64,000 nt of DNA from Zobellia barbeyronii (GTDB lineage: Bacteria > Bacteroidota > Bacteroidia > Flavobacteriales > Flavobacteriaceae): positions 682,001 through 746,000 of the forward strand of contig NZ_JACATN010000002.1 of the NCBI RefSeq assembly GCF_018603515.1, written 5' to 3'. The notes beneath the pieces are model-generated. The model had not been told where the DNA came from. It saw only the letters and a list, made by a program, of their open reading frames with translations, and ran no database searches. Numbering within the stretch: the first letter of the stretch is position 1; each line of letters starts with the position of its first letter. This document shows positions 1 to 64,000 of this stretch, one piece after another. A program made the translations under genes and the position numbers.

Positions 1-178
1 AGCCTATTAAAACCTTTTTTGATATTCATTAATTTATATTCAGTTAGGGTTCTTAATTTGATAATTATCAATATCTTAACTTATTCGAATATTATAAATT
101 ATAATAATAAAAATTAAGTCCCCAACAAGAAAGAAGCGTTATAGCCGAAAAGTTTAAATGACTTCAGTATCAAAATTG

Positions 179-186
179 TATTTTTG
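179..186 (+). promoter_or_regulatory. candidate -7 promoter element before the glycosyltransferase gene
   Basis: TATTTTTG matches the Bacteroidetes -7 consensus TAnnTTTG and lies 22 bases upstream of the ATG at 209. No clear TTG/TTTG -33 box is seen at the usual 17-23 base spacing. The rest of bases 1-208 shows nothing else recognisable. Confidence 0.4.
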
Positions 187-208
187 GTCAGACTTATAGA
201 AACTGTGA

Positions 209-1183
209 ATGGATCTGTCCATAATTATACCCTTACTTAACGAAGAAGAATCTTTAAAAGAGCTTCATGATTGGATTGTAACCGTATTACGCTCCAATGA
301 CTTTACGTACGAGATTCTTTTTATAGATGATGGTAGTACTGATGATTCTTGGAAGATTATTACAGGGCTTTCCGAATCTAATCCAAATGTAAAAGGATTA
401 CGATTCAGAACTAATTTTGGTAAATCCCAGGCATTACACGCTGGTTTTAAAGCAGCAGAAGGCAACGTAGTTATTACTATGGATGCAGACTTACAGGACG
501 ACCCGGAAGAAATACCGGAACTATACCGGTTAATAAAGGAAGACAAGTTTGATTTAGTTTCTGGCTGGAAGAAAAAACGTTTTGATTCCGTTCTCTTCAA
601 GAACATGCCTTCTAAATTATTCAACTGGGCAGCTAGACGAACTTCGGGCGTAAAGCTCCACGACTTTAATTGCGGATTAAAAGCTTTTGACAAAAAAGTA
701 ATTAAAACCATTGAGGTTTCAGGCGAAATGCATCGTTACATTCCCGTGTTAGCAAAAAACGCCGGCTACGGCAACATTGGCGAAAAAATTGTTAAGCATC
801 AAGCCCGTAAGTACGGTAAGACCAAATTTGGAATGGAACGTTTTATAAACGGTTTTCTAGATTTGCTCACCATCTGGTTTGTTTCTAAATTTGGTCGTCA
901 ACCCATGCATTTATTTGGTGCTTTGGGCGTCCTAATGTTCATAATAGGCTTTGGTTTTGCCATTTATTTAGGTGTCGATAAGCTTTTTATCAACCCTTAT
1001 GGACGATTAATAACTGATCGACCGCAATTTTTCATTGCGCTTACTGCAATGATTATAGGTACTCAATTATTTTTAGCTGGATTTTTAGGCGAAATTTTAA
1101 TAAGATCACGAAAAAACGAAACACGTTATACCATTTCCGAAGAAATAGGCTCAGACGCAAAAGCAAAGCAATATTCTTCGTAA
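209..1183 (+). CDS. family 2 glycosyltransferase, membrane-anchored
   Basis: This is a GT2 enzyme (GT-A fold) of the DPM1/ArnC/GtrB type, which moves a sugar from a nucleotide donor onto a lipid carrier, probably undecaprenyl phosphate, at the inner membrane. The start MDLSIIIPLLNEEESL is the classic GT2 opening strand. DADLQDDP begins at Asp92 and supplies the Asp-x-Asp metal site (Asp92, Asp94). Two hydrophobic segments near residues 235-257 and 275-298 form the C-terminal anchor. At 324 aa it is normal for the family. A phosphohexomutase and an MsbA-like exporter follow in the same direction after 39 bases, so the three genes may serve envelope glycan or glycolipid synthesis. The family is secure; donor and acceptor are unknown. 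Confidence 0.9.
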   Translation: MDLSIIIPLLNEEESLKELHDWIVTVLRSNDFTYEILFIDDGSTDDSWKIITGLSESNPNVKGLRFRTNFGKSQALHAGFKAAEGNVVITMDADLQDDPEEIPELYRLIKEDKFDLVSGWKKKRFDSVLFKNMPSKLFNWAARRTSGVKLHDFNCGLKAFDKKVIKTIEVSGEMHRYIPVLAKNAGYGNIGEKIVKHQARKYGKTKFGMERFINGFLDLLTIWFVSKFGRQPMHLFGALGVLMFIIGFGFAIYLGVDKLFINPYGRLITDRPQFFIALTAMIIGTQLFLAGFLGEILIRSRKNETRYTISEEIGSDAKAKQYSS

Positions 1184-1222
1184 TTTTAAACGCTAATAAA
1201 CACACATAATATAGACACGACT

Positions 1223-2932
1223 ATGGATACCATTTTAAATACCGCCAAATCTTGGTTAACCGATTTTTTTGACCCAGAAGTAAGAAAAGAAGTCCAAAAC
1301 TTAATCGATAATGATACCGATGAGCTAAAGGACCGTTTTTACAAACAAATGGAATTTGGTACGGGTGGTATGCGCGGTGTTATGGGCGTAGGTACAAATA
1401 GAATAAACAAATACACTTTAGGCAAGAGCACACAAGGCCTTAGTAACTACATTATAAAAACGTACGGTAAAAAAGATTTAAAAGTGGTTATCGCTTTTGA
1501 TTGCCGTCATAATAGTGATACCCTAGCAAGAACTGTGGCAGAAGTCCTTTCGGCAAACGGTATCAAGGTTTACTTGTTTTCAGAATTACGTACTACTCCA
1601 GAGCTTTCATTTGCCGTTAGACATTTAGAGTGTCATGCAGGTATTGTCTTGACTGCTTCTCACAACCCACCAGAATACAACGGTTATAAAGTATACTGGA
1701 CAGATGGTGGACAAATTGTACCACCACAAGATGGCGAAATCATTTCTGAAATCAACTCGCTTTCTTTTGAAGATATAAAATTTGAGGCAAACGATAGTCT
1801 TATTGAGATTATAGACAAAGATGTGGATGAAGCTTTTATTGAAGCTTCTGTAGCTAAAGGAAGCTTTAATGCTGCCGGTAAAGACGATTTTAAACTCGTT
1901 TTCACATCGCTTCACGGAACATCAATAACTGCTATTCCAGAAGTATTGAAAAGAGCAGGTTATAAGAATGTAACTATAATTGAAGAGCAAGCTAAACCAA
2001 ATGGAGATTTCCCTACTGTAAAATCACCCAATCCAGAGGAGCCAGAAGCCCTTTCTATGGCCGTTACTAAAGCCGAAGAAATAGGTGCCGATATGGTTGT
2101 TGGTACAGACCCTGATAGTGACCGTTTAGGTATTGCAGTTCGTAACCTAGACGGAGAAATGGAAATCGTTAATGGCAACCAAGCCATGATTTTGATGACC
2201 AAATTTCTTTTGGACCAACAAAAACAAAAAGGTTTCAAAGGCAATGAATTCATTGCTACTACAATCGTTTCTACTCCAATGATGGAAGCCATGGCAAAAG
2301 CCTACGGTGTAGAATTTAAGACCGCTCTTACTGGTTTTAAATGGATTGGAAAGATGATAAAAGACTTCCCAGAATCTAATTTTATTGGTGGTGGTGAAGA
2401 AAGCTTTGGTTATATGGTAGGCGATTTTGTTCGTGACAAAGATGCCGTTACCTCTACCCTACTGGCTTGTGAAATAGCAGCTCAGGCAAAAGCCAATGGC
2501 AGCTCATTCTACAAACAATTAATTGATTGTTATGTTGATTATGGTTTCTATAAAGAAAAACTTATTTCTATTACTAAAAAGGGAATGAGCGGTGCTGAAG
2601 AAATCAAACAAATGTTGAAAGATTTTAAAGAGAATCCTGTTTCTTCTGTAGCCGGTTCAAAAGTAAAATGGATTGAAGACTACAATACTTCTATTGCCAA
2701 GAATGTTCTTACAGGTGAAGAAAAAGCAATAGATATTCCAAAATCTAACGTATTGATATACGAAACTGAAGACGGTACTAGAATAGCTGCAAGGCCAAGT
2801 GGAACTGAACCCAAGGTTAAATTTTATATCAGTACAAATACGAAATTGGACAAAGCGGAAGATTTCAAAAAGGTCTCTAAAGAACTTGATATTAAAATTC
2901 AAAACATTCTTAGGGAACTTAATCTCGGTTAA
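1223..2932 (+). CDS. phosphoglucomutase/phosphomannomutase (alpha-D-phosphohexomutase)
   Basis: The enzyme interconverts hexose 1- and 6-phosphates in the cytoplasm, linking central metabolism to nucleotide-sugar supply. All four signature loops are visible: TASHNP with the phosphoryl-accepting Ser146, metal loop GTDPDSDR at 294-301 with three Asp ligands, sugar-specificity loop GGGEESFGYM at 389-398, and phosphate loop RPSGTEP at 524-530. At 569 aa it is of the long class typical of Bacteroidetes and Firmicutes (PgcA-like) rather than the roughly 450-aa GlmM class. Its stop overlaps the start of the ABC transporter by one base (TAATG), so the two are probably translationally coupled. Whether glucose or mannose phosphate is preferred cannot be read. 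Confidence 0.93.
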   Translation: MDTILNTAKSWLTDFFDPEVRKEVQNLIDNDTDELKDRFYKQMEFGTGGMRGVMGVGTNRINKYTLGKSTQGLSNYIIKTYGKKDLKVVIAFDCRHNSDTLARTVAEVLSANGIKVYLFSELRTTPELSFAVRHLECHAGIVLTASHNPPEYNGYKVYWTDGGQIVPPQDGEIISEINSLSFEDIKFEANDSLIEIIDKDVDEAFIEASVAKGSFNAAGKDDFKLVFTSLHGTSITAIPEVLKRAGYKNVTIIEEQAKPNGDFPTVKSPNPEEPEALSMAVTKAEEIGADMVVGTDPDSDRLGIAVRNLDGEMEIVNGNQAMILMTKFLLDQQKQKGFKGNEFIATTIVSTPMMEAMAKAYGVEFKTALTGFKWIGKMIKDFPESNFIGGGEESFGYMVGDFVRDKDAVTSTLLACEIAAQAKANGSSFYKQLIDCYVDYGFYKEKLISITKKGMSGAEEIKQMLKDFKENPVSSVAGSKVKWIEDYNTSIAKNVLTGEEKAIDIPKSNVLIYETEDGTRIAARPSGTEPKVKFYISTNTKLDKAEDFKKVSKELDIKIQNILRELNLG

Positions 2933-4758
2933 TGGAGTATTTTAAAAAGATTCTTCGGTTTGCTAAACCGTACAAAATATACGCTTTTTTAAATATTGTA
3001 TCCAATATATTCTATGCGCTGTTCTCTACATTGGCAATGATTTCATTGTTTCCGATGTTGACAGTTATGTTCAATAATACCAAGCCGGTAAACGAAAAAC
3101 CAGTTTGGCGCGGTATTTCTGAATTGAAGGATTATATAATGGAATACCTTAATTTTTTCGTTACCGAAAGAAGTCAGGATGGTGACTCAGGAGATGTTCT
3201 CATACTCATGGTTGTGTTAATAATTAGTATGTTCTTTATGAAGAACGTATTTAATTACCTAGCCATGTATTTCATTACATTTTTACGTAATGGTGTACTT
3301 AAGGATTTGCGAAATGAGCTATATGACAAAACTATAGAGTTACCTATCTCCTATTACTCCGAAAAAAGAAAAGGTGATACTATTGCCCGTATTACCTCAG
3401 ATGTATTAGAAATTCAACATTCTTTTTTATCCATTTTAGAGCTTATAGTTAGAGAACCATTGACTATAATCTTCACGATTATAGCCATGCTAGCTATAAG
3501 TCCAAAACTGACTTTGTTTGTATTTTTATTTCTTCCGCTTTCAGGATTTTTAATTTCGTTGATAGGGAAGTCTTTAAAAAAGAAATCAGATAAGGTTCAA
3601 AAAGAACAGGGGCTTTTCTTATCTATTTTAGAGGAAACCTTAGGAGGTCTGCGGGTTATAAAAGCGTTCAATGCAGAATCTCGATTTTCAAAAACTTTTC
3701 AAGCTTCCACTAAGAGATTTTTTAATTTTTCCAACAGCCTACTCAACAGACAAAACCTTGCCTCACCAACTAGTGAATTCTTTGGTATTGCTGCTATTGG
3801 TGTTATACTATGGTATGGTGGGCAAATGGTTCTTGTAGAAAAGTCATTGGCACCTGGTCTTTTCATTACCTATATGGGACTTTCTTATCAAATTTTAACA
3901 CCTGCAAAAGCTATTAGTAAAGCTTCGTACAGCGTTAAAAAAGGAAATGCCGCTGCTGAACGAGTTATGGAGATTCTTGAAACAGAAAACCCTATTGTAG
4001 ACAAGCCCAATGCCTTAGTTAAAGAAACTTTTGACACCGGAATAGAACTTAATAACATATCCTTTAAATATGAAGATGAATATGTGCTCAAGAACTTCAA
4101 TCTAAACGTTCCTAAAGGAGAAACTGTAGCTCTTGTAGGCCAATCAGGTAGTGGTAAGAGTACCATTGCTAACCTTGTCACCCGTTTCTACGATGTAAAT
4201 GAGGGAGAGATATCTATAGATGGCCACAACATTAAAGATCTCTCTAAAAAATCATTACGTGGTCTTATGGGACTTGTTACTCAAGATTCCATTTTATTTA
4301 ATGATACCGTTGCCAACAACATTTCTTTAGGAAAAGAAAATGCTTCCAAAGAAGAAATTATCGAGGCTGCTAAAATTGCCAATGCCCATGATTTCATAGC
4401 TGATTTACCAAATGGTTACGATACCAATATTGGTGATAGCGGAAATAAGCTTAGTGGTGGTCAAAAACAACGTCTATCAATTGCCAGAGCAGTACTAAAG
4501 AACCCTCCTATCATGATTTTGGATGAGGCCACTTCTGCGCTAGATACCGAAAGTGAACGCTTAGTACAAGATGCGCTAGAAAAAATGATGCGCAACAGAA
4601 CTTCTATTGTAATAGCACACAGACTTTCTACCATACAAAATGCCAACACCATAGTAGTACTTCAAAAAGGAGAGATAGTAGAACAGGGCTCTCACGATGA
4701 ACTTATCGCGAAGAATGGTTCCTATAAAAAATTAGTGCAAATGCAATCTTTAAGCTAG
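2932..4758 (+). CDS. ABC transporter, MsbA-like half-transporter (permease-ATPase fusion)
   Basis: An exporter half-transporter of 608 aa. The N-terminal half holds about six membrane helices; the C-terminal ATPase has Walker A GQSGSGKST at 403-411, signature LSGGQKQR from Leu507, Walker B with LDEATSALD near 528-536, and an H-loop in IVIAHRLSTI. Length and layout fit MsbA/lipid A flippases and related multidrug exporters, which act as homodimers in the inner membrane. Translational coupling to the mutase and the nearby GT2 gene favour a lipid-linked glycan or lipid substrate over a drug; this is inference from context. Confidence 0.9.
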   Translation: MEYFKKILRFAKPYKIYAFLNIVSNIFYALFSTLAMISLFPMLTVMFNNTKPVNEKPVWRGISELKDYIMEYLNFFVTERSQDGDSGDVLILMVVLIISMFFMKNVFNYLAMYFITFLRNGVLKDLRNELYDKTIELPISYYSEKRKGDTIARITSDVLEIQHSFLSILELIVREPLTIIFTIIAMLAISPKLTLFVFLFLPLSGFLISLIGKSLKKKSDKVQKEQGLFLSILEETLGGLRVIKAFNAESRFSKTFQASTKRFFNFSNSLLNRQNLASPTSEFFGIAAIGVILWYGGQMVLVEKSLAPGLFITYMGLSYQILTPAKAISKASYSVKKGNAAAERVMEILETENPIVDKPNALVKETFDTGIELNNISFKYEDEYVLKNFNLNVPKGETVALVGQSGSGKSTIANLVTRFYDVNEGEISIDGHNIKDLSKKSLRGLMGLVTQDSILFNDTVANNISLGKENASKEEIIEAAKIANAHDFIADLPNGYDTNIGDSGNKLSGGQKQRLSIARAVLKNPPIMILDEATSALDTESERLVQDALEKMMRNRTSIVIAHRLSTIQNANTIVVLQKGEIVEQGSHDELIAKNGSYKKLVQMQSLS

Positions 4759-4816
4759 GTCATTAAACCTTTTCCTAAATTTATAGTCTTAACTATAGAA
4801 TTTAAGCACAATTCAT

Positions 4817-5371
4817 TTGATTGCAGAGGAAACCTTAGTAAATCAGTTACAGCAAACAGAAACGCAGGCCAGCGCTTTTGGTGTGTTAGTAGAGACCTAT
4901 AAAGAACGTCTTTATTGGCATATTCGTAGAATCGTATTAAATCACGATGATACGGATGATGTACTGCAGAACACATTCATTAAGGTTTACAAAAACATTT
5001 CAAATTTTAAAGGTGATAGTAAACTGTATTCCTGGATGTATAGGATAGCAACCAACGAAGCGCTCTCCTTTCTCAAAGTCAAATCAAGAATGATGGGAGT
5101 TAGCGATAGTGAATTGCAGGATCGTTTGGTTGAAAACCTAGAAGCAGACGTATATTTTGAAGGAGAAGAAATTCAGTTGAAGCTACAAAAAGCGATAGCT
5201 ACTCTGCCCGAAAAGCAGAAGCTGGTATTCAACATGAAATACTTTCAAGAGCTTAAATACGAAGAAATATCAGAGATTCTTGAAACATCGGTCGGAGGAC
5301 TAAAAGCCTCTTACCACTTGGCAACCAAGAAGATAGAATCCTATTTAAAAGAACAAAAAGAATATCTTTAG
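4817..5371 (+). CDS. ECF-type RNA polymerase sigma factor
   Basis: A sigma-70 family factor of 184 aa. Region 2 shows DDTDDVLQNTFIKVYKNI and the core-binding stretch with SWMYRIATNEALSFL; region 4 shows LPEKQKLVFNMKYFQELKY followed by a helix-turn-helix. The start is TTG at 4817, since no in-frame ATG precedes region 2. It opens a three-gene operon with the membrane protein at 5383 (11 bases downstream) and the exported protein at 5891. In Flavobacteria this sigma factor recurs with these two partners, the last commonly described as a sensor of the ECF sigma factor. The stimulus is unknown. Confidence 0.9.
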   Translation: MIAEETLVNQLQQTETQASAFGVLVETYKERLYWHIRRIVLNHDDTDDVLQNTFIKVYKNISNFKGDSKLYSWMYRIATNEALSFLKVKSRMMGVSDSELQDRLVENLEADVYFEGEEIQLKLQKAIATLPEKQKLVFNMKYFQELKYEEISEILETSVGGLKASYHLATKKIESYLKEQKEYL

Positions 5372-5382
5372 CAGCATAGCAT

Positions 5383-5898
5383 ATGAAGCCATTCGATAAA
5401 AAAAATCCGTTTAAAGCCCCAGAAGGCTATTTTGAAGAGTTTGATAAAAATCTTTTTAAAAAGTTATCTAGTAAAGGCTCGGCCATACCCAAAAAAGAAG
5501 GTTTTAAGCTTCCTGATGGTTACTTTGATTCGTTGAGTGATAAGCTCCAGCAGAAATTAAAAGAAGACCAACAAAGTAAGGTCATCCCTTTAAAATCATA
5601 TAAAAAATATTATTACGCAGCTGCTACAGCGGCGGCAGTATTAATAGTAGCGCTGGTATTGAACTTAAACAAAACAACCGAAATTAGTTTTGATGATTTA
5701 GCCCAGTCAGATATTGAAAATTATTTTAACCAAAATGAATTAGACCTTACCAGCTATGAACTAGCAGAGGTAATGCCCATAAGTGAACTTGAAATGACAG
5801 ACATGTTCGATAGTAATTTTAGCGAAGAAAACGTGCTAGATTATATTAATGAGAACACAGATTATTTTGACGAATTAAATCTTGAAGACAATGAATAG
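5383..5898 (+). CDS. putative membrane-anchored partner of the ECF sigma factor
   Basis: A 171-aa protein with no classical anti-sigma zinc motif. The N-terminal half has two copies of a phrase like NPFKAPEGYFEEF and GFKLPDGYFDSL, which would face the cytoplasm. One hydrophobic segment near residues 76-94 is followed by a short acidic C-terminal half that would be periplasmic. The single-span layout and its place right after the sigma gene suggest an anti-sigma or sigma-tethering role; this is inference. Its end overlaps the next gene by 8 bases. Confidence 0.7.
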   Translation: MKPFDKKNPFKAPEGYFEEFDKNLFKKLSSKGSAIPKKEGFKLPDGYFDSLSDKLQQKLKEDQQSKVIPLKSYKKYYYAAATAAAVLIVALVLNLNKTTEISFDDLAQSDIENYFNQNELDLTSYELAEVMPISELEMTDMFDSNFSEENVLDYINENTDYFDELNLEDNE

Positions 5899-6355
5899 AT
5901 TAAAAAAAATAATAGCAACCATGGTGCTTTTACTAGCATCTGCGCAGTTTTATGCGCAGAGACCGCATGATTACGCTAAGATAAAGTCTCTTAAAATAGC
6001 TTTTTTAACGGAGCGGTTAAATTTGAACAGTAAAGAGGCACAAGCCTTTTGGCCTATCTATAATGAATACGAAAATAGCCGTAGCGTACTTAGAGAAAAA
6101 GAGCATAACCAAATTCGTAATAAAGTAGAAGAGTCCGAAAAACTTTCAGAAAAAGAGGCGAATGAAATTGTTGAACTATTTCTTGAATTTGAACAAGAAG
6201 AGGAAGACATAAGAAAGGACTTTATTAAAAAAGCAGCTGGAGTCATTACAGCTAAGAAAACACTTTTATTATTACGTTCTGAAAATGATTTCAAAAGACA
6301 ACTCATTAAAAAATACCACCAAAAGCATGGTGAAAGTAACAGAAACGAACCTTAA
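5891..6355 (+). CDS. exported sensor-like protein of the ECF operon
   Basis: The ATG at 5891 gives a 154-aa protein with a clean signal peptide (MNRLKKIIATMVLLLASAQ, cleavage after AQ). A TTG three codons earlier is possible but less likely. The mature part is almost all charged helix, with the phrase LNLNSKEAQAFWPIYNEYE and two Glu/Lys-rich helices, resembling periplasmic Spy/CpxP-like helical proteins. Flavobacterial relatives in the same position are described as sensors of ECF sigma factors. It probably signals periplasmic state to the membrane protein encoded just upstream; that is inference from the overlap and order. Confidence 0.75.
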   Translation: MNRLKKIIATMVLLLASAQFYAQRPHDYAKIKSLKIAFLTERLNLNSKEAQAFWPIYNEYENSRSVLREKEHNQIRNKVEESEKLSEKEANEIVELFLEFEQEEEDIRKDFIKKAAGVITAKKTLLLLRSENDFKRQLIKKYHQKHGESNRNEP

Positions 6356-6356
6356 G

Positions 6357-7385
6357 TTAGTTAAAACTAAGTTTAGCAATTCTGTTTTTTCCTGCGGCGT
6401 AAGCAATGGAATCATTTAAAAAGCGAATTGTGTAAAATGATTCATCTGATAATTGTTTCCAGGTTACTCCCCTATCGCTTGAGTATGAAATACCTGTAAA
6501 ACCTATAGCCACTAGACCATTTCCATCAGAACCAGGTACAAATTGAATACAGCTTTTGTATTGTGGATTTTGACCATTTGCCATAAGTTCCCAAGTTTTA
6601 CCACCATCTGTAGTTATTGCCTTGTTTGCTGTATTGGTATCTGGCTCCTTAAAATCACCGCCGATTACAACTCCCAAATTTTCATCATAAAAATCAATTG
6701 AGAAAATGCCTTGGGTTTCAACATCACTCTTTAAGGGCGTATTATAAATTTGCCAGGTTTTCCCTTTATCACCTGAAAAATAAATTCGGCTCTTGTTAGT
6801 GGCTATCCATGTCTTATTACCCAAAACCTTAATATTAGTATTACTAGCGGCAAACGCACCTTCGCCCTCCAAACCTTCTGGTAATCGCGAACACGGCATC
6901 TTTTTCCATGTATTGCCACCATCCCTTGTAATCAAAAGACTCAAACAACCGTTCATGCTATCTCCAACAGCAATACCTTCTGCATCGTTCCAGAAAGTCA
7001 TAGCGTCATAGAAAACACTTTCGTCTTCTTCCTTATAGACCAATTGCATACGTCCGTTTTCACCCGTTTTGTATAACAAGGCCGGGTTTGCTACGGATAG
7101 CATAAAAAAATCTGTTGATGTATGGGCTATGGAACGGAATTCAGGAATGGTAGTATGGTACTTTTCTATACTCTCCCTTACTTTTCCGGTTGGAATATGT
7201 ACACTTCCAAATACGCCATTACTACCTGCGTAACCCAAGCTATTTCCCATAATTTCAATAGCTCTAATGCTCACTGAATCTTCGTAAACAATCTCTACTT
7301 CAACAGATGTAAAGTGTTCATTCTTTGGTTTTTCGGAGCAAGAAATGAAGAGAATAACAATCAAAAAGGGAAGTAGAATACGCAT
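6357..7385 (-). CDS. Asp-box (BNR/YCF48-like) beta-propeller lipoprotein
   Basis: I start at the ATG at 7385, giving a 342-aa lipoprotein with lipobox LFISC directly after MRILLPFLIVI; a TTG six codons upstream would lengthen a leader that is already complete. At least four Asp-box repeats are visible: TRDGGNTWKKM, SGDKGKTWQIY, TTDGGKTWELM and SSDRGVTWKQL. These mark a sialidase-fold or YCF48-type propeller. The Asp boxes are structural, and I see no sialidase catalytic set, so no enzyme activity is claimed. It ends 1 base after the sigma operon on the opposite strand and diverges from the rRNA methyltransferase gene. Confidence 0.8.
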   Translation of the reverse strand: MRILLPFLIVILFISCSEKPKNEHFTSVEVEIVYEDSVSIRAIEIMGNSLGYAGSNGVFGSVHIPTGKVRESIEKYHTTIPEFRSIAHTSTDFFMLSVANPALLYKTGENGRMQLVYKEEDESVFYDAMTFWNDAEGIAVGDSMNGCLSLLITRDGGNTWKKMPCSRLPEGLEGEGAFAASNTNIKVLGNKTWIATNKSRIYFSGDKGKTWQIYNTPLKSDVETQGIFSIDFYDENLGVVIGGDFKEPDTNTANKAITTDGGKTWELMANGQNPQYKSCIQFVPGSDGNGLVAIGFTGISYSSDRGVTWKQLSDESFYTIRFLNDSIAYAAGKNRIAKLSFN

Positions 7386-7431
7386 ACGTACAAAGTTTCT
7401 CAAAAATACAGGTAATCCAATAGCAAAACAA

Positions 7432-7439
7432 TACCTTTG
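7432..7439 (+). promoter_or_regulatory. candidate -7 promoter element of the rRNA methyltransferase gene
   Basis: TACCTTTG fits TAnnTTTG and lies 18 bases before the ATG at 7458, giving a very short leader. No convincing -33 box is seen. Confidence 0.5.
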
Positions 7440-7457
7440 CAGCCTTAATTTTTTGTA

Positions 7458-8672
7458 ATGAAGCTACATAGAAACCTGGTTTTCGCAGTAATCGATGCCT
7501 TGAATTTGATTTTTAACGAAGGAGAATATGCCGATAAGGTAGTACAGAAAGTACTAAAATTCGATAAACGCTGGGGTGCTCGTGACCGTGGCTTTATTGC
7601 TGAAACCACCTATGAAATTGTTCGCTATAAGCGATTGTATACTGAAATTGCTGAAGTAAAAGGACCTTTTAGCAGACCTGACCTTTTCAGAATCTGGGCT
7701 GTATGGGCCGTTTTAAAAGGAGTAAGCTTACCTGATTGGAAACAATTAGAACCTACTCCAGAACGTCGTATCAAAGGTAAGTTTGATGAACTTTCAAAAA
7801 TTAGAAAGTTCCGTGAATCTATGCCAGATTGGATAGATGAAATCTGCGAAAAGGCTTTGGGCGAAAAGTTATGGACAGCAGAAAGCGCTGCACTTAACGT
7901 ACAAGCAGAAGTTATTCTTAGAACCAATACTTTAAAAACAACTAAGGAAAAGCTTCGTAAGGCTTTACTTGATGAAGGTATTGTTGTAGAACCTATAAAA
8001 GGGTATGCTAGTGCGCTTAGATTACCAGAGCGAGCCAATGTTTTTGTTACCGAATCATTTAAAAAAGGATATTTTGAAGTTCAAGATGCTTCTTCACAGT
8101 TAGTTGCTGAATATTTAGATGTAAAACCTGGACAACGTGTAGTTGATACTTGCGCTGGCGCAGGAGGAAAATCGCTTCACTTGGCTGCCCTTATGGAAAA
8201 TAAAGGTCAGCTTATTTCTATGGACATCTATGGCAGCAAATTAAAAGAGCTGAAAAGACGCGCTAGAAGAAACGATGCCCACAATATTGAAACTCGCGAA
8301 ATTGACTCTACCAAAGTTTTCAAAAAACTATATGGTAGTGCAGACCGTGTACTTATAGATGCCCCATGTACTGGTATTGGTGTATTACGCAGAAACCCGG
8401 ATAGCAAATGGAAAATGCAACCTGCTTTTCTTGAAAAAATCATGAAAACGCAACATGAAATTATCCGTAGCTACAGTAAAATTGTAAAGCCGGGCGGAAA
8501 AATGGTGTATGCCACCTGTTCTATTCTTCCTCAAGAAAACAATGACCAAATCAAATCTTTTTTATCTTCAGAAGAAGGAAAAGACTTCAGTTTAGTTAAG
8601 GAGAAAAAGATTTATGCATCCAAAAGTGGGTTTGACGGATTCTATATGGCGTTACTAGAAAAGAAAAGCTAG
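7458..8672 (+). CDS. RsmB/NOP2-type rRNA cytosine-C5 methyltransferase
   Basis: An S-adenosylmethionine-dependent methyltransferase of the RsmB/NOL1/NOP2 family that makes 5-methylcytosine in rRNA. An N-terminal NusB-like RNA-binding region is followed by the Rossmann catalytic domain. The SAM loop reads VDTCAGAGGKSLHLAA. Both cysteines of the family are present: motif IV DAPCTGIGVLRR (Cys304) and motif VI YATCSILPQEN (Cys354). At 404 aa it is slightly shorter than E. coli RsmB. The target base cannot be read from sequence; 16S C967-type modification is the usual assignment. Confidence 0.9.
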   Translation: MKLHRNLVFAVIDALNLIFNEGEYADKVVQKVLKFDKRWGARDRGFIAETTYEIVRYKRLYTEIAEVKGPFSRPDLFRIWAVWAVLKGVSLPDWKQLEPTPERRIKGKFDELSKIRKFRESMPDWIDEICEKALGEKLWTAESAALNVQAEVILRTNTLKTTKEKLRKALLDEGIVVEPIKGYASALRLPERANVFVTESFKKGYFEVQDASSQLVAEYLDVKPGQRVVDTCAGAGGKSLHLAALMENKGQLISMDIYGSKLKELKRRARRNDAHNIETREIDSTKVFKKLYGSADRVLIDAPCTGIGVLRRNPDSKWKMQPAFLEKIMKTQHEIIRSYSKIVKPGGKMVYATCSILPQENNDQIKSFLSSEEGKDFSLVKEKKIYASKSGFDGFYMALLEKKS

Positions 8673-8838
8673 TTTTTTTTGATTTATAACGGCATATAGT
8701 TGAGAGGTTTATAAAAATGATATGAAGCAGTTTTCGCTTTAAGTAGAAGAGTAACCGGGTATACAAAGTAATCAACAACCTGTTAACTTTTAGTTAGAAA
8801 ATTTTACGATACTACTTTAAAAAGAGCCTTTTAAAAGC

Positions 8839-8846
8839 TAAATTTG
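8839..8846 (+). promoter_or_regulatory. candidate -7 promoter element of purL
   Basis: TAAATTTG fits TAnnTTTG and lies 32 bases before the purL ATG. A -33 TTG at the standard distance is not evident. I looked for a purine riboswitch in 8673-8878 and saw none of its conserved core. Confidence 0.5.
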
Positions 8847-8878
8847 CGTTTTCTCAAACCTATCAATTTACAAGCTAA

Positions 8879-11800
8879 ATGATTCACTACTTCGGGGATG
8901 TAGCCACTAAAGTCTTTGCCGTTCAAACGGTTGAAGAACTTTCGCAAGAAAACAATAATAAACTTATCTGGTTGTTCGGCAACCTACCAAAAATAAATAC
9001 GGCGTCTATAGACGCCTTTTTTGTTGGCCCAAGGGCAGCAATGATAACGCCTTGGAGCACGAATGCTACTGAGATTACCCAGAATATGGGCATAGAGGGC
9101 ATAATTAGAATTGAAGAGTTTACAGCGTCAAGCGAAAACTTTACCGATTTTGACCCGATGCTTTCTGAAAAATTTAACGGACTATCGCAGTCTATTTTTC
9201 AGATTGATGTTGCCCCTGAAGCAGTTCTAGAAATAGAAAACATTGGCGAATACAACAAAAAAGAAGGTTTAGCCTTAAACGACGAAGAGGTTACCTATTT
9301 AGAGAACCTCGCAAAGAAATTAGGCAGAAAATTGACTGATTCTGAAGTTTTTGGTTTTAGCCAAGTAAACTCAGAACACTGTCGTCATAAAATATTCAAC
9401 GGTACTTTTGTTATCGATGGCGTAGAAAAACCATCTTCGCTTTTTAAGCTTATCAAGAAAACATCGCAAGAGTTTCCTAATGATATTGTTTCGGCATACA
9501 AAGATAACGTGGCTTTCGTAAAAGGGCCAAAAGTGACCCAATTTGCACCAAAAAGTGCCGATAAACCCGATTTTTACCAAGAAACGGAGTATAATTCAGT
9601 TATTTCTATAAAAGCAGAAACACACAATTTCCCTACTACCGTAGAGCCTTTTAACGGTGCTGCTACAGGTTCCGGTGGAGAAATTCGTGACCGTTTGGCA
9701 GGTGGAAAAGGTTCATTACCATTGGCAGGAACTGCTGTTTATATGACTGCCTATTCTCGTTTGGAAGAAGACAGAGAATGGGAAAAAGCATTCCCAGCGA
9801 GAGAATGGTTGTACCAAACTCCAATGGACATTCTTATAAAGGCCTCTAACGGTGCTTCAGACTTTGGAAACAAGTTTGGGCAGCCTCTTATTACTGGTTC
9901 CGTATTGACTTTTGAACATGACGAGTCTAAAGATAGTAGCGAAAAGAATACAAGAAAACTAGGTTTCGATAAGGTGATTATGCAAGCCGGTGGTATTGGC
10001 TACGGAAAAGCAGAACAAGCTTTAAAAGATACGCCTAGAAATGGTGATAAAATTGTTATCCTAGGTGGTGATAACTACCGTATTGGTATGGGCGGTGCAG
10101 CCGTTTCTAGTGCTGATACTGGTGCATTTAGTTCTGCAATAGAGCTGAACGCTATACAACGCTCCAACCCAGAAATGCAGAAAAGAGCATCAAATGCTAT
10201 CAGAGGTATGGTAGAAAATGATGTAAACCCAATTGTCTCAATTCACGATCATGGTGCTGGTGGACATTTGAACTGTCTTTCAGAATTGGTAGAAGATACT
10301 GGGGGAAAAATAGATTTAGATAAACTTCCGGTGGGTGACCCTACCCTATCGGCTAAAGAAATAATAGGTAACGAGTCTCAAGAACGTATGGGCTTGGTTA
10401 TCGGTAAAGAAGATATTGATTTACTACATCGTATTGCTGATCGTGAACGGTCACCAATGTATGAAGTAGGAGATGTAACTGGCGACCATAAATTTACTTT
10501 TGAATCAGCTACCACAGGTGAAAAACCTATGGATTTGAATTTGGAAGATATGTTCGGTAGTTCTCCTAAAACTATAATGACCGATAGTACGGTTCAAAGA
10601 ACGTATAGCAATCCTGAATATTCGTTAGAATTTTTCCATGATTACCTAGAACAGTTGCTACAACTTGAAGCTGTTGCCTGTAAAGATTGGCTAACGAACA
10701 AAGTTGACCGTTGTGTTGGTGGCCGTGTTGCCAAACAACAATGTGCCGGACCATTGCAACTTCCGTTGAACAATTGCGGCGTTATGGCTTTAGATTTCAA
10801 AGGAAAAGAAGGTATTGCCACTAGTATTGGCCACTCTCCTATTTCCGGATTAATTGACCCAGCTGCAGGTAGCTTGAACAGTATTGCTGAATCTTTAACC
10901 AATATTATTTGGGCTCCATTAAAAGAAAATTTAAAATCCATTTCGCTTTCTGCCAACTGGATGTGGCCTTGTAAAAATGAAGGTGAAGATGCCCGTTTAT
11001 ACGAAGCTGTTGAAGCGGTATCTGACTTTTCCATTGCTTTAGGTATTAATGTACCTACGGGAAAGGATTCGCTTTCAATGAAACAAAAATATAAAGATGG
11101 CGACGTTATCGCACCAGGTACAGTGGTTATATCAGCTGCTGGAAATTGTGACGATATTACTAAGGTAGTAGAGCCTGTATTAAAGAAAAATAGTGGTTCT
11201 ATCTACTACATCAACCTATCAAAAGATTCTTATAAATTAGGAGGTTCTTCTTTTGCTCAGGTTCGTAATGCCATAGGTACTGAAACACCAACCATTAAAG
11301 ATGCAGCCTACTTTAAAACAGTTTTCAACGCTATTCAAAACCTGATTAAAGAAAATGAAATTGTTGCTGGTCATGATATTGCTTCTGGTGGATTGATTAC
11401 TACTTTATTAGAACTATGCTTTGCCGACACCAATTTATCCGCAGAATTAGATTTATCTAGTTTAGGTGAAGAGGACACGATAAAATTACTTTTCTCAGAA
11501 AACTCGGGAATTGTTTTTCAAGCGAAAAATGATTCTATAGAGGAAAAATTAGCTGACCTCAACATAGATGTCAAGAAAATAGGAAACGTAGTTTCTGGAA
11601 CCGTTCTGAAAATTAAAAATGGAGGAATGGAAATGGGCTTGAACATTGACTCTTTAAGAGATACATGGTTCAAAACTTCCTATTTACTAGACAACAAGCA
11701 AACAGCTAAAAACTTAGCTAAAGACCGCTTTGAGAATTATAAAAATCAACCACTTCAGTACAAATTTCCTGAAAACGTTGATTTAACAACTGTTCCGACA

Positions 11801-12562
11801 AGTACTGGAAAACGACCAAAAGCAGCTATCCTTCGTGAGAAAGGAAGCAATTCTGAACGAGAAATGGCAAATGCCATGTACTTAGCTGGTTTTGATGTAA
11901 AGGACGTTCACATGACCGATTTAATTTCTGGTCGTGAAACCCTTGAAGATATTCAGTTTATTGGTGCCGTAGGTGGATTTTCTAACTCAGATGTTTTAGG
12001 AAGTGCCAAAGGTTGGGCAGGAGCTTTTAAATACAATGAAAAGGCTAATACCGCTCTTAAAAACTTCTTTGCAAGACCTGATACATTATCCATTGGGATA
12101 TGTAACGGTTGCCAGTTGTTCATGGAGTTAGACCTTATCAACCCTGAGCACGAAACTCACGGTAGGTTAACTTATAACGATTCTCATAAACATGAGAGTA
12201 ATTTTACATCGGTTAAAATTCAAGAAAACAACTCGGTTATGCTTTCAAGTTTAGCAGGAACCACTTTAGGTGTTTGGATTTCTCATGGCGAAGGCAAGTT
12301 TAGTCTTCCACATAACGAAGACCAATACGGTGTTGTTGCCAAATACGGTTATGAAGGCTACCCAGCCAACCCTAACGGTAGTGACTTTAACACAGCTATG
12401 CTTTGTGATACCACAGGTCGCCATTTGGTAACCATGCCACATATTGAACGTTCTATTTTCCCTTGGAACTGGGCATATTATCCAGAAGGTGCTAATGATG
12501 TAGTATCTCCATGGTTAGAGGCTTTTGTAAATGCTAAAAAATGGATTTTGGCGACTAAATAG
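8879..12562 (+). CDS. purL: phosphoribosylformylglycinamidine synthase (large, PurL type)
   Basis: This enzyme makes formylglycinamidine ribonucleotide from FGAR, glutamine and ATP in de novo purine synthesis. At 1227 aa it is the single-chain form, close to the roughly 1295 aa of E. coli PurL. Seen in order: an N-terminal domain, the substrate phrase SQVNSEHCRHK, two AIRS-like ATP-binding halves (first with EPFNGAATGSGGEIRDR), and a C-terminal class I glutamine amidotransferase. The triad is intact: Cys1075 in GICNGCQ, and His1188 and Glu1190 in MPHIERSIFPW. No other pur gene is adjacent. A palindrome followed by T6 lies within codons 41-48 and may attenuate expression. A terminator follows the stop. 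Confidence 0.96.
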   Translation: MIHYFGDVATKVFAVQTVEELSQENNNKLIWLFGNLPKINTASIDAFFVGPRAAMITPWSTNATEITQNMGIEGIIRIEEFTASSENFTDFDPMLSEKFNGLSQSIFQIDVAPEAVLEIENIGEYNKKEGLALNDEEVTYLENLAKKLGRKLTDSEVFGFSQVNSEHCRHKIFNGTFVIDGVEKPSSLFKLIKKTSQEFPNDIVSAYKDNVAFVKGPKVTQFAPKSADKPDFYQETEYNSVISIKAETHNFPTTVEPFNGAATGSGGEIRDRLAGGKGSLPLAGTAVYMTAYSRLEEDREWEKAFPAREWLYQTPMDILIKASNGASDFGNKFGQPLITGSVLTFEHDESKDSSEKNTRKLGFDKVIMQAGGIGYGKAEQALKDTPRNGDKIVILGGDNYRIGMGGAAVSSADTGAFSSAIELNAIQRSNPEMQKRASNAIRGMVENDVNPIVSIHDHGAGGHLNCLSELVEDTGGKIDLDKLPVGDPTLSAKEIIGNESQERMGLVIGKEDIDLLHRIADRERSPMYEVGDVTGDHKFTFESATTGEKPMDLNLEDMFGSSPKTIMTDSTVQRTYSNPEYSLEFFHDYLEQLLQLEAVACKDWLTNKVDRCVGGRVAKQQCAGPLQLPLNNCGVMALDFKGKEGIATSIGHSPISGLIDPAAGSLNSIAESLTNIIWAPLKENLKSISLSANWMWPCKNEGEDARLYEAVEAVSDFSIALGINVPTGKDSLSMKQKYKDGDVIAPGTVVISAAGNCDDITKVVEPVLKKNSGSIYYINLSKDSYKLGGSSFAQVRNAIGTETPTIKDAAYFKTVFNAIQNLIKENEIVAGHDIASGGLITTLLELCFADTNLSAELDLSSLGEEDTIKLLFSENSGIVFQAKNDSIEEKLADLNIDVKKIGNVVSGTVLKIKNGGMEMGLNIDSLRDTWFKTSYLLDNKQTAKNLAKDRFENYKNQPLQYKFPENVDLTTVPTSTGKRPKAAILREKGSNSEREMANAMYLAGFDVKDVHMTDLISGRETLEDIQFIGAVGGFSNSDVLGSAKGWAGAFKYNEKANTALKNFFARPDTLSIGICNGCQLFMELDLINPEHETHGRLTYNDSHKHESNFTSVKIQENNSVMLSSLAGTTLGVWISHGEGKFSLPHNEDQYGVVAKYGYEGYPANPNGSDFNTAMLCDTTGRHLVTMPHIERSIFPWNWAYYPEGANDVVSPWLEAFVNAKKWILATK
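9001..9022 (+). terminator. terminator-like palindrome inside the 5' coding region of purL
   Basis: A perfect 16-base palindrome, GGCGTCTATAGACGCC (9001-9016), is followed directly by six T. It can fold as a 6-bp GC-rich stem with a TATA loop plus a U tract, the form of an intrinsic terminator, only 122 bases after the start codon. The codons read Ala-Ser-Ile-Asp-Ala-Phe-Phe, so chance is possible. A role in attenuation is inference. Confidence 0.35.
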
Positions 12563-12592
12563 TCTAAAGAAACATACGTATTCAAATTTTAA

Positions 12593-12627
12593 AACAGCGT
12601 GTACTTAAATGTGCACGCTGTTTTTTT
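12593..12627 (+). terminator. intrinsic terminator after purL
   Basis: Arms AACAGCGTG (12593-12601) and CACGCTGTT (12614-12622) pair perfectly around a 12-base loop and run into a T tract. The next gene starts 16 bases beyond the tract, so it may have its own start site there or rely on read-through. Confidence 0.8.
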
Positions 12628-12642
12628 ATAATTTAGTTTGAT

Positions 12643-13095
12643 ATGAAAATCCGAAAAGCAAAGGAAAGTGATATTTCCGCAATTGTAGCGTTATTGGCAA
12701 ATGACAAACTGGGCAAGCTACGAGAGAACTATAAAGAACCGCTACCCCAAAAATATTACGATGCTTTTAAAGCTATAAACGAAGATCAAAACCAAGAACT
12801 AATAGTTTTTGAGAATGAGACTGAACAAATAATTGGCACTATGCAACTATCATTCATTCCCTACTTAACATACCAAGGCGGTGTTCGTGCTCAAATAGAA
12901 GCCGTACGGGTACATGAGGACTATCGCAGTAAGGGAATAGGACAACAATTATTTAAATGGGCCATACAACGTGCGAAACAAAAAGGCGCACACGTTGTAC
13001 AACTCACCACGGATAAAAAGCGACCCGATGCGCTAAAGTTTTATGAAAAGCTAGGTTTTACAGCTAGCCACGAGGGAATGAAATTGCATCTTTAA
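12643..13095 (+). CDS. GNAT family N-acetyltransferase
   Basis: A 150-aa single-domain GNAT acyltransferase. The acetyl-CoA loop is visible as VHEDYRSKGIGQQLFKWA (the R/Q-x-x-G-x-G/A motif) and the C-terminal strand as PDALKFYEKLGF. The N-terminus MKIRKAKESDISAIVALL is typical of the family. It acts in the cytoplasm on an unknown amine. It stands alone between the purL terminator and the convergent surface-protein gene, so context gives no substrate. Confidence 0.85.
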   Translation: MKIRKAKESDISAIVALLANDKLGKLRENYKEPLPQKYYDAFKAINEDQNQELIVFENETEQIIGTMQLSFIPYLTYQGGVRAQIEAVRVHEDYRSKGIGQQLFKWAIQRAKQKGAHVVQLTTDKKRPDALKFYEKLGFTASHEGMKLHL

Positions 13096-13119
13096 CTCCG
13101 CTGATAAGCTTAAAACTAG

Positions 13120-15693
13120 TTATTTAACCATTAACTTACTACTCCATACTTTATCATTACTACTTGTAATTTTATAGAAATAAAGCCCAGAATTTAAATT
13201 TTTCCGTTGTACTGAAATCATATTTTGACCTTCTTTTGTATCGCCATTCATATCATGAGATGAGATTTTTTTACCAGCCATATTGAACAGCTCAAAAGTA
13301 TAAGTACCTGCGCTTTCTTCGTAAAAATAAAGACTAGATTCAGATTGCATAGGATTGGGATATACCACTGATTCTGAAGTGTCTTCGGAAATAAAAATCT
13401 TATTATCTTCATTATTGTTGAAAGAAACATTGGATAAGCTCATTTGCTTTTCCTCAACACTACCATCTTCAGATAATAAATTAAAATTGATGACTTTTAA
13501 GCTGGCGAAATCAGTTGTTACATTCGTTGAACTTTTGAAATCTGCGTCTAATAAATTAAAGGTATTAGTCTCGGAAGTTAAATTGACTTTTGCTGTGTAT
13601 GATTCTCCATCGCCCTTTAATAATTTTACTTCTAAAACTCCTGTTCCACTAGCCTCAAAAGTCAGTTTTCCGTAATCCGATAAATTTACTGGTGTAAACC
13701 GTGGACTCAGTGCGCGATACACTCCAATATAGCTTGATGTTTTTCCGCTCAACTCAACATTTCGTTCAACAGGGTAGCCATCTTCCATATAGGGCATTTG
13801 AACGGGCATCACTTCATAATTATCTACCGTGGTACCATCTGATGAGCCATCTAATCCCCATGGCGCATCGGCTACAAAAAGGTCATCCGGAGTACCATTG
13901 GCAATACTCACTCTAAAACCAAAATCGAAAATATTCCCCGTGCTTAAAGCAACGGAATCTAAGTAACCATCTATAGGTGCTGCTAAAGTCATGCTCTCCG
14001 TCTCGCTGGTTTCTGTCTTTTTAAGACCGCCTTCTAGTTGTATTTTCTCTGTCTTATTATTATTTACCAAATTAAGGATGACTTCTCCTTTGGCATACTT
14101 AGCCGATTTTACAAAAACTGGAGGTGGTGTAGAACCCTTAAATTCAGAAATTGGACTATTCACTTCTAAGAGGTTCAAAATCTCATCTGCCAGCAAAAGC
14201 AAATCATCTACGGTATTAGACCATATCTGAAAATTATAATAGGCCGCATTATCTTCATAAGCATCAATATTCCAATGCGATTCTACAACAAACTCGTCGT
14301 TAGCATCTAATCGTGCAGAAAAGGTTAATGCAAATTCTGTATTTCCGTCTGGCTGTTTAATAATGGATTTTATAAAATCTTTCTCTCGCAGCTGTATATT
14401 AGATACAGATAATAGCTGAGCACCAAGAAATCTATCGCATATAAACTTACTATGTTCATAAACTTTATTATCAGTCTTAATAACCATTAACGCGCCTATG
14501 TTATCATCCTTCCTTAAATAATCTACCGAGTATATATCAGAAGCATTGGTAAGATCTAAGAGATCGGCCGGAGAAGATTCTATAGTACTGCTTTCACCAA
14601 TCACATCTAAAGGAACTAATTGCTTTAAAGGAATAGCATCTGGTGAAAATTTTCCCGTCTTGGCATAAGTAGCGCCTTTCATCACCTTTTTGGCCGTTAG
14701 TTTATCAAACTTATAATTAGTCCTAGCCCGGTTGTAATTCCGCTCTCCGATAAGTGAGGATAACCTGTCATTACTCTCTAAACCACCATCATTAGCTCCT
14801 GAGGTAAGGCTGATTGTTGGGCAAGAAGCCACACCAGAACATGAAGGATCATCACAATCTACAAGCCCATCTCCATCATCATCTACTCCATTAATACAAT
14901 CTTCTTGAGGCACAGGTGCAGTAGGACATCTTGCTCCATCATTACTAGATGCAGCAGGACCAAAAGCAAAAATATTGGATTTCATTACGCCAAGGCTTAT
15001 ATCCTGAACGCTATCTATTTTATAGACCGCACCGGTTTGATTGGCCGAAATATAAAAATTACCATCTACATCAAAATAAACAGCACCAAATGTGTAGTTC
15101 AACCCTTCTAAAATAGGTACTTCACCCAATGATTCCACTACTCCTGTTTCAGCAGAAATTCTATAAAGAACGTTGGTTCCTCGTTCTACTGTATACAGCT
15201 TATTATCCTTAGCATTAAAAGCCCAGTCAGCTATTGACAGGCTTTGGCTCAAGGAGAACTGTCCTAAATATTCAAGGTATGTTTCAGATTCGGGATTTAA
15301 ATCAATTTTATAATAAGAAGCGCCTCCGGCTTTAAAGTAATAGATACCATCTGTTGAAATATCTCCAACGTATTTATTACCGGATGGTAGTTCCGGAATA
15401 GTATGCTGCTCTACTGTAAAATCCTTTCCTATACGAACAATAGATTGAGACGGAGTTGATAAATAACCCCAAATATAACCGTCCGTTGTATTATAAGCTA
15501 CGGCATTTACATTACCAGGAGTAATATTTTCCGATACTAAATATGAACTGCCTGAAGCTAGGTCTAGTGCATAAATATCATTATATTGAAACAAGTAAGC
15601 ATTAAAATCACAAGCAAACGGAGTTGATTGAGATTGACCCATTATACCCGATAATAATATCAGATAGGTCATTTTTTGTAAAAAGAATTTCAT
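13120..15693 (-). CDS. T9SS-exported surface protein with N-terminal propeller and C-terminal sorting domain
   Basis: An 857-aa secreted protein. The N-terminus has a hydrophobic leader (MKFFLQKMTYLILLSGIM) followed by a region of about 230 aa with repeated phrases such as VNAVAYNTTDGYIWGY, resembling DUF6923-type propellers. At about 260-290 comes CINGVDDDGDGLVDCDDPSC, a Cys-flanked Asp-rich loop known from metazoan and bacterial surface proteins and likely to bind calcium. The middle part is not recognised. The last ~85 aa form a type A T9SS sorting domain (VYPNPMQSESSLYFYEES, GLYFYKI, final SSKLMVK), which directs export and surface attachment or release. Function is unknown; adhesion or gliding are guesses. 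It converges with the GNAT gene. Confidence 0.85.
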   Translation of the reverse strand: MKFFLQKMTYLILLSGIMGQSQSTPFACDFNAYLFQYNDIYALDLASGSSYLVSENITPGNVNAVAYNTTDGYIWGYLSTPSQSIVRIGKDFTVEQHTIPELPSGNKYVGDISTDGIYYFKAGGASYYKIDLNPESETYLEYLGQFSLSQSLSIADWAFNAKDNKLYTVERGTNVLYRISAETGVVESLGEVPILEGLNYTFGAVYFDVDGNFYISANQTGAVYKIDSVQDISLGVMKSNIFAFGPAASSNDGARCPTAPVPQEDCINGVDDDGDGLVDCDDPSCSGVASCPTISLTSGANDGGLESNDRLSSLIGERNYNRARTNYKFDKLTAKKVMKGATYAKTGKFSPDAIPLKQLVPLDVIGESSTIESSPADLLDLTNASDIYSVDYLRKDDNIGALMVIKTDNKVYEHSKFICDRFLGAQLLSVSNIQLREKDFIKSIIKQPDGNTEFALTFSARLDANDEFVVESHWNIDAYEDNAAYYNFQIWSNTVDDLLLLADEILNLLEVNSPISEFKGSTPPPVFVKSAKYAKGEVILNLVNNNKTEKIQLEGGLKKTETSETESMTLAAPIDGYLDSVALSTGNIFDFGFRVSIANGTPDDLFVADAPWGLDGSSDGTTVDNYEVMPVQMPYMEDGYPVERNVELSGKTSSYIGVYRALSPRFTPVNLSDYGKLTFEASGTGVLEVKLLKGDGESYTAKVNLTSETNTFNLLDADFKSSTNVTTDFASLKVINFNLLSEDGSVEEKQMSLSNVSFNNNEDNKIFISEDTSESVVYPNPMQSESSLYFYEESAGTYTFELFNMAGKKISSHDMNGDTKEGQNMISVQRKNLNSGLYFYKITSSNDKVWSSKLMVK

Positions 15694-15894
15694 GATAAGT
15701 AGTTTTAGGGCATACTTTATGGGTAAAATTTGGGATATGTAAGAATTATTTTTAGTGTATAAGTTTTTTCTTACCTTAATGCTATGTAAAAATATATAAC
15801 TATTTCATTTTCTTTTTATTGCTGTCTTACAAAATTATCAGTCAAGATGTGCGTTACTAGTAGGTGAAATAGTGATTTCTCATAAAATTGATGC

Positions 15895-15902
15895 TAATTT
15901 TG
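15895..15902 (+). promoter_or_regulatory. candidate -7 element upstream of the acyl-CoA synthetase gene
   Basis: TAATTTTG fits TAnnTTTG and would leave a leader of about 55 bases before the ATG at 15965. No -33 box is obvious. A second partial match closer to the gene (TAATTTG near 15935) is one base short of the consensus. Confidence 0.35.
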
Positions 15903-15964
15903 TGAAACTCATTTTAAACTTCCGTGTTCTTTCGTAATTTGCGAGGACCATTTAGATACAAAAT

Positions 15965-17740
15965 ATGCAAGATATTACCCGACTTTTTGACTTCCCCTAC
16001 TATCAGTTGGAGAAATATAATTTAGAAAAATCACTTATCTCAAAAAAGGGCGGTAAGTGGGTTTCTTTATCCACTCAAGAATACATAGACCAAGCAAATA
16101 CAATTAGTCGTGCGTTACTCCGAATGGGGGTAAAACCTAACGACAAAATTGCGGTGATTTCTCTAACAAACCGTACGGAATGGAATATCATGGATGTTGG
16201 TATTCTACAACTAGGCGCTCAAAACGTTCCTGTTTACCCTACAGTTTCAGAAGAAGATTATGCCTATGTATTGAACCACTCAGAAGCTAAATACTGTTTT
16301 GTTTCTTGCGGAGAAGTATACCAAAAGGTAAGTTCTGTTAGAGATCAAATTCCAAGCTTGGAACATGTCTACTCTTTTGATGAGATTAGCGATTGCGATA
16401 GTTGGAATAAAGTTCTTGAGCTTGGTGCAGATGCTTCAAACCAAGAAGAAGTAGAGAAATTAAAAGATTCGGTTAAAGCGGATGATCTCGCTACCTTAAT
16501 TTATACTTCCGGAACAACAGGAAGACCTAAGGGTGTTATGTTATCTCATGACAACCTAGTAAGTAATGCTATTGAAAGTTCTAGTCGTTTTCCTATAGAA
16601 GACGGCAAGGCCAAGGCATTAAGTTTTTTACCACTATGTCATGTTTACGAACGTATGTTGATTTATCTCTACCAGTATAGAGGTGTTTCTATCTACTATG
16701 CTGAATCTCTTGATGTAATTTCCGAAAATCTAAAAGAAATACAACCGCATGTAATGACAGCCGTGCCAAGGCTTTTAGAAAAAGTATACGACAAGATATA
16801 TGCTAAGGGCACTGAGCTAACGGGTATTAAAAGAAAATTGTTTTTCTGGGCGGTGGACTTAGGTCTTAGATATGAGCCTTATGGTAAAAATGGATGGTGG
16901 TACGAACAACAACTAGCTATAGCCAGAAAACTTATTTTTAGTAAATGGAAAGAAGGTCTTGGCGGAAACCTAGGTATCATTGCTTCTGGAAGCGCAGCAT
17001 TACAACACCGGCTTGCACGTATTTTTAACGCTGCCGAATTTGGACTGATGGAAGGTTATGGCCTTTCGGAAACATCGCCAGTTATTTCTGTAAATGATAT
17101 GCGTAATGGAGGTTTCCGTATTGGAACCGTTGGTAAGCCAATAAACCGAACCGAAGTAAAGATTGCTGCCGATGGTGAGATTTGCATAAAAGGTCCTCAA
17201 GTAATGCTAGGCTATTATAAAGATCCACAGAAAACCGCAGAGGTTATCATAGATGGTTATTTCCATACAGGAGATATTGGTGAGTTAGATAGTGATGGCT
17301 TTTTGAAAATCACAGACCGTAAGAAAGAAATGTTCAAAACCTCTGGAGGTAAGTATGTTGCTCCTCAATTATTGGAGAATCGTTTTAAGCAATCTCGTTT
17401 TATAGAACAAATTATGGTTGTAGGTGAAGGCGAAAAAATGCCAGCAGCCCTTATTCAACCAGACTTTGACTTTTTACACGAGTGGGCTAAATTGCACAAT
17501 ATTACGATACCTGAGAATTCAGACATCATTAAAAACGAACAAGTTTTAGCTCGTTACCAACAAGAAGTTGATGAGGCAAATGAAAAATTCGCCAAATGGG
17601 AGAAAGTAAAACAATTTCGTTTAACACCAGATGTATGGAATATAAGCGAAGGTCACCTTACTCCTACCCTAAAACTTCGTCGGAAGATTATCAAAGCTAA
17701 ATATATGGATCTCTATGAAGACATTTATGGGCGTTCTTAA
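15965..17740 (+). CDS. long-chain fatty acid-CoA ligase (AMP-forming acyl-CoA synthetase)
   Basis: The enzyme activates free fatty acids to acyl-CoA through an acyl-adenylate, the entry step to beta-oxidation. The 591-aa chain shows the phosphate loop IYTSGTTGRPKGVMLSH near residues 180-196, the adenine motif EGYGLSETSPV, and the hinge/ribose motif HTGDIGELDSDGFLKITDR followed by KKEMFKTSGGKYVAP. Length and lack of an N-terminal membrane span fit the FadD15/LC-FACS group of Bacteroidetes. The next genes, separated by a regulator, encode the remaining beta-oxidation enzymes, so this is probably one catabolic regulon. Confidence 0.92.
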   Translation: MQDITRLFDFPYYQLEKYNLEKSLISKKGGKWVSLSTQEYIDQANTISRALLRMGVKPNDKIAVISLTNRTEWNIMDVGILQLGAQNVPVYPTVSEEDYAYVLNHSEAKYCFVSCGEVYQKVSSVRDQIPSLEHVYSFDEISDCDSWNKVLELGADASNQEEVEKLKDSVKADDLATLIYTSGTTGRPKGVMLSHDNLVSNAIESSSRFPIEDGKAKALSFLPLCHVYERMLIYLYQYRGVSIYYAESLDVISENLKEIQPHVMTAVPRLLEKVYDKIYAKGTELTGIKRKLFFWAVDLGLRYEPYGKNGWWYEQQLAIARKLIFSKWKEGLGGNLGIIASGSAALQHRLARIFNAAEFGLMEGYGLSETSPVISVNDMRNGGFRIGTVGKPINRTEVKIAADGEICIKGPQVMLGYYKDPQKTAEVIIDGYFHTGDIGELDSDGFLKITDRKKEMFKTSGGKYVAPQLLENRFKQSRFIEQIMVVGEGEKMPAALIQPDFDFLHEWAKLHNITIPENSDIIKNEQVLARYQQEVDEANEKFAKWEKVKQFRLTPDVWNISEGHLTPTLKLRRKIIKAKYMDLYEDIYGRS

Positions 17741-17860
17741 TGCCGAAAATCCAACATCTAGATTTTAACAAAAATTTATTCCTTTCCTAACGAAAGCCCT
17801 CACCCCTTACGAATAAAGTAAAATCTTCATATTAGCGTTGCTCTTCTGGTTTAAAAATTC

Positions 17861-17892
17861 AAAAATATATTATGCATGCATAATATATTTTT
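17861..17892. promoter_or_regulatory. perfect 32-bp palindrome, probable MarR operator
   Basis: All 16 base pairs of the palindrome match, centred on GCATGC (17874-17879) with A/T-rich flanks reaching 17861 and 17892. It ends two bases before a TAnnTTTG -7 element and covers the -33 region of the promoter for the MarR gene at 17926. MarR-family dimers bind palindromes, usually 16-20 bp, often in their own promoter, so autoregulation of the fad operon is the natural reading. Binding is inferred; the symmetry is seen. Confidence 0.75.
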
Positions 17893-17894
17893 TG

Positions 17895-17902
17895 TATATT
17901 TG
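17895..17902 (+). promoter_or_regulatory. -7 promoter element of the fad operon
   Basis: TATATTTG fits TAnnTTTG and sits 23 bases before the MarR ATG. Its -33 region falls within the palindrome at 17861-17892 and lacks a good TTG, so a protein bound there would block polymerase. Confidence 0.6.
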
Positions 17903-17925
17903 ATAACCGTCAACCCACCTTATGT

Positions 17926-18381
17926 ATGAAAGATATTACAATAGACTACGCATTGCGTGCCACATGGCAGGCAGTAGCGCGGATGTACAACGAAGAGGCT
18001 AAAAAGTTTGATTCAACCATGGCCGTAGGATTTACACTGTTGAGTGTTGACCCTAAGACCGGCACACCTTCTACCGCTTTAGGGCCTAAGATGGGTATGG
18101 AAGCAACAAGCTTATCGCGTATTCTTAAGAGGATGGAAGAGCAAGGACTTATTGAGCGTAAACCAAACCCCAAAGATGGGCGCGGCGTACTAATCTACCT
18201 GACGGAATTTGGATTAGAGAAAAGAAACGATTCAAAAAATGTGGTCTTGCGGTTTGACGAATCGGTTAAAAATAATATTTCCGAGGATAAAATCAACAGC
18301 TTTTTTGAGGTTATGGAAACCATAAATGAGCTTATTACAGAAAAAAACATTTACAATAATGACAATCTGATGAACGATTAA
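17926..18381 (+). CDS. MarR family transcriptional regulator
   Basis: A 151-aa winged-helix regulator. The DNA-binding helix region reads MGMEATSLSRILKRMEEQGL and the wing KPNPKDGRGVLIYLTEFG, both standard for MarR proteins that sense small aromatic or lipophilic ligands. It is the first gene of an operon that continues into the fadN/A/E-like genes after 49 bases, and it is preceded by a perfect 32-bp palindrome. It is probably the local repressor of fatty-acid degradation, relieved by an acyl-CoA or fatty acid; the ligand is inference. Confidence 0.9.
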   Translation: MKDITIDYALRATWQAVARMYNEEAKKFDSTMAVGFTLLSVDPKTGTPSTALGPKMGMEATSLSRILKRMEEQGLIERKPNPKDGRGVLIYLTEFGLEKRNDSKNVVLRFDESVKNNISEDKINSFFEVMETINELITEKNIYNNDNLMND

Positions 18382-18430
18382 GATAGTCTTAATTCTAAAA
18401 CAGATTAATTAATAACCCAATAACTACATC

Positions 18431-20836
18431 GTGAACAAGCATATTAAAAAAGTAGCAGTCATTGGATCCGGAATTATGGGTAGCGGCATTGCTTGCCATT
18501 TCGCAAATATCGGAGTAGAAGTGTTGTTGCTCGATATCGTTCCAAGAGAATTGAGCGATAAAGAGAAAGCAAAAGGATTGACACTAGAAGATAAGGTAGT
18601 GCGTAACAGGTTGGTAAACGACTCATTAACAGCAGCTTTGAAATCTAAACCTTCACCTATCTACCATCAAAAATTTGCATCGCGGATCTCTACGGGTAAC
18701 CTAGAGGACGATATTGCAAAAATTAGTAAAGTAGATTGGATTATTGAGGTTGTGGTAGAACGTCTTGATATCAAGAAAATGGTTTTCGAAACTATCGAAA
18801 AACACAGAAAGCCTGGTACCTTGATTACGTCTAATACCTCTGGTATTCCTATTAAGTTTATGTCAGAAGGCCGAAGTGATGATTTTCAGAAGCATTTCTG
18901 CGGAACGCATTTCTTTAATCCGGCACGTTACTTAAAATTGTTCGAGATAATTCCTGGTCCTGAAACTTCGCAAGAAGTTCTTGATTTCCTTAATGGATAC
19001 GGAGAACAGTTTTTAGGAAAGACTTCTGTTGTTGCTAAAGACACTCCTGCGTTTATTGGAAACCGTATTGGTATTTTCAGTATTCAGAGTCTTTTTCATA
19101 CGGTGAAGGATATGGGTATGACTATAGAAGAGGTAGATAAACTTACCGGCCCTGTTATTGGCAGACCTAAGTCAGCCACCTTCAGAACTGTTGATGTAGT
19201 TGGTCTAGATACTTTGGTACATGTTGCCAATGGTATTTATGAAAACTGTAAAGATGATGAGAGAATAGAGCTTTTTAAATTACCTGGTTTCATCAATACG
19301 ATGATGGAGAGTAAATGGTTGGGAAGTAAAACTGGCCAAGGGTTCTATAAAAAATCGAAAGATAAAGACGGAAAGACCGAAATCTTAACGTTGGATTTGG
19401 ACACTATGGACTATCGTGCCAAGAAAAGTGCCAAGTTCGCCACACTAGAGCTTACCAAGACCATTGATAAAGTGGTGGACCGTTTTGCTGTACTAGTTGG
19501 TGGAAAAGATAAAGCCGGAGAGTTCTATAGAAAGAGTTTCGGTCAGTTATTCGCCTATGTATCGCATAGAATTCCTGAAATAACAGATGAGCTTTATAAA
19601 ATTGACGATGCCATGAAAGCCGGTTTTGGCTGGGAACATGGACCTTTCCAAATTTGGGATGCAGTTGGTTTAGAAAAGGGACTTGAATTTATTAAAGCAG
19701 AAGGCTTGGAAGCCGCTGCTTGGGTACAAGAAATGAAAGCTTCTGGAAACGAAACGTTTTATTCTGTAAAAGAAGGGTCTACATATTTCTATGACATTCC
19801 TAAAAAGTCCGTTGCAAAAATACCAGGTCAAGATGCTTTTATCATTTTAGATAATATTAGAAAGACCAAAGAGGTTTATAAAAATAGCGGTGTAGTAGTT
19901 GAGGATTTGGGTGATGGCATTTTAAATGTTGAATTCCAATCAAAAATGAACACCATTGGTGGTGATGTACTCGCCGGTTTAAATAAAGCCATTGACCTTG
20001 CCGAGAAAGATTTTCAAGGTTTGGTTGTTGGTAACCAGGCGGCAAATTTCTCCGTAGGTGCCAATATTGGAATGATTTTCATGATGGCCGTTGAGCAAGA
20101 ATATGACGAGCTTAATATGGCTATTAAAATGTTCCAAGATACGATGATGCGTATGCGTTACTCATCAATTCCAACTGTTTCTGCTCCTCACGGCATGACC
20201 CTTGGTGGCGGATGTGAGCTTTCTCTTCATGCGGATATGGTAGTAGCTGCGGCTGAAACTTACATTGGTCTTGTAGAATTTGGTGTTGGTGTTATCCCTG
20301 GCGGTGGTGGCTCAAAAGAGTTTGCTGTTAGAGCGCAGGACACCTTCAAAAAGAACGATGTTGAATTGAATGTCTTACAAGAATATTTCTTGACAATTGG
20401 TATGGCCAAAGTTTCAACTTCTGCTTACGAAGCTTATGATTTAGGTATTCTTCAACATGGTAAAGACATAGTGGTGGTGAACAAAGACCGTCAGATTGCA
20501 ACTGCAAAAGCACACGCCAAACTAATGGCTGAATCTGGGTATACGCAACCGGTTAAACGAACAGATATTAAAGTTCTTGGTAAACAAGCTTTAGGTATGT
20601 TCTTAGTAGGTACGGATTCTATGGAAGCTAGCCACTACATAAGTGAGCACGATAAGAAAATTGCAAACAAACTGGCCTATGTAATGGCTGGTGGCGATTT
20701 GTCGGAGCCTACTTTGGTAAACGAACAATACCTATTGGATTTGGAGCGTGAGGCTTTCTTATCGCTTTGTACCGAACGTAAAACGCTCGAGCGTATCCAA
20801 CACATGTTAAAGACAGGTAAACCTTTAAGAAATTAA
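18431..20836 (+). CDS. fadN: 3-hydroxyacyl-CoA dehydrogenase/enoyl-CoA hydratase fusion (FadN-like)
   Basis: A bifunctional beta-oxidation enzyme of 801 aa starting at GTG. The NAD-binding dehydrogenase comes first (VAVIGSGIMGSGIACHF, residues 8-24) and the crotonase half second, with LGGGCELSLHADMV and VGVIPGGGGSKEF near 590-630. This order is the reverse of E. coli FadB/FadJ and matches Bacillus subtilis FadN (about 790 aa). The gene order here, followed by thiolase and acyl-CoA dehydrogenase, also matches fadN-fadA-fadE. It hydrates enoyl-CoA and oxidises the 3-hydroxyacyl-CoA in the cytoplasm. Only 4 bases separate it from the thiolase. Confidence 0.93.
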   Translation: MNKHIKKVAVIGSGIMGSGIACHFANIGVEVLLLDIVPRELSDKEKAKGLTLEDKVVRNRLVNDSLTAALKSKPSPIYHQKFASRISTGNLEDDIAKISKVDWIIEVVVERLDIKKMVFETIEKHRKPGTLITSNTSGIPIKFMSEGRSDDFQKHFCGTHFFNPARYLKLFEIIPGPETSQEVLDFLNGYGEQFLGKTSVVAKDTPAFIGNRIGIFSIQSLFHTVKDMGMTIEEVDKLTGPVIGRPKSATFRTVDVVGLDTLVHVANGIYENCKDDERIELFKLPGFINTMMESKWLGSKTGQGFYKKSKDKDGKTEILTLDLDTMDYRAKKSAKFATLELTKTIDKVVDRFAVLVGGKDKAGEFYRKSFGQLFAYVSHRIPEITDELYKIDDAMKAGFGWEHGPFQIWDAVGLEKGLEFIKAEGLEAAAWVQEMKASGNETFYSVKEGSTYFYDIPKKSVAKIPGQDAFIILDNIRKTKEVYKNSGVVVEDLGDGILNVEFQSKMNTIGGDVLAGLNKAIDLAEKDFQGLVVGNQAANFSVGANIGMIFMMAVEQEYDELNMAIKMFQDTMMRMRYSSIPTVSAPHGMTLGGGCELSLHADMVVAAAETYIGLVEFGVGVIPGGGGSKEFAVRAQDTFKKNDVELNVLQEYFLTIGMAKVSTSAYEAYDLGILQHGKDIVVVNKDRQIATAKAHAKLMAESGYTQPVKRTDIKVLGKQALGMFLVGTDSMEASHYISEHDKKIANKLAYVMAGGDLSEPTLVNEQYLLDLEREAFLSLCTERKTLERIQHMLKTGKPLRN

Positions 20837-20840
20837 ACAC

Positions 20841-22031
20841 ATGAAAACTGCATATATAGTTAAAGCATACAGAACGGCTGTCGGAAAAGCTCCGAAAGGT
20901 GTTTTCAGATTTAAGCGGACAGATGAGCTCGCCGCGGAGACCATTGAATACATGATGAAAGAATTGCCGGATTTTGATAAAAAACGGATTGATGATGTCA
21001 TCGTTGGTAACGCAATGCCAGAAGGATCGCAGGGTCTGAACATGGCTAGGCTGATTTCATTAATGGGATTAGACATTGTTGACGTTCCTGGTGTTACGGT
21101 AAACCGTTTTTGTTCTTCAGGTATAGAAACTATTGGTATTGCTACAGCAAAAATTCAGTCGGGAATGGCCGATTGTATTATAGCTGGTGGTGCTGAAAGT
21201 ATGAGTTCTGTACCAATGACGGGATATAAAACTGAATTGAACTACGATTTAGTAAGTGAAGGTCATGAAGATTACTACTGGGGTATGGGAAACACCGCCG
21301 AAGCAGTAGCGAACGAGTACAAAGTATCTCGTGAAGATCAAGATGAGTTTGCTTACAACTCTCACATGAAAGCTCTAAAGGCTCAGGCAGAAGACCGTTT
21401 TCAAGATCAGATTGTTCCTATTGAAGTAGAGCAAACTTACATTGATGAAAATGGAAAGAAAGCCACTAGAAAGTACACAGTAAATAAAGATGAAGGACCA
21501 AGAAAGGGAACTTCAATAGAGGTTTTAAACAAATTGCGTCCAGTTTTTGCTGCTGGCGGAAGTGTTACTGCAGGTAACTCATCACAAATGAGTGATGGTG
21601 CAGCGTTCGTAATGGTTATGAGCGAAGACATGGTAAAAGAATTAAATCTTGAACCTATTGCTCGTATGGTGAACTATGCTGCTGCCGGTGTGCCTCCAAG
21701 AATTATGGGTATCGGTCCAATTGCAGCCATTCCAAAGGCTTTGAAGCAAGCAGGTTTAAAACAAAATGATATTGAATTAATTGAGTTAAACGAGGCGTTT
21801 GCTTCGCAATCACTTGCCGTAATACGTGAACTTGGTCTTAACAAGGATATCGTAAACGTAAACGGAGGTGCTATTGCACTAGGTCACCCATTGGGCTGTA
21901 CCGGTGGTAAATTATCCGTGCAACTTTTTGATGAAATGAGAAAACGAAATATGCAAGGCAAGTATGGTATGGTAACCATGTGTGTGGGTACAGGACAGGG
22001 TGCTGCCGGTATATATGAATTTTTGAACTAA
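20841..22031 (+). CDS. fadA: acetyl-CoA C-acyltransferase (3-ketoacyl-CoA thiolase)
   Basis: The enzyme cleaves 3-ketoacyl-CoA with CoA to release acetyl-CoA, the last step of each beta-oxidation round. All catalytic residues are visible: nucleophile Cys91 in VNRFCSSGIETIG, His349 in GGAIALGHPLGCTGG and Cys381 in MCVGTGQGAAG. The 396-aa length is typical. It follows the FadN-like gene by 4 bases and precedes the acyl-CoA dehydrogenase by 30, so the three are surely one transcript. Confidence 0.95.
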   Translation: MKTAYIVKAYRTAVGKAPKGVFRFKRTDELAAETIEYMMKELPDFDKKRIDDVIVGNAMPEGSQGLNMARLISLMGLDIVDVPGVTVNRFCSSGIETIGIATAKIQSGMADCIIAGGAESMSSVPMTGYKTELNYDLVSEGHEDYYWGMGNTAEAVANEYKVSREDQDEFAYNSHMKALKAQAEDRFQDQIVPIEVEQTYIDENGKKATRKYTVNKDEGPRKGTSIEVLNKLRPVFAAGGSVTAGNSSQMSDGAAFVMVMSEDMVKELNLEPIARMVNYAAAGVPPRIMGIGPIAAIPKALKQAGLKQNDIELIELNEAFASQSLAVIRELGLNKDIVNVNGGAIALGHPLGCTGGKLSVQLFDEMRKRNMQGKYGMVTMCVGTGQGAAGIYEFLN

Positions 22032-22061
22032 TACAAGACAACTAACATTAAGTATAAAACT

Positions 22062-23858
22062 ATGAGCAAAGAAATTCTACGTGGTGGTCAGTTTTTGGTA
22101 AAAGAGACCAACTGCGAAGACATCTTCACTTTAGAAGATTTAAGTGAAGAGCAAAAAATGATGCGTGACAGTACCAAAGAATTCGTTGATCGCGAACTAT
22201 GGGCACATTGGGAACGCTTTGAGAAGAAAGATTACGCTTATACAGAAGAATGTATGCGTAAAGCAGGTGAGCTTGGACTTTTAAGTGTTGCTGTTCCTGA
22301 ATCATATGGCGGAATGGGCATGGGCTTTGTTTCTACCATGTTAGTTTGTGATTATATTTCAGGTGCTACAGGTTCATTTAGTACAGCTTTTGGTGCACAT
22401 ACAGGTATTGGTACTATGCCAATTACTTTGTACGGATCCGAAGAGCAAAAACAAAAGTATGTTCCAAAATTAGCTTCTGGTGAATGGTTTGGCGCTTATT
22501 GTTTAACGGAGCCTGGTGCAGGTTCTGATGCCAATTCTGGTAAAACAAAAGCGGTACTTTCCGAAGACGGAAAACATTATAGCATCTCCGGACAAAAAAT
22601 GTGGATTTCAAATGCTGGGTTTTGCAGCATGTTCATTGTTTTCGCAAGAATTGGGGATGATAAGAATATCACAGGGTTTATTGTTGAAAACAAACCTGAT
22701 AACGGTATTACATTAGGAGACGAAGAGAAGAAATTAGGTATTCACTCCTCCTCTACTCGCCAAGTATTTTTCAGCGACACGAAAGTACCAGTTGAAAATA
22801 TGCTTTCTGAACGTGGCAATGGATTTAAAATAGCCATGAATGCTTTAAATATTGGCCGTATTAAACTAGCTGCAGCTTGTTTAGATGCTCAAAGAAGAGT
22901 CATCAAAGAAGCGGTTGTATATGCCAATGAGCGTATTCAGTTTAAGACACCAATTATGAATTTTGGTGCTATTAAAGCTAAAATCGCAAATATGGCTACC
23001 AACGCATATGCTGGTGAATCTGCTAGTTATCGTGCTGCCAAAAATATTGAAGACCGTATTGCTATCCGTGAAGCGGAAGGTAATACACATCAAGAAGCTG
23101 AATTAAAAGGTGTTGAGGAATACGCCATAGAATGTTCTATCTTAAAGGTTGCTGTTTCTGAAGATGTTCAAAACACAACTGATGAAGGTGTTCAGATATT
23201 TGGTGGAATGGGCTTTAGTGCCGATGCTCCTATGGAGAAAGCATGGAGAGATGCTCGTATTGCTCGTATTTATGAAGGTACTAATGAAATTAACAGAATG
23301 CTCGCAGTGGGTATGCTTGTTAAGAAAGCAATGAAAGGCCATGTGGATTTATTAGGTCCTGCATCTGCAGTTGGTGAAGAATTAATGGGAATTCCTTCTT
23401 TTGACACTCCTGACTTCTCTGAACTTTTTGCTGAAGAGAAAGATTTAATAAAGAGATTGAAGAAAGTTTTCTTAATGGTTGCCGGTAGTGCCGTACAAAA
23501 ATATGGTCCAGATTTAGAAAATCATCAGCAATTGATGCTTTCTGCAGCAGATATTCTTATTGAAGTATATATGGCTGAAAGTACCATCTTAAGAACCGAG
23601 AAAAATGCCAAACGTTCTGGTGAAGATTCTCAAAAAACTCAAATAGCTATGTCTAGACTATATCTATACAGTGCTACTGAGACTATTATACAAAAAGGTA
23701 AGGAAGCTATTATTTCTTTTGCTGAAGGCGATGAACAACGCATGATGCTAATGGGCTTGAAACGCTTCACTAAATACACGAACAATCCTAATGTAGTAGC
23801 ACTACGTACGGAAATCGCGGACAGAGTTGCCGCTGATAATGCATATACTTTTGATTAG
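22062..23858 (+). CDS. fadE: acyl-CoA dehydrogenase (FadE-like, long C-terminus)
   Basis: An FAD enzyme that introduces the trans-2 double bond in acyl-CoA, starting beta-oxidation. The family signatures are GAYCLTEPGAGSDA (FAD/substrate site) and GGMGFSADAPMEKAWRDARI, with the catalytic base Glu405 in IYEGTNEINR. At 598 aa it has about 180 residues beyond the usual 400-aa core, as in VLCAD and in B. subtilis FadE (594 aa). It closes the operon and is followed by a strong terminator. The electron acceptor (ETF) is not encoded in this window. Confidence 0.95.
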   Translation: MSKEILRGGQFLVKETNCEDIFTLEDLSEEQKMMRDSTKEFVDRELWAHWERFEKKDYAYTEECMRKAGELGLLSVAVPESYGGMGMGFVSTMLVCDYISGATGSFSTAFGAHTGIGTMPITLYGSEEQKQKYVPKLASGEWFGAYCLTEPGAGSDANSGKTKAVLSEDGKHYSISGQKMWISNAGFCSMFIVFARIGDDKNITGFIVENKPDNGITLGDEEKKLGIHSSSTRQVFFSDTKVPVENMLSERGNGFKIAMNALNIGRIKLAAACLDAQRRVIKEAVVYANERIQFKTPIMNFGAIKAKIANMATNAYAGESASYRAAKNIEDRIAIREAEGNTHQEAELKGVEEYAIECSILKVAVSEDVQNTTDEGVQIFGGMGFSADAPMEKAWRDARIARIYEGTNEINRMLAVGMLVKKAMKGHVDLLGPASAVGEELMGIPSFDTPDFSELFAEEKDLIKRLKKVFLMVAGSAVQKYGPDLENHQQLMLSAADILIEVYMAESTILRTEKNAKRSGEDSQKTQIAMSRLYLYSATETIIQKGKEAIISFAEGDEQRMMLMGLKRFTKYTNNPNVVALRTEIADRVAADNAYTFD

Positions 23859-23890
23859 TATATAACTCAAGTGTTTGTTGTTATAACTTA

Positions 23891-23917
23891 AAAGCACCCC
23901 ATTGGGGTGCTTTTTTT
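23891..23917. terminator. bidirectional terminator between the fad operon and the GH15 gene
   Basis: AAAGCACCCC (23891-23900) pairs with GGGGTGCTTT (23904-23913) around an ATT loop, with A and T tracts on both sides, so it can serve both convergent genes. Confidence 0.9.
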
Positions 23918-23939
23918 ATGTTCCATAGTAAGCTAGATT

Positions 23940-25742
23940 TTAGCTTCGCATAGATTCTTTAATATCTTCTGTACTTTCTTTTTTAGCAAAGTTCACAGCA
24001 CATTCAATTAAGGCTAAATGCGAGTAGGCTTGCGGGAAATTCCCCAATAACCTTTTTGTTTTAAAATCCAAATCTTCACTAAAAAGACCTAAATGGTTAC
24101 TGTAGCTCAATAATTTCTCAAATTGCTCAAGCGCTTTATCGTGCTCTCCAATTTTAAACAGACTATTTACATACCAGAATGTACAGACTGTAAAAGAAGA
24201 TGAAGGCAGTCCAAAATCGTCTTCATTCTTATAACGATATAGAAGACCGTCATTACTCAAATCTTTACCAATTGCCCTTACCGTCTTTTTATAGCGCTCA
24301 TCGGAAGCATTTACACAACCATAAGATTCCATAAGTAAAACAGAAGCATCTAAGTCTTTAGACCCATAAGATTGCGTATAAGCCCCTACTTCTTCGTTCC
24401 AAGCATTTTCGTAAATATCGTTCCAGATTTCTTCACGAAGTGGCTTCCACTTTTCTATTTTATGCTTTTTACCAAGCATTTCGGCTACTTTTATCGCTCT
24501 ATCTATAGCGGTCCAACATAGCACCTTAGAAAAGGTAAAGTGTCTGTCTTCGGTACGGAACTCCCAAATTCCCTTATCGGCTTCATGCCAATGGTTTCCA
24601 ACAATCCATACAATACCTTTGGTAATAGACCATAAATCTTCACCGTTTTCAATATCTACACTAAATTTTACCATCTGTTCATAAATGACATCCATTAAAA
24701 TACCATAGATATCGTTTTGTTTTTGATGATAAGCGGCATTACCAACACGTACAGGTTTTGAACCTTTGTAGCCACTTAAGTGCTCCAACGTTTCTTCGGT
24801 TAATTTTTTCTCTTTGTTGATCCCATACATGATTTGCAGTTTCTCTGCCTTGTCAGGAATCAAATCAATAATGAATTTCAAGTAACGTCTGGCGACATTC
24901 TTATGACCAAGTTCTGAAACTACTTTTATAACCATAGAGGCATCGCGAATCCAGCAAAAACGATAATCCCAGTTCCTCACCTCACCTATGGTTTCTGGTA
25001 AAGAAGTGGTAGCTGCAGCCAAAACGGCTCCAGTTTTATCGTAACTCAAAAGTTTCAAGGTCAATGCGCTTCTTGAAATCTCTTCATTGAACTTCTTGTA
25101 CGTTGGTGTTTTTGTAGACCAGTTTAACCAATATACCTTGGTGCTTTGTAATTCTAGATAGGCCTTAGCTGTAGTAGTTGGAAAAATTTTTTCATTATAA
25201 CCCATCAAGAAAAAGCCGTCTTCGGTAAGGGTCAGTTCTTTCCCTTCTAGAACAGCTTCTTTATCAAAAGAGGTATAGAGAAAAACAGTATCAAATTTAA
25301 CGTCATGGGTTAGACTGGCTATAAAATCACTTTTAATATAGCTTTTTGTTTCACCGGCCGCATATTCCAACTTAGGGTCATACACGACTTTAAATTTAGG
25401 AGTACCTGCAACTAGCTTAATATATCTCACAAATTCCGGAGGAGCTACATACGTGCCATCCTCTTTATGGTACCGTGGCATAAAATCATGAATTTCAAAA
25501 CAATCATCACCATCAGTGAATTTCGTTATTAAAATACAAGTACGTGGTTCGTATTTCTGGTCAATAGTATATGAATCGTCTACCAACACTTCAAAACTAC
25601 CTCCTATTTCCTCATCTAAGAGCTTTGCAAATACCGATGGCGAATCAAATTCTGGCAAACAGCACCAATCTACGCTCCCAGTTTTCGATATTAACGCTGC
25701 ACTTCGGCAATTTCCTATTATTCCGTAGTCTAAATTATCCAT
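23940..25742 (-). CDS. GH15 family glycoside hydrolase (trehalase/glucoamylase-like)
   Basis: A cytoplasmic 600-aa protein without signal peptide. The N-terminus IIGNCRSAALISKTGSVDW and the (alpha/alpha)6 barrel motif NWDYRFCWIRDAS near residues 256-268 are typical of bacterial GH15 enzymes, as is the GYKGSKPVRVGNAAYHQKQ stretch. Members of this subgroup include mycobacterial trehalases as well as glucodextranases. Because it diverges from a trehalose synthesis fusion gene 102 bases away, trehalose hydrolysis to two glucose is the likeliest role; maltooligosaccharide hydrolysis is the alternative. The inverted repeat in the shared promoter region may coordinate the two. Confidence 0.85.
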   Translation of the reverse strand: MDNLDYGIIGNCRSAALISKTGSVDWCCLPEFDSPSVFAKLLDEEIGGSFEVLVDDSYTIDQKYEPRTCILITKFTDGDDCFEIHDFMPRYHKEDGTYVAPPEFVRYIKLVAGTPKFKVVYDPKLEYAAGETKSYIKSDFIASLTHDVKFDTVFLYTSFDKEAVLEGKELTLTEDGFFLMGYNEKIFPTTTAKAYLELQSTKVYWLNWSTKTPTYKKFNEEISRSALTLKLLSYDKTGAVLAAATTSLPETIGEVRNWDYRFCWIRDASMVIKVVSELGHKNVARRYLKFIIDLIPDKAEKLQIMYGINKEKKLTEETLEHLSGYKGSKPVRVGNAAYHQKQNDIYGILMDVIYEQMVKFSVDIENGEDLWSITKGIVWIVGNHWHEADKGIWEFRTEDRHFTFSKVLCWTAIDRAIKVAEMLGKKHKIEKWKPLREEIWNDIYENAWNEEVGAYTQSYGSKDLDASVLLMESYGCVNASDERYKKTVRAIGKDLSNDGLLYRYKNEDDFGLPSSSFTVCTFWYVNSLFKIGEHDKALEQFEKLLSYSNHLGLFSEDLDFKTKRLLGNFPQAYSHLALIECAVNFAKKESTEDIKESMRS

Positions 25743-25765
25743 TCAATAAAATTGTTGATTCAATA

Positions 25766-25787
25766 GGGTAACGTATTGTAATTACCC
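25766..25787. promoter_or_regulatory. inverted repeat between divergent trehalose genes
   Basis: GGGTAA (25766-25771) and TTACCC (25782-25787) form 6-bp arms around a 10-base spacer, 24 bases upstream of the GH15 start and 58 bases upstream of the synthase start. The position between divergent genes of one pathway suggests a shared operator. No regulator gene is adjacent. Confidence 0.35.
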
Positions 25788-25844
25788 TTCTTTTTCACGA
25801 AATTTAGAGAAATTAAATATAAAACACCGCAAAATATCCAATTT

Positions 25845-28055
25845 ATGGGCAAAACTATCATAATCTCAAATAGACTACCCGTTCAATTACAAATTAGCAA
25901 CGGAGACATAACTGCAATACCAAGTGTTGGTGGTCTGGCAACGGGAATGAAGTCCGTCCATTCAGGTGGCGATAGCCTTTGGATTGGCTGGAGCGGACTT
26001 ACCGAAGAGGAAATTCCAAAAGAACTGGAGCCTAAAATAGACGCTGCACTTGCTGAACACGGTTCTTCTAAAGTAAAGCTTACCGAAAAGGAAGTAGATG
26101 GATTTTACTACGGATTCAGTAATAGAACCATTTGGCCTTTATTCCACTACTTTTTAGAATATTCAGAGTTTCAGCTAGATTATTGGAATACCTATAAAGA
26201 GGTGAACCAAAAATTTGCCGATGCTATTTTGGCAAATACAGAGGATGGTGATACTATTTGGGTACATGATTACCAACTTATGTTAGTACCACAGATGGTG
26301 CGGAAAGAAAGACCGGATGTATCCATAGGTTTCTTTTTACACATTCCGTTTCCTTCATTCGAAATTTTCAGAACCCTACCTTGGCGTGAAGAGCTATTGG
26401 AAGGTGTACTTGGTTCTGACCTTATAGGTTTCCACACTTATGATTATGAAAGACACTTTCTTAGTTCCGTAAGACGTTTGTTAGGGCTTGAGGTTAGTTT
26501 CAACGATATTACTATGGGCGACCATGTGATTAAAGTTGATTCTTTTCCCATGGGTATCGATTACAAGAAATTCAGCGATGCGGCTAAAATTCATTATAAT
26601 AAATCAAAAAACGAACAATCTGAGCTGCAACAGCGACTTAATACACATCAAGAAACTGATCCAGACGCTAAATTCATTTTGTCTATAGACCGTTTGGATT
26701 ACAGTAAAGGTATTGCGAAACGACTTAACGCTTTTGAGTATTTCTTAAACAAATACCCACAGTACAAAGAAAAGGTAAGGCTTATTATATTGGCAGTTCC
26801 TTCGCGTTCTAACGTACCACAGTACCAATTATTAAAAAGAGAAATAGATGAATTGGTAGGTAGAATTAACGGTGAATTTTCAACCGTAAGCTGGACGCCT
26901 ATTTGGTATTTCTACCGCTCTATGCCATTTGAAAACCTCATTGACTTATATACTTCTAGTGATATTGCTTGGCTTACGCCGTTACGCGACGGTATGAATC
27001 TTGTTGCCAAAGAATACATTGCTACACGTACAGATCAGACCGGTGTTTTAATTTTAAGTGAAATGGCGGGTTCTGCGAACGAAATGAATGAATCATTACT
27101 CGTTAACCCTAATAATTTTGAACAGACCGCAGATGCATTGGATGAAGCTATAAATATGCCAGTGGAGGAGCAAAAAGCGCGAAATTCAGTATTACAAAAA
27201 AGATTAGCGCGCTATAACGTAGAGAAATGGGCAAATGATTTCATGACTTCCTTAAAATCTCAGAAAGAACGTGAAGCAGCGAATGTTTCTCATAAGCTAA
27301 CCGATAAAATCTTTGAATCAATATCAGAAAAATATACAAAAGCTAAAAAGAGATTGCTGTTCTTAGATTATGATGGCACCTTAGCCGGTTTTCACAATGA
27401 CCCTCAAAAAGCTAGTCCAGATGAACAATTATACAAACTTTTGGACAAGTTAAATAGCCAACCCGGTACTGTTCTTTATTTGATAAGCGGAAGAGATAAA
27501 GACACTTTTACCGAATGGTTCTTGCCTAAAAAATACAACATGATTGTTGAACATGGTGTTTGGATTTCCCAAGAAGGAGAACCTTTTAGAATGTTAGAAA
27601 ACGTAAAGAACGATTGGATGGAGCATGTGCGCCCCGTATTGGAGTCCTTTGTTGATCGTACACCTGGAAGTTTTATTGAAGAGAAAAACTACAGCTTGGC
27701 TTGGCACTATAGAAAGACCGATCCAGATTTTGGTGAAAAAAGAGCCATGGAACTTTCTGAAACGTTAACCAGCCTTATAGGCACAGACGACTTAAGCTTA
27801 CTTAACGGAAATAAAGTTGTTGAAGTTAAGAGCAGTAATGTAAACAAAGGTCGCGCTTCTACACGTATACTTGGCGAAGATGAATATGATTTTGTTTTTG
27901 CAATTGGTGATGATTGGACTGATGAGTTCATGTTTCAAGAACTACCCGAAAGCACAGTTACCGTAAAAGTGGGTCGCCAGCAGACCTCCGCTAGATTTTA
28001 CGTAGAGAATACACTAAAAGTTAGAGATCTTTTACAGAAATTTGCTAAACTGTAA
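25845..28055 (+). CDS. bifunctional trehalose-6-phosphate synthase/phosphatase (OtsA-OtsB fusion)
   Basis: One chain of 736 aa makes trehalose from UDP-glucose and glucose 6-phosphate. Residues 1 to ~465 are a GT20 synthase: IISNRLPVQL start, VHDYQLMLVPQMV, the SIDRLDYSKGI active-site phrase and LRDGMNLVAKEY. From about 500 a HAD phosphatase follows, with motif I LFLDYDGTL near 504-512 (Asp nucleophile), motif II ISGRD and motif IV IGDDWTDEFMF near 686-696. Such fusions are common in Bacteroidetes, plants and yeast. Trehalose protects against salt and desiccation, which fits a marine bacterium. The next gene starts 16 bases downstream. Confidence 0.94.
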   Translation: MGKTIIISNRLPVQLQISNGDITAIPSVGGLATGMKSVHSGGDSLWIGWSGLTEEEIPKELEPKIDAALAEHGSSKVKLTEKEVDGFYYGFSNRTIWPLFHYFLEYSEFQLDYWNTYKEVNQKFADAILANTEDGDTIWVHDYQLMLVPQMVRKERPDVSIGFFLHIPFPSFEIFRTLPWREELLEGVLGSDLIGFHTYDYERHFLSSVRRLLGLEVSFNDITMGDHVIKVDSFPMGIDYKKFSDAAKIHYNKSKNEQSELQQRLNTHQETDPDAKFILSIDRLDYSKGIAKRLNAFEYFLNKYPQYKEKVRLIILAVPSRSNVPQYQLLKREIDELVGRINGEFSTVSWTPIWYFYRSMPFENLIDLYTSSDIAWLTPLRDGMNLVAKEYIATRTDQTGVLILSEMAGSANEMNESLLVNPNNFEQTADALDEAINMPVEEQKARNSVLQKRLARYNVEKWANDFMTSLKSQKEREAANVSHKLTDKIFESISEKYTKAKKRLLFLDYDGTLAGFHNDPQKASPDEQLYKLLDKLNSQPGTVLYLISGRDKDTFTEWFLPKKYNMIVEHGVWISQEGEPFRMLENVKNDWMEHVRPVLESFVDRTPGSFIEEKNYSLAWHYRKTDPDFGEKRAMELSETLTSLIGTDDLSLLNGNKVVEVKSSNVNKGRASTRILGEDEYDFVFAIGDDWTDEFMFQELPESTVTVKVGRQQTSARFYVENTLKVRDLLQKFAKL

Positions 28056-28071
28056 TAGACAAACCAGCCAG

Positions 28072-29259
28072 ATGAGAATAAAATACGTTCTAATAATAGC
28101 TTTGCTATTTTCTTTACCGAACCTTCAGGCCCAACAGAATACGGAAGTATATCTTTTGGACATAAAGACGGTAAACGGTAAGACCGAAATGGTCAACCCA
28201 AGAAACATAAGCAATAATGAAGGGTATGATAACCAACCATCATTCTATAACGAGAACACCATTTTATTCTCATCTACTAGGAGGGGACAGACAGACATTG
28301 CCAAGTACGATGTAAAATCTGGTGCGCTAACCTATATTTCGGACACACCACAGGGCAGCGAGTATTCCCCTTTAAAAATTCCGGGTAAGAACTCCACTTC
28401 TGCAATTCGTTTGGATACTACAGGTTTACAACGCCTCTATAAATACAGTATTTGGGACGGTACATATACCGAAATTCTTAAGGACCTTAGTATAGGCTAC
28501 CACGTTTGGTTTGATGAAGAAACGATTGTATCCGCAGCGCTGGGAAATGAAGGTCTTGATTTAGTAGTTTCTAATATTAAAAATGGAAGCCATGATACTA
28601 TTTGCAGCAATGTAGGTCGTTCGCTTCATAAAATTCCAGGAAAGAACCTCATTAGTTTTATTAGTAAGAAAAATGACCCTTGGGAAGTGAAATCTTTAGA
28701 CCCAAAAACGGGCAAGATTAAAACCATCACCACAATGTTCAAGAATATTGACGACATCTGTTGGCTTGATAATGGCCATATTATTGCTGCCGATAATAAA
28801 ACATTAATGGAGATTGCCCCTGAAGAAAGTAAAGAATGGAAACGCTTTTTACGATTGGACAAAAAAGGACTAAACAACATTAGCCGTATTGCAGTAAGCC
28901 CAAACGGAAGCCACTTATCTCTTGTGGTAGAACAAACTCCGGAGGCTATTGTACAGAATCAACTAGATGCCTACAATGCTAGAGATCTGAAAGCTTTTTT
29001 AAACACGTATTCAGAAGACATACAAGTGTTTAATTTCCCAAATGAACTAAGTCTTGAGGGCAAAGAAGCATTAAAGGAAAGGTATGGCGCTTTCTTTGAA
29101 TCCACTCCTAACCTACACTGTAAAATTAAAAACCGCATTATTATTGGTAATAAAATAATAGATAAAGAAAAGGTTACCATAAATAAAGAAACCCATTGGG
29201 TGGTTGCCATTTACGAAGTGGAAAACGGTAAAATTGCCAAAGTTACTTTTGTTCGGTAA
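28072..29259 (+). CDS. exported propeller-like protein with C-terminal SnoaL domain
   Basis: The ATG at 28072 gives 395 aa with signal peptide MRIKYVLIIALLFSLPNLQA; an in-frame TTG upstream overlaps the trehalose gene and is less likely. Residues ~30-290 have TolB/PD40-like phrases (NTILFSSTRRGQTDIAKYD, SEYSPLKIPG), a beta-propeller in the periplasm. The last ~110 residues form an NTF2/SnoaL fold with AYNARDLKAFLNTYSEDIQV and AIYEVENGKIAKVTF. The combination is unusual but seen in Flavobacteria. Function is unknown. It lies 16 bases after the trehalose gene and 6 before the MFS carrier. Confidence 0.75.
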   Translation: MRIKYVLIIALLFSLPNLQAQQNTEVYLLDIKTVNGKTEMVNPRNISNNEGYDNQPSFYNENTILFSSTRRGQTDIAKYDVKSGALTYISDTPQGSEYSPLKIPGKNSTSAIRLDTTGLQRLYKYSIWDGTYTEILKDLSIGYHVWFDEETIVSAALGNEGLDLVVSNIKNGSHDTICSNVGRSLHKIPGKNLISFISKKNDPWEVKSLDPKTGKIKTITTMFKNIDDICWLDNGHIIAADNKTLMEIAPEESKEWKRFLRLDKKGLNNISRIAVSPNGSHLSLVVEQTPEAIVQNQLDAYNARDLKAFLNTYSEDIQVFNFPNELSLEGKEALKERYGAFFESTPNLHCKIKNRIIIGNKIIDKEKVTINKETHWVVAIYEVENGKIAKVTFVR

Positions 29260-29265
29260 GTTCTA

Positions 29266-30438
29266 TTGAAGCCGCGCACCCATATACTCCCAATAATTAT
29301 TCTCTCGCAATTTGCTTGCACCTCCTTATGGTTTGCAGGCAATGCCATTGTGGACGAGCTTACTCTTAAAACAGGATTAGGTCCTGAAATTATTGGTTAT
29401 GTGCTGTCTTCCGTGCAATTTGGTTTTATTATAGGCACTTTAGTTTTTGGTCTTTTTATGATTGCCGATAGGTTTTCACCTTCCCGTGTATTTATGATTT
29501 GCTCTATTTTGGCAGCAGCTTGTAACTTCCTTTTGCTTTCCGAAGTTCTATCTAAGTGGACTCTTCTCTTTGCACGTTTTGGTACGGGTTTTTTTCTTGC
29601 TGGTATTTATCCGGTAGGAATGAAAATAGCAGCAGATTACTACCAAAAAGGACTAGGTAAAGCTCTAGGTTATTTGGTAGGCGCACTCGTTTTAGGAACT
29701 GCATTTCCTTATTTTGTGAGCGGTACTAGTTTAGGTAGTGATTTTACTTTGGTTATAATGATCACCTCCGCACTAGCTATTGCAGGTGGGTTAATATTAT
29801 GGGCGTTTGTTCCCAATGGGCCATTCCGTAAACCTAGTGCCAAGCTTTCATTAGGTGCGGGACCCCTACTTTTTAAACTCCACAGTTTTAGACAAGCAGC
29901 ATTTGGTTATTTTGGTCATATGTGGGAACTCTATGCCTTTTGGGCATTTACGCCACTAGCCATCCAAACTTATAATATCATAAGTGGCGCGGAGCTTTCC
30001 ATTCCCTTATATACAGGAGTTATTATTGCCTTAGGCGGACTTTCATGCGTTTTAGGTGGATTAATCTCATTGCGAACTGGCAGTCGTAAAGTGGCGGTAA
30101 TTTCATTGCTTCTATCCGGTCTATTCTGCTTGCTTTCTCCCGTACTCTTTGTACTACCCTCTGAATTATTTTTAATAGGATGGTGTCTTTGGGGTATGGC
30201 GGTTACGGCAGATTCCCCTCAGTTCTCAAACTTAGTAGCCGGCTCAGTACCACCAGAATTAAAAGGTACGGCATTAACCCTCGTAAACTGCATTGGTTTT
30301 GCCGTTAGTATTTTTAGCATACAATTGCTTTCTGCCTTAGCGGAGACAATTGATGTCACCTACCTCTTTACCATTTTAGCTTTAGGTCCAGCCATTGCTC
30401 TCTTAGGTCTACTGGGAAAGAAGAAGGATAAGGCCTAG
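29266..30438 (+). CDS. MFS transporter
   Basis: A 390-aa integral membrane protein with about 12 hydrophobic segments, starting at TTG only 6 bases after the preceding stop. The MFS character is clear from the first-half pattern FARFGTGFFLAGIYPVGMKIAADYYQKGLGKALG, given here only as the stretch near residues 100-135, and from a repeated helical layout in the second half. The substrate cannot be inferred. Position in a run with trehalose synthesis invites a sugar-efflux guess, but nothing in the sequence supports it directly. Confidence 0.85.
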   Translation: MKPRTHILPIIILSQFACTSLWFAGNAIVDELTLKTGLGPEIIGYVLSSVQFGFIIGTLVFGLFMIADRFSPSRVFMICSILAAACNFLLLSEVLSKWTLLFARFGTGFFLAGIYPVGMKIAADYYQKGLGKALGYLVGALVLGTAFPYFVSGTSLGSDFTLVIMITSALAIAGGLILWAFVPNGPFRKPSAKLSLGAGPLLFKLHSFRQAAFGYFGHMWELYAFWAFTPLAIQTYNIISGAELSIPLYTGVIIALGGLSCVLGGLISLRTGSRKVAVISLLLSGLFCLLSPVLFVLPSELFLIGWCLWGMAVTADSPQFSNLVAGSVPPELKGTALTLVNCIGFAVSIFSIQLLSALAETIDVTYLFTILALGPAIALLGLLGKKKDKA

Positions 30439-30700
30439 ATTAAACACTTCAAACTCTGTTTATAAGAACCTAGCATGTCAAAAAGTACACTAAATTGGAG
30501 TAAAGTTTCGGTTTAAACCCATCAATTATAGAAAAAATAAAGGCTGTTGGTCATTTGTCGATTAGCAAGTGAAACTTACAGAGATTAGAACGTAAAAACG
30601 TCATACAAAACCGACATGAACAAGACCTAAAACACTGGTTTTAACAATAATAGACTTTAGTAAACGTTAAATTTATGTAAGAATAAACCTATAAAACTAT

Positions 30701-31849
30701 ATGGTAATAAATTACATACCCCCGATTTCTTGTAAAAACATAGTAATCTTTCTTCTATTGATATGCACAGCATTGTGCCATTCCCAAAATCTTGTGGTAA
30801 ACCCAAGCTTTGAGGAATTTATTGCTTGCCCTGATAATTTGGGTATTGCAAAGGATAACATAGTAGGATGGTCCGTACCCACAGACGGAACTACTGATTA
30901 CTTTAATACCTGTAGCGTTGCAATGGGCGTGCCCTATAACTTTAATGGTAATCAGCAACCAAAAAACGGGTTGGGATATTTAGGCTTTTATTTGTTTGCT
31001 GCCAATGATTATCGTGAATTTGCGCAGGGGCAATTAATGGAACCTCTTATAAAGGATACTGAATATATTATCAGTTTTTATATTAGTTTGGCAGAAAAAT
31101 CTCAGTATGGTATAAAATATATAGGAGTTCTATTCTCTGAAAACGAACTTAATACGGCAAATTCCAAATCTCTATTAAAATATAAAAAGACAGAATCACG
31201 AGTGATCAATTTTACAGAGATTGGCAACCCCAAGTACTTTGCAGACAAAGAGGAATGGATGTTTATATCCTTCAGAACAAAAGCAAGGGGAGGTGAACGT
31301 TTTTTAACGATCGGTAACTTTAGAAACAACCAATCTACTGTAAAGACCACTACTAAAGGAATTAAAAGTGCTGGCTATTATTATTTGGACATGGTATCGA
31401 TTAAACCGGTTATGAATGATCCTTTTGATAGGGATTTTCTGCTGGACACTAACTATGTACTAAATGATGTCCTTTTTAAGACCGACGAATATTCTTTGGA
31501 TGAGAAGGCCAAGAAAAGTCTTCAAATTTTGGCAGATAAATTGAAAAAAAATCCTTCATTACATTTAACCGTTCATACACATACTGATACTGACGGATCG
31601 GACCAGTACAATAAATCACTTTCTACAAAACGGGCATTGGCCATAACTGAATACCTAGTTCTATTGGGTGCTGCCAAAGAACGTTTAAAATTTATTGGTC
31701 ATGGAGGAGGAAAGCCCATTGCCGACAACTCCCAGCCTGAAGGCAAGGAAAAAAACCGCAGAGCGGAATTTGAACTTTCTAAAGGCAAATTCAAGAATTT
31801 AAAAACAAACACCGGATTTGCCGAGACCATTTTTGAAGATGAACAGTAA
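30701..31849 (+). CDS. OmpA family outer-membrane protein
   Basis: A 382-aa exported protein with a leader ending near residue 29 (ALCHSQ) . The N-terminal ~220 aa start with NLVVNPSFEEFIACPDN and look like a beta-sandwich carbohydrate-binding type fold found on Bacteroidetes surfaces. The C-terminal ~120 aa are an OmpA peptidoglycan-binding domain: VLFKTDEYSLDEKAKKSL, HTHTDTDGSDQYNKSLSTKR and NRRAEFEL. The protein probably bridges the outer membrane or its surface to peptidoglycan. The 262 bases before it hold no recognised element. Confidence 0.85.
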   Translation: MVINYIPPISCKNIVIFLLLICTALCHSQNLVVNPSFEEFIACPDNLGIAKDNIVGWSVPTDGTTDYFNTCSVAMGVPYNFNGNQQPKNGLGYLGFYLFAANDYREFAQGQLMEPLIKDTEYIISFYISLAEKSQYGIKYIGVLFSENELNTANSKSLLKYKKTESRVINFTEIGNPKYFADKEEWMFISFRTKARGGERFLTIGNFRNNQSTVKTTTKGIKSAGYYYLDMVSIKPVMNDPFDRDFLLDTNYVLNDVLFKTDEYSLDEKAKKSLQILADKLKKNPSLHLTVHTHTDTDGSDQYNKSLSTKRALAITEYLVLLGAAKERLKFIGHGGGKPIADNSQPEGKEKNRRAEFELSKGKFKNLKTNTGFAETIFEDEQ

Positions 31850-31998
31850 AATTTACTCGGAACTATTATCTTAAACTTCCTTTGTAAGAAATTAGCACTT
31901 TCATAAGTAAACTAAATTTGTATTTTAGTCGAGAATTTAATTTAATAATCTTCTATCTCTTCATACAGCTAGGTTATTAAATAATACGTAGGTGATAC

Positions 31999-32805
31999 AT
32001 GGCAAACTGTAAAAATTGTAATTCTACAATTAGTGAAGAAGATAATTATTGTAATGAATGTGGCGCAAAAATAATTAAAGAGCGGATAACTTTAAAAAGT
32101 TTATTCTCACACTTACTGGTTGCTTTAGGTTGGGACAGCAACTTTGTTGTCACCTTGAGGTATTTAATTTACAAACCTCAAGTAGTTATTCAAGAATACA
32201 TAAACGGAACAAGAAAGAAATTTGCAAACCCTTTTTCTCTTCTTGCAATTATTACCGCTATTTCAGTATTTACTTTTAGCCAGTATTCTGAACAATACAA
32301 GCTAATGTCAAAGAACCTTGGCACAGAACAAATCGAAAAGTCAGAAACTCTAGCACCTACTATAGATAAAAGTAATATCAAAGAAGCACCTATATTTGGG
32401 TATAAAAATCAAGATGAATTTAGTGATTCTATTAATGTCTTTTCATTGAAGTACTATAACCTTATGGTTTTTTTCTTTTTACCATTTTACACACTTATTG
32501 CACGCATTGTTTTTGGCAATCCCTATAACTTTGGCGAGCATCTAGTAACTAATATATACCTACAAAGCATACTGTCTTTCTTAGGTCTTTTGTCATTTAT
32601 TTTAAGCCTCACAATAAGTGTAAATTTATTTTTTAGCTTCATTATGCTACTTCCAATTTTGTATTATAGCTACACTTACAAAAAGCTGTATCAGCTCACA
32701 TTTGGTCAACTGTTATTAAGAATTTTTAAATTTGTTGGAGTACTTCTTTTATTATTCTTGATACCTGTGCTTATTGGTTTTTTCTGGGGCTATATAACCA
32801 AATAA
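31999..32805 (+). CDS. DUF3667 membrane protein with zinc ribbon
   Basis: A 268-aa protein. Residues 4-22 form a four-Cys zinc ribbon (CKNCNSTISEEDNYCNECG), followed by LKPQ-like phrase YLIYKPQVVIQEYINGTRKK and NPFSLLAIITAISVF, the features of DUF3667. Four or five membrane segments fill the C-terminal half. Function is unknown for the family. Neighbours are small membrane proteins of equally unknown role. Confidence 0.8.
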   Translation: MANCKNCNSTISEEDNYCNECGAKIIKERITLKSLFSHLLVALGWDSNFVVTLRYLIYKPQVVIQEYINGTRKKFANPFSLLAIITAISVFTFSQYSEQYKLMSKNLGTEQIEKSETLAPTIDKSNIKEAPIFGYKNQDEFSDSINVFSLKYYNLMVFFFLPFYTLIARIVFGNPYNFGEHLVTNIYLQSILSFLGLLSFILSLTISVNLFFSFIMLLPILYYSYTYKKLYQLTFGQLLLRIFKFVGVLLLLFLIPVLIGFFWGYITK

Positions 32806-32896
32806 TAACAACTAATTTCCTTTGTATGAGGTATGAAGTAGATTTCGTTTTTATTCATACTATCTAATCGTAAAAATTTAAAATACATCTCTAAAT

Positions 32897-33439
32897 ATGA
32901 AAAAAAACATCTTAGCATTTATCAAAGAAATAGTTCCCATAATAGCGGGTATTTTGATAGCCATGTATATTAATAATTGGAATGAAGATAGAAAAGACAA
33001 GAAATATATCAATCAAATATTCTCATCTATCAATAAGGAATTAGCTGAAACCAATGAAGATATCACCGAGAAATTAGTTGTACAAGAATCTCTTATTGAC
33101 ACTGTAGATTTTTATTTAAAAAACGACTCAACATCTATTTTAGAGATAATACTAAAGGCTGAGGGCATTAAGATTCCTTCAATAAAAATTAATTCTTGGA
33201 AGGCTATTTCCAATTCAAAAATTGAATTAATGGATTATGAAAAAATATCTGCTTTGGCGAATATTGAAGAACAAAAAGAGACTTTACGCATGAAGGGTGA
33301 ATATCTATTGAATTTTATTTATCCAAATACAAAAGAAACAGGAATAGATAAAAAAGAACTTCTAAAACTATTGATTAGAGATATTACGGTTACAGAAAAA
33401 ATGATACAAAATGAGATTGATAGAATTACAAATGATTAA
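32897..33439 (+). CDS. DUF6090-like small membrane protein
   Basis: A 180-aa protein with one N-terminal membrane span (EIVPIIAGILIAMYINNWNE) and a helical, charged remainder (about residues 30-180) rich in Glu/Lys/Asn. The phrase INNWNEDRKDKKYINQIF resembles DUF6090 proteins of Flavobacteria. Function unknown. Codons here are more AT-rich than in the flanking housekeeping genes, which fits accessory DNA. Confidence 0.6.
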   Translation: MKKNILAFIKEIVPIIAGILIAMYINNWNEDRKDKKYINQIFSSINKELAETNEDITEKLVVQESLIDTVDFYLKNDSTSILEIILKAEGIKIPSIKINSWKAISNSKIELMDYEKISALANIEEQKETLRMKGEYLLNFIYPNTKETGIDKKELLKLLIRDITVTEKMIQNEIDRITND

Positions 33440-33510
33440 TGCTTGTCACCCATAATGACCATAATAAATATGGCTATTATTACTAATTTAAAACTCTTAG
33501 ATATTTACGA

Positions 33511-34467
33511 ATGCTAAAAGCACTAAATCCAAAGTCAATTCTTGTAGTTTCAGTCTTTATAAGTCTTTTGTCATGCGTGGATACGAAACCAGAATTGATT
33601 CAATTGAACTTTCAAAAGGACTTGTTACCAGAAGGCATTGCCATAGACAGCCGTACTGAAAAAGTATATCTGAACAGTCTTAAAAATAACAAAATAGTAA
33701 GTAGCTCTATTAATGGGAGTAATCCTAAGACATTTCTAGAAACTAACGAATATAACTATCTGTCTGGCTTTGGAATGACAATCAAAGGAGATACCTTATA
33801 CGCTCTAGGCAATAATTTACCAGAAGGAAAAAGTAAAAGTATCCTCTTACTCCTACAACTTTCCACTGGAGCTTTAATTGATTCTTACTCTATTAAGGAT
33901 TCCGTTTCTCACTATTGGAATGATTTGGCTATAAGCACTACTAACCAAATTTTTATCACAGATTCTCAAAGCAATAAAATCTATAGCATTCAAAGACCTG
34001 GTAAAACCGTTCAGATTTATTGGGATTCTGAAGCTGTTCCCTACTCCAACGGTATCACTATTTCCGCTAATGACAACTATTTATACCTAGCATCAGACAA
34101 CGGAATAGCTGTTATAGAAACAGCGTCTAAAAAACTACTGAATAAACCAAAAGAGGAGTATTCCAGTATTGATGGCTTAAAATATTATAAAAATAATTTA
34201 TACGGAATCGTAAACGGCTGGGGTGAACAATCACAAAACGGACTGTTTAAATTTGAACTTAATTCTACTGGTACGGAAATTCTAAAAAGTAAAAAATTAG
34301 TAGAGTTTACAGAGCGTTTCAGAATTCCTACCACTTTTGACATTTGCGACGGGTACATCTATTTTATAACGAATACACAAATAGATAACCTAGACGGTAA
34401 TACTAATGAAATTCTGGACTTAAATACCCTGGAGCCCTATAGAATGATGAAAACCCCATTGGAATAA
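33511..34467 (+). CDS. SMP-30/YncE-like beta-propeller lipoprotein
   Basis: A 318-aa lipoprotein with lipobox ISLLSC at residues 17-22. The rest shows propeller repeats, with LPEGIAIDSRTEKVYLNSL, VPYSNGITISANDNYLYLAS and IDGLKYYKNNLYGIVNG, as in SMP-30/gluconolactonase-like or YncE-like proteins. The metal-binding acidic residues of true gluconolactonases could not be assigned, so enzyme activity is not claimed. It ends at a bidirectional terminator. Confidence 0.7.
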   Translation: MLKALNPKSILVVSVFISLLSCVDTKPELIQLNFQKDLLPEGIAIDSRTEKVYLNSLKNNKIVSSSINGSNPKTFLETNEYNYLSGFGMTIKGDTLYALGNNLPEGKSKSILLLLQLSTGALIDSYSIKDSVSHYWNDLAISTTNQIFITDSQSNKIYSIQRPGKTVQIYWDSEAVPYSNGITISANDNYLYLASDNGIAVIETASKKLLNKPKEEYSSIDGLKYYKNNLYGIVNGWGEQSQNGLFKFELNSTGTEILKSKKLVEFTERFRIPTTFDICDGYIYFITNTQIDNLDGNTNEILDLNTLEPYRMMKTPLE

Positions 34468-34522
34468 CAAGTACAGTTGAAACCATTTATGAATACCTAT
34501 TTTCAAAATTTAAAGAACAAAA

Positions 34523-34553
34523 AAAAAGGTGAAGCCAATAGCTTCACCTTTTT
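34523..34553. terminator. bidirectional terminator between convergent genes
   Basis: AAAAAGGTGAAGC (34523-34535) pairs perfectly with GCTTCACCTTTTT (34541-34553) around the loop CAATA, a 13-bp stem with A and T tracts for both strands. Confidence 0.92.
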
Positions 34554-34570
34554 GTTGAAAATAGTATCTA

Positions 34571-35074
34571 TTATTTTTGGCAAAGTGTAGCCATAAAAGA
34601 ACCTTCTATATCATTTTCCTCTTTGGAATCTCCACCTTTTACTCTTCCTGAGATAGTAGTCTCTGTAACTTCCGTAATAACAACACTTGCTCCAAAAAAG
34701 GAAGAAGTTCCGGAATCCTCTCCATCTTTATAGAAAAAATAAGGGCCTTTTCCATCATATTCGCCAGGTGCTAATTCTGTGTCCGATGCTACGAAAAAAG
34801 AAATATCTCCTATAGATTGAAACTCATCACATTCTTTTGTTTCACTAAAAAGTTTGAATTCATAACCTGCATCTCCAAAACTTTCTCCTTTTGTAAAATG
34901 GGTAGTTGCAGGAGCAAAGGCTACAGAATTTAAAAAACCTGAAACAGCTGCCGTACTAATTTCAGCTTCTGTTGAACCTTCTTCTTCTGTGGAATCTGAG
35001 TCATCTGTTGAACAGGAAATAAAAAAGGTACTACATGCTAATACAAGACTTGGGATAATAAACTTACGCTTCAT
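34571..35074 (-). CDS. hypothetical lipoprotein
   Basis: A 167-aa lipoprotein with lipobox FFISC (Cys at residue 21) followed by a Ser/Thr/Asp/Glu-rich linker, CSTDDSDSTEEEGSTE, of the sort used for surface export in Bacteroidetes. The remainder is a small beta-rich domain with a Cys near residue 80 and one at the penultimate position but one (TLCQK end). No family was recognised. Confidence 0.7.
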   Translation of the reverse strand: MKRKFIIPSLVLACSTFFISCSTDDSDSTEEEGSTEAEISTAAVSGFLNSVAFAPATTHFTKGESFGDAGYEFKLFSETKECDEFQSIGDISFFVASDTELAPGEYDGKGPYFFYKDGEDSGTSSFFGASVVITEVTETTISGRVKGGDSKEENDIEGSFMATLCQK

Positions 35075-35251
35075 CTATTTCTTTTTTAAAGTTTAGAGAA
35101 GATTGAACGAATAAAACATTCTTTTATTTAGTTAAGCCATGCATTAGTTTTATTATATATTAGGTTCAAACGATAAATTTTTAATTCCGCAGACAACAAA
35201 TTGGTCTCTCAATAAACAAAATCAAAAAGAGTAGTCAGTGCCTATAAAAAA

Positions 35252-35290
35252 GCTGTAAATTCTACCAAAGGGTTTCCGTAATTTTACAGC
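35252..35290 (+). repeat. inverted repeat upstream of a small membrane protein gene
   Basis: GCTGTAAA (35252-35259) and TTTACAGC (35283-35290) form an 8-bp stem around 23 bases, ending 36 bases before the ATG at 35327. It may be an operator or a leader hairpin; no T tract follows, so it is not a terminator. Confidence 0.35.
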
Positions 35291-35326
35291 CAAAACACAG
35301 CTCACTTGAAAAACAACACTACACCT

Positions 35327-35803
35327 ATGGAATGGATACTAGAATTTTTAAACAGTGAAAAATCGTTGTTTTTATCCGCAGGTATATTGGGGGCAATTTC
35401 ATTGATTGTTGGACTACTTTTTTTAATATTCTCTACTCATAAAAGCTTTGCCATAACATTGATAGTCATAGGGGTTTTAGAGATGGTTATGATGTTCCCT
35501 ACGTACATTAAATACCAACAAAAAATAGATACTAAAATTTCTACTTATGAAAGTGATGTTACTGGATTTATAGCAACCGAATCCATAACAACAGAAAAAG
35601 CGCTGACCAGTTTTTTTAGACTGAAATTAATCTACGGCATTTTAATTGTAGTTCTTAGTTTGGCTATGTCTTTCATAAATGACAAATCGTTGCTTTTAGG
35701 AGTATTTTCTGCTCTCATTATACATTTGGCATTAGCTATTACCATTGACAATTTTGGAGAAAAATATACAAAAGCATATCTGACCGAATTGACCAATGCC
35801 TAA
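35327..35803 (+). CDS. hypothetical four-helix membrane protein
   Basis: The ATG at 35327 gives 158 aa; a TTG seven codons upstream is an alternative. Four hydrophobic segments are seen in two pairs (about residues 12-32, 38-56, 98-115, 120-140) with a hydrophilic stretch between that carries YQQKIDTKISTYESDVTGF. No family recognised. It lies in a run of small accessory membrane genes. Confidence 0.65.
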   Translation: MEWILEFLNSEKSLFLSAGILGAISLIVGLLFLIFSTHKSFAITLIVIGVLEMVMMFPTYIKYQQKIDTKISTYESDVTGFIATESITTEKALTSFFRLKLIYGILIVVLSLAMSFINDKSLLLGVFSALIIHLALAITIDNFGEKYTKAYLTELTNA

Positions 35804-35966
35804 AAAGAACTTGGCATAACACTACATATGCTGTATTCTAAGTACTTACTTCCTTTTAAAAAATACTCGCGAATCTTTTATTTAGTTTGTATTCACTAAA
35901 TTAAGTGCTTAAAATGTGCATCTAACTGTACACGAAGTGTTGGAAGCCACCTAAGCACAAATTCTT

Positions 35967-36881
35967 ATGAGAGCTGCAGTTTATACAGAATATGGTCCGC
36001 CAGAAGTTCTTAAGTTAATGGAAGTGGATAAACCAAGTCCAAAGGACAACGAAATTCTGGTGAAAATTCATGCCGCAACAGTAACCTCTGGCGATGTGCG
36101 ACTACGTAGTTCAGATTTTCCGGCACTTTTCTGGTTACCCGCAAGGCTTATATTCGGACTTTTTAAACCAAAAAAGAGCATCTTGGGTCATGAATTATCT
36201 GGAGTGGTCCAAGACAAGGGGAAAAATGTAACCAAGTTTGCTATTGGTGACCACATTTTTGGGACTACAACAATGCTCAATGCTGGTTCTTATGCAGAAT
36301 ATATTTGTTTGCCACAACAATGGAAACATGGTGTGGTTACTATTAAACCTAAAAACCTCAGTTTTAAAGAAGCTGCCGCCCTACCTATTGGAGCCATGAC
36401 GGCTATGTACTTATTGGAGAAAGCAGAAGTAAGCAAATCTAAAAAAGTACTCATTTATGGTGCCTCTGGCAGCGTAGGAAGTTATGCCGTTCAACTTGCC
36501 AAGCAACAGGGTGCTTCTGTTACTGGAGTATGCAGTGGCCCAAATTTTGAGATGGTACAATCTCTTGGAGCGGACGACCTGCTGGATTATAAAAAAGACG
36601 ACTATTCCCTTTTAAAAGATAAGTTCGATATTGTTTTTGATGCCGTTGGAAAAACCTCAAAATCAAAAGCAAAAAAAGTACTAAATAAAGGTGGAAAATT
36701 CGTTTCTGTAAAAATGCTGACCAAAGAAAAACCTGAACACCTTTCAAAAATTAGAACACTCGCCGAGGAGGGAAAACTCATTCCTTTTATTGACAAAACT
36801 TTTCCGTTGGAAGACATCGTAAATGCGCACGCCTATGTTGACCGCGGACGCAAACTAGGCAATGTTATTATTGAAGTATGA
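35967..36881 (+). CDS. zinc-independent MDR family oxidoreductase (quinone reductase-like)
   Basis: A 304-aa medium-chain dehydrogenase/reductase using NAD(P)H. The GroES-like N-terminus reads MRAAVYTEYGPPEVLKL; the Rossmann loop is VLIYGASGSVGSYAVQLAKQ near residues 160-180, and the C-terminus ends GRKLGNVIIEV. Catalytic-zinc Cys/His ligands are not apparent, which fits the quinone reductase subgroup. The final ~45 residues closely resemble the reading of a gene remnant at 40249-40381, so a second copy once existed nearby. Confidence 0.88.
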   Translation: MRAAVYTEYGPPEVLKLMEVDKPSPKDNEILVKIHAATVTSGDVRLRSSDFPALFWLPARLIFGLFKPKKSILGHELSGVVQDKGKNVTKFAIGDHIFGTTTMLNAGSYAEYICLPQQWKHGVVTIKPKNLSFKEAAALPIGAMTAMYLLEKAEVSKSKKVLIYGASGSVGSYAVQLAKQQGASVTGVCSGPNFEMVQSLGADDLLDYKKDDYSLLKDKFDIVFDAVGKTSKSKAKKVLNKGGKFVSVKMLTKEKPEHLSKIRTLAEEGKLIPFIDKTFPLEDIVNAHAYVDRGRKLGNVIIEV

Positions 36882-37075
36882 CCCGCTTAATTAGTACATA
36901 TATAGCTCTTTACGATACATTTAGTTGCTATTTCATTTTTTACCCAACACACTACTTAAAAAAATAGCATCTCTCGATGTTTTTACATTTATATGATAAA
37001 CCTTGGTAAATTAAGTAATTTAATTACATATATTTATAGGAAAATTCTTTAGTAAATAAACTAAACTACTCTAGC

Positions 37076-37513
37076 ATGTTACGAAACCTAACAAAATCTA
37101 ATTTAATTTGCCTGATTGCATTTATGAGCTTATCAATAGGAAATCAGCTTTATGCTCAAAATAGCGTTAGTGACGAGGAGCTTGGTAAAAATCTTATTGG
37201 TACATGGGTCTATCAAAAAAATCTTAATGGTGAAGATTCAGGTTTAGCTGTTTCTAATAGAATCAAAACAATTGTGGGGAAACATTGGCAAATAACCCAA
37301 TCAGACCCTAAAACAGGAGAAGTTGTTTTTCATCATGGTGGGACTTATACAATTGAAAATGGTATATATACCGAAACCATATTATTTGCCAATGAAAGTA
37401 CTATGAACCTAATTCACCAATCTTTCATGCTTAAAATTAAGATAGAAGGAGATACCATGACACAAATAGGAGAAGGAAATCAATATAATGAGGTCTGGAA
37501 ACGTACTGAATAG
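37076..37513 (+). CDS. exported lipocalin-like protein (DUF4488-type)
   Basis: A 145-aa protein with signal peptide ending GNQLYAQ (residues ~23-29). The mature domain begins with LIGTWVYQKNLNG and continues with HGGTYTIENGIYTETI and ends NQYNEVWKRTE, a small beta-barrel pattern seen in DUF4488/lipocalin-like proteins of Bacteroidetes. Ligand and role are unknown. A long gene-poor stretch follows. Confidence 0.6.
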   Translation: MLRNLTKSNLICLIAFMSLSIGNQLYAQNSVSDEELGKNLIGTWVYQKNLNGEDSGLAVSNRIKTIVGKHWQITQSDPKTGEVVFHHGGTYTIENGIYTETILFANESTMNLIHQSFMLKIKIEGDTMTQIGEGNQYNEVWKRTE

Positions 37514-38295
37514 TCCATTCCGATTTTGATGCTTTTTTATTGAAAGTTGATACATGCAGGTTCTCAAAAAGCGAAAAGAATTACTTAATTACTAAGCGGG
37601 AAAAGAGTTTAAGTACAGTGCATACTATAACAACTACCTCGGCAAATGTTTAATTGACATGATTGGAGAGAGTATAATGGGAACACTAAAAACGTTTTTG
37701 CTATCCTTTTAATAGTACTATTTTCCTACCTACAATATTCATTAAGACATATTTTTTCTCAATTTAAAAATTCATAGAATCATCAATTCTTAAAGTAAGG
37801 TATTTTCTTAGGTCTGTATATTACTAGAAACGGGTTAAAAGCTTCCACCCATTTTTTAGGTACAGTAATTAATTAGGAATCAACTTTTTTGATGAGTGAC
37901 TTCCTCTTCCATTAACGCTTTGATAAATAAATAGAGGGTTTCGGACAATTTAAAATCCTATTCGTCCCTAAATAACTGTCTTTTCTATAAATTATCTATT
38001 TCTTTAAAATAATAATGGATAGTTGATACCAATTTATAGAGACTAAAAAAGGAACATCTGCTCCTTACTCTATTACAATATAAGTAGCCAACGGTAAAAT
38101 TGCGATTAGTATACTCCCCCATCCTTAAGTTAAACAAGGATAAACCATTCTCCCCAGAAGAGTACTATATAAAATAATGTGTAAATAATTTTCAGATAGA
38201 GATATTTCTCTAATACTGTAGCAATTCTAGTACTAGTGTTTTAGAAAGTAATACTCCAAAAAACTTAACCAATCTAATAATTTAAACCAAGTACA
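37514..38295. other. 782-base gene-poor stretch with decayed reading frames
   Basis: No intact gene is visible. Two overlapping frames of about 38 codons end near 37712 and 37777; the second would encode a hydrophobic helix (VFAILLIVLFSYLQYS). At 38036-38127 one frame reads ...APYSITI, a stop, then VANGKIAISI, resembling the C-terminal strand of SnoaL/NTF2-like proteins such as those encoded at 28072 and 38296. The stretch is probably decayed coding DNA. The promoter of the gene at 38296 must lie in its last part, but no clear TAnnTTTG was found. Confidence 0.45.
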
Positions 38296-39231
38296 ATGAA
38301 AAAAACAATTTTTATGCTCGTCATGATGACATCGCTCATCACATTTGCTCAAAAGAAAAACGGAACAGTTTATAACGAACATCCCGCTATTGATGTGGTT
38401 GCTAGTTTTACGGAGGCTTTTGTAAAAGGAGATACTACGAAGTTAGCAAGTATGTTAACGGATGATTTTAAGGCATATAACGGACTTTCCACAAAAGCTA
38501 ATCCCGAAGGCTCTGGAAAAGCAAAATTCATAAAAAATTCATACCGTTGGTTTGATGAGCTAGATTATTTTTCCGTATCCGATTACCCTGGTTCATACCC
38601 TGATGCTGTTGAGTACAAAGAGGACAACAAAAACAATGAAGTGTGGGTCCAAACATGGGATTTATTAAAAGGCATCCATAAAACTACGGGTGTAAAATTT
38701 TCTTCGCCAGCACATCGTCTTGTTTTAGTTACCAAAGACAATAAAATTAAAATGACGATCGAATATCTAAACGAAAGCATTTTTGATGAGTTGAGAGCAA
38801 GTTTTGTAGACCGTACCAACGGTACAATTTACAACCATCATGACAACATTAATACCGTACGTAAAGCGGTCTATGCATTTGAAAACTTAGATTTAGACAA
38901 AGCTATTGGTTACTATTCCGAGGACGCCCGGTTTTATAACATAAATGATGATTTTAATACTCCCAGCAATAGAGATGAAGTAAAAGCTACACGGCAAAAA
39001 TTTCTTGACAATTTTGAAATTAAAAGTATAGAAATGATTGGCTATCCAGATTACTTGGAATATGAAATGGGCAACGGAAGGTCCGTTTTATCTTGGTGGG
39101 ATTTTCATTTGGTCAGAAAATCAGACAAGAAAGAAATTACACTCCCTATGCATATTAATGATGATTTTGATGAAGAAGGCAAAATATCATCCGAGATGAT
39201 CTATTTCAACAGGACAATGCTGGAGAAGTAA
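38296..39231 (+). CDS. exported protein with two tandem NTF2/SnoaL-like domains
   Basis: A 311-aa protein with signal peptide MKKTIFMLVMMTSLITFAQ. Two copies of the NTF2-like opening helix are seen: VVASFTEAFVKGDTTKLAS (from ~residue 35) and VRKAVYAFENLDLDKAIGYY (from ~190), each followed by the curved sheet with a Trp-rich strand. SnoaL-like domains bind small hydrophobic ligands or act as isomerases; here export to the periplasm is clear but activity is unknown. It is followed by a strong terminator. Confidence 0.75.
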   Translation: MKKTIFMLVMMTSLITFAQKKNGTVYNEHPAIDVVASFTEAFVKGDTTKLASMLTDDFKAYNGLSTKANPEGSGKAKFIKNSYRWFDELDYFSVSDYPGSYPDAVEYKEDNKNNEVWVQTWDLLKGIHKTTGVKFSSPAHRLVLVTKDNKIKMTIEYLNESIFDELRASFVDRTNGTIYNHHDNINTVRKAVYAFENLDLDKAIGYYSEDARFYNINDDFNTPSNRDEVKATRQKFLDNFEIKSIEMIGYPDYLEYEMGNGRSVLSWWDFHLVRKSDKKEITLPMHINDDFDEEGKISSEMIYFNRTMLEK

Positions 39232-39235
39232 AATC

Positions 39236-39270
39236 AATGCCGTGAATTTTGATACTTCACGGCATTTTTT
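39236..39270 (+). terminator. intrinsic terminator
   Basis: AATGCCGTGAA (39236-39246) pairs with TTCACGGCATT (39256-39266) and runs into a T tract, ending the transcript of the tandem NTF2-like gene. Confidence 0.88.
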
Positions 39271-39319
39271 AATTAAATGCAAATACAACTGTTTTGAAAC
39301 CTATTGAATAGAAAAAATT

Positions 39320-39715
39320 ATGAATGAAACTATTATAGACCGTGTTTACAAATCCTTCGCTACCGGTGATATTCCAACCGTATTGGGCTTATTAGATGAA
39401 AAAGTTGTCTGGAATGAAGCAGAAAGTAATTCCTTAGCAGATGGCAATCCATACATAGGGCCGGAAGCCGTATTAAATGGTGTCTTTGCCAGACTTGGAG
39501 AAGAACATGAATACTTTAACCTCAAAGACATTGAACTGCATAATATGTACAATGACAAAGTGCTTGCAACTTTACGGTATGATGCCAAAAGGAAAAACAA
39601 TGGTGCGCTGTACGATGCACAAGTAGCTCATCATTGGTCACTAAAAAATGGAAAAGTGATAACCTTTCAACAATATGCCGATACCAAGAAATTGGCAGAT
39701 GCAACCAGTAAATAA
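39320..39715 (+). CDS. SnoaL-like (NTF2 fold) protein, cytoplasmic
   Basis: A 131-aa single-domain protein with no leader. It shows VYKSFATGDIPTVLGLLDEKVVWNEAE at the N-terminus (given here only to Glu/Ala of the typical helix-turn), GPEAVLNGVFARLGEE in the middle and HHWSLKNGKVITFQQYAD at the C-terminus, a full NTF2 fold. Relatives include ketosteroid-isomerase-like proteins. Substrate unknown. The broken RidA-like gene follows after 33 bases in the same direction. Confidence 0.8.
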   Translation: MNETIIDRVYKSFATGDIPTVLGLLDEKVVWNEAESNSLADGNPYIGPEAVLNGVFARLGEEHEYFNLKDIELHNMYNDKVLATLRYDAKRKNNGALYDAQVAHHWSLKNGKVITFQQYADTKKLADATSK

Positions 39716-39748
39716 ATTATCAACTTTTAAATAGTCATATATGAACAG

Positions 39749-40247
39749 ATGATTTTTTTCTAAAACTGGAATTATTATAGTTCTAATTTCAATAACTTTC
39801 CTTGGATGTAATCTACAGCAAAATGAAAAAGAGGCTGAAACAATAATCGCTAAGAATGATACTCCAGAATACTTTCTCCTACGTCCAGAAGTAGAAAAAG
39901 CCTATGGTTACTCACATGCCGTAAAAATAGGGAACGACATAAAAATATCCGGTACTGTAAGTATGGATGACGAAGGTAATGCAACAGCTGTAGGTAATTT
40001 TGAACAACAAATGAAAAACTGTTACGCAGATTTGGAGAAAATATTAAAATATTATGGCTGCACCTTTGATGATGTTATTGTAGAAAATGTCTTTACCACC
40101 AACATGCCTAAGTTCTTGGAATTTGCAGCTTATAGAAATGAAATTTATACCACTCAATTTCCAACCGGGTCCTGGCTTGGAGTAAAAGAATTGGAATTGC
40201 CAGAGTTCATGATTGAAATAGAATTAGAAGTATATAACGTAAACTGA
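39749..40247 (+). pseudogene. RidA-like lipoprotein gene, frameshifted at a T7 tract
   Basis: From 39762 to 40247 one open frame encodes a lipoprotein leader (TGIIIVLISITFLGC) and a RidA/YjgF domain (SGTVSMDDEGNA, LEKILKYYGCTFDDVIVENV, MIEIELEVY). The only suitable start, ATG at 39749, is followed by A and seven T (39753-39759) and reaches TAA at 39761. With six T the ATG would run straight into the leader as MIFSKTGIII. A second ATG at 39741 is in frame but meets TGA after three codons. The defect may be a true mutation, a phase-variable tract or a sequencing error. The Arg that binds the imine in classic RidA is absent (PTGSWLGV). A shortened form could start at Met 39963. Confidence 0.75.
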
Positions 40248-40248
40248 A

Positions 40249-40381
40249 AAATACAAAGAACTGGCAGAAACAGGTACACATACCTTTTATTGATCAAACT
40301 TATTCGTTAGTTGAAATAGTAAAGGCACATGAATATGTAGATCAGGGACATAAAAAAGGAAACGTTATTATCACTATATAA
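40249..40381 (+). pseudogene. remnant of an MDR oxidoreductase C-terminus
   Basis: The frame from 40249 reads KYKELAETG, then after a one-base shift HIPFIDQTYSLVEIVKAHEY and VDQGHKKGNVIITI up to a stop at 40381. This lines up with the end of the intact MDR protein at 35967-36881 (LAEEGKLIPFIDKTFPLEDI ... VDRGRKLGNVIIEV). Only about 44 codons remain and the rest of the gene is missing, so it is a deleted and frameshifted relic. Confidence 0.8.
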
Positions 40382-40423
40382 GGTGCTCGTAAACCCATTT
40401 TTTTTGAGTACTCGCACCTTTTA
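40380..40423. terminator. candidate bidirectional terminator
   Basis: AAGGTGC (40380-40386) pairs with GCACCTT (40414-40420) around a 27-base loop; T tract follows. It lies between convergent genes. The long loop makes it weaker than the others in this window. Confidence 0.5.
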
Positions 40424-40456
40424 TTTACTTTTTAATACTGCGTACTTAAGTAGAAA

Positions 40457-42145
40457 TTAATTTGCAAATGCACCCATATCCCACGATCCATTATTTGGTC
40501 TAGAAACTTGATTGAAATCAACTCTAATATCAAGACCGTATAAGGATTCGAAATGAGCATAGACATCAAAAGTTAAGTCACTTGGCTGCAATGCAGCATC
40601 TATAGCTGCACTAGATGCTTGCAAAGAGAAATCTTCTACACTAGTATCAACAAATAAAGGATTTGCGCTTATACACCCTTCACCTTTACTAAAAGCTGTT
40701 TGAAAGCTTGCCAAATCATGAGTAACTCCATTACTCCATGTAATTTTAGCTTCAGCATCAAAATGATTATTTCTAAGTGTAGATTGTGATCCTGTCAAAT
40801 AACTATCTTCAAGCATTATATCAAAATCTTTTGTGTTAGAAATCATATTATTTTCGATAAACATAGTTGAATTATAATAGCCATTTGCAACTCCAATATC
40901 ACTATTCACGATAGTATTATTAATGATATATCTTGGGGTAGCGCCATTATTAATTTCTATTCCCAACCCACTTGTAGCACCATTATGCGCGGTACCGTTT
41001 ATAGTTACATCTTTTATAAGGTTACCGATTATAAAGACACTTTTACCATTAGTACCTGCACCGCCATTATCACTACCTCCACGAATGCCCGTGTATACAT
41101 TAGAGATTTCATTAAAAAGAATCCAAACACGATCTGGTGCATATTGAAACCCAATTCCTTTTGAAGGAGACCACGGCGTATCTATAATATCATGCACCAC
41201 ATTTTCACTGATAATAATATCTAGAGCATATTTTATTCCAATACCTGCTTGAGCAATATCAAAAATATGATTTCGGGAAATATAAATATGATGTGTTGTT
41301 GTTTGGTTGGCCAATGAACCAGCTTCTACTTGAAGTCCGGCAGATGAGTTACTAAATTCATTATCTAATACCCACATATTACTGGTATATGATTGTATAG
41401 AGCAACCACGTGCATCAATATCTACATCAGAATCTAGAGGACCTATTCTATGTGCTTTATTATTGTAGATGATAATATCTTTTGCTGGCCCTTCTTCTAA
41501 ACCAACAGTATTTATTAAGACACCACCAGCAACATCAACTTCGCCCTTCATCTCACTATTTCGAATCAAAATATGATCTACCTGACTACCAGGTTGATAT
41601 GAACCCAATTGTATGCGACCACCAGAGTGAAAATAAAATCCGTCTAGATATACATAACTGCCTGATAGCAACATTTTTTTATCTGTTATTTCGGCTTTGT
41701 TTTCTGAATCACTTACCACCCAAACAGGTCCGCTTTCGCCAGCTACCCAAGTATCTCCTGTGCCTTCTCCTCTTAGTTTAATATCGTTTTGTATGTAATT
41801 ATAATTACCAGCAACAACAACATAAGACCCTGCAGGAACAGGATTTGGAATTGTTTTACGAGGAGAACTTGGCGTTCCGTAGGTATTATCAGTATCTGAT
41901 CCAACAGCATACTCAACAAAATAATAACCTGCTAGTTCTGTTTCCCAAGAGCTAGGTCTCTCTGGACTTTCAATATCAGGAGAAATCCATGCATCCGGAA
42001 CTCCTATTGGAGCAACATATGCGCCTAGTGTTTCAGAAGAAGTTAAGTTACCATCCTCGGTATCAGCATTATCATCCGTACTACAACTGGTAACCGTACT
42101 AAATATCAGACTTAGCAGCGCTATGGTAAACACAAATTTTTTCAT
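40457..42145 (-). CDS. right-handed parallel beta-helix lipoprotein, probable carbohydrate-active enzyme
   Basis: A 562-aa lipoprotein (lipobox TVTSC, then an acidic linker CSTDDNADTEDGN). The body is full of beta-helix coils, for example DIIIYNNKAHRIG, HIYISRNHIFDIAQAGI, DIIISENVVHDI and RYIINNTIVNSDIGVANG. The end (SSAAIDAALQPSD ... NGSWDMGAFAN) is the cap common to 'choice-of-anchor Q' surface proteins. Such folds include polysaccharide lyases of families PL6 and PL31 and pectinases, but I could not place catalytic residues, so the family is open. The PL7 alginate lyase gene 1.8 kb away and lipoprotein export suggest polysaccharide binding or cleavage at the cell surface. Confidence 0.75.
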   Translation of the reverse strand: MKKFVFTIALLSLIFSTVTSCSTDDNADTEDGNLTSSETLGAYVAPIGVPDAWISPDIESPERPSSWETELAGYYFVEYAVGSDTDNTYGTPSSPRKTIPNPVPAGSYVVVAGNYNYIQNDIKLRGEGTGDTWVAGESGPVWVVSDSENKAEITDKKMLLSGSYVYLDGFYFHSGGRIQLGSYQPGSQVDHILIRNSEMKGEVDVAGGVLINTVGLEEGPAKDIIIYNNKAHRIGPLDSDVDIDARGCSIQSYTSNMWVLDNEFSNSSAGLQVEAGSLANQTTTHHIYISRNHIFDIAQAGIGIKYALDIIISENVVHDIIDTPWSPSKGIGFQYAPDRVWILFNEISNVYTGIRGGSDNGGAGTNGKSVFIIGNLIKDVTINGTAHNGATSGLGIEINNGATPRYIINNTIVNSDIGVANGYYNSTMFIENNMISNTKDFDIMLEDSYLTGSQSTLRNNHFDAEAKITWSNGVTHDLASFQTAFSKGEGCISANPLFVDTSVEDFSLQASSAAIDAALQPSDLTFDVYAHFESLYGLDIRVDFNQVSRPNNGSWDMGAFAN

Positions 42146-42442
42146 ATTTCTATTTTTTACCTAACGAGCATTTTTTTTATTTATTGGTTGTTTTTCATTA
42201 ACATCGTCAAACTACACTAAGTTTACATTAGCTAGCCACAAAACTCCGCGCCTCTGTAAAACAACAGAGCTCCCGAAATAAAGACTACTACAGGTCAGTA
42301 TAATTTACAAGGTTTAGATTTCAAGTAAAAAACCGCTACCTTTAAAATTGTACGGTTGTCATTAGCGGAATAGTCCTTGTAGAAATTCTAAAACCAAGCT
42401 ATATTTTCACCTTTACCACTAACCCAAAATCAAGAACTATAA

Positions 42443-42955
42443 TTGAGAAAAAGACTTTCAATCAGCATATTTTTAATTATAATTATTGGTTTTTTGATTC
42501 CTCAAGATTTAAGAATGCCGGTTAAAGGAGCAACTAAATCTGACTATAATTCCAAATCATTTTGGTTTTTTCCTTGGGGCAAGTCAGTTACTCACAAAGG
42601 CGTAGATATTTTTGCTAAAAAAGGAACTGAGATTAATTCTTCCACATCGGGTGTGGTATTATATTCCGGTGAGATAAGTATGGGTGGAAAATTTGTTCTC
42701 ATACTGGGGCCAAAATGGAGATTACATTATTATGCACATCTAAATAAATTGAAAACAACTTCTTTATCTCTTGCAAATACAAACACCACAATTGGAACCG
42801 TTGGGACAAGTGGTAACGCTGCCGGAAAATCACCACATCTACACTATTCAATTTTAACAATTATTCCTTACGTTTGGAAAATAGATACAGACAGACAAGG
42901 TTGGAAAAAAATGTTTTATTTAAATCCGATTGAATTCTTTAAAGCTGACAATTAA
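42443..42955 (+). CDS. M23 family metallopeptidase
   Basis: A 170-aa protein starting at TTG, with an N-terminal membrane or signal segment (SISIFLIIIIGFLIP). It has the LytM zinc motifs: H51-x-x-x-D55 in THKGVDIFAKKGTEI and the HLHY motif in SPHLHYSIL near residue 133. It probably cleaves peptidoglycan cross-bridges or activates other hydrolases in the periplasm. It is short for the family and has no coiled coil or LysM domain. It faces away from the beta-helix gene. Confidence 0.88.
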   Translation: MRKRLSISIFLIIIIGFLIPQDLRMPVKGATKSDYNSKSFWFFPWGKSVTHKGVDIFAKKGTEINSSTSGVVLYSGEISMGGKFVLILGPKWRLHYYAHLNKLKTTSLSLANTNTTIGTVGTSGNAAGKSPHLHYSILTIIPYVWKIDTDRQGWKKMFYLNPIEFFKADN

Positions 42956-43011
42956 AAGTTAATACCAGCCTAGTGTAAATAAAAACATAGCAGTAAACCT
43001 AAATCCACAAA

Positions 43012-43839
43012 TTGAAAAAACTTATACCAACCCTTGGTGCTTTTATGATGTTATTTTCATGCAATAACCAAAACCAAAAAATACAGAAAAAGGAGCCAGA
43101 AAACAGTAAAGACAAGACCTTAATGGCCATATTTGCCCACCCAGATGATGAGATTGTAATTTCTCCTATCTTCTCTAAATATGCAAAAGAAGGTGCTACT
43201 ATTCATTTAGTAATTGTTACTGATGGCTCCAAAGGAGTTACACCACATGCCAATATCCCTGCTGGAGATTCACTTGCTAGTGTTCGCGCTCAGGAAGCCT
43301 TTTGTGTAACAAAAACCTTGGATATCAACCCTCCTATTTTTTTGAATTATACTGATGGTGATCTAGCTTTGAATGAAAACCTATTTTCTTTAGATGATAA
43401 AATTGATAGCTTATTCATAAAACACCATCCTGAAGTTGTAATTACCTTTGGGCCTGGCGGAGAATATGGTCATTCTGACCATCGTATGGTTAGCAATATC
43501 GTTACAGAAGTTTTTCAGAGGGAAGCATCTGAAACCCAACAACTACTCTATTATGGCTTTCCTAAAGAATCTAAAGACAAGGAATTAAAACTGAATACGA
43601 ACTTGGTTACATGGTTCAATGAGAATTTAAAAACTACTCAAAAGAGATTTCTCACTTACAGAATATCCTTTAGCAAGGAAGATTTAAAATTGGGACATGA
43701 AGCATCTAGTTGTCATAAATCTCAATACACAGCAGAAGCCATAGATGATTTATTTTCTATGATGGGACAAACAGACAGCTTAATCTACTTGAGGCCCTGG
43801 AATGGTTCTGAAACGGTTAAGAATCGCATTTTTGATTAG
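43012..43839 (+). CDS. PIG-L family deacetylase lipoprotein
   Basis: A 275-aa lipoprotein from TTG at 43012, lipobox MMLFSC. The PIG-L/LmbE zinc motif is FAHPDDE (His43, Asp45, Asp46) with the distal His in GGEYGHSDHRMVS. Members remove N-acetyl groups from GlcNAc-type sugars (MshB, BshB, GPI synthesis). Anchoring in the envelope points to a glycan or polysaccharide substrate outside the cytoplasm, unlike BshB. It precedes the alginate lyase gene, and both may serve polysaccharide use. Confidence 0.88.
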   Translation: MKKLIPTLGAFMMLFSCNNQNQKIQKKEPENSKDKTLMAIFAHPDDEIVISPIFSKYAKEGATIHLVIVTDGSKGVTPHANIPAGDSLASVRAQEAFCVTKTLDINPPIFLNYTDGDLALNENLFSLDDKIDSLFIKHHPEVVITFGPGGEYGHSDHRMVSNIVTEVFQREASETQQLLYYGFPKESKDKELKLNTNLVTWFNENLKTTQKRFLTYRISFSKEDLKLGHEASSCHKSQYTAEAIDDLFSMMGQTDSLIYLRPWNGSETVKNRIFD

Positions 43840-43963
43840 AACATAGAATTCAACAAAAATGTAGAACTCCAATACATATTCCTCTGCCGCACTATACTAA
43901 CTATTAAATGAGTAAATTTCACAAGAAATAAAAGAGAAGTATTTGAAACCAAACACTAATAAA

Positions 43964-45076
43964 ATGAATAAAAAGATTAGCACATCAGTAGCAACGATAT
44001 TAACGATTGGTTTTTTTCTTGCACTTAATAGCTGCGGAAATGCCTCTAAAAAAACGAATACAGCAACAACGTCTGACACAGATGAAAAAGAAGTTGTAAA
44101 AACTGTTTACGCAAGTGACGTTATTCCGTTTTTTGATGATTGGAAATTGATTTTAGGTGATGGTTCAAATGCGGGTATTGCAAATAACTTTGAAAACAAA
44201 GATTTCTTTTATACTGAAAATGATGGTAATAGTGATTGGATTGTGTTTAAGGCTCCCAATGGTGGCGACACCCATGGAACTTCAAATAATACAAGAACTG
44301 AATTAGCACAAATAAAAAAATGGTATCCAAAAACCGCTAACGATAAATTAACCGCTACCCTTAAAGTAATGAATGTATCTGCTACTGGTGATGCCCGCGT
44401 AGCGGCTTCACACGCTGTGGTGGTCGGACAGATTCATAGTGCAGATAAATTTGAGAACGAACCGCTTAAAATCTTTTACAAAAAATTTCCTGGTCATACT
44501 AAGGGTTCTGTTTTTTGGCATTATGAAATCAATACAGCAGGCGATGACAATTCTAAAAGATGGGATTATTCCTCAGCAGTTTGGGGTAATGACTTTTCTG
44601 TTGTTGGTACTGAGGCAAATACCCCTCCAGAAGAACCTAAGGATGGTATTGCTTTAGGAGAAGAATTTAGTTATGAAATAGAAGTTAAGGACGGTATAAT
44701 GAACTTAACATTTACAAGTAAAGATCACGAAACTAAAACCTTTACAAAAAACTTAATCGAATCCGAATATGCTACAAAAGCGGACATACCTAAGCAAACA
44801 CAAAAATTATTTGTGCCAATTGGTCAAGATGGCGTAGAACGTAAAGAAGCATATGCTGGCGAAGGTTGTTTCTTTAAACTTGGTGCCTATAACCAAACAA
44901 ATGGAAAATCTCCCGAAGTGAACATGAACTGGTGTTCTGGTGCTGAAACGCATAACGGTGATATCCAAAAGCAATATGCAGACGGAAACTATGCGGAGGT
45001 TTGGTTTAAAACAGGAAGTATATCTGTAAGTGAAGATGCAGTATCTAATGAAGGTTATTTTACCAAAAATGATTAG
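43964..45076 (+). CDS. PL7 alginate lyase, lipoprotein
   Basis: A 370-aa lipoprotein starting at ATG 43964 (a TTG 7 codons earlier would add residues before the leader). Lipobox LALNSC. All three PL7 motifs are present: RTEL at 111-114, QIH at 156-158 (Q-I-H prefers polyguluronate over Q-V-H enzymes in published PL7 work), and the terminal beta-strand KLGAYNQ with Tyr309 as the likely acid/base residue. The enzyme cleaves alginate by beta-elimination at the cell surface. No SusC/SusD pair, kdgF or DEH reductase is nearby, so this is a stand-alone lyase rather than a full alginate locus. Confidence 0.93.
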   Translation: MNKKISTSVATILTIGFFLALNSCGNASKKTNTATTSDTDEKEVVKTVYASDVIPFFDDWKLILGDGSNAGIANNFENKDFFYTENDGNSDWIVFKAPNGGDTHGTSNNTRTELAQIKKWYPKTANDKLTATLKVMNVSATGDARVAASHAVVVGQIHSADKFENEPLKIFYKKFPGHTKGSVFWHYEINTAGDDNSKRWDYSSAVWGNDFSVVGTEANTPPEEPKDGIALGEEFSYEIEVKDGIMNLTFTSKDHETKTFTKNLIESEYATKADIPKQTQKLFVPIGQDGVERKEAYAGEGCFFKLGAYNQTNGKSPEVNMNWCSGAETHNGDIQKQYADGNYAEVWFKTGSISVSEDAVSNEGYFTKND

Positions 45077-45085
45077 AACTAGAAA

Positions 45086-45895
45086 ATGAAGGACTTAAAA
45101 ATAAAGAACCTATATTTTTATCCTATAAAATCTTGCCAACCAATAGAAGTAAGTAGTGTAGATATTCAAAAAATTGGATTCAAATATGATCGGGCCTTTG
45201 CTGTAATTAATTCACAAAATAAGATTTTAACAGCCAGAGAAAATCCAAAACTCCTAAATATATCTTCAACAATTGATGATGGAAATTTGCTTCTTTCAAC
45301 ACCTGAAAAACCTTCTGTTTCTATAGATTTAAACAAGGTTTTGACCAGTAAAATTGATATCCAAATATTCAGTGATACCGCGAACGCTAAAGTTGTTGGT
45401 AGTGAAACGGATGATTGGTTATCTGATACGCTGAATGAAAAAAGCCGCCTAGTTGCTATACATTCAGAACAACTTAGACGAGTGAAATCAAAGTATAATG
45501 GCAAGGAAAATGATTTCATTTCATTTAGCGATATTTCGCCTATTCATTTAATTTCCGAAGAGTCCCTGAACGACTTAAATTCTAAATTAGAGAGTCCGGT
45601 TACTATTCAAAACTTCAGACCAAATATTGTAGTGTCAGGATGCGCTGCTTATGAAGAGGATAATTGGAGTAGCATTACCATTGGTGATTGCGAATTTGAA
45701 GTAACACTTAAAACACCCAGGTGTAAATTTACCACAATTGACCCAATCACAATACAAGTTCATAGCAAGCAAGAACCGTTAAGAACATTATCTACATACC
45801 GGAAAGAAAGCAACAGTATCAACTTCGGGATATATTTAACGCCTAAAAAAATAGGCGCTATTAGTACAACTGACGAAATAATAGCTGCTAGATAA
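45086..45895 (+). CDS. MOSC domain-containing protein
   Basis: A 269-aa protein with the MOSC N-terminal barrel (KIKNLYFYPIKSC at residues 4-16) and MOSC domain (RPNIVVSG, LKTPRCKFTTIDP with a conserved Cys). Related proteins (YcbX, mARC) carry molybdenum cofactor and reduce N-hydroxylated compounds with ferredoxin. This one lacks the fused 2Fe-2S domain of YcbX. It follows the alginate lyase by only 9 bases but a common role is not evident. Confidence 0.88.
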   Translation: MKDLKIKNLYFYPIKSCQPIEVSSVDIQKIGFKYDRAFAVINSQNKILTARENPKLLNISSTIDDGNLLLSTPEKPSVSIDLNKVLTSKIDIQIFSDTANAKVVGSETDDWLSDTLNEKSRLVAIHSEQLRRVKSKYNGKENDFISFSDISPIHLISEESLNDLNSKLESPVTIQNFRPNIVVSGCAAYEEDNWSSITIGDCEFEVTLKTPRCKFTTIDPITIQVHSKQEPLRTLSTYRKESNSINFGIYLTPKKIGAISTTDEIIAAR

Positions 45896-45924
45896 AATTT
45901 CTTGTTCTATTCGTAAATTTTATC
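45891..45924 (+). terminator. weak hairpin after the MOSC gene
   Basis: GATAAAATTT (45891-45900, containing the stop codon) pairs perfectly with AAATTTTATC (45915-45924). The stem is AT-rich and no T tract follows, so terminator function is doubtful. Confidence 0.35.
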
Positions 45925-46050
45925 CGTAATCCGTACTCCATTTAGGTTTTATGAATCCACTTTTCTGTTGTCGTTAATTGCAGTATTTCATCGATTTGAT
46001 TATTACGAGATATGTAGGAAAAGTTACATTCGCTCCTAAAATAAACATCT

Positions 46051-46623
46051 ATGTCTACTATTTTTAGGCCGCTTGCTTTCCTCCTGTTTTTTACATTATG
46101 TTTCTCAAATTTTGTACTAGCCCAACCTAATAAAGGGCAATTTATTAAGGCATCGGTTGGCTATGGTCTAACCATTCCCCTTGAGGATTACAATATAGGT
46201 GGTACTGGATTTTATACTCAAGGAGAATACGTCATTGGCATACGCAAATGGTTTGGTGTTAGGCCTTATGCTGGGGTCATTTTTACTTCTCCCAATGAAA
46301 CCGTTACGGACGCTAGTCTTGCACAGTATAGAGTTACAACGAAGGCTTTTATGTTTGGTGGTAAGATTCGTATAGTTGCACCCATACCGTATGTAGCTCC
46401 ATATTTTGAGCTTGGGCTTGGTTCGTCAATTGGTTCTTTTGAAACCTATACCCCAACGAAGCATATAAAAGCTAATGGCATACAATTCCATGTACCTTTT
46501 AGTTTAGGTTTGGCTATAGGTAAAAATCACGACTTTGAACTTGAATTAACCTATTACAGTTACCCTTCTCTAGAACAGGTTTCCGGAGCCATGGCACTGG
46601 GGTTTTCTTTTCCTCTAAATTGA
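46051..46623 (+). CDS. outer-membrane beta-barrel protein, small
   Basis: A 190-aa exported protein (leader ending NFVLAQ). Alternating aromatic/hydrophobic strands (FIKASVGYGLTIPLEDY, YFELGLGSSIGSFETY, FELELTYYSY) and a final Phe-rich strand (GFSFPLN) indicate an eight-strand OmpX/OmpW-like barrel. Ligand unknown. It stands alone between the MOSC and M1 peptidase genes. Confidence 0.7.
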   Translation: MSTIFRPLAFLLFFTLCFSNFVLAQPNKGQFIKASVGYGLTIPLEDYNIGGTGFYTQGEYVIGIRKWFGVRPYAGVIFTSPNETVTDASLAQYRVTTKAFMFGGKIRIVAPIPYVAPYFELGLGSSIGSFETYTPTKHIKANGIQFHVPFSLGLAIGKNHDFELELTYYSYPSLEQVSGAMALGFSFPLN

Positions 46624-46734
46624 TAAAATCCTTTTTAAATAGAATTGATTACAACCAAATTGAAATTTAAAAGGTTTCCATTTTCTATTAAATTCTACAT
46701 AAATAATAAGCTTCAAAAATTTTATACCTTTATC

Positions 46735-46749
46735 TTGAACTTTGTTCAA
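46735..46749. promoter_or_regulatory. palindrome before the M1 peptidase gene
   Basis: TTGAAC and GTTCAA flank a TTT spacer (46735-46749), 18 bases before the start codon at 46768. Its place between a partial -7 element (TACCTTTA, 46725-46732) and the ATG would suit an operator. Confidence 0.3.
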
Positions 46750-46767
46750 AATACTTAAAATTTTAAG

Positions 46768-48381
46768 ATGAAGAAAATACTAGTATCAATACTTCTGGCA
46801 ACAACATCAGTTGCTTTTTGTCAAGAATTTACAGAACAAGATACCTTAAGGGGAAGTATTACACCAGAACGCGAATGGTGGGACCTCAACTATTACCATT
46901 TGGATGTAGCAGTAGACCCAGACAAAAAATTCATTTCCGGAAGCAATACCATCCGCTATAAAGTGTTGAAAAAGAATCAAGTGATGCAGGTTGACCTTCA
47001 ACCGCCTTTGACCATAGAAAAAGTAACTCAAGACGGTAAAAAACTGGAAGTAGTAAATAATGGAAATGCCCATTTTGTTCAGCTGAAGAAAAAACAAAAA
47101 AAAGGTGATTTTAACGAAATCAAAGTATACTACTCAGGTCATCCAAAAGAAGCGATTCGTGCTCCGTGGGATGGTGGGTTTTCTTGGAAAAAAGACCCTA
47201 ATGGCAATGACTTTGTAGCAACTTCTAACCAAGGGCTGGGCGCTAGTGTTTGGTGGCCTAATAAAGACCATATGTATGACGAAGTAGATAGTATGCTCAT
47301 TAGCGTAAAATCTCCAAGGGGACTTATGGATGTCTCCAACGGTAGGTTAAGAAAAGTAGACGAGGATACAAATACCTACCATTGGTTTGTTGCTAACCCT
47401 ATTAACAACTACGGCGTTAACATTAATATTGGCGACTATGTTCATTTTGGCGAAAAGTACGATGGCGAAAAAGGTACTTTAGACATGGATTACTATGTGC
47501 TTAGAGATAATCTGGAAAAAGCCAAAGAACACTTTAAAGATGCTCCAAAAATGATGGAAGCTTTTGAGCATTGGTTTGGTCCCTACCCTTTTTACGAAGA
47601 CAGTTTTAAGTTGGTAGAAGTACCTTATTTAGGCATGGAACACCAAAGTTCCGTTACCTACGGAAATCAATATATGAAAGGCTATTTGGGTAGAGACCTA
47701 TCCGGAACTGGTTTAGGTCTAAAATTCGATTTTATTATCATTCACGAATCTGGCCACGAGTGGTTCGCAAACAACATTACCTATAAAGATATTGCGGACA
47801 TGTGGATTCACGAAAGCTTTACGGCTTACTCGGAAAACCTGTTTCTAGATTTCCATTTGGGCAAAGAGGCTTCGGCAGACTACGTAATTGGTACGCGTAC
47901 AAACATTCAAAATGACAAGCCTATTATTGGTCCGTACGGTGTAAATACCGAAGGCTCAAAAGATATGTATTACAAGGGCGCCAATATGCTCCATACCATA
48001 AGACAATTGGTAAACGATGACGAAAAATGGCGACAAGCGCTACGTGGACTAAATAGTGAGTTTTACCACCAAACGGTAACCACAAAACAGATTGAAGAAT
48101 ATATTTCAAAAAAATCAGAAATAGACCTTTCAAAAGTATTTGATCAATATTTGCGAACTACAAAAATTCCGCTTTTTGAATATAAGATAGATGGTAACCA
48201 AGTAAAGTATCGGTATACAAATATTGTAGATGGTTTTGCCATGCCGCTTAATATACTAGTTGATGGTAAGCCACAAATCCTCTCCCCTACGGCAGATTGG
48301 AAAAGTCAAGAGTTAGACGGTGACCTTTCTACTTTAGAGGTAGATCGTAATTATTATGTAGACCACAAGCAGGTAAAATAA
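46768..48381 (+). CDS. M1 family zinc metallopeptidase (aminopeptidase-like), exported
   Basis: A 537-aa protein with signal peptide (leader ends VAFCQ). The zinc site is complete: HESGH at 326-330 and Glu349 in WIHES, the HEXXH-18-E arrangement. GMEHQS near 290 corresponds to the GxMEN exopeptidase loop with His in place of Asn, an odd substitution. It is about 60 kDa, short for M1 because the large C-terminal helical domain is missing, as in other Bacteroidetes exported forms. It probably releases N-terminal amino acids from peptides in the periplasm. Strong terminator after it. Confidence 0.9.
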   Translation: MKKILVSILLATTSVAFCQEFTEQDTLRGSITPEREWWDLNYYHLDVAVDPDKKFISGSNTIRYKVLKKNQVMQVDLQPPLTIEKVTQDGKKLEVVNNGNAHFVQLKKKQKKGDFNEIKVYYSGHPKEAIRAPWDGGFSWKKDPNGNDFVATSNQGLGASVWWPNKDHMYDEVDSMLISVKSPRGLMDVSNGRLRKVDEDTNTYHWFVANPINNYGVNINIGDYVHFGEKYDGEKGTLDMDYYVLRDNLEKAKEHFKDAPKMMEAFEHWFGPYPFYEDSFKLVEVPYLGMEHQSSVTYGNQYMKGYLGRDLSGTGLGLKFDFIIIHESGHEWFANNITYKDIADMWIHESFTAYSENLFLDFHLGKEASADYVIGTRTNIQNDKPIIGPYGVNTEGSKDMYYKGANMLHTIRQLVNDDEKWRQALRGLNSEFYHQTVTTKQIEEYISKKSEIDLSKVFDQYLRTTKIPLFEYKIDGNQVKYRYTNIVDGFAMPLNILVDGKPQILSPTADWKSQELDGDLSTLEVDRNYYVDHKQVK

Positions 48382-48396
48382 TTAAGTATACTCCAT

Positions 48397-48434
48397 AAAA
48401 AAGCGGCCCACATTTTCATGTGGGCCGCTTTTTT
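48397..48434. terminator. strong bidirectional terminator
   Basis: A 17-bp perfect stem: left arm 48397-48413 (core GCGGCCCACAT), right arm 48418-48434 (core ATGTGGGCCGC), loop TTTC, with A and T tracts. It separates the convergent M1 peptidase and ThuA/dehydrogenase genes. Confidence 0.96.
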
Positions 48435-48450
48435 ATTTTAAAGAAGAGTT

Positions 48451-51400
48451 TTACTCTGTTTTATCTGCTCCTTTTTCTTTAAGAACAACAGTCTTCATTC
48501 CAGTAAGCGGAATGGTACCTTCTTGCCCTTTATCCGTATAGCTTGCGGTAATTACCATCACCTTATCATCTTTAGTAGGTTTAGGTACAATACTACCAGA
48601 AGCAGGAAGTGATTTTAGCTTCTCTCCGGTATCGGCCAATGACATAATATACTCAACAACCTGTCTGGTTTCATCCTGCGTAATATTAGGATGAGCAGGC
48701 ATTACTACCTCTCCCCAAACACCGCCACCACCGGCAACAATCTTCTTCTGCAAGTACGATTTTGCTTTCTTATCGTTTTTGTATTTATCGGCTACAGCCT
48801 TATAATTCGGCCCTATAGATGGGCTTGCCTCTTTGTGACAAGTTTTACAATCCATGCCCTGGGTTAGTGCTTTACCCATAACGGCAGCAGAAACCTGTTG
48901 ATGACCTAAAGACATGTTCTGTTCGTCAAAGCTTTCTAAATAATCTACAGACACAAAAATGTTCTTTGAATCAATAACGTCACCATCGGCATCAGTAGCT
49001 TTTACTTCATACTTTACAGGAACTCCTTTTTCAAAAATAGCGGTTCCATCATTTAAAGTAATAGCTACTTCAGGTCTTGAGTTTCCCGCAACTACAGAAA
49101 TCACATCACTCATTGCAACATCACCTTGAGCATCTTTTACTTCAACAGAAATTCTATACTCTCCTGCAGTAGCAAACGTGTGGCTAATTTGTGGTTCAGT
49201 GGTTTCTTTAGTCTCTCCATCACCCAAATTCCAAACATAAGAAATGGCATCATCCTCACGGTCTCTCGCATCTACTTTTGCGTTAACCGTAAGCGGTAAT
49301 TTACCAGAAGTGTGATCAACAATCATACCATCTATAACCGGTGGACGATTGCCTCCATTATATTCGATATAACTTAAAGCTGAATTCTCATTTTGTGTAA
49401 ACCAACCACTACCATACTCCAGTAAATACACCCTTCCGTTCGGGCCCATTTCCATATCAATTAAACTATTCACTTTAATATCCGAAGCAAAAGGTTCCAT
49501 TTTATTGAATGTACCGTCATCAAAGAAGGTTACGGCTTTCATCCATCCACGCATCCAATCGTAAATAATGGTCTTACCATCAAAATAATCTGGTAATCCA
49601 CCTCCGTTAGGATATAAATCTGAATAATACGTTGGTCCTGCCATAGCATTCCTACCACCAGAACCTACTTCCGGAAATTCTTTTGAATCCACATAAGGAT
49701 AATAAACATAAGCCCCTTTTGCAGGTGGAAGTTCGCGAAGTCCTGTATTGTTCTTAGAATCGTTGATTGGCTTTTGCGGGTCAAAAGTAATACCGCTTTC
49801 ACCAGTCTCATAATCGTAATCTACATACGGTTTGTTATCCGCAATGAATAATGGCCAACCAAAGTTACCGGCTTCCGTAGCACGGTTCATTTCATCGTAA
49901 CCTCTTGGTCCACGTGTATCCAACTTATCTTCGCGAGCATCAGGTCCTACTTCTCCCCAATACAACGCACTGTTCTTTTGATCAACTGAAATACGGTACG
50001 GGTTTCTATGTCCCATGGTGTAAATCTCTGGACGCGTTTTTTCTGTTCCTTCAGCAAACAAATTACCTGCAGGAATATCATAACTACCGTCTTCGTTTAT
50101 TTTTAATCGGATAATTTTTCCTCTTAAATCATTGGTGTTTCCAGAAGCTCTACGTACATCATACTGCTCATGACCCGGAATATCATTTAACGGTGCAAAA
50201 CCATTGCTAACATACTTTACTCCTTTTTCGTTGAAAGGAGTAGAATTATCACCAGTAGAAAGGTATAACAACTTGTCTGGTCCAAAAGCAATAGAACCAC
50301 CGGTATGACAACAAATCTCTCTTTGTGAATCCACATCTAAAATGACCTGCTCAGAAGCCAAATCAAAAACCCCGTCCTTATATTGGAAACGAGATAAACG
50401 GTTTACCCACTTATCACCTGTAGGAGAATAATAAAGATATATCCAGTTGTTAGTCGCAAAATCAGGGTCTTTCTGAAGTCCCATTAAGCCTTCCTCTGCA
50501 TTAACCCCTTTTGTGTTCAAAGTTTTATAGTAGACATCTAAAGAAGCTATTTCTTTTAGCTCTTGCGTAGCATCATTATACAATGCAATCTGACCACGAC
50601 GTTGTGCAATAAGCACATCATTATTAGGTAATACCGCCATTTCTGTAGGTTCAAAAAACTCACCTATGCTCAACTGCTTTTTTGAAAAACGGTCAACATC
50701 TGGTGGTATTTGTGTTGTAACCTTAGAGTAATCTAAAACCTCATTCTTACCAATGGCATAATTAATACCACCTAGTAAATGTTTTAAGAAAAGGTCTTCT
50801 GAAAACGTTTCGTCTGTATGGCCAGCTCCTGTATAGAAAGCTCTACCGCCATCAAACTCATGATACCAAGCAAATGGGTGGTAATCTCCATTTGTACCGC
50901 CTTCATAAGTAGACTCATCTACCGTCATCACTACATGAACATCTGGGTTCAGCTTGTTGTAATTGTAAATTTCGTCACTTCTATGCCAAACAGAATCCGT
51001 GAAAAATTCTGTTGCGCCAAAGTTTTTATCGGTAACAATAAAATCGGCTTCGGGTGTACCTTTTGGGTGGCTTCTAAATTGAGCTCCTACCAATTTTGTG
51101 TACCAACCCCAATCATACTCTGTATCTGCCGCGGCATGTATACCTACATAACCTCCACCAGCTTGAATGTAACGTTCAAAAGCTGCCTCTTGTTTAGCAT
51201 CTAAAACGTTTAATGTGGTACTCAAAAAGATAACCGCAGAATATTGCTTTAGATTTTCCTCATTAAAAAGTTCGGAGTCTTTTGTGGCATCTACTTCAAA
51301 GCCCTGTTCGCCACCTAGTTTTTGAATGGCAGCAATACCAGCTGGAATAGATTTGTGTTCCCAACCAACGGTTTTGGAAAAAACCAATACTTTAGGTTTA

Positions 51401-51483
51401 CCTTCTCTTTTGTGATTACCATCGCCACAACTGGCAACAATCAGTCCTAATACTAGGACTAGTATGGATACTGTTTTTTTCAT
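48451..51483 (-). CDS. ThuA / PQQ-type sugar dehydrogenase / PKD / cytochrome c multidomain lipoprotein
   Basis: A 1010-aa lipoprotein (lipobox LIVASC). Domains in order: ThuA, a class I GATase-like trehalose-utilisation fold (about 33-245, with GGGYVGIHAAADTEYDW); glucose/sorbosone dehydrogenase propeller (about 270-700, FFEPTEMAVLPNNDVLIAQR, GHRNPYRISVD, GEVGPDARED); PKD domain (about 730-810); a mono-haem cytochrome c domain with Cys879-x-x-Cys882-His883. The order lets substrate handling, PQQ-type oxidation and electron exit to cytochrome occur in one chain at the cell surface or periplasm. Similar fusions occur in Bacteroidetes with sugar-acid or glycoside roles, but the substrate here is not known. 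It faces the TPMT-like gene. Confidence 0.9.
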   Translation of the reverse strand: MKKTVSILVLVLGLIVASCGDGNHKREGKPKVLVFSKTVGWEHKSIPAGIAAIQKLGGEQGFEVDATKDSELFNEENLKQYSAVIFLSTTLNVLDAKQEAAFERYIQAGGGYVGIHAAADTEYDWGWYTKLVGAQFRSHPKGTPEADFIVTDKNFGATEFFTDSVWHRSDEIYNYNKLNPDVHVVMTVDESTYEGGTNGDYHPFAWYHEFDGGRAFYTGAGHTDETFSEDLFLKHLLGGINYAIGKNEVLDYSKVTTQIPPDVDRFSKKQLSIGEFFEPTEMAVLPNNDVLIAQRRGQIALYNDATQELKEIASLDVYYKTLNTKGVNAEEGLMGLQKDPDFATNNWIYLYYSPTGDKWVNRLSRFQYKDGVFDLASEQVILDVDSQREICCHTGGSIAFGPDKLLYLSTGDNSTPFNEKGVKYVSNGFAPLNDIPGHEQYDVRRASGNTNDLRGKIIRLKINEDGSYDIPAGNLFAEGTEKTRPEIYTMGHRNPYRISVDQKNSALYWGEVGPDAREDKLDTRGPRGYDEMNRATEAGNFGWPLFIADNKPYVDYDYETGESGITFDPQKPINDSKNNTGLRELPPAKGAYVYYPYVDSKEFPEVGSGGRNAMAGPTYYSDLYPNGGGLPDYFDGKTIIYDWMRGWMKAVTFFDDGTFNKMEPFASDIKVNSLIDMEMGPNGRVYLLEYGSGWFTQNENSALSYIEYNGGNRPPVIDGMIVDHTSGKLPLTVNAKVDARDREDDAISYVWNLGDGETKETTEPQISHTFATAGEYRISVEVKDAQGDVAMSDVISVVAGNSRPEVAITLNDGTAIFEKGVPVKYEVKATDADGDVIDSKNIFVSVDYLESFDEQNMSLGHQQVSAAVMGKALTQGMDCKTCHKEASPSIGPNYKAVADKYKNDKKAKSYLQKKIVAGGGGVWGEVVMPAHPNITQDETRQVVEYIMSLADTGEKLKSLPASGSIVPKPTKDDKVMVITASYTDKGQEGTIPLTGMKTVVLKEKGADKTE

Positions 51484-51661
51484 AAATGAATTGCTTGACT
51501 TATTTGGTTTAGTTTGAAAACAAGTTTTAAATGTAATGATTCGCTATCTAATCGCCCAAAATGAAGTGTTAGAAATACAGTTTTGGGAAAATATTAATAC
51601 ACTTTGACCGTCAATTTATCATAACTTGAAAACTCAGAAGACTTTTAAATACAAATTACCA

Positions 51662-52255
51662 ATGACCGACGAGAATAAATATTGGACGGAACGTTATAAA
51701 GAAAACAAAACAGGTTGGGATATTGGCTACCCTTCTACCCCCATAAAAGAATATATAGACCAACTTACGGATAAGAATATTTCTATCTTAATACCAGGAG
51801 CTGGTAATGCCTATGAGGCAGAATATTTATGGAAAAAAGGTTTTAAAAATGTTCATGTCATGGATATTTCGGAAATCCCGCTTCAACACTTTCAAAAGAG
51901 AATTCCAAATTTTCCTAAAGAGCAATTATTACAAACAAACTTCTTTGAACACGACAACCAATATGACCTTATTCTTGAGCAAACCTTTTTCTGCTCATTT
52001 GTACCAACTAATAAAAACAGGAATGCATATGCCCAACAAATGGCAAACCTCCTAAAGCCCGGTGGTAAGCTTGTGGGTCTTTGGTTTGATATTCCACTAA
52101 CGGGTGATATGGTAAAACGCCCTTTTGGAGGTACGAAGGAATTATATCTCAATTATCTAAACCCACATTTTAGTACAACTACCTTTACAAGCTCCTATAA
52201 CTCTATTCCACCACGCAAGGACAGTGAACTTTTTGGTATTTTTCTTAAAAAGTAA
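51662..52255 (+). CDS. TPMT-like SAM-dependent methyltransferase
   Basis: I start at ATG 51662 (197 aa); a TTG twelve codons upstream exists but the family usually begins at this point with NKYWTERYKENKTGWDIG. The SAM loop is ILIPGAGNAYEAEYLW; YDLILEQTFFCSF and NLLKPGGKLVGLWF complete the Rossmann core. TPMT-like proteins methylate thiols, thiocyanate, halides or tellurite and selenite. In bacteria the physiological substrate is mostly unknown. It lies alone upstream of the copper-like locus. Confidence 0.88.
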   Translation: MTDENKYWTERYKENKTGWDIGYPSTPIKEYIDQLTDKNISILIPGAGNAYEAEYLWKKGFKNVHVMDISEIPLQHFQKRIPNFPKEQLLQTNFFEHDNQYDLILEQTFFCSFVPTNKNRNAYAQQMANLLKPGGKLVGLWFDIPLTGDMVKRPFGGTKELYLNYLNPHFSTTTFTSSYNSIPPRKDSELFGIFLKK

Positions 52256-52360
52256 AAGACAAACCAAGTTCTCATCTGCTATGAATTTGCAGTAAGATGT
52301 TCAATGGCAAAAGATTCTCTTTTTTGACCGCAATATATTTCTTCAAAAGAAAAAAGAAAG

Positions 52361-52368
52361 TATTTTTG
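52361..52368 (+). promoter_or_regulatory. -7-like element just before the start of the copper-like locus
   Basis: TATTTTTG fits TAnnTTTG, but ends only 4 bases before the GTG at 52373. If it is used, the message would be leaderless or the true start would lie further in (ATG 52406 region). No -33 TTG at the right spacing. Confidence 0.35.
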
Positions 52369-52372
52369 CGAT

Positions 52373-52750
52373 GTGAAGCAATGCGTAATACTTTTCGTAG
52401 CATTTATAATGATGGTCAAACCTCTTTGGCCAGTGGCCGAGTATGTGGCCAACTATGACTATATCAAAAATGTATTGTGCGAGAATAAAGATAAACCAAT
52501 GCTTAACTGTGACGGTAAATGTTACCTAGCCAAGCAACTTGCCAAAGAATCAGAAGAGAATAGTAAGAACCCTTTTGGAGAAAAGAGTTCTAAAACAGAA
52601 ATGCAAACTACAGTCTACTTTCAATCAATGTTCAAAATTAATCTTGATTTTATTTTAGATTACGAGAAAACTGAAATTTCCAAAATGGATTCTAATTTAA
52701 AATCCACACTTCTTACTTCAGATATTACCGAGCCACCCGAATTGGCTTAA
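52373..52750 (+). CDS. small exported/membrane protein with conserved Cys motif, copper-locus type
   Basis: A 125-aa protein from GTG at 52373, with an N-terminal hydrophobic segment (CVILFVAFIMMVKPLWPVA). Three cysteines follow: Cys36 in NVLCENKDKP and Cys46/Cys50 in LNCDGKCYLAKQL. The cysteine pattern could hold a metal or form a disulfide. Similar small proteins occur in Flavobacteria near metal-transport genes; no biochemical role is known to me. It is 199 bases upstream of the MbnP-like gene in the same direction, so a role in the same system is likely but inferred. Confidence 0.6.
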   Translation: MKQCVILFVAFIMMVKPLWPVAEYVANYDYIKNVLCENKDKPMLNCDGKCYLAKQLAKESEENSKNPFGEKSSKTEMQTTVYFQSMFKINLDFILDYEKTEISKMDSNLKSTLLTSDITEPPELA

Positions 52751-52949
52751 TACCCTTCTACATCCAAGCTATGTTCTTCTGCGTCTAAAACTGACCAAAA
52801 GCAAGCACTATCATTCAAAAAATAGACATGCTTCCGCCTTATTTAGGCTGTAAGCAACTGTCAACAAACAAAATTCTAAAAAAAACGGATTCAATCTGAC
52901 CTACCAAAAAATAGGCATTCAGTTTATCCATTCTATAAAATATTCACTG

Positions 52950-53753
52950 ATGAAAAATTCTTTATTAGCCCTTTCTGCCGTATTCGCACTTTTTATGACC
53001 TCCTGCTCAAGTGATGACAATGCAAGCGATGATGACTCCCTAACGGGAAGTGGTGAAATCTCTATTAAATATGACAACGGTTTTAACGGTAACGATTTAG
53101 TATTGGGAACTGCAAATGCGGCCAATGCCAACGGAGAAGCTATTACAGTTAACCGTTTTAATTATATCGTAAGCAACTTTAGATTAGTTAACGCGGCGGG
53201 TGAAGAATTCACCTATGCAAAAGATGATAGCTATTTTATCATCAGTCAAGAAACAGAAGATGATCAAATAGCACTTGCAAATATTCCTGCAGGAGAATAC
53301 ACTACCCTAAAATTTGGTGTAGGTATAGACCAAGAAAAATACCTACAAGGTGCTGAAGGCCAAGGTGATTTCTTAACTCTTGCCGAAGACAATAATATGA
53401 TGTGGTCATGGCAAGCGGGTTACAAATTCTTAAACTTTGAAGGTACATTTACCTCTGAAACCATTACCGAAGCTACAGAGTTTAAAATACACATGGGAAG
53501 CCACGGTTCTAGCCTTGATAATTACAAAGAAGTAACATTAGAGCTACCAAATAATGTTGTTGTTGGTGATGGTGTAGATTCTAATATTCACCTAAAAATT
53601 GATGCTTCTAAAATATTAGTAGGTGCTACCAATAGTATTGAGCTAACAGAGAAGCAAGTAATTATGGTAGATGCTGAAAAATCTCCACAGATAGCGGTAA
53701 ATACTTCTGAGATGTTTGTAGTTGACCACATTCATAATGGCGACGGACACTAG
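52950..53753 (+). CDS. MbnP-like lipoprotein (copper-binding partner of a di-haem peroxidase)
   Basis: A 267-aa lipoprotein (lipobox LFMTSC, then an Asp/Ser linker). The MbnP family pattern is clear: ISIKYDNGFNGNDLVLG, NRFNYIVSNFRLVNAAGEEF, NIPAGEYTTLKFGVGID, and MMWSWQAGYKFLNFEG with Trp152 and Trp154. In Methylosinus, MbnP carries a Trp that the partner MbnH oxidises to kynurenine, creating a copper(I) site. Here no methanobactin genes are visible. The MbnH-like gene follows after a hairpin, so the pair is intact. Confidence 0.88.
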   Translation: MKNSLLALSAVFALFMTSCSSDDNASDDDSLTGSGEISIKYDNGFNGNDLVLGTANAANANGEAITVNRFNYIVSNFRLVNAAGEEFTYAKDDSYFIISQETEDDQIALANIPAGEYTTLKFGVGIDQEKYLQGAEGQGDFLTLAEDNNMMWSWQAGYKFLNFEGTFTSETITEATEFKIHMGSHGSSLDNYKEVTLELPNNVVVGDGVDSNIHLKIDASKILVGATNSIELTEKQVIMVDAEKSPQIAVNTSEMFVVDHIHNGDGH

Positions 53754-53771
53754 TCTACGATGCATAAAAAT

Positions 53772-53802
53772 TTATAACCGGCCTTTTTGGGGTCGGTTAT
53801 AA
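53772..53802 (+). repeat. hairpin between the MbnP-like and MbnH-like genes
   Basis: TTATAACCGGCC (53772-53783) pairs with GGTCGGTTATAA (53791-53802) over 12 bp with one G-T wobble and a loop TTTTTGG. No T tract follows, so it is more likely an RNA-stability or processing hairpin, or weak attenuator, than a full terminator. Confidence 0.6.
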
Positions 53803-53815
53803 TAATAAAGTGAAA

Positions 53816-54862
53816 ATGCAAAAAACTAATATTCTTGCTATACTCATAACATTGGTATTATGGTCTTGTAATTCTTCTGATGATGAATACACAGCCATAA
53901 ATGAACCTTTGGAATTTTCCGTACCCTCTAATTTTCCGGAGGCTATTTATGATTTAGAATCAAATCCGCCTACTACAATAGGTTTTGAACTTGGTAAAAA
54001 ACTCTTTTACGATGGTCGCCTGTCTAGTAACGGTTTTATTTCATGTGGTTTTTGCCACGAACAAAAAACGGCATTCACCCACCATGGTCACCAGTTTAGT
54101 CATGGTATAGATGACCTTGAAGGCGTTAGAAATACACCTGCGATACAGAATACAGCTTTTATGAAAGAATTTGCTTGGGATGGAGCAACGAATCATTTGG
54201 ACTTATTCCCTATAATTCCTATTACCAATGAGGTAGAAATGGGTGAAACGGTAAGTAATGTTCTTTCTAAGCTAAAAAGTGATGAAGAATACCAAAAACT
54301 ATTTGCTTCCGCCTTTGAAGATGGAGAAGTGAATAACGAAAACTTTTTTAAAGCACTTGCTCAATTTATGGTAATGATGGTTTCTGCAGATTCTAAATAT
54401 GATAAATATATGCGCCAAGAAGATGGTGGGACTTTTACCGATGAAGAAAAAGAAGGCTTTGCTGTTTTTACCAACAAATGTGCCTCTTGCCATACATCGG
54501 ACCTTTTTACTGATGATGCTTTTAGAAACAATGGTCTAGCTCCAAACCCTTCTCTTAATGACATAGGCCGTGAAGAAGTAAGCGGCGATGCTGCTGACCG
54601 CCACAAGTTTAAAGTACCCAGCTTAAGAAATGTAGAACTTACCGCTCCTTATATGCATGATGGTAGGTTTGGCTCTTTAGAGGCGGTACTTGATTTTTAT
54701 AGTAATTCAGTTACGGACTCTCCTACCCTAGACCCTATTTTAAATCAAGATGGTGAATTGGGTATCGCTTTAACTGAAAATGAAAAAACTACGTTACTGG
54801 CCTTTTTGGGCACATTAACAGATGAAACTTATATAAATGACGAACGATTTGCAGAATATTAG
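53816..54862 (+). CDS. MbnH/MauG-like di-haem cytochrome c peroxidase lipoprotein
   Basis: From ATG 53816 (GTG 53810 is also possible) 348 aa with lipobox LVLWSC. Two haem-binding motifs: Cys77-Gly-Phe-Cys80-His81 and Cys222-Ala-Ser-Cys225-His226, with FKVPSLRNVELTAPYMHDGR near residues 265-285, the signature of the bacterial cytochrome c peroxidase/MauG family. Next to an MbnP-like gene it belongs to the MbnH branch, which uses high-valent iron to modify a Trp of MbnP. Acts in the periplasm. It overlaps the next gene by 26 bases. Confidence 0.92.
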   Translation: MQKTNILAILITLVLWSCNSSDDEYTAINEPLEFSVPSNFPEAIYDLESNPPTTIGFELGKKLFYDGRLSSNGFISCGFCHEQKTAFTHHGHQFSHGIDDLEGVRNTPAIQNTAFMKEFAWDGATNHLDLFPIIPITNEVEMGETVSNVLSKLKSDEEYQKLFASAFEDGEVNNENFFKALAQFMVMMVSADSKYDKYMRQEDGGTFTDEEKEGFAVFTNKCASCHTSDLFTDDAFRNNGLAPNPSLNDIGREEVSGDAADRHKFKVPSLRNVELTAPYMHDGRFGSLEAVLDFYSNSVTDSPTLDPILNQDGELGIALTENEKTTLLAFLGTLTDETYINDERFAEY

Positions 54863-55856
54863 AACCTTGCACAGGTTTATAGCCTTTATAGGTATAAGTC
54901 TCTACACTACGATTTCTTACGGAAACGATAACCCAAAAGCAATTGACCCAACCCCAACCGAATGTGCAAACCATCTTCATTATGAAGGTGAGTATTTTGA
55001 TTTTTGCGATACCTGTGGTTGTGGTAGTAGTGGCGGCAGTATGGGCTACGGCACAGGATTGAACAATAATTTTATAGGCTTGCGATACATAGGTCAAGAG
55101 TACCGTTCTAGAGACGGAATTTTTGCCGACTCGCCCTGGATAACCGAAAATTTCAATACCGTACAGGCTTGGGCCAATATTCCTGTTACTAAAAGGGCTG
55201 TTCTAAATGTTATTGTTCCCTATCAATTTCACAACAGAATATTGCCGGATAATACAGAACAAAACATAAATGGTATAGGCGATATTAGCATACTAGGATA
55301 TTACAACCTACTTAAAGCTAGACCAGATAGCGTGGTAACCATTAAGCCGGAACATTATCTACAATTAGGTGGTGGTATTAAGATGCCTACCGGAAAATAT
55401 GATAAAGACAACAATGAAGGAAGCGTAAACCCCAGTTTTCAATTGGGTAATGGTAGTTGGGATTATATTTTAGCTATGAACTATGGCTTTACCTATAGAA
55501 ATTGGGGTGTGAGCGCTATGGCCAATTATACCATCAAAACTAAGAATCCAAAAAACTATCAATTCGGAAACCAATTGAATTTGGGTATTAATGCCTTTAA
55601 AACGTATTACGTTTCAGACTTTGCCATTACACCAATTATAGGTGTAGCCGAAGAAATATACGGCACCAATCAAGAACTAGGTTTTAATATTGCTGATACC
55701 AAAGGTGATATTTTCTTAGGTAAATTAAGTGTGGAGGCTAGCTACAATAGATACGCGTTAGGCCTAACTGGAATGCTACCCATTAGTCAAAATTTAAATA
55801 GTGACAAAGTAGAACTTCGTAATAGGCTTTCGGTCTATTTGAATATCAATTTATAG
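54837..55856 (+). CDS. outer-membrane barrel-like protein with CDTCGCG motif
   Basis: A 339-aa exported protein overlapping the peroxidase gene. After the leader (ISLYTTISYG) a short region carries FCDTCGCG at residues 56-63 with Cys57, Cys60 and Cys62, then SSGGSMGYGTG; a beta-barrel of about 12 strands follows (VPYQFHNRILPD, YLQLGGGIKMPTGKYDKD, VSAMANYTIKTKNP), ending in RLSVYLNINL. The Cys motif near the plug or mouth is suited to bind copper. Position with MbnP/MbnH genes suggests copper passage across the outer membrane; transport is inferred. Confidence 0.75.
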   Translation: MTNDLQNIRTLHRFIAFIGISLYTTISYGNDNPKAIDPTPTECANHLHYEGEYFDFCDTCGCGSSGGSMGYGTGLNNNFIGLRYIGQEYRSRDGIFADSPWITENFNTVQAWANIPVTKRAVLNVIVPYQFHNRILPDNTEQNINGIGDISILGYYNLLKARPDSVVTIKPEHYLQLGGGIKMPTGKYDKDNNEGSVNPSFQLGNGSWDYILAMNYGFTYRNWGVSAMANYTIKTKNPKNYQFGNQLNLGINAFKTYYVSDFAITPIIGVAEEIYGTNQELGFNIADTKGDIFLGKLSVEASYNRYALGLTGMLPISQNLNSDKVELRNRLSVYLNINL

Positions 55857-55872
55857 CTTACTTTTTCACTTC

Positions 55873-55919
55873 AGGTCCTGTTTTCAATGTTTGATAGTCA
55901 TTGGGAGCAGGGCCTTTTT
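55873..55919 (+). terminator. candidate terminator after the copper-like locus
   Basis: AGGTCCTG (55873-55880) pairs with CAGGGCCT (55908-55915) with one wobble, loop 27, then a T tract. It marks the end of the four-gene run. Confidence 0.55.
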
Positions 55920-56104
55920 ATTTCTACTCTTTATTATCAACATTGATAAAAGCAACTAATTACTAAAACTGACTATAAGGCACAGTATACTTCTTTGCTC
56001 TTAACAGCTTTTTAAGAAGTATGATTTAAAGTTTTTGGTATATTTAGGGCTTTACCAATGCTAATTCAACTTGTTTTCTTAGAAAACGAAATCCCTAAAT
56101 TTTA

Positions 56105-56800
56105 ATGAAGAAAGTTCTACTAGGTTTAATTTTTCTATGCTCAATTTTAACCAATGCCCAAGAAACTGGCGAAAATAGTCTGGGTACATGGCATATGTAT
56201 TTTGGCACTAATAAAGTGTCAGAAAAATTCAGTATTCACACGGAAGGTCAGCTACGTTATTATGAACAAGCAGATAATTTTAATCAGCTTTTATTACGTA
56301 CCGGCCTCAATTACCACATTAACTCTGATGCCATAGTCACAATGGGTTACGGTTATATTACTACAGATGGTACTTTTGAAGAATTTCCCGATGAGACCAA
56401 TTCAAGAGAGCACCGCATTTTTGAACAGCTTATTCTAAAAAATAAAGTAGGTGAGTTTCTTTTTGAACACCGTTACAGATTAGAACAACGTTTTCTAGAT
56501 TTTGGGGAGACCACGGACACACAACATCGTGCCAGATACAGGCTGCAAGTAACGCTGCCGTTAACGGATATCTTTTTCTTGAATTTCTATGATGAGATTT
56601 TCTTAAACCTACAAGACGATGTTTTTGGACAGAACCGTTTATATGCCGCCCTTGGTGTGAACGTAACCAACAATCTAAGTGTACAGGCCGGTTATCTAAA
56701 AAATCATTTTCCTTCAGCAAATTTTGATCGTTTACAGATAGGTGTCACCTATAATCCCGACCTAAGAGGTATATTTAAAAAGAATGATAGCGGCAGTTAA
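56105..56800 (+). CDS. DUF2490 family outer-membrane protein
   Basis: A 231-aa exported protein (leader ends ILTNAQ). Features of DUF2490 are HTEGQLRYYEQADNFNQLLL, HRIFEQLILKN and FLFEHRYRLEQRFL, with repeated amphipathic strands and a closing GVTYNPDL near the end. These are small outer-membrane barrels of unknown role in Bacteroidetes. No clear partner; the next gene starts 38 bases after. Confidence 0.82.
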   Translation: MKKVLLGLIFLCSILTNAQETGENSLGTWHMYFGTNKVSEKFSIHTEGQLRYYEQADNFNQLLLRTGLNYHINSDAIVTMGYGYITTDGTFEEFPDETNSREHRIFEQLILKNKVGEFLFEHRYRLEQRFLDFGETTDTQHRARYRLQVTLPLTDIFFLNFYDEIFLNLQDDVFGQNRLYAALGVNVTNNLSVQAGYLKNHFPSANFDRLQIGVTYNPDLRGIFKKNDSGS

Positions 56801-56838
56801 CAGTAACTCTCATAACTATCTAATTAAAACCGGTACCC

Positions 56839-58059
56839 ATGAACCTTCAAAAAGTAAACTTTAAAAACAAGGACGGACAAGATTTAGTAGGTAGATTAGA
56901 ACTGCCTGCCAATAGACACCCGCATAACTTTGCCATTTTTGCCCATTGCTTTACGTGCACAAAAAACCTGACTGCAGTGCGTAATATCAGTAAAGCTCTA
57001 ACTGCAAATGGATTTGGAGTTTTACGTTTTGATTTTACAGGTTTAGGCGAAAGTGAAGGTGACTTTGCCGATACTAATTTTTCAGGTAATGTTGATGACC
57101 TTGTTGCCGCTGCAGATTATTTAGAGAAGAACTATAAAGCCCCTACCCTATTGGTTGGGCATTCGCTTGGTGGTACAGCCGTGATTTTTGCTGCGGGAAG
57201 AATCAATTCTATAAAAGCTCTGGCAACTATAGGTGCTCCATCAAATCCGGTTCATATAAAACATCTTTTAAAAAGTGGTATTCCAGAAATTGAAGAAACC
57301 GGAAAAGCAGTCGTGAATCTTAGCGGAAGAGATTTTACTATCAAAAAACAATTTTTAGATGATTTACAACATCAGCCTCTTGCCCAAATACTGGGTAAAC
57401 TGCGTAAACCTATCTTAATACTGCATTCTCCACAAGATGCAACCGTTGAAGTTAAGAATGCAGAAGAAATTTACCGTGCAGCACATCACCCTAAAAGCTT
57501 TGTTTCTTTAGATGGCGCGGATCACCTGCTATCTAATAAAAGAGACTCTTTTTATGCCGGCGAGCTTATCTCCGGGTGGGCCAAACGTTATTTAACGCTG
57601 GATACCGAAAAACAAGAAGAGCCTAAAACAAAACACCAAGTAGTAGCTAGTTTAGACCATGATGATGGTTTTTCTACCCAAATGAAAGTTGGTAACCATT
57701 TTATGACCGCAGACGAACCTATTGATGTGGGCGGTAATGATTTTGGGCCATCACCATACGAATTAGTATCTGCCGGTTTATCTGCCTGTACTGCTATGAC
57801 CGTACAGATGTACGCAAAACGTAAAGGATGGAAAATAGATAATATAGAAGTGCACACTAGCTATAACAGAAGCCACGCAATAGATTGTAAAGAATGTGAC
57901 CTGGATTCTGCTAAAATTGACACTTTTAAAAGAGAGATAAAACTAACTGCAGATTTAGACGAGAAACAGAAAAAACGCATTCTTCAAATTGCTGATAAAT
58001 GTCCGGTTCACAAGACCTTACATAATGAAACGCAGGTCATAACCACCTTAATAGCATAA
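56839..58059 (+). CDS. alpha/beta hydrolase-OsmC fusion
   Basis: A 406-aa cytoplasmic fusion. Residues 1-~255 form an alpha/beta hydrolase with nucleophile elbow GHSLGG (Ser near residue 109), Asp in HSPQDATV and His in GADHLLS. Residues ~270-405 form an OsmC/Ohr domain with Cys in AGLSACTAMTVQMYAKRKG and a second Cys in ADKCPVHKTL, the pair that reduces organic peroxides. A hydrolase acting on peroxidised lipid esters, then peroxide reduction, would be a coherent path; that is inference. Such fusions are known in Bacteroidetes and Proteobacteria. Confidence 0.9.
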   Translation: MNLQKVNFKNKDGQDLVGRLELPANRHPHNFAIFAHCFTCTKNLTAVRNISKALTANGFGVLRFDFTGLGESEGDFADTNFSGNVDDLVAAADYLEKNYKAPTLLVGHSLGGTAVIFAAGRINSIKALATIGAPSNPVHIKHLLKSGIPEIEETGKAVVNLSGRDFTIKKQFLDDLQHQPLAQILGKLRKPILILHSPQDATVEVKNAEEIYRAAHHPKSFVSLDGADHLLSNKRDSFYAGELISGWAKRYLTLDTEKQEEPKTKHQVVASLDHDDGFSTQMKVGNHFMTADEPIDVGGNDFGPSPYELVSAGLSACTAMTVQMYAKRKGWKIDNIEVHTSYNRSHAIDCKECDLDSAKIDTFKREIKLTADLDEKQKKRILQIADKCPVHKTLHNETQVITTLIA

Positions 58060-58132
58060 GCGATTCCCAATTTTACTTTAAAGAACTACAATCGTGGAGG
58101 TTTTTATGTGTTAAAATCATCTTATAGTCAAG

Positions 58133-58162
58133 TTGATATGGCTATAAGAATGTTTAACTTTG
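58133..58162 (+). promoter_or_regulatory. promoter of the YceI lipoprotein gene
   Basis: TTG (58133-58135) and TAACTTTG (58155-58162) are separated by 19 bases, matching the Flavobacteriia consensus TTG-N17-23-TAnnTTTG. The start codon follows 28 bases later. This is the best two-box promoter seen in the window. Confidence 0.7.
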
Positions 58163-58190
58163 AGGCGAAACCTAAAAATTCACAGGGAAC

Positions 58191-58829
58191 ATGAAAAAAA
58201 TTAAACTTATAGCCCTTGGGCTACTGTTAGTTGGTGCTTTTAGTTGTAAAGATGCCAAAAAAGAAAACGCAGAACAGAGTACAGAAGCACAAGCTGCAAC
58301 GGAAACGTATAGCTTGGTACAAGACTCTACAAAAGTTAGCTTTACTGCCTATAAAACAACTGATAAGTTACCGGTTGGTGGTCAGTTCAAAAAAATAAAC
58401 ATTACTAAAGCTGGCGAAGGCGATACTGCTCTTGAAGCTTTAAACGGAACTGAATTTAGTATTCCTGTAAGCAGTTTATTTACAAACGATGCTACTGGAA
58501 CAAGAGACCCAAAAATTTTGGAATTCTTCTTTGGTGTAATGGACAACACAGAACTTATTTCAGGAGTATTTAAGGTTGAAGCAGATAATACATGTTCTAT
58601 TGATGTAACCTTAAACGGTAAAACTGAAAACATAGCACTTTCTCACAAAGCTGTTTCTGATAACGCACTTACTTTTGATGGTGTTATGGAACTTGAAAAC
58701 TGGGATGCTCTTGATGCTGTTGCTTCAATAAACAAAGCTTGTGAAGCGTTACACACTGGTAAAGATGGTGTTAGCAAAACATGGAGCGATGTTGCTGTTC
58801 ACGCAGAAGTATTACTTCAAAAAAACTAG
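58191..58829 (+). CDS. YceI family lipoprotein
   Basis: A 212-aa lipoprotein (lipobox GAFSC). The YceI lipocalin-like fold is seen in SVQD-like opening LVQDSTKVSFTAYKTTDKLP, VGGQFKKINI and CSIDVTLNGKTENIAL. YceI proteins bind polyprenoid or other amphiphilic molecules in the periplasm. It has its own promoter and a terminator, so is a single-gene unit upstream of the superoxide dismutase gene. Confidence 0.88.
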   Translation: MKKIKLIALGLLLVGAFSCKDAKKENAEQSTEAQAATETYSLVQDSTKVSFTAYKTTDKLPVGGQFKKINITKAGEGDTALEALNGTEFSIPVSSLFTNDATGTRDPKILEFFFGVMDNTELISGVFKVEADNTCSIDVTLNGKTENIALSHKAVSDNALTFDGVMELENWDALDAVASINKACEALHTGKDGVSKTWSDVAVHAEVLLQKN

Positions 58830-58873
58830 AATTTTAGAGAGAAGACGTTAAGTCTCATCAATAAATTCCAATT

Positions 58874-58917
58874 AAAAAATCCACTTATCAATCTAATTTG
58901 ATAGGTGGATTTTTTTT
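58874..58917 (+). terminator. intrinsic terminator of the YceI gene
   Basis: AAAAAATCCACTTATCAA (58874-58891) pairs with TTGATAGGTGGATTTTTT (from 58898) with wobbles and ends in a T tract. Confidence 0.9.
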
Positions 58918-58974
58918 GTACCCTCTCTTTTTTGACGCAATGAAAGAGAATCATGCCGCATACGCTAATACGGG

Positions 58975-59005
58975 TTGAAAGAGCCTAAATTTCTTATTAC
59001 ATTTC
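58975..59005 (+). promoter_or_regulatory. candidate promoter of the superoxide dismutase gene
   Basis: TTG (58975-58977) and TACATTTC (58998-59005) lie 20 bases apart; the -7 box deviates from TAnnTTTG at its last base. ATG is 25 bases downstream. Confidence 0.4.
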
Positions 59006-59030
59006 ACCTAAATCTTAAAACATCAGTATT

Positions 59031-59639
59031 ATGAAAAATATAAAAATAGGAGCACTAGCGATATTCGCAATGGCTATGGTAAACTGTAAAGAAACCAAAA
59101 AGAACGCAGCCGAAACAACAGATGGCCTGAACAACAGCGTGGACCAAATTGAATCAAACGTTAATGAAATGAAAGACGATGTTATGGGCGAGACCCTTAC
59201 CGTAATGATGACTTCCAAAAGCGATAGTGACATGAACGGCGAGATTACTTTTACCCAAACAGATGGTGAAGTTGATATGAAAGCAGTTTTTACTGGTCTG
59301 GAAGAAGGTTCACATGCTATTCACTTACACGAAAATGCCGATTGCTCATCTGACGACGGTAAATCTGCAGGTGGACATTGGAACCCAACGGACGAGCCTC
59401 ATGGGAAATGGGGAGCAGAAGAAGGATACCATAAAGGTGACATAGGAAACTTCACAGCTGATGCAGATGGTAATGCTACGGTTGAATTTTCTACGGACGA
59501 ATGGTGTATGGATTGTGATGATGAAAATAAGAACATTATAGGTAGATCAGTAATCGTACATAAAGGTCAAGATGATTTTACTTCTCAACCAAGTGGAGAC
59601 GCTGGTTCAAGAATAGGCTGTGCCGGTATTACCAAATAA
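59031..59639 (+). CDS. sodC: Cu/Zn superoxide dismutase lipoprotein
   Basis: A 202-aa lipoprotein (lipobox AMVNC) of the SodC family, which disproportionates superoxide in the periplasm. Metal ligands are recognisable: HLHE in SHAIHLHENADC, AGGHWNP, HGKWG, GYHKGD and the last His in VIVHKGQDDF; the disulfide pair is in NADC and RIGCAG. A coiled-coil-like linker follows the lipid anchor (NNSVDQIESNVNEMKDDV). Unusual is an extra Cys pair in EWCMDCDDENK, absent in E. coli SodC, which may bind a metal. Confidence 0.92.
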   Translation: MKNIKIGALAIFAMAMVNCKETKKNAAETTDGLNNSVDQIESNVNEMKDDVMGETLTVMMTSKSDSDMNGEITFTQTDGEVDMKAVFTGLEEGSHAIHLHENADCSSDDGKSAGGHWNPTDEPHGKWGAEEGYHKGDIGNFTADADGNATVEFSTDEWCMDCDDENKNIIGRSVIVHKGQDDFTSQPSGDAGSRIGCAGITK

Positions 59640-59662
59640 TATAACATTTACACTTTAACTTT

Positions 59663-59689
59663 AAAAACCGCTTTCTGGAGCGGTTTTTT
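59663..59689 (+). terminator. intrinsic terminator after the superoxide dismutase gene
   Basis: AAAAACCGCT (59663-59672) pairs with AGCGGTTTTT (59679-59688), loop of six, T tract. Confidence 0.88.
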
Positions 59690-59718
59690 CTATCTTTAAC
59701 AGAATCACTAAAGAAAAT

Positions 59719-60267
59719 ATGGATTTAGATACATTGGTTGTTCGCTTCCAAAAAAAGGACATCCTAGCTTTTGAGAAGCTCTACGACATGTATTGGGAAA
59801 ATATCTGCGGCGTTGTTCATACTATCGTGAAGGACAAAGGCTTGGCCGAAGAAATTTCTCAAGATGTCTTTGCTAAAATCTGGAATAATTCAGACAGCTA
59901 TAACCCTTCTAAAGGGCGATTTTTTACGTGGATTCTAAATATTGCCCGTAATGCGGCAATCGATAAAGTGCGATCAAAATCCTTTAAAGACCAAAAAAAG
60001 AACCTGTCTGCAGATTACTTCGTAGGTATTCTAAACAGGCCGGATAGTACCGAAGAAAGCAAAGAAGAAATAGATACTTCCGCACTGAAAAAATTAGTAC
60101 TCAACCTAAAGGAAAAATGTCTTGAAATTATTGAAATGCTTTACTTTAAGGGATACACCCAGACAGAAGCATCTCAGGAACTAGATATTCCACTAGGTAC
60201 CGTAAAAACAAGAAATAGAAGCTGTATTTCTCAACTACGGAAAAATGTTACGTTAGAATGGAAGTAG
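59719..60267 (+). CDS. ECF-type sigma factor (sigma-70 family)
   Basis: A 182-aa ECF factor. Region 2 has AEEISQDVFAKIWNNS and FTWILNIARNAAIDKVRSK, region 4 has LKEKCLEIIEMLYFKGYTQTEASQEL with IPLGTVKTRNR as recognition helix. It is the SigK-type group that pairs with RskA-like anti-sigma proteins, here encoded by the next gene with a 10-base overlap. The regulon may include envelope or oxidative stress genes, in view of the superoxide dismutase before it, but this is inference. Confidence 0.92.
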   Translation: MDLDTLVVRFQKKDILAFEKLYDMYWENICGVVHTIVKDKGLAEEISQDVFAKIWNNSDSYNPSKGRFFTWILNIARNAAIDKVRSKSFKDQKKNLSADYFVGILNRPDSTEESKEEIDTSALKKLVLNLKEKCLEIIEMLYFKGYTQTEASQELDIPLGTVKTRNRSCISQLRKNVTLEWK

Positions 60268-61061
60268 ACAAATACATAGCATCGGGAATTTTGGAACTCT
60301 ACGTAGCGGGAACGCTCACGGAAGAACAAAATGTGGAAGTATTTCAGTATGCTCGCGAGTACCCTGAAATACGAGAAGAGATTTTGGCTATAGAAGCATC
60401 TATTTTGGAGTTGACCAAATCGGTTGCTCCCAAAATGGCCAAAAGAAAAGGATTTGACGACGTTAAAGTTCGTATTGGAGAAAGAAAAGATGCTAAGGTT
60501 GTTCAGTTTCCTAAAGAGAAATCTAATTGGAGTACATATACAGGTTGGGCCGCAGCTATTTTATTGGGTGTTGGTGTTGCGTGGTTCTATAATGAAAACA
60601 CACAACTTAAGTCAAACATTAATGTTGTTGAACAACAGAAGCAAATCTTGGAACAACAAATTTTTGAAGCCCGCGGGTCATTGGCAAGCAGCAACGAATT
60701 GTTGGACAACTTAAGAGATAAAGACATAACCTTAACTCCGTTAGGCGGCCAAGAGGTATCCCCTACTTCATATGCAAAAGTATATTGGAACAAAAAGGAA
60801 GACAAGGTTTATATAGATGCCCAAGGATTACCGGAACCACCAGATGGTATGGTATACCAAGTATGGTCTCTTAAGCTAGACCCTTTAACACCAACAAGTA
60901 TGGGTCTTTTGAAAGATTTCATTGAAGATGAAAACAAAATTTTTACACTGGATAATCCAAATGAAACGGAAGCTTTTGGTATTACACTTGAGCCTGCGGG
61001 TGGTAGTGAATCACCAAATCTAGAACAACTATATACCTTAGGAGCAGTTGCTTCTTCCTAA
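60258..61061 (+). CDS. RskA-like anti-sigma factor, membrane-bound
   Basis: A 267-aa protein overlapping the sigma gene by 10 bases. The N-terminal ~80 aa form the sigma-binding part but without the zinc motif H-x3-C-x2-C. One span (GWAAAILLGVGVAWFY near 96-111) is followed by a short coiled coil (NVVEQQKQILEQQIFEAR) and a periplasmic RskA C-terminal domain (YWNKKEDKVYIDAQGLPEPP, YQVWSLKLDPLTPTSMGLL, FGITLEPAGGSESP). The pair is a classical trans-membrane signalling unit; the signal is unknown. Confidence 0.9.
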   Translation: MEVDKYIASGILELYVAGTLTEEQNVEVFQYAREYPEIREEILAIEASILELTKSVAPKMAKRKGFDDVKVRIGERKDAKVVQFPKEKSNWSTYTGWAAAILLGVGVAWFYNENTQLKSNINVVEQQKQILEQQIFEARGSLASSNELLDNLRDKDITLTPLGGQEVSPTSYAKVYWNKKEDKVYIDAQGLPEPPDGMVYQVWSLKLDPLTPTSMGLLKDFIEDENKIFTLDNPNETEAFGITLEPAGGSESPNLEQLYTLGAVASS

Positions 61062-61081
61062 CAGAATTATCACTTAAACTT

Positions 61082-61116
61082 AAAAGAGCTTTACATTAAG
61101 ATGTAAAGCTCTTTTT
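61082..61116. terminator. bidirectional terminator
   Basis: AAAAGAGCTTTACAT (61082-61096) pairs with ATGTAAAGCTCTTTT (61101-61115), loop TAAG, A and T tracts both sides; it serves the anti-sigma gene and the convergent VOC gene. Confidence 0.93.
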
Positions 61117-61155
61117 ATTTGTATCCCTTGGTTAGTCTAAAAGACCAAAAACGAC

Positions 61156-62202
61156 TTATATATCTTTTTTCACCTTATGAACCGCCATTAATTTAACCAT
61201 CCACTTTGGCAAGGGTTTTTGCGGATTCCGTGTTTTTAAATTTATAAATACACCCAACTTCTTAAAAACAGGAACGCGGTGGGTTTCTACTAATTCAATT
61301 AATGTTCCGTCTGGATCTTCCATATAAGCAAACCTTCCTGCAGCGTCACCCATATCAAAACTATTGGCGCTGTCTACCGTAAAAGAATGACCTGCTTCTT
61401 TTGCCTCATCCCTTAGAAAATTTAAACCAGAGACATCAAAACAAAGGTGTATAAAACCCAAATCTCCCCAAAGTCTATCTTTAAATATCGTATTCGGAAC
61501 TCTGTCTAGTGCTTGTATCAATTCTATTTGAGACGGACCATAGAGCTGTCCAAAACCACCTGAGTGTCTATTACTTCTTGTTAGCAAAACTCTCCTAAAA
61601 TTATTACCATGTCCATTTGATAACTCCTCAAAAACACCAGAAGAATCACTTACAGCAGTATCATACCCCAATAATTTATTATAAAAATAGAGTGAAGCAT
61701 CCATATCAGAAACACCAATTATAACACCTAATATGCCTCCGGAGTCTCCCTCATTTTTGACAAACTTGTACTGTTCATCAACCAATTGTACTTGGTTTCC
61801 CCACGGGTCCTTAAAATAGAAATGACTTCCCTGATGTATCTCCGAAAGCTCGGTTATATTGGAATCACATAGTGCTTTATGGATTTCATTTATATTAGCA
61901 GAACGGATTTTAATCGCGTTAATTCCCAAATCACCAAATTGAACGGGATGTATTGGTGGTTGTGGTTTTCGGTTTTTAAACTGCCAAATTTCAAGTCCAC
62001 CGCCACCTGCCATATTCAAGGCTAAAATTGCCTGCCGTTGTTCTGCGTTACCCGCAGTATATTGCGTCATTAGATTAGCAGTGGCCAAATCATTAAAAAC
62101 CATAATATCAAAACCCAAATGGGCTCGGTACCAATTAAAAACAGCTTTTACGTCTGTAACGCCAATACCTATCTGTTGAATTCCGTTTATGATTTTATGC
62201 AT
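61156..62202 (-). CDS. two-domain VOC family protein (glyoxalase/dioxygenase fold)
   Basis: A 348-aa cytoplasmic protein with two VOC repeats: GIQQIGIGVTDVKAVFNWYR near the start, LGVIIGVSDMDASLYFYNK near residue 155, GFIHLCFDVSG and EDPDGTLIELVE near the end. The metal residues could be His in FIHLC and Glu in LIELVE, but the set is not certain. It begins 10 bases after the glycosyltransferase gene on the same strand, so they form an operon. Substrate unknown; extradiol dioxygenase or lyase roles cannot be separated. Confidence 0.85.
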   Translation of the reverse strand: MHKIINGIQQIGIGVTDVKAVFNWYRAHLGFDIMVFNDLATANLMTQYTAGNAEQRQAILALNMAGGGGLEIWQFKNRKPQPPIHPVQFGDLGINAIKIRSANINEIHKALCDSNITELSEIHQGSHFYFKDPWGNQVQLVDEQYKFVKNEGDSGGILGVIIGVSDMDASLYFYNKLLGYDTAVSDSSGVFEELSNGHGNNFRRVLLTRSNRHSGGFGQLYGPSQIELIQALDRVPNTIFKDRLWGDLGFIHLCFDVSGLNFLRDEAKEAGHSFTVDSANSFDMGDAAGRFAYMEDPDGTLIELVETHRVPVFKKLGVFINLKTRNPQKPLPKWMVKLMAVHKVKKDI

Positions 62203-62211
62203 GCTAAAAAA

Positions 62212-62922
62212 TTAGGTGTTCTGCTGATAAGGCATTTTGAGAAGTTTGTTATGTATGGATTTCAGTGTTTCCGAAGAAATCCCCATTTTAAATAAAACTA
62301 CAAGTAAGAAATTAGAAAGGTTCACGCGCAGGTATGAGTTACTTTCATACTTCCTTGCGGAAACAATCAAATCGTTATTTATAATTTTATAAGGTATTTT
62401 GTTTCTTTTCATTCGTTTGAAAAACTCAAAATCCTCCATTAGCGCTTGGTTTTCATCAAATTTTCCAAGATTCTCAAAAGTTTTCTTTTTAATGAAAAGA
62501 CACTGGTCTCCTCCTCCTGTGAAAATACCATCCTTAGCTGTAAAGGAAGCATTTATATCCAACCAAAAACTTTCCTTATCAAATCGATACGAGAAAAAAC
62601 CAGCCTCGTAATCCTCATTTAAAGTCTTTTCTATATCATTTAGAAAAGAAACAGGTGGTCTCACATCTGCATGCAAAAAGACCAACACGTTACCCAAAGC
62701 CATAGATGCCCCCGTATTCATTTGTACAGACCTTCCTTTTCCTTGGCATTTAACGAATTTAACATTAGGTGCCACCTCTAAATTTTCAGAACCATCTGTA
62801 CTACCACAAGACAACATAACAAGTACTTCAAAAACTACGCTACTAGCTTCAGAATTAAGCATTGGCAGTAGTTGAGAAAGATTTTGTCTTTCATTGTGCG
62901 CAGGAATAATAATAGATATCAT
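62212..62922 (-). CDS. TIGR04283-type glycosyltransferase (arsenosugar-associated family)
   Basis: A 236-aa GT2 enzyme without membrane spans. It opens with MISIIIPAHNERQNLSQLL, has the donor-site phrase LHADVRPP and the family-typical stretches GGGDQCLFIKKKTFENLG, ALMEDFEFFKRMKR and SARKYESNSYLRVNLSNFL. This set matches TIGR04283, described as probable arsenosugar biosynthesis enzymes. The usual companions ArsS and ArsM are not in this window, so arsenic chemistry is open here. It leads an operon with the VOC gene. Confidence 0.85.
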   Translation of the reverse strand: MISIIIPAHNERQNLSQLLPMLNSEASSVVFEVLVMLSCGSTDGSENLEVAPNVKFVKCQGKGRSVQMNTGASMALGNVLVFLHADVRPPVSFLNDIEKTLNEDYEAGFFSYRFDKESFWLDINASFTAKDGIFTGGGDQCLFIKKKTFENLGKFDENQALMEDFEFFKRMKRNKIPYKIINNDLIVSARKYESNSYLRVNLSNFLLVVLFKMGISSETLKSIHNKLLKMPYQQNT

Positions 62923-63087
62923 AGTGTCTTTTAGAAATTCTTCAAGGGATAAATTAAAACTTTAATAAAGTTACCCTTGTCAAACACATCTACGTAACTT
63001 TAAAAGAAAGGTTTCAAAAAAAAATCGACAAAACCTCGGCATGTACTATTACGTATATAGCAATATTACAACTCTAAAGCATAATCC

Positions 63088-63876
63088 ATGAGCGCAATCA
63101 AATATAAATATCCTGTTATTTTATTCCTACTAGTATTATCGATTTTTCCTTCATATGGGCAAATGGCTACTAGTGAAGTTTTGGACCTTAATTCCCTTTC
63201 GGAGAATTTTTTAACACGGGTACGCAACAATCAAGACACCAATGAACTAAGGGCGCAGTTATACAGTACAACACTAGAAGAACTAGAAGTGGGTCTAGAT
63301 ACAGATGAAAAGAAACTTGCCTTTTGGATTAATGTTTACAACGCATATATTCAAGTGGTTTTATCTGAAAACCCTGAAAAATATGATGACCGAGGCACAT
63401 TTTTCAGCTCTGAACAGCTACCTATTGCCGGCAGACTTATTTCTTTTGAAAAAATTGAACACGGTATTATTAGAAAGTCGCAATGGAAACTTGGTCTTGG
63501 TATGATCAGAAAATGGTTCCCAAATAAATTTGAAAGAAAACTAAGAGTAGATAATAGAGAATATCGTGTACATTTTGCCTTAAACTGTGGAGCAAAAGAT
63601 TGTCCTCCAGTGGCCATATATAACGCAGACACTTTAAATGAGCAACTGAATAAAGGTACAGCCGCTTATTTGAGCAAGACATCTACTTATAACAAGGAAA
63701 CCGGAGAAGTATCCGTTACATCATTATTTAGCTGGTTTAGAGGTGATTTTGGATGTAAAAGCGGAGTAAAAGATATTTTAAAGGAATTTGATATCATCCC
63801 AACTACAAAGAACATTGACCTGAACTATAAAAGTTACGATTGGACTTTGGACTTAGATAACTGGATAGACCTTTAG
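63088..63876 (+). CDS. DUF547 domain-containing exported protein
   Basis: A 262-aa protein with a leader ending FPSYGQ. The DUF547 core is seen in EKKLAFWINVYNAYIQVVL, VHFALNCGAKDCPPVAIYN with its Cys pair, and SLFSWFRGDFG. These proteins are widespread in bacteria and plants with a fold related to transglutaminase-like cysteine peptidases; activity is unproven. In Flavobacteria the gene is often next to small-molecule enzymes; here it converges with an Omp85-like gene. Confidence 0.88.
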   Translation: MSAIKYKYPVILFLLVLSIFPSYGQMATSEVLDLNSLSENFLTRVRNNQDTNELRAQLYSTTLEELEVGLDTDEKKLAFWINVYNAYIQVVLSENPEKYDDRGTFFSSEQLPIAGRLISFEKIEHGIIRKSQWKLGLGMIRKWFPNKFERKLRVDNREYRVHFALNCGAKDCPPVAIYNADTLNEQLNKGTAAYLSKTSTYNKETGEVSVTSLFSWFRGDFGCKSGVKDILKEFDIIPTTKNIDLNYKSYDWTLDLDNWIDL

Positions 63877-63885
63877 ACTCCTTCC

Positions 63886-64000
63886 TTAAAACGCCTCTTT
63901 TATGGTAAAATAGAAATTACCGCCTTCGCTAGACATGCCATAATCTGCACGTATACGAACGCCATCTCTTTTATTAATGATATATCTTAGTCCTACTCCT
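63886..64000 (-). CDS. C-terminus of an Omp85/BamA-like outer-membrane barrel (partial)
   Basis: Only the last 37 codons lie in the window; the gene continues beyond base 64000. Read on the reverse strand, the end shows GVGLRYIINKRDGVRIRADY and then GNFYFTIKEAF before the stop. G-x-G-L-R, the R-x-D-Y-G stretch and a final Phe strand are typical of the barrel end of Omp85/surface-antigen proteins. It could be a BamA- or TamA-like assembly factor or a patatin-linked barrel. Confidence 0.65.
   Translation of the reverse strand, partial: GVGLRYIINKRDGVRIRADYGMSSEGGNFYFTIKEAF

Follow-up and report, generated by a model that had tools for sequence, protein, structure and literature searches.

The window, the whole stretch of 64,000 nucleotides that was analysed, holds four consecutive genes on the + strand, located by ORF reading and termed here S, P, H and the barrel. 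They encode the small three-Cys protein, the MbnP-like lipoprotein, the di-haem MbnH-like protein and the overlapping barrel with CDTCGCG, all as described in an earlier note on this DNA. The features are as follows.

52361..52368, + strand: TATTTTTG, fits TAnnTTTG, the -7 promoter element of Bacteroidota; the S start codon follows after 4 nt
52373..52750, + strand: S, small leader protein, 125 aa, GTG start
52478..52522, + strand: putative metal-binding motif of S, residues 36-50, CENKDKPMLNCDGKC, C36-x9-C46-x3-C50
52733..52738, + strand: Pro121-Pro122 of S, putative translation-arrest motif, 70 residues past the third Cys
52751..52949, + strand: gap between S and MbnP, 199 nt, candidate regulatory region
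52950..53753, + strand: P, MbnP-like lipoprotein (PF20243), by Pfam match
53004..53021, + strand: lipobox Cys19 of P with SSDDN, a stretch resembling a lipoprotein export signal
53403..53411, + strand: W152-S-W154 of P, aligned with WxW of M. trichosporium MbnP (profile of 28 MbnPs against 7l6g)
53727..53738, + strand: C-terminal HIHN (HxH) of P, mark of barrel-linked MbnPs
53810..54862, + strand: H, MbnH-like lipoprotein of the di-haem peroxidase family, with CGFCH and CASCH
54837..55856, + strand: outer-membrane barrel, FapF/COG4313-type fold by predicted-model match
55005..55025, + strand: CDTCGCG, residues 57-63, mature N-terminal region of the barrel, family motif CDxC[GS]C

The H and barrel genes overlap by 26 nt. 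The order S-P-H-barrel was found in 71 of 80 named loci, which were picked by the barrel alone, and this arrangement recurs more than expected by chance. For 79 of the 79 barrels detected in these loci, MbnP is encoded upstream in the same orientation, no more than four genes away; the ORF filter gave no barrel in the eightieth, hence the denominator.

P matches the Pfam MbnP family PF20243 with an E-value of 1.3e-45 (156.1 bits; gathering cut-off 27 bits), and the sole significant PDB fold match of its model is 7l6g, the MbnP of M. trichosporium, with 13-15 per cent identity in the fold alignment. The context of WxW is conserved among MbnPs, and His181 is invariant (28/28 aligned MbnPs). In characterised MbnP, binding of Cu(I) is kynurenine-dependent; MbnH of M. 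trichosporium reportedly oxidises a Trp of MbnP to kynurenine, upon which MbnP binds copper. The only Cys of P is that of the lipobox, and the four-Cys motif of TIGR04052 is therefore absent; P scores 55 bits against that model, under the curated cut-off of 140. H matches CCP_MauG at 9.9e-52, and its best family is TIGR04039 (220.1 bits, below the curated cut-off of 362.85). By sequence, the solved structure closest to H is 6e1c, 'Di-heme enzyme', which we take to be MbnH. Two CxxCH motifs are present in 34 of 35 H proteins of the family, including that of the window. The window pair thus resembles MbnP/MbnH of Methylosinus trichosporium in gene adjacency, MbnP fold, WxW and the two CxxCH, but its members are lipoproteins with surface-signal-like N-termini, P carries an HxH tail and lacks the four Cys, a barrel is the partner, and both proteins fall under the equivalog cut-offs. 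The accessible text of PMC3621798 places the pair beyond methanobactin makers. The proposals that the pair acts outside methanobactin operons and that the locus has a copper theme are both supported.

The lipobox of H is followed by acidic residues (C-NSSDDE), as is that of P. Lipoboxes were found with a home-made pattern and acidic residues were counted at +3 to +7 (Cys = +1). A surface-signal-like acidic stretch occurs in 82/85 lipoboxes of barrel-linked MbnPs and 73/80 of MbnHs, as compared to 55/208 other lipoboxes; it is also common in barrel-less MbnPs (18/27). As these stretches on MbnP and MbnH resemble Bacteroidota surface-lipoprotein signals, copper may be captured at the cell surface by MbnP.

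The HxH ending is found in 92/94 barrel-linked MbnPs and 0/23 unlinked ones. The group counted as 'with receptor or S' (n = 12) includes three HxH carriers (L261, L303, L344) and two doubtful MbnPs (L305) that come from barrel loci; its genuine barrel-less members have HxH in 0/7 cases. On a tree that left out rows below 200 aa, the L305 rows and near-copies, the association of HxH with the barrel gives four independent contrasts, of which three agree and one is uninformative (sign test p 0.25).

The window barrel matches no Pfam (including PF13557) or NCBIfam family above cut-off; 2/17 members of its family match PF13557. The model matches the folds of FapF (5o68, E 3.7e-10) and the COG4313 channel (4rl8, E 6.8e-9). 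With a mean pLDDT of 70 and a TM of about 0.5-0.57 to query length, the model supports the 12-stranded FapF/COG4313 fold class, not the details, and on this basis we assign the barrel to the FapF/COG4313-type channels as a fold class. It differs from the known channels (PF13557) by the N-terminal CDxC[GS]C, kept in 17/17 aligned barrels and in all 79 detected in the named loci, and by its linkage to MbnP. Both termini of a 12-stranded barrel of this type are periplasmic, and the Cys cluster should therefore be at the periplasmic side. The earlier idea that CDTCGCG forms the copper-binding entry is thus unlikely, though the pLDDT of the stretch is under 50.

Across 296 Bacteroidota genomes, 22 of the 24 barrel matches above 150 bits are near MbnP and 23 near S. 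Matches below 75 bits are mostly away from MbnP (5/28 near) and were dropped as family members. The family set excludes L099, L129 and L130, which blastp clustering had joined to the barrels by weak links and which lack CDxC[GS]C.

S begins with a hydrophobic stretch, and the label 'small membrane protein' is a by-eye judgement of that stretch. S matches no Pfam or NCBIfam family above cut-off. Membership of DUF2946 (PF11162) and of HYC_CC_PP (NF047658) was considered and rejected, 0/39 S proteins matching the former at E up to 1 and 0/39 the latter. C36, C46, G48, C50 and the Pro-Pro are invariant in 39/39 S proteins. Of 185 distinct S proteins, 184 have the Pro-Pro 62-72 residues past the third Cys (mean 67.0, SD 2.27), and 183/184 have it 1-8 residues from the end (3 in the window S); among controls, Pro-Pro in the last nine residues is found in 7/752 other ORFs and in 0/113 of similar size. 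Among seven congeners, pN/pS is 0.07 for the Cys motif and 0.31 for the linker; the last seven residues taken jointly give 0.26, a constraint no greater than that of the linker. The Pro-Pro codons vary synonymously among eight aligned loci. Judging from these alignments, the Pro-Pro alone is fixed at the C-terminus of S.

Just upstream of S, TAnnTTTG, which we take to be the Bacteroidota -7 promoter consensus, is present in 60/93 S genes compared with 19/277 control windows. The first in-frame start codon follows it by 4-9 nt in 34 of those 60 genes, as counted from the listed sequences. Because the match in the window lies 4 nt before the start codon, S may be translated from an almost leaderless message. 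An intrinsic terminator was considered for the gap between S and mbnP; the scanned stretch has five terminator-like sites (2.6 expected) and the gap has none. The region 52692-52980 folds at z -3.22 as a single sequence; the eight aligned loci diverge in the gap, and a conserved RNA element there was rejected.

S matches occur in 120/296 sampled Bacteroidota genomes. Among the 150 best-scoring S genes listed, MbnP is nearby for 51 and the barrel for 36. The constant association with MbnP expected for both the barrel and the small protein therefore held for the barrel and failed for S, and S as an obligate part of the MbnP/MbnH/barrel machine was rejected. These counts suggest a leader gene common to several copper-import-like operons and not a fourth part of the device. 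S is often the first gene in operons of OprC-type receptors, and S-YtkA-receptor-MbnP-MbnH forms one gene run in four loci (L106, L248, L249, L250). In the S-barrel loci L096, L254, L255 and L256, no MbnP/MbnH adjoins the barrel. In one Bacteroidota genome with no S match (G298), the place of S is taken by a DUF2946/CruR protein with RGPP, 142 nt before MbnP-MbnH.

The layout of S resembles that of CruR (DUF2946, PF11162), the copper uORF of Bordetella pertussis: first gene, hydrophobic N-terminal segment, Cys motif, Pro-Pro a few residues from the end at a fixed spacing, a long gap (199 nt here) and a copper-import operon. S differs in having C-x9-C-x3-C in place of CXXC, [HRK]PP in place of RAPP, a spacing of 62-72 in place of 45, and no match to the family. 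In CruR, copper relieves a translation arrest, and termination is Rho-dependent. CutF of Rhodobacter capsulatus and CutF-like proteins share with S a length below 150 aa, Pro-Pro near the C-terminus, probable export, a putative metal motif and the position as leader of metal genes; CutF differs in that copper switches its operon on and that an SD-masking stem-loop is used. The accessible part of a survey of CutF-like proteins gives 29 sequence clusters, with many members in Bacteroidota (PMC9973294). The description of the window genes as an undescribed system was too strong, as operons headed by a CruR uORF with MbnPH-like genes are already reported in the available text of PMC9426467. The copper pair is thus known; the pairing with a channel and the leader family look new, and the barrel, the HxH tail of MbnP and the S family were not found in print in the open PMC literature.

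Our preferred reading, to which we give a probability of about 0.55, is that this operon serves copper acquisition in a Zobellia-type flavobacterium, with MbnP, MbnH and the channel under a nascent-peptide sensor S of the CruR/CutF kind. CruR and CutF, both copper-sensing uORF proteins, are built in the way seen in S, with a fixed distance from Cys motif to Pro-Pro over an unconserved linker; the S family has no Pfam or NCBIfam model. A single transcript from S would cover S, P, H and the barrel. MbnP would sit on the outer membrane, probably surface-exposed, and bind copper once MbnH has turned W152 of WxW into kynurenine. Copper would then pass through the FapF/COG4313-type channel, whose N-terminal CDxCGC would face the periplasm, and MbnP would likely make contact or hand copper over through its HxH tail. 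S itself would be no copper carrier but a nascent-peptide sensor. With the ribosome at Pro-Pro, C-x9-C-x3-C would be ahead by some 67 residues, about the span of the ribosome tunnel and SecYEG together, and could sense copper as it emerges. By analogy to CruR, copper-free S would stall and the operon be expressed, and copper-bound S would free the ribosome, so that expression ends in the gap before mbnP. Several points count against S as a sensor: its motif is mostly [HRK]PP, while CruR uses RAPP; the sections available of PMC12992588 report RAPP/RGPP uORFs of Cu-related genes as absent in Bacteroidota; and the Pro motif of CutF alone did not stall, according to the accessible text of PMC9973294.

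A less probable reading makes S a copper chaperone anchored in the membrane, or an accessory subunit of the importer in the outer membrane, with Pro-Pro as a binding motif and the operon regulated elsewhere. MbnP and H require a copper route, the Cys motif is always present, and purifying selection acts all along S; the low-level constraint on the linker would suit a folded domain. A nascent-chain ruler better suits the rigid Cys-to-PP distance across an unconserved linker and the position of Pro-Pro next to the end, as well as the place of S at the head of operons of different transporters and its substitution by DUF2946 in one genome. It seems improbable that the locus serves copper tolerance or storage, surface MbnP sequestering copper and the barrel exporting or venting it. 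Efflux genes, too, can have CutF-type leaders in front of them (PMC9973294, accessible text), and in this genome an RND-type gene is preceded by HYC_CC_PP, which looks like a sibling family. The efflux leader seen is, however, HYC_CC_PP, and S was not seen before efflux genes in the loci examined; S instead heads OprC-type receptors, whose prototype OprC imports copper (PMC8610252, as far as its available text goes), and the YtkA-receptor-MbnP-MbnH runs also argue against tolerance. That MbnP/MbnH here have no relation to copper, the di-haem enzyme modifying the MbnP Trp for another purpose and the barrel being a general porin carried along, is very improbable: the literature searched gave no copper data for Bacteroidota members and identity to characterised MbnP is low, but the WxW context, His181, the HxH tails and the Cys-rich barrel all speak for copper, as do the OprC-type alternatives found downstream of S elsewhere.

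HYC_CC_PP is, like S, a Bacteroidota family with a hydrophobic N-terminus and a Cys motif at a fixed distance from Pro-Pro, but its motifs differ. Of the 17 members parsed from 30 loci (13 left out), 16 have Pro-Pro 15 residues short of the end; the CC is about 49-58 residues before the Pro-Pro. The copy noted in this genome precedes a CusA-like RND protein, as judged by eye. In genome G042, a copy lies ahead of MbnP.

Extending the nascent-peptide sensor to the phylum is more tentative, and we hold it as a possibility that falls short of even odds: S-type nascent-peptide copper sensors throughout Bacteroidota would gauge periplasmic copper with a fixed ruler of some 67 residues, spanning ribosome tunnel and SecYEG, and would govern a set of interchangeable importers in the outer membrane, one of them Sus-like, in which surface MbnP, matured by surface MbnH, would feed a Cys-tailed FapF-type channel. 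Copper import in Bacteroidota is nearly unexplored in the open PMC literature searched. The S family would provide a simple genomic marker of copper-import operons and a testable case of nascent-chain metal sensing outside Proteobacteria, and the barrel with the HxH tail would offer MbnP/MbnH, long called mysterious partners, an outer-membrane route and a testable place of action. Receptors of the OprC/NosA type (TIGR01778) are an alternative partner of S elsewhere and are absent from the window operon. The five best scores of OprC-type receptors against TIGR01778 are below the curated cut-off; in the one receptor tested, C-x3-M and H-x-M align with OprC.

The four genes of the operon and the motifs that the earlier note ascribed to them are confirmed as stated. 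They are arranged as follows.

52373-52750, + strand: small leader protein (S) with C-x9-C-x3-C and a C-terminal PP
52950-53753, + strand: MbnP-like lipoprotein
53810-54862, + strand: MbnH-like di-haem protein
54837-55856, + strand: outer-membrane barrel with CDTCGCG

In the characterised MbnP of M. trichosporium, copper binding is kynurenine-dependent. The lipoprotein is assigned to MbnP by Pfam (156 bits), and its AlphaFold model (mean pLDDT 86.9) gives six PDB matches with E ≤0.001, all of them chains of M. trichosporium MbnP 7l6g (TM about 0.5); in a profile of 28 relatives, its WxW aligns with the WxW of 7l6g. The di-haem protein has two CxxCH; of the NCBIfam models it fits 'MbnH family di-heme enzyme' best, with a score under the cut-off. 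A Cu/Zn superoxide dismutase lipoprotein is located ~3 kb downstream of the operon (59031-59639), a position kept in congeners. The MbnP-MbnH pairs of a separate lineage (L103-L105, L107-L109) share a conserved neighbourhood in which S and the barrel are absent; WxW is missing in four of these six loci.

The barrel model has ~12 strands and a mean pLDDT of 70; over residues 19-74, where CDTCGCG lies, pLDDT is below 50. FapF and the COG4313 channel take the top Foldseek ranks, and CDxC[GS]C is kept in 17/17 aligned members. Barrel matches occur in 20 and MbnP in 34 of 60 relatives; in a phylum-wide sample of 296 genomes, 60 have a barrel match, 77 MbnP and 120 S. Linkage in this sample (≤4 kb, same strand) to MbnP and S, respectively, is seen for 22 and 23 of the 24 barrel matches that score over 150 bits, 6 and 7 of the nine at 75-150 bits, 5 and 3 of the 15 at 50-75 bits, and 0 and 2 of the 13 below 50 bits. 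Among 80 named loci, the best of 493, the barrel is detected in 79; MbnP lies ≤4 genes upstream in all 79, S is present with 75, and the exact order S, MbnP, MbnH, barrel is found in 71 loci. In some loci S and the barrel have no adjoining MbnP/MbnH and are followed by a small His-rich lipoprotein; that of L096 matches DUF4625, a match absent in the two others tested (L254, L255). The barrel would serve as a copper channel. In one congener (G001; L091, 6497-7014), a deletion takes out the three genes from S to MbnH along with the barrel's first half; barrel residues 166-339 are left, in pieces, and both flanking genes persist.

The sole invariant residues of S are C, C, G, C and PP. PP lies 62-72 residues past the third Cys in 184 of 185 distinct S proteins (mean 67.0, SD 2.27), with a mild bias, as the profile used to find members beyond the first set contains PP; the one protein that departs from this is an ORF of 74 residues ending ahead of the linker. 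The tail after PP has 1-8 residues in 183 proteins and 17 in one; among the residues preceding PP (n=184), H accounts for 96, R for 33 and K for 18. PP falls within the last nine residues in 7/752 other ORFs of the same loci, and in 0/113 of those of 90-160 aa. Among seven congeners, pN/pS of S is 0.13 for the N-terminus, 0.07 for the Cys motif, 0.31 for the linker and 0.26 for the last seven residues (MbnP 0.13, barrel 0.11). At 67 residues' distance the Cys motif would be beyond SecYEG; for CutF, the authors argue that 45 residues reach the periplasmic vestibule (PMC9973294). Translation arrest by S, its sensing of copper and the sign of the response are inferences. TAnnTTTG is found directly upstream of 60/93 S genes versus 19/277 control windows, in keeping with S being first in its transcript. 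This -7 promoter element is only 4-9 nt from the start codon in 34 of these 60 genes (52361-52372 in the window), so near that the message may be leaderless.

In the first S set (39 proteins, grouped by blastp), S is followed by MbnP in 15 cases, by a TonB-dependent receptor in eight, by a YtkA-like lipoprotein in five, by a barrel in three (two PF13557-type) and by another gene in eight. The second set, picked mostly for S without MbnP, shows the same picture. TIGR01778 TonB-copper is the best family, under cut-off, for five of six S-linked receptors tested; the sixth (L142) is siderophore-like. One S-linked receptor searched in the PDB gives six matches, all OprC, with C-x3-M and H-I-M aligned; OprC imports copper and binds it via CxxxM-HxM (PMC8610252). 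The genome that holds the window encodes another S (L135), ahead of an OprC-like receptor. In L208, S is followed by a receptor and a PepSY_TM gene, the gene order of the Bordetella cruR operon, and the S operon of L237 includes SCO1. S also heads a PF13557-like barrel with a Met/His-rich N-terminus (RPDGHAPISVM; L129 7192-8226, L130, L206, L237), which may be a further copper channel, and precedes a SusC-like receptor of ~1047 aa in L126-L128.

The lipobox Cys is followed by SSDDN in the window's MbnP and by NSSDDE in its MbnH; surface-lipoprotein export signals are SDDFE in F. johnsoniae and SDDDD in B. fragilis (PMC5080379). Positions +3 to +7 hold at least two acidic residues in 82/85 lipoboxes of barrel-linked MbnP and 73/80 of barrel-linked MbnH, in 18/27 and 8/17 of other MbnP and MbnH, and in 55/208 other lipoboxes from the same loci. 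On account of these acidic stretches, both proteins are predicted to be surface-exposed. HxH is located within the last 45 residues of 92/94 barrel-linked MbnPs (typically DHVHN) versus 0/23 unlinked, and in 0/7 MbnPs of S-receptor-MbnP-MbnH operons. On a quick MbnP tree, with the last 25 residues left out, HxH and barrel linkage can be compared in four independent contrasts: the two traits shift jointly in three, and one is uninformative (p 0.25); the link is thus suggestive and could reflect few events. Copper would be handed over via HxH.

Regulation by the PP-containing leaders CruR (DUF2946) and CutF is known from others' work (PMC9426467, PMC9973294). In CruR, 45 residues separate CXXC from RAPP, RAPP stands three residues from the end, and the gap measures 162 bp (PMC9426467); arrest was demonstrated in vitro (PMC12992588). 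Many CutF-like proteins are already reported in Bacteroidota (PMC9973294); the novelty of S is limited, since S may be among them. MbnPH-like genes behind CruR were also already noted (PMC9426467). DUF2946 is rare in the phylum (8/296 genomes, five over cut-off). In one Bacteroidota genome (G298; L348, match at 1501), a DUF2946/CruR-family protein ending RGPPGLLA lies 142 nt ahead of MbnP, then MbnH, and the search of 296 genomes gives no S match there. In G042, MbnP is headed by an HYC_CC_PP protein, the two being separated by a 70-aa ORF. Both leader swaps are single cases. In HYC_CC_PP proteins (L349-L376, L143, L144), PP is 15 residues from the end in 16/17 parsed members, and a Cys pair precedes it by about 49-58 residues; these proteins may also sense metals as nascent chains, perhaps for efflux operons.
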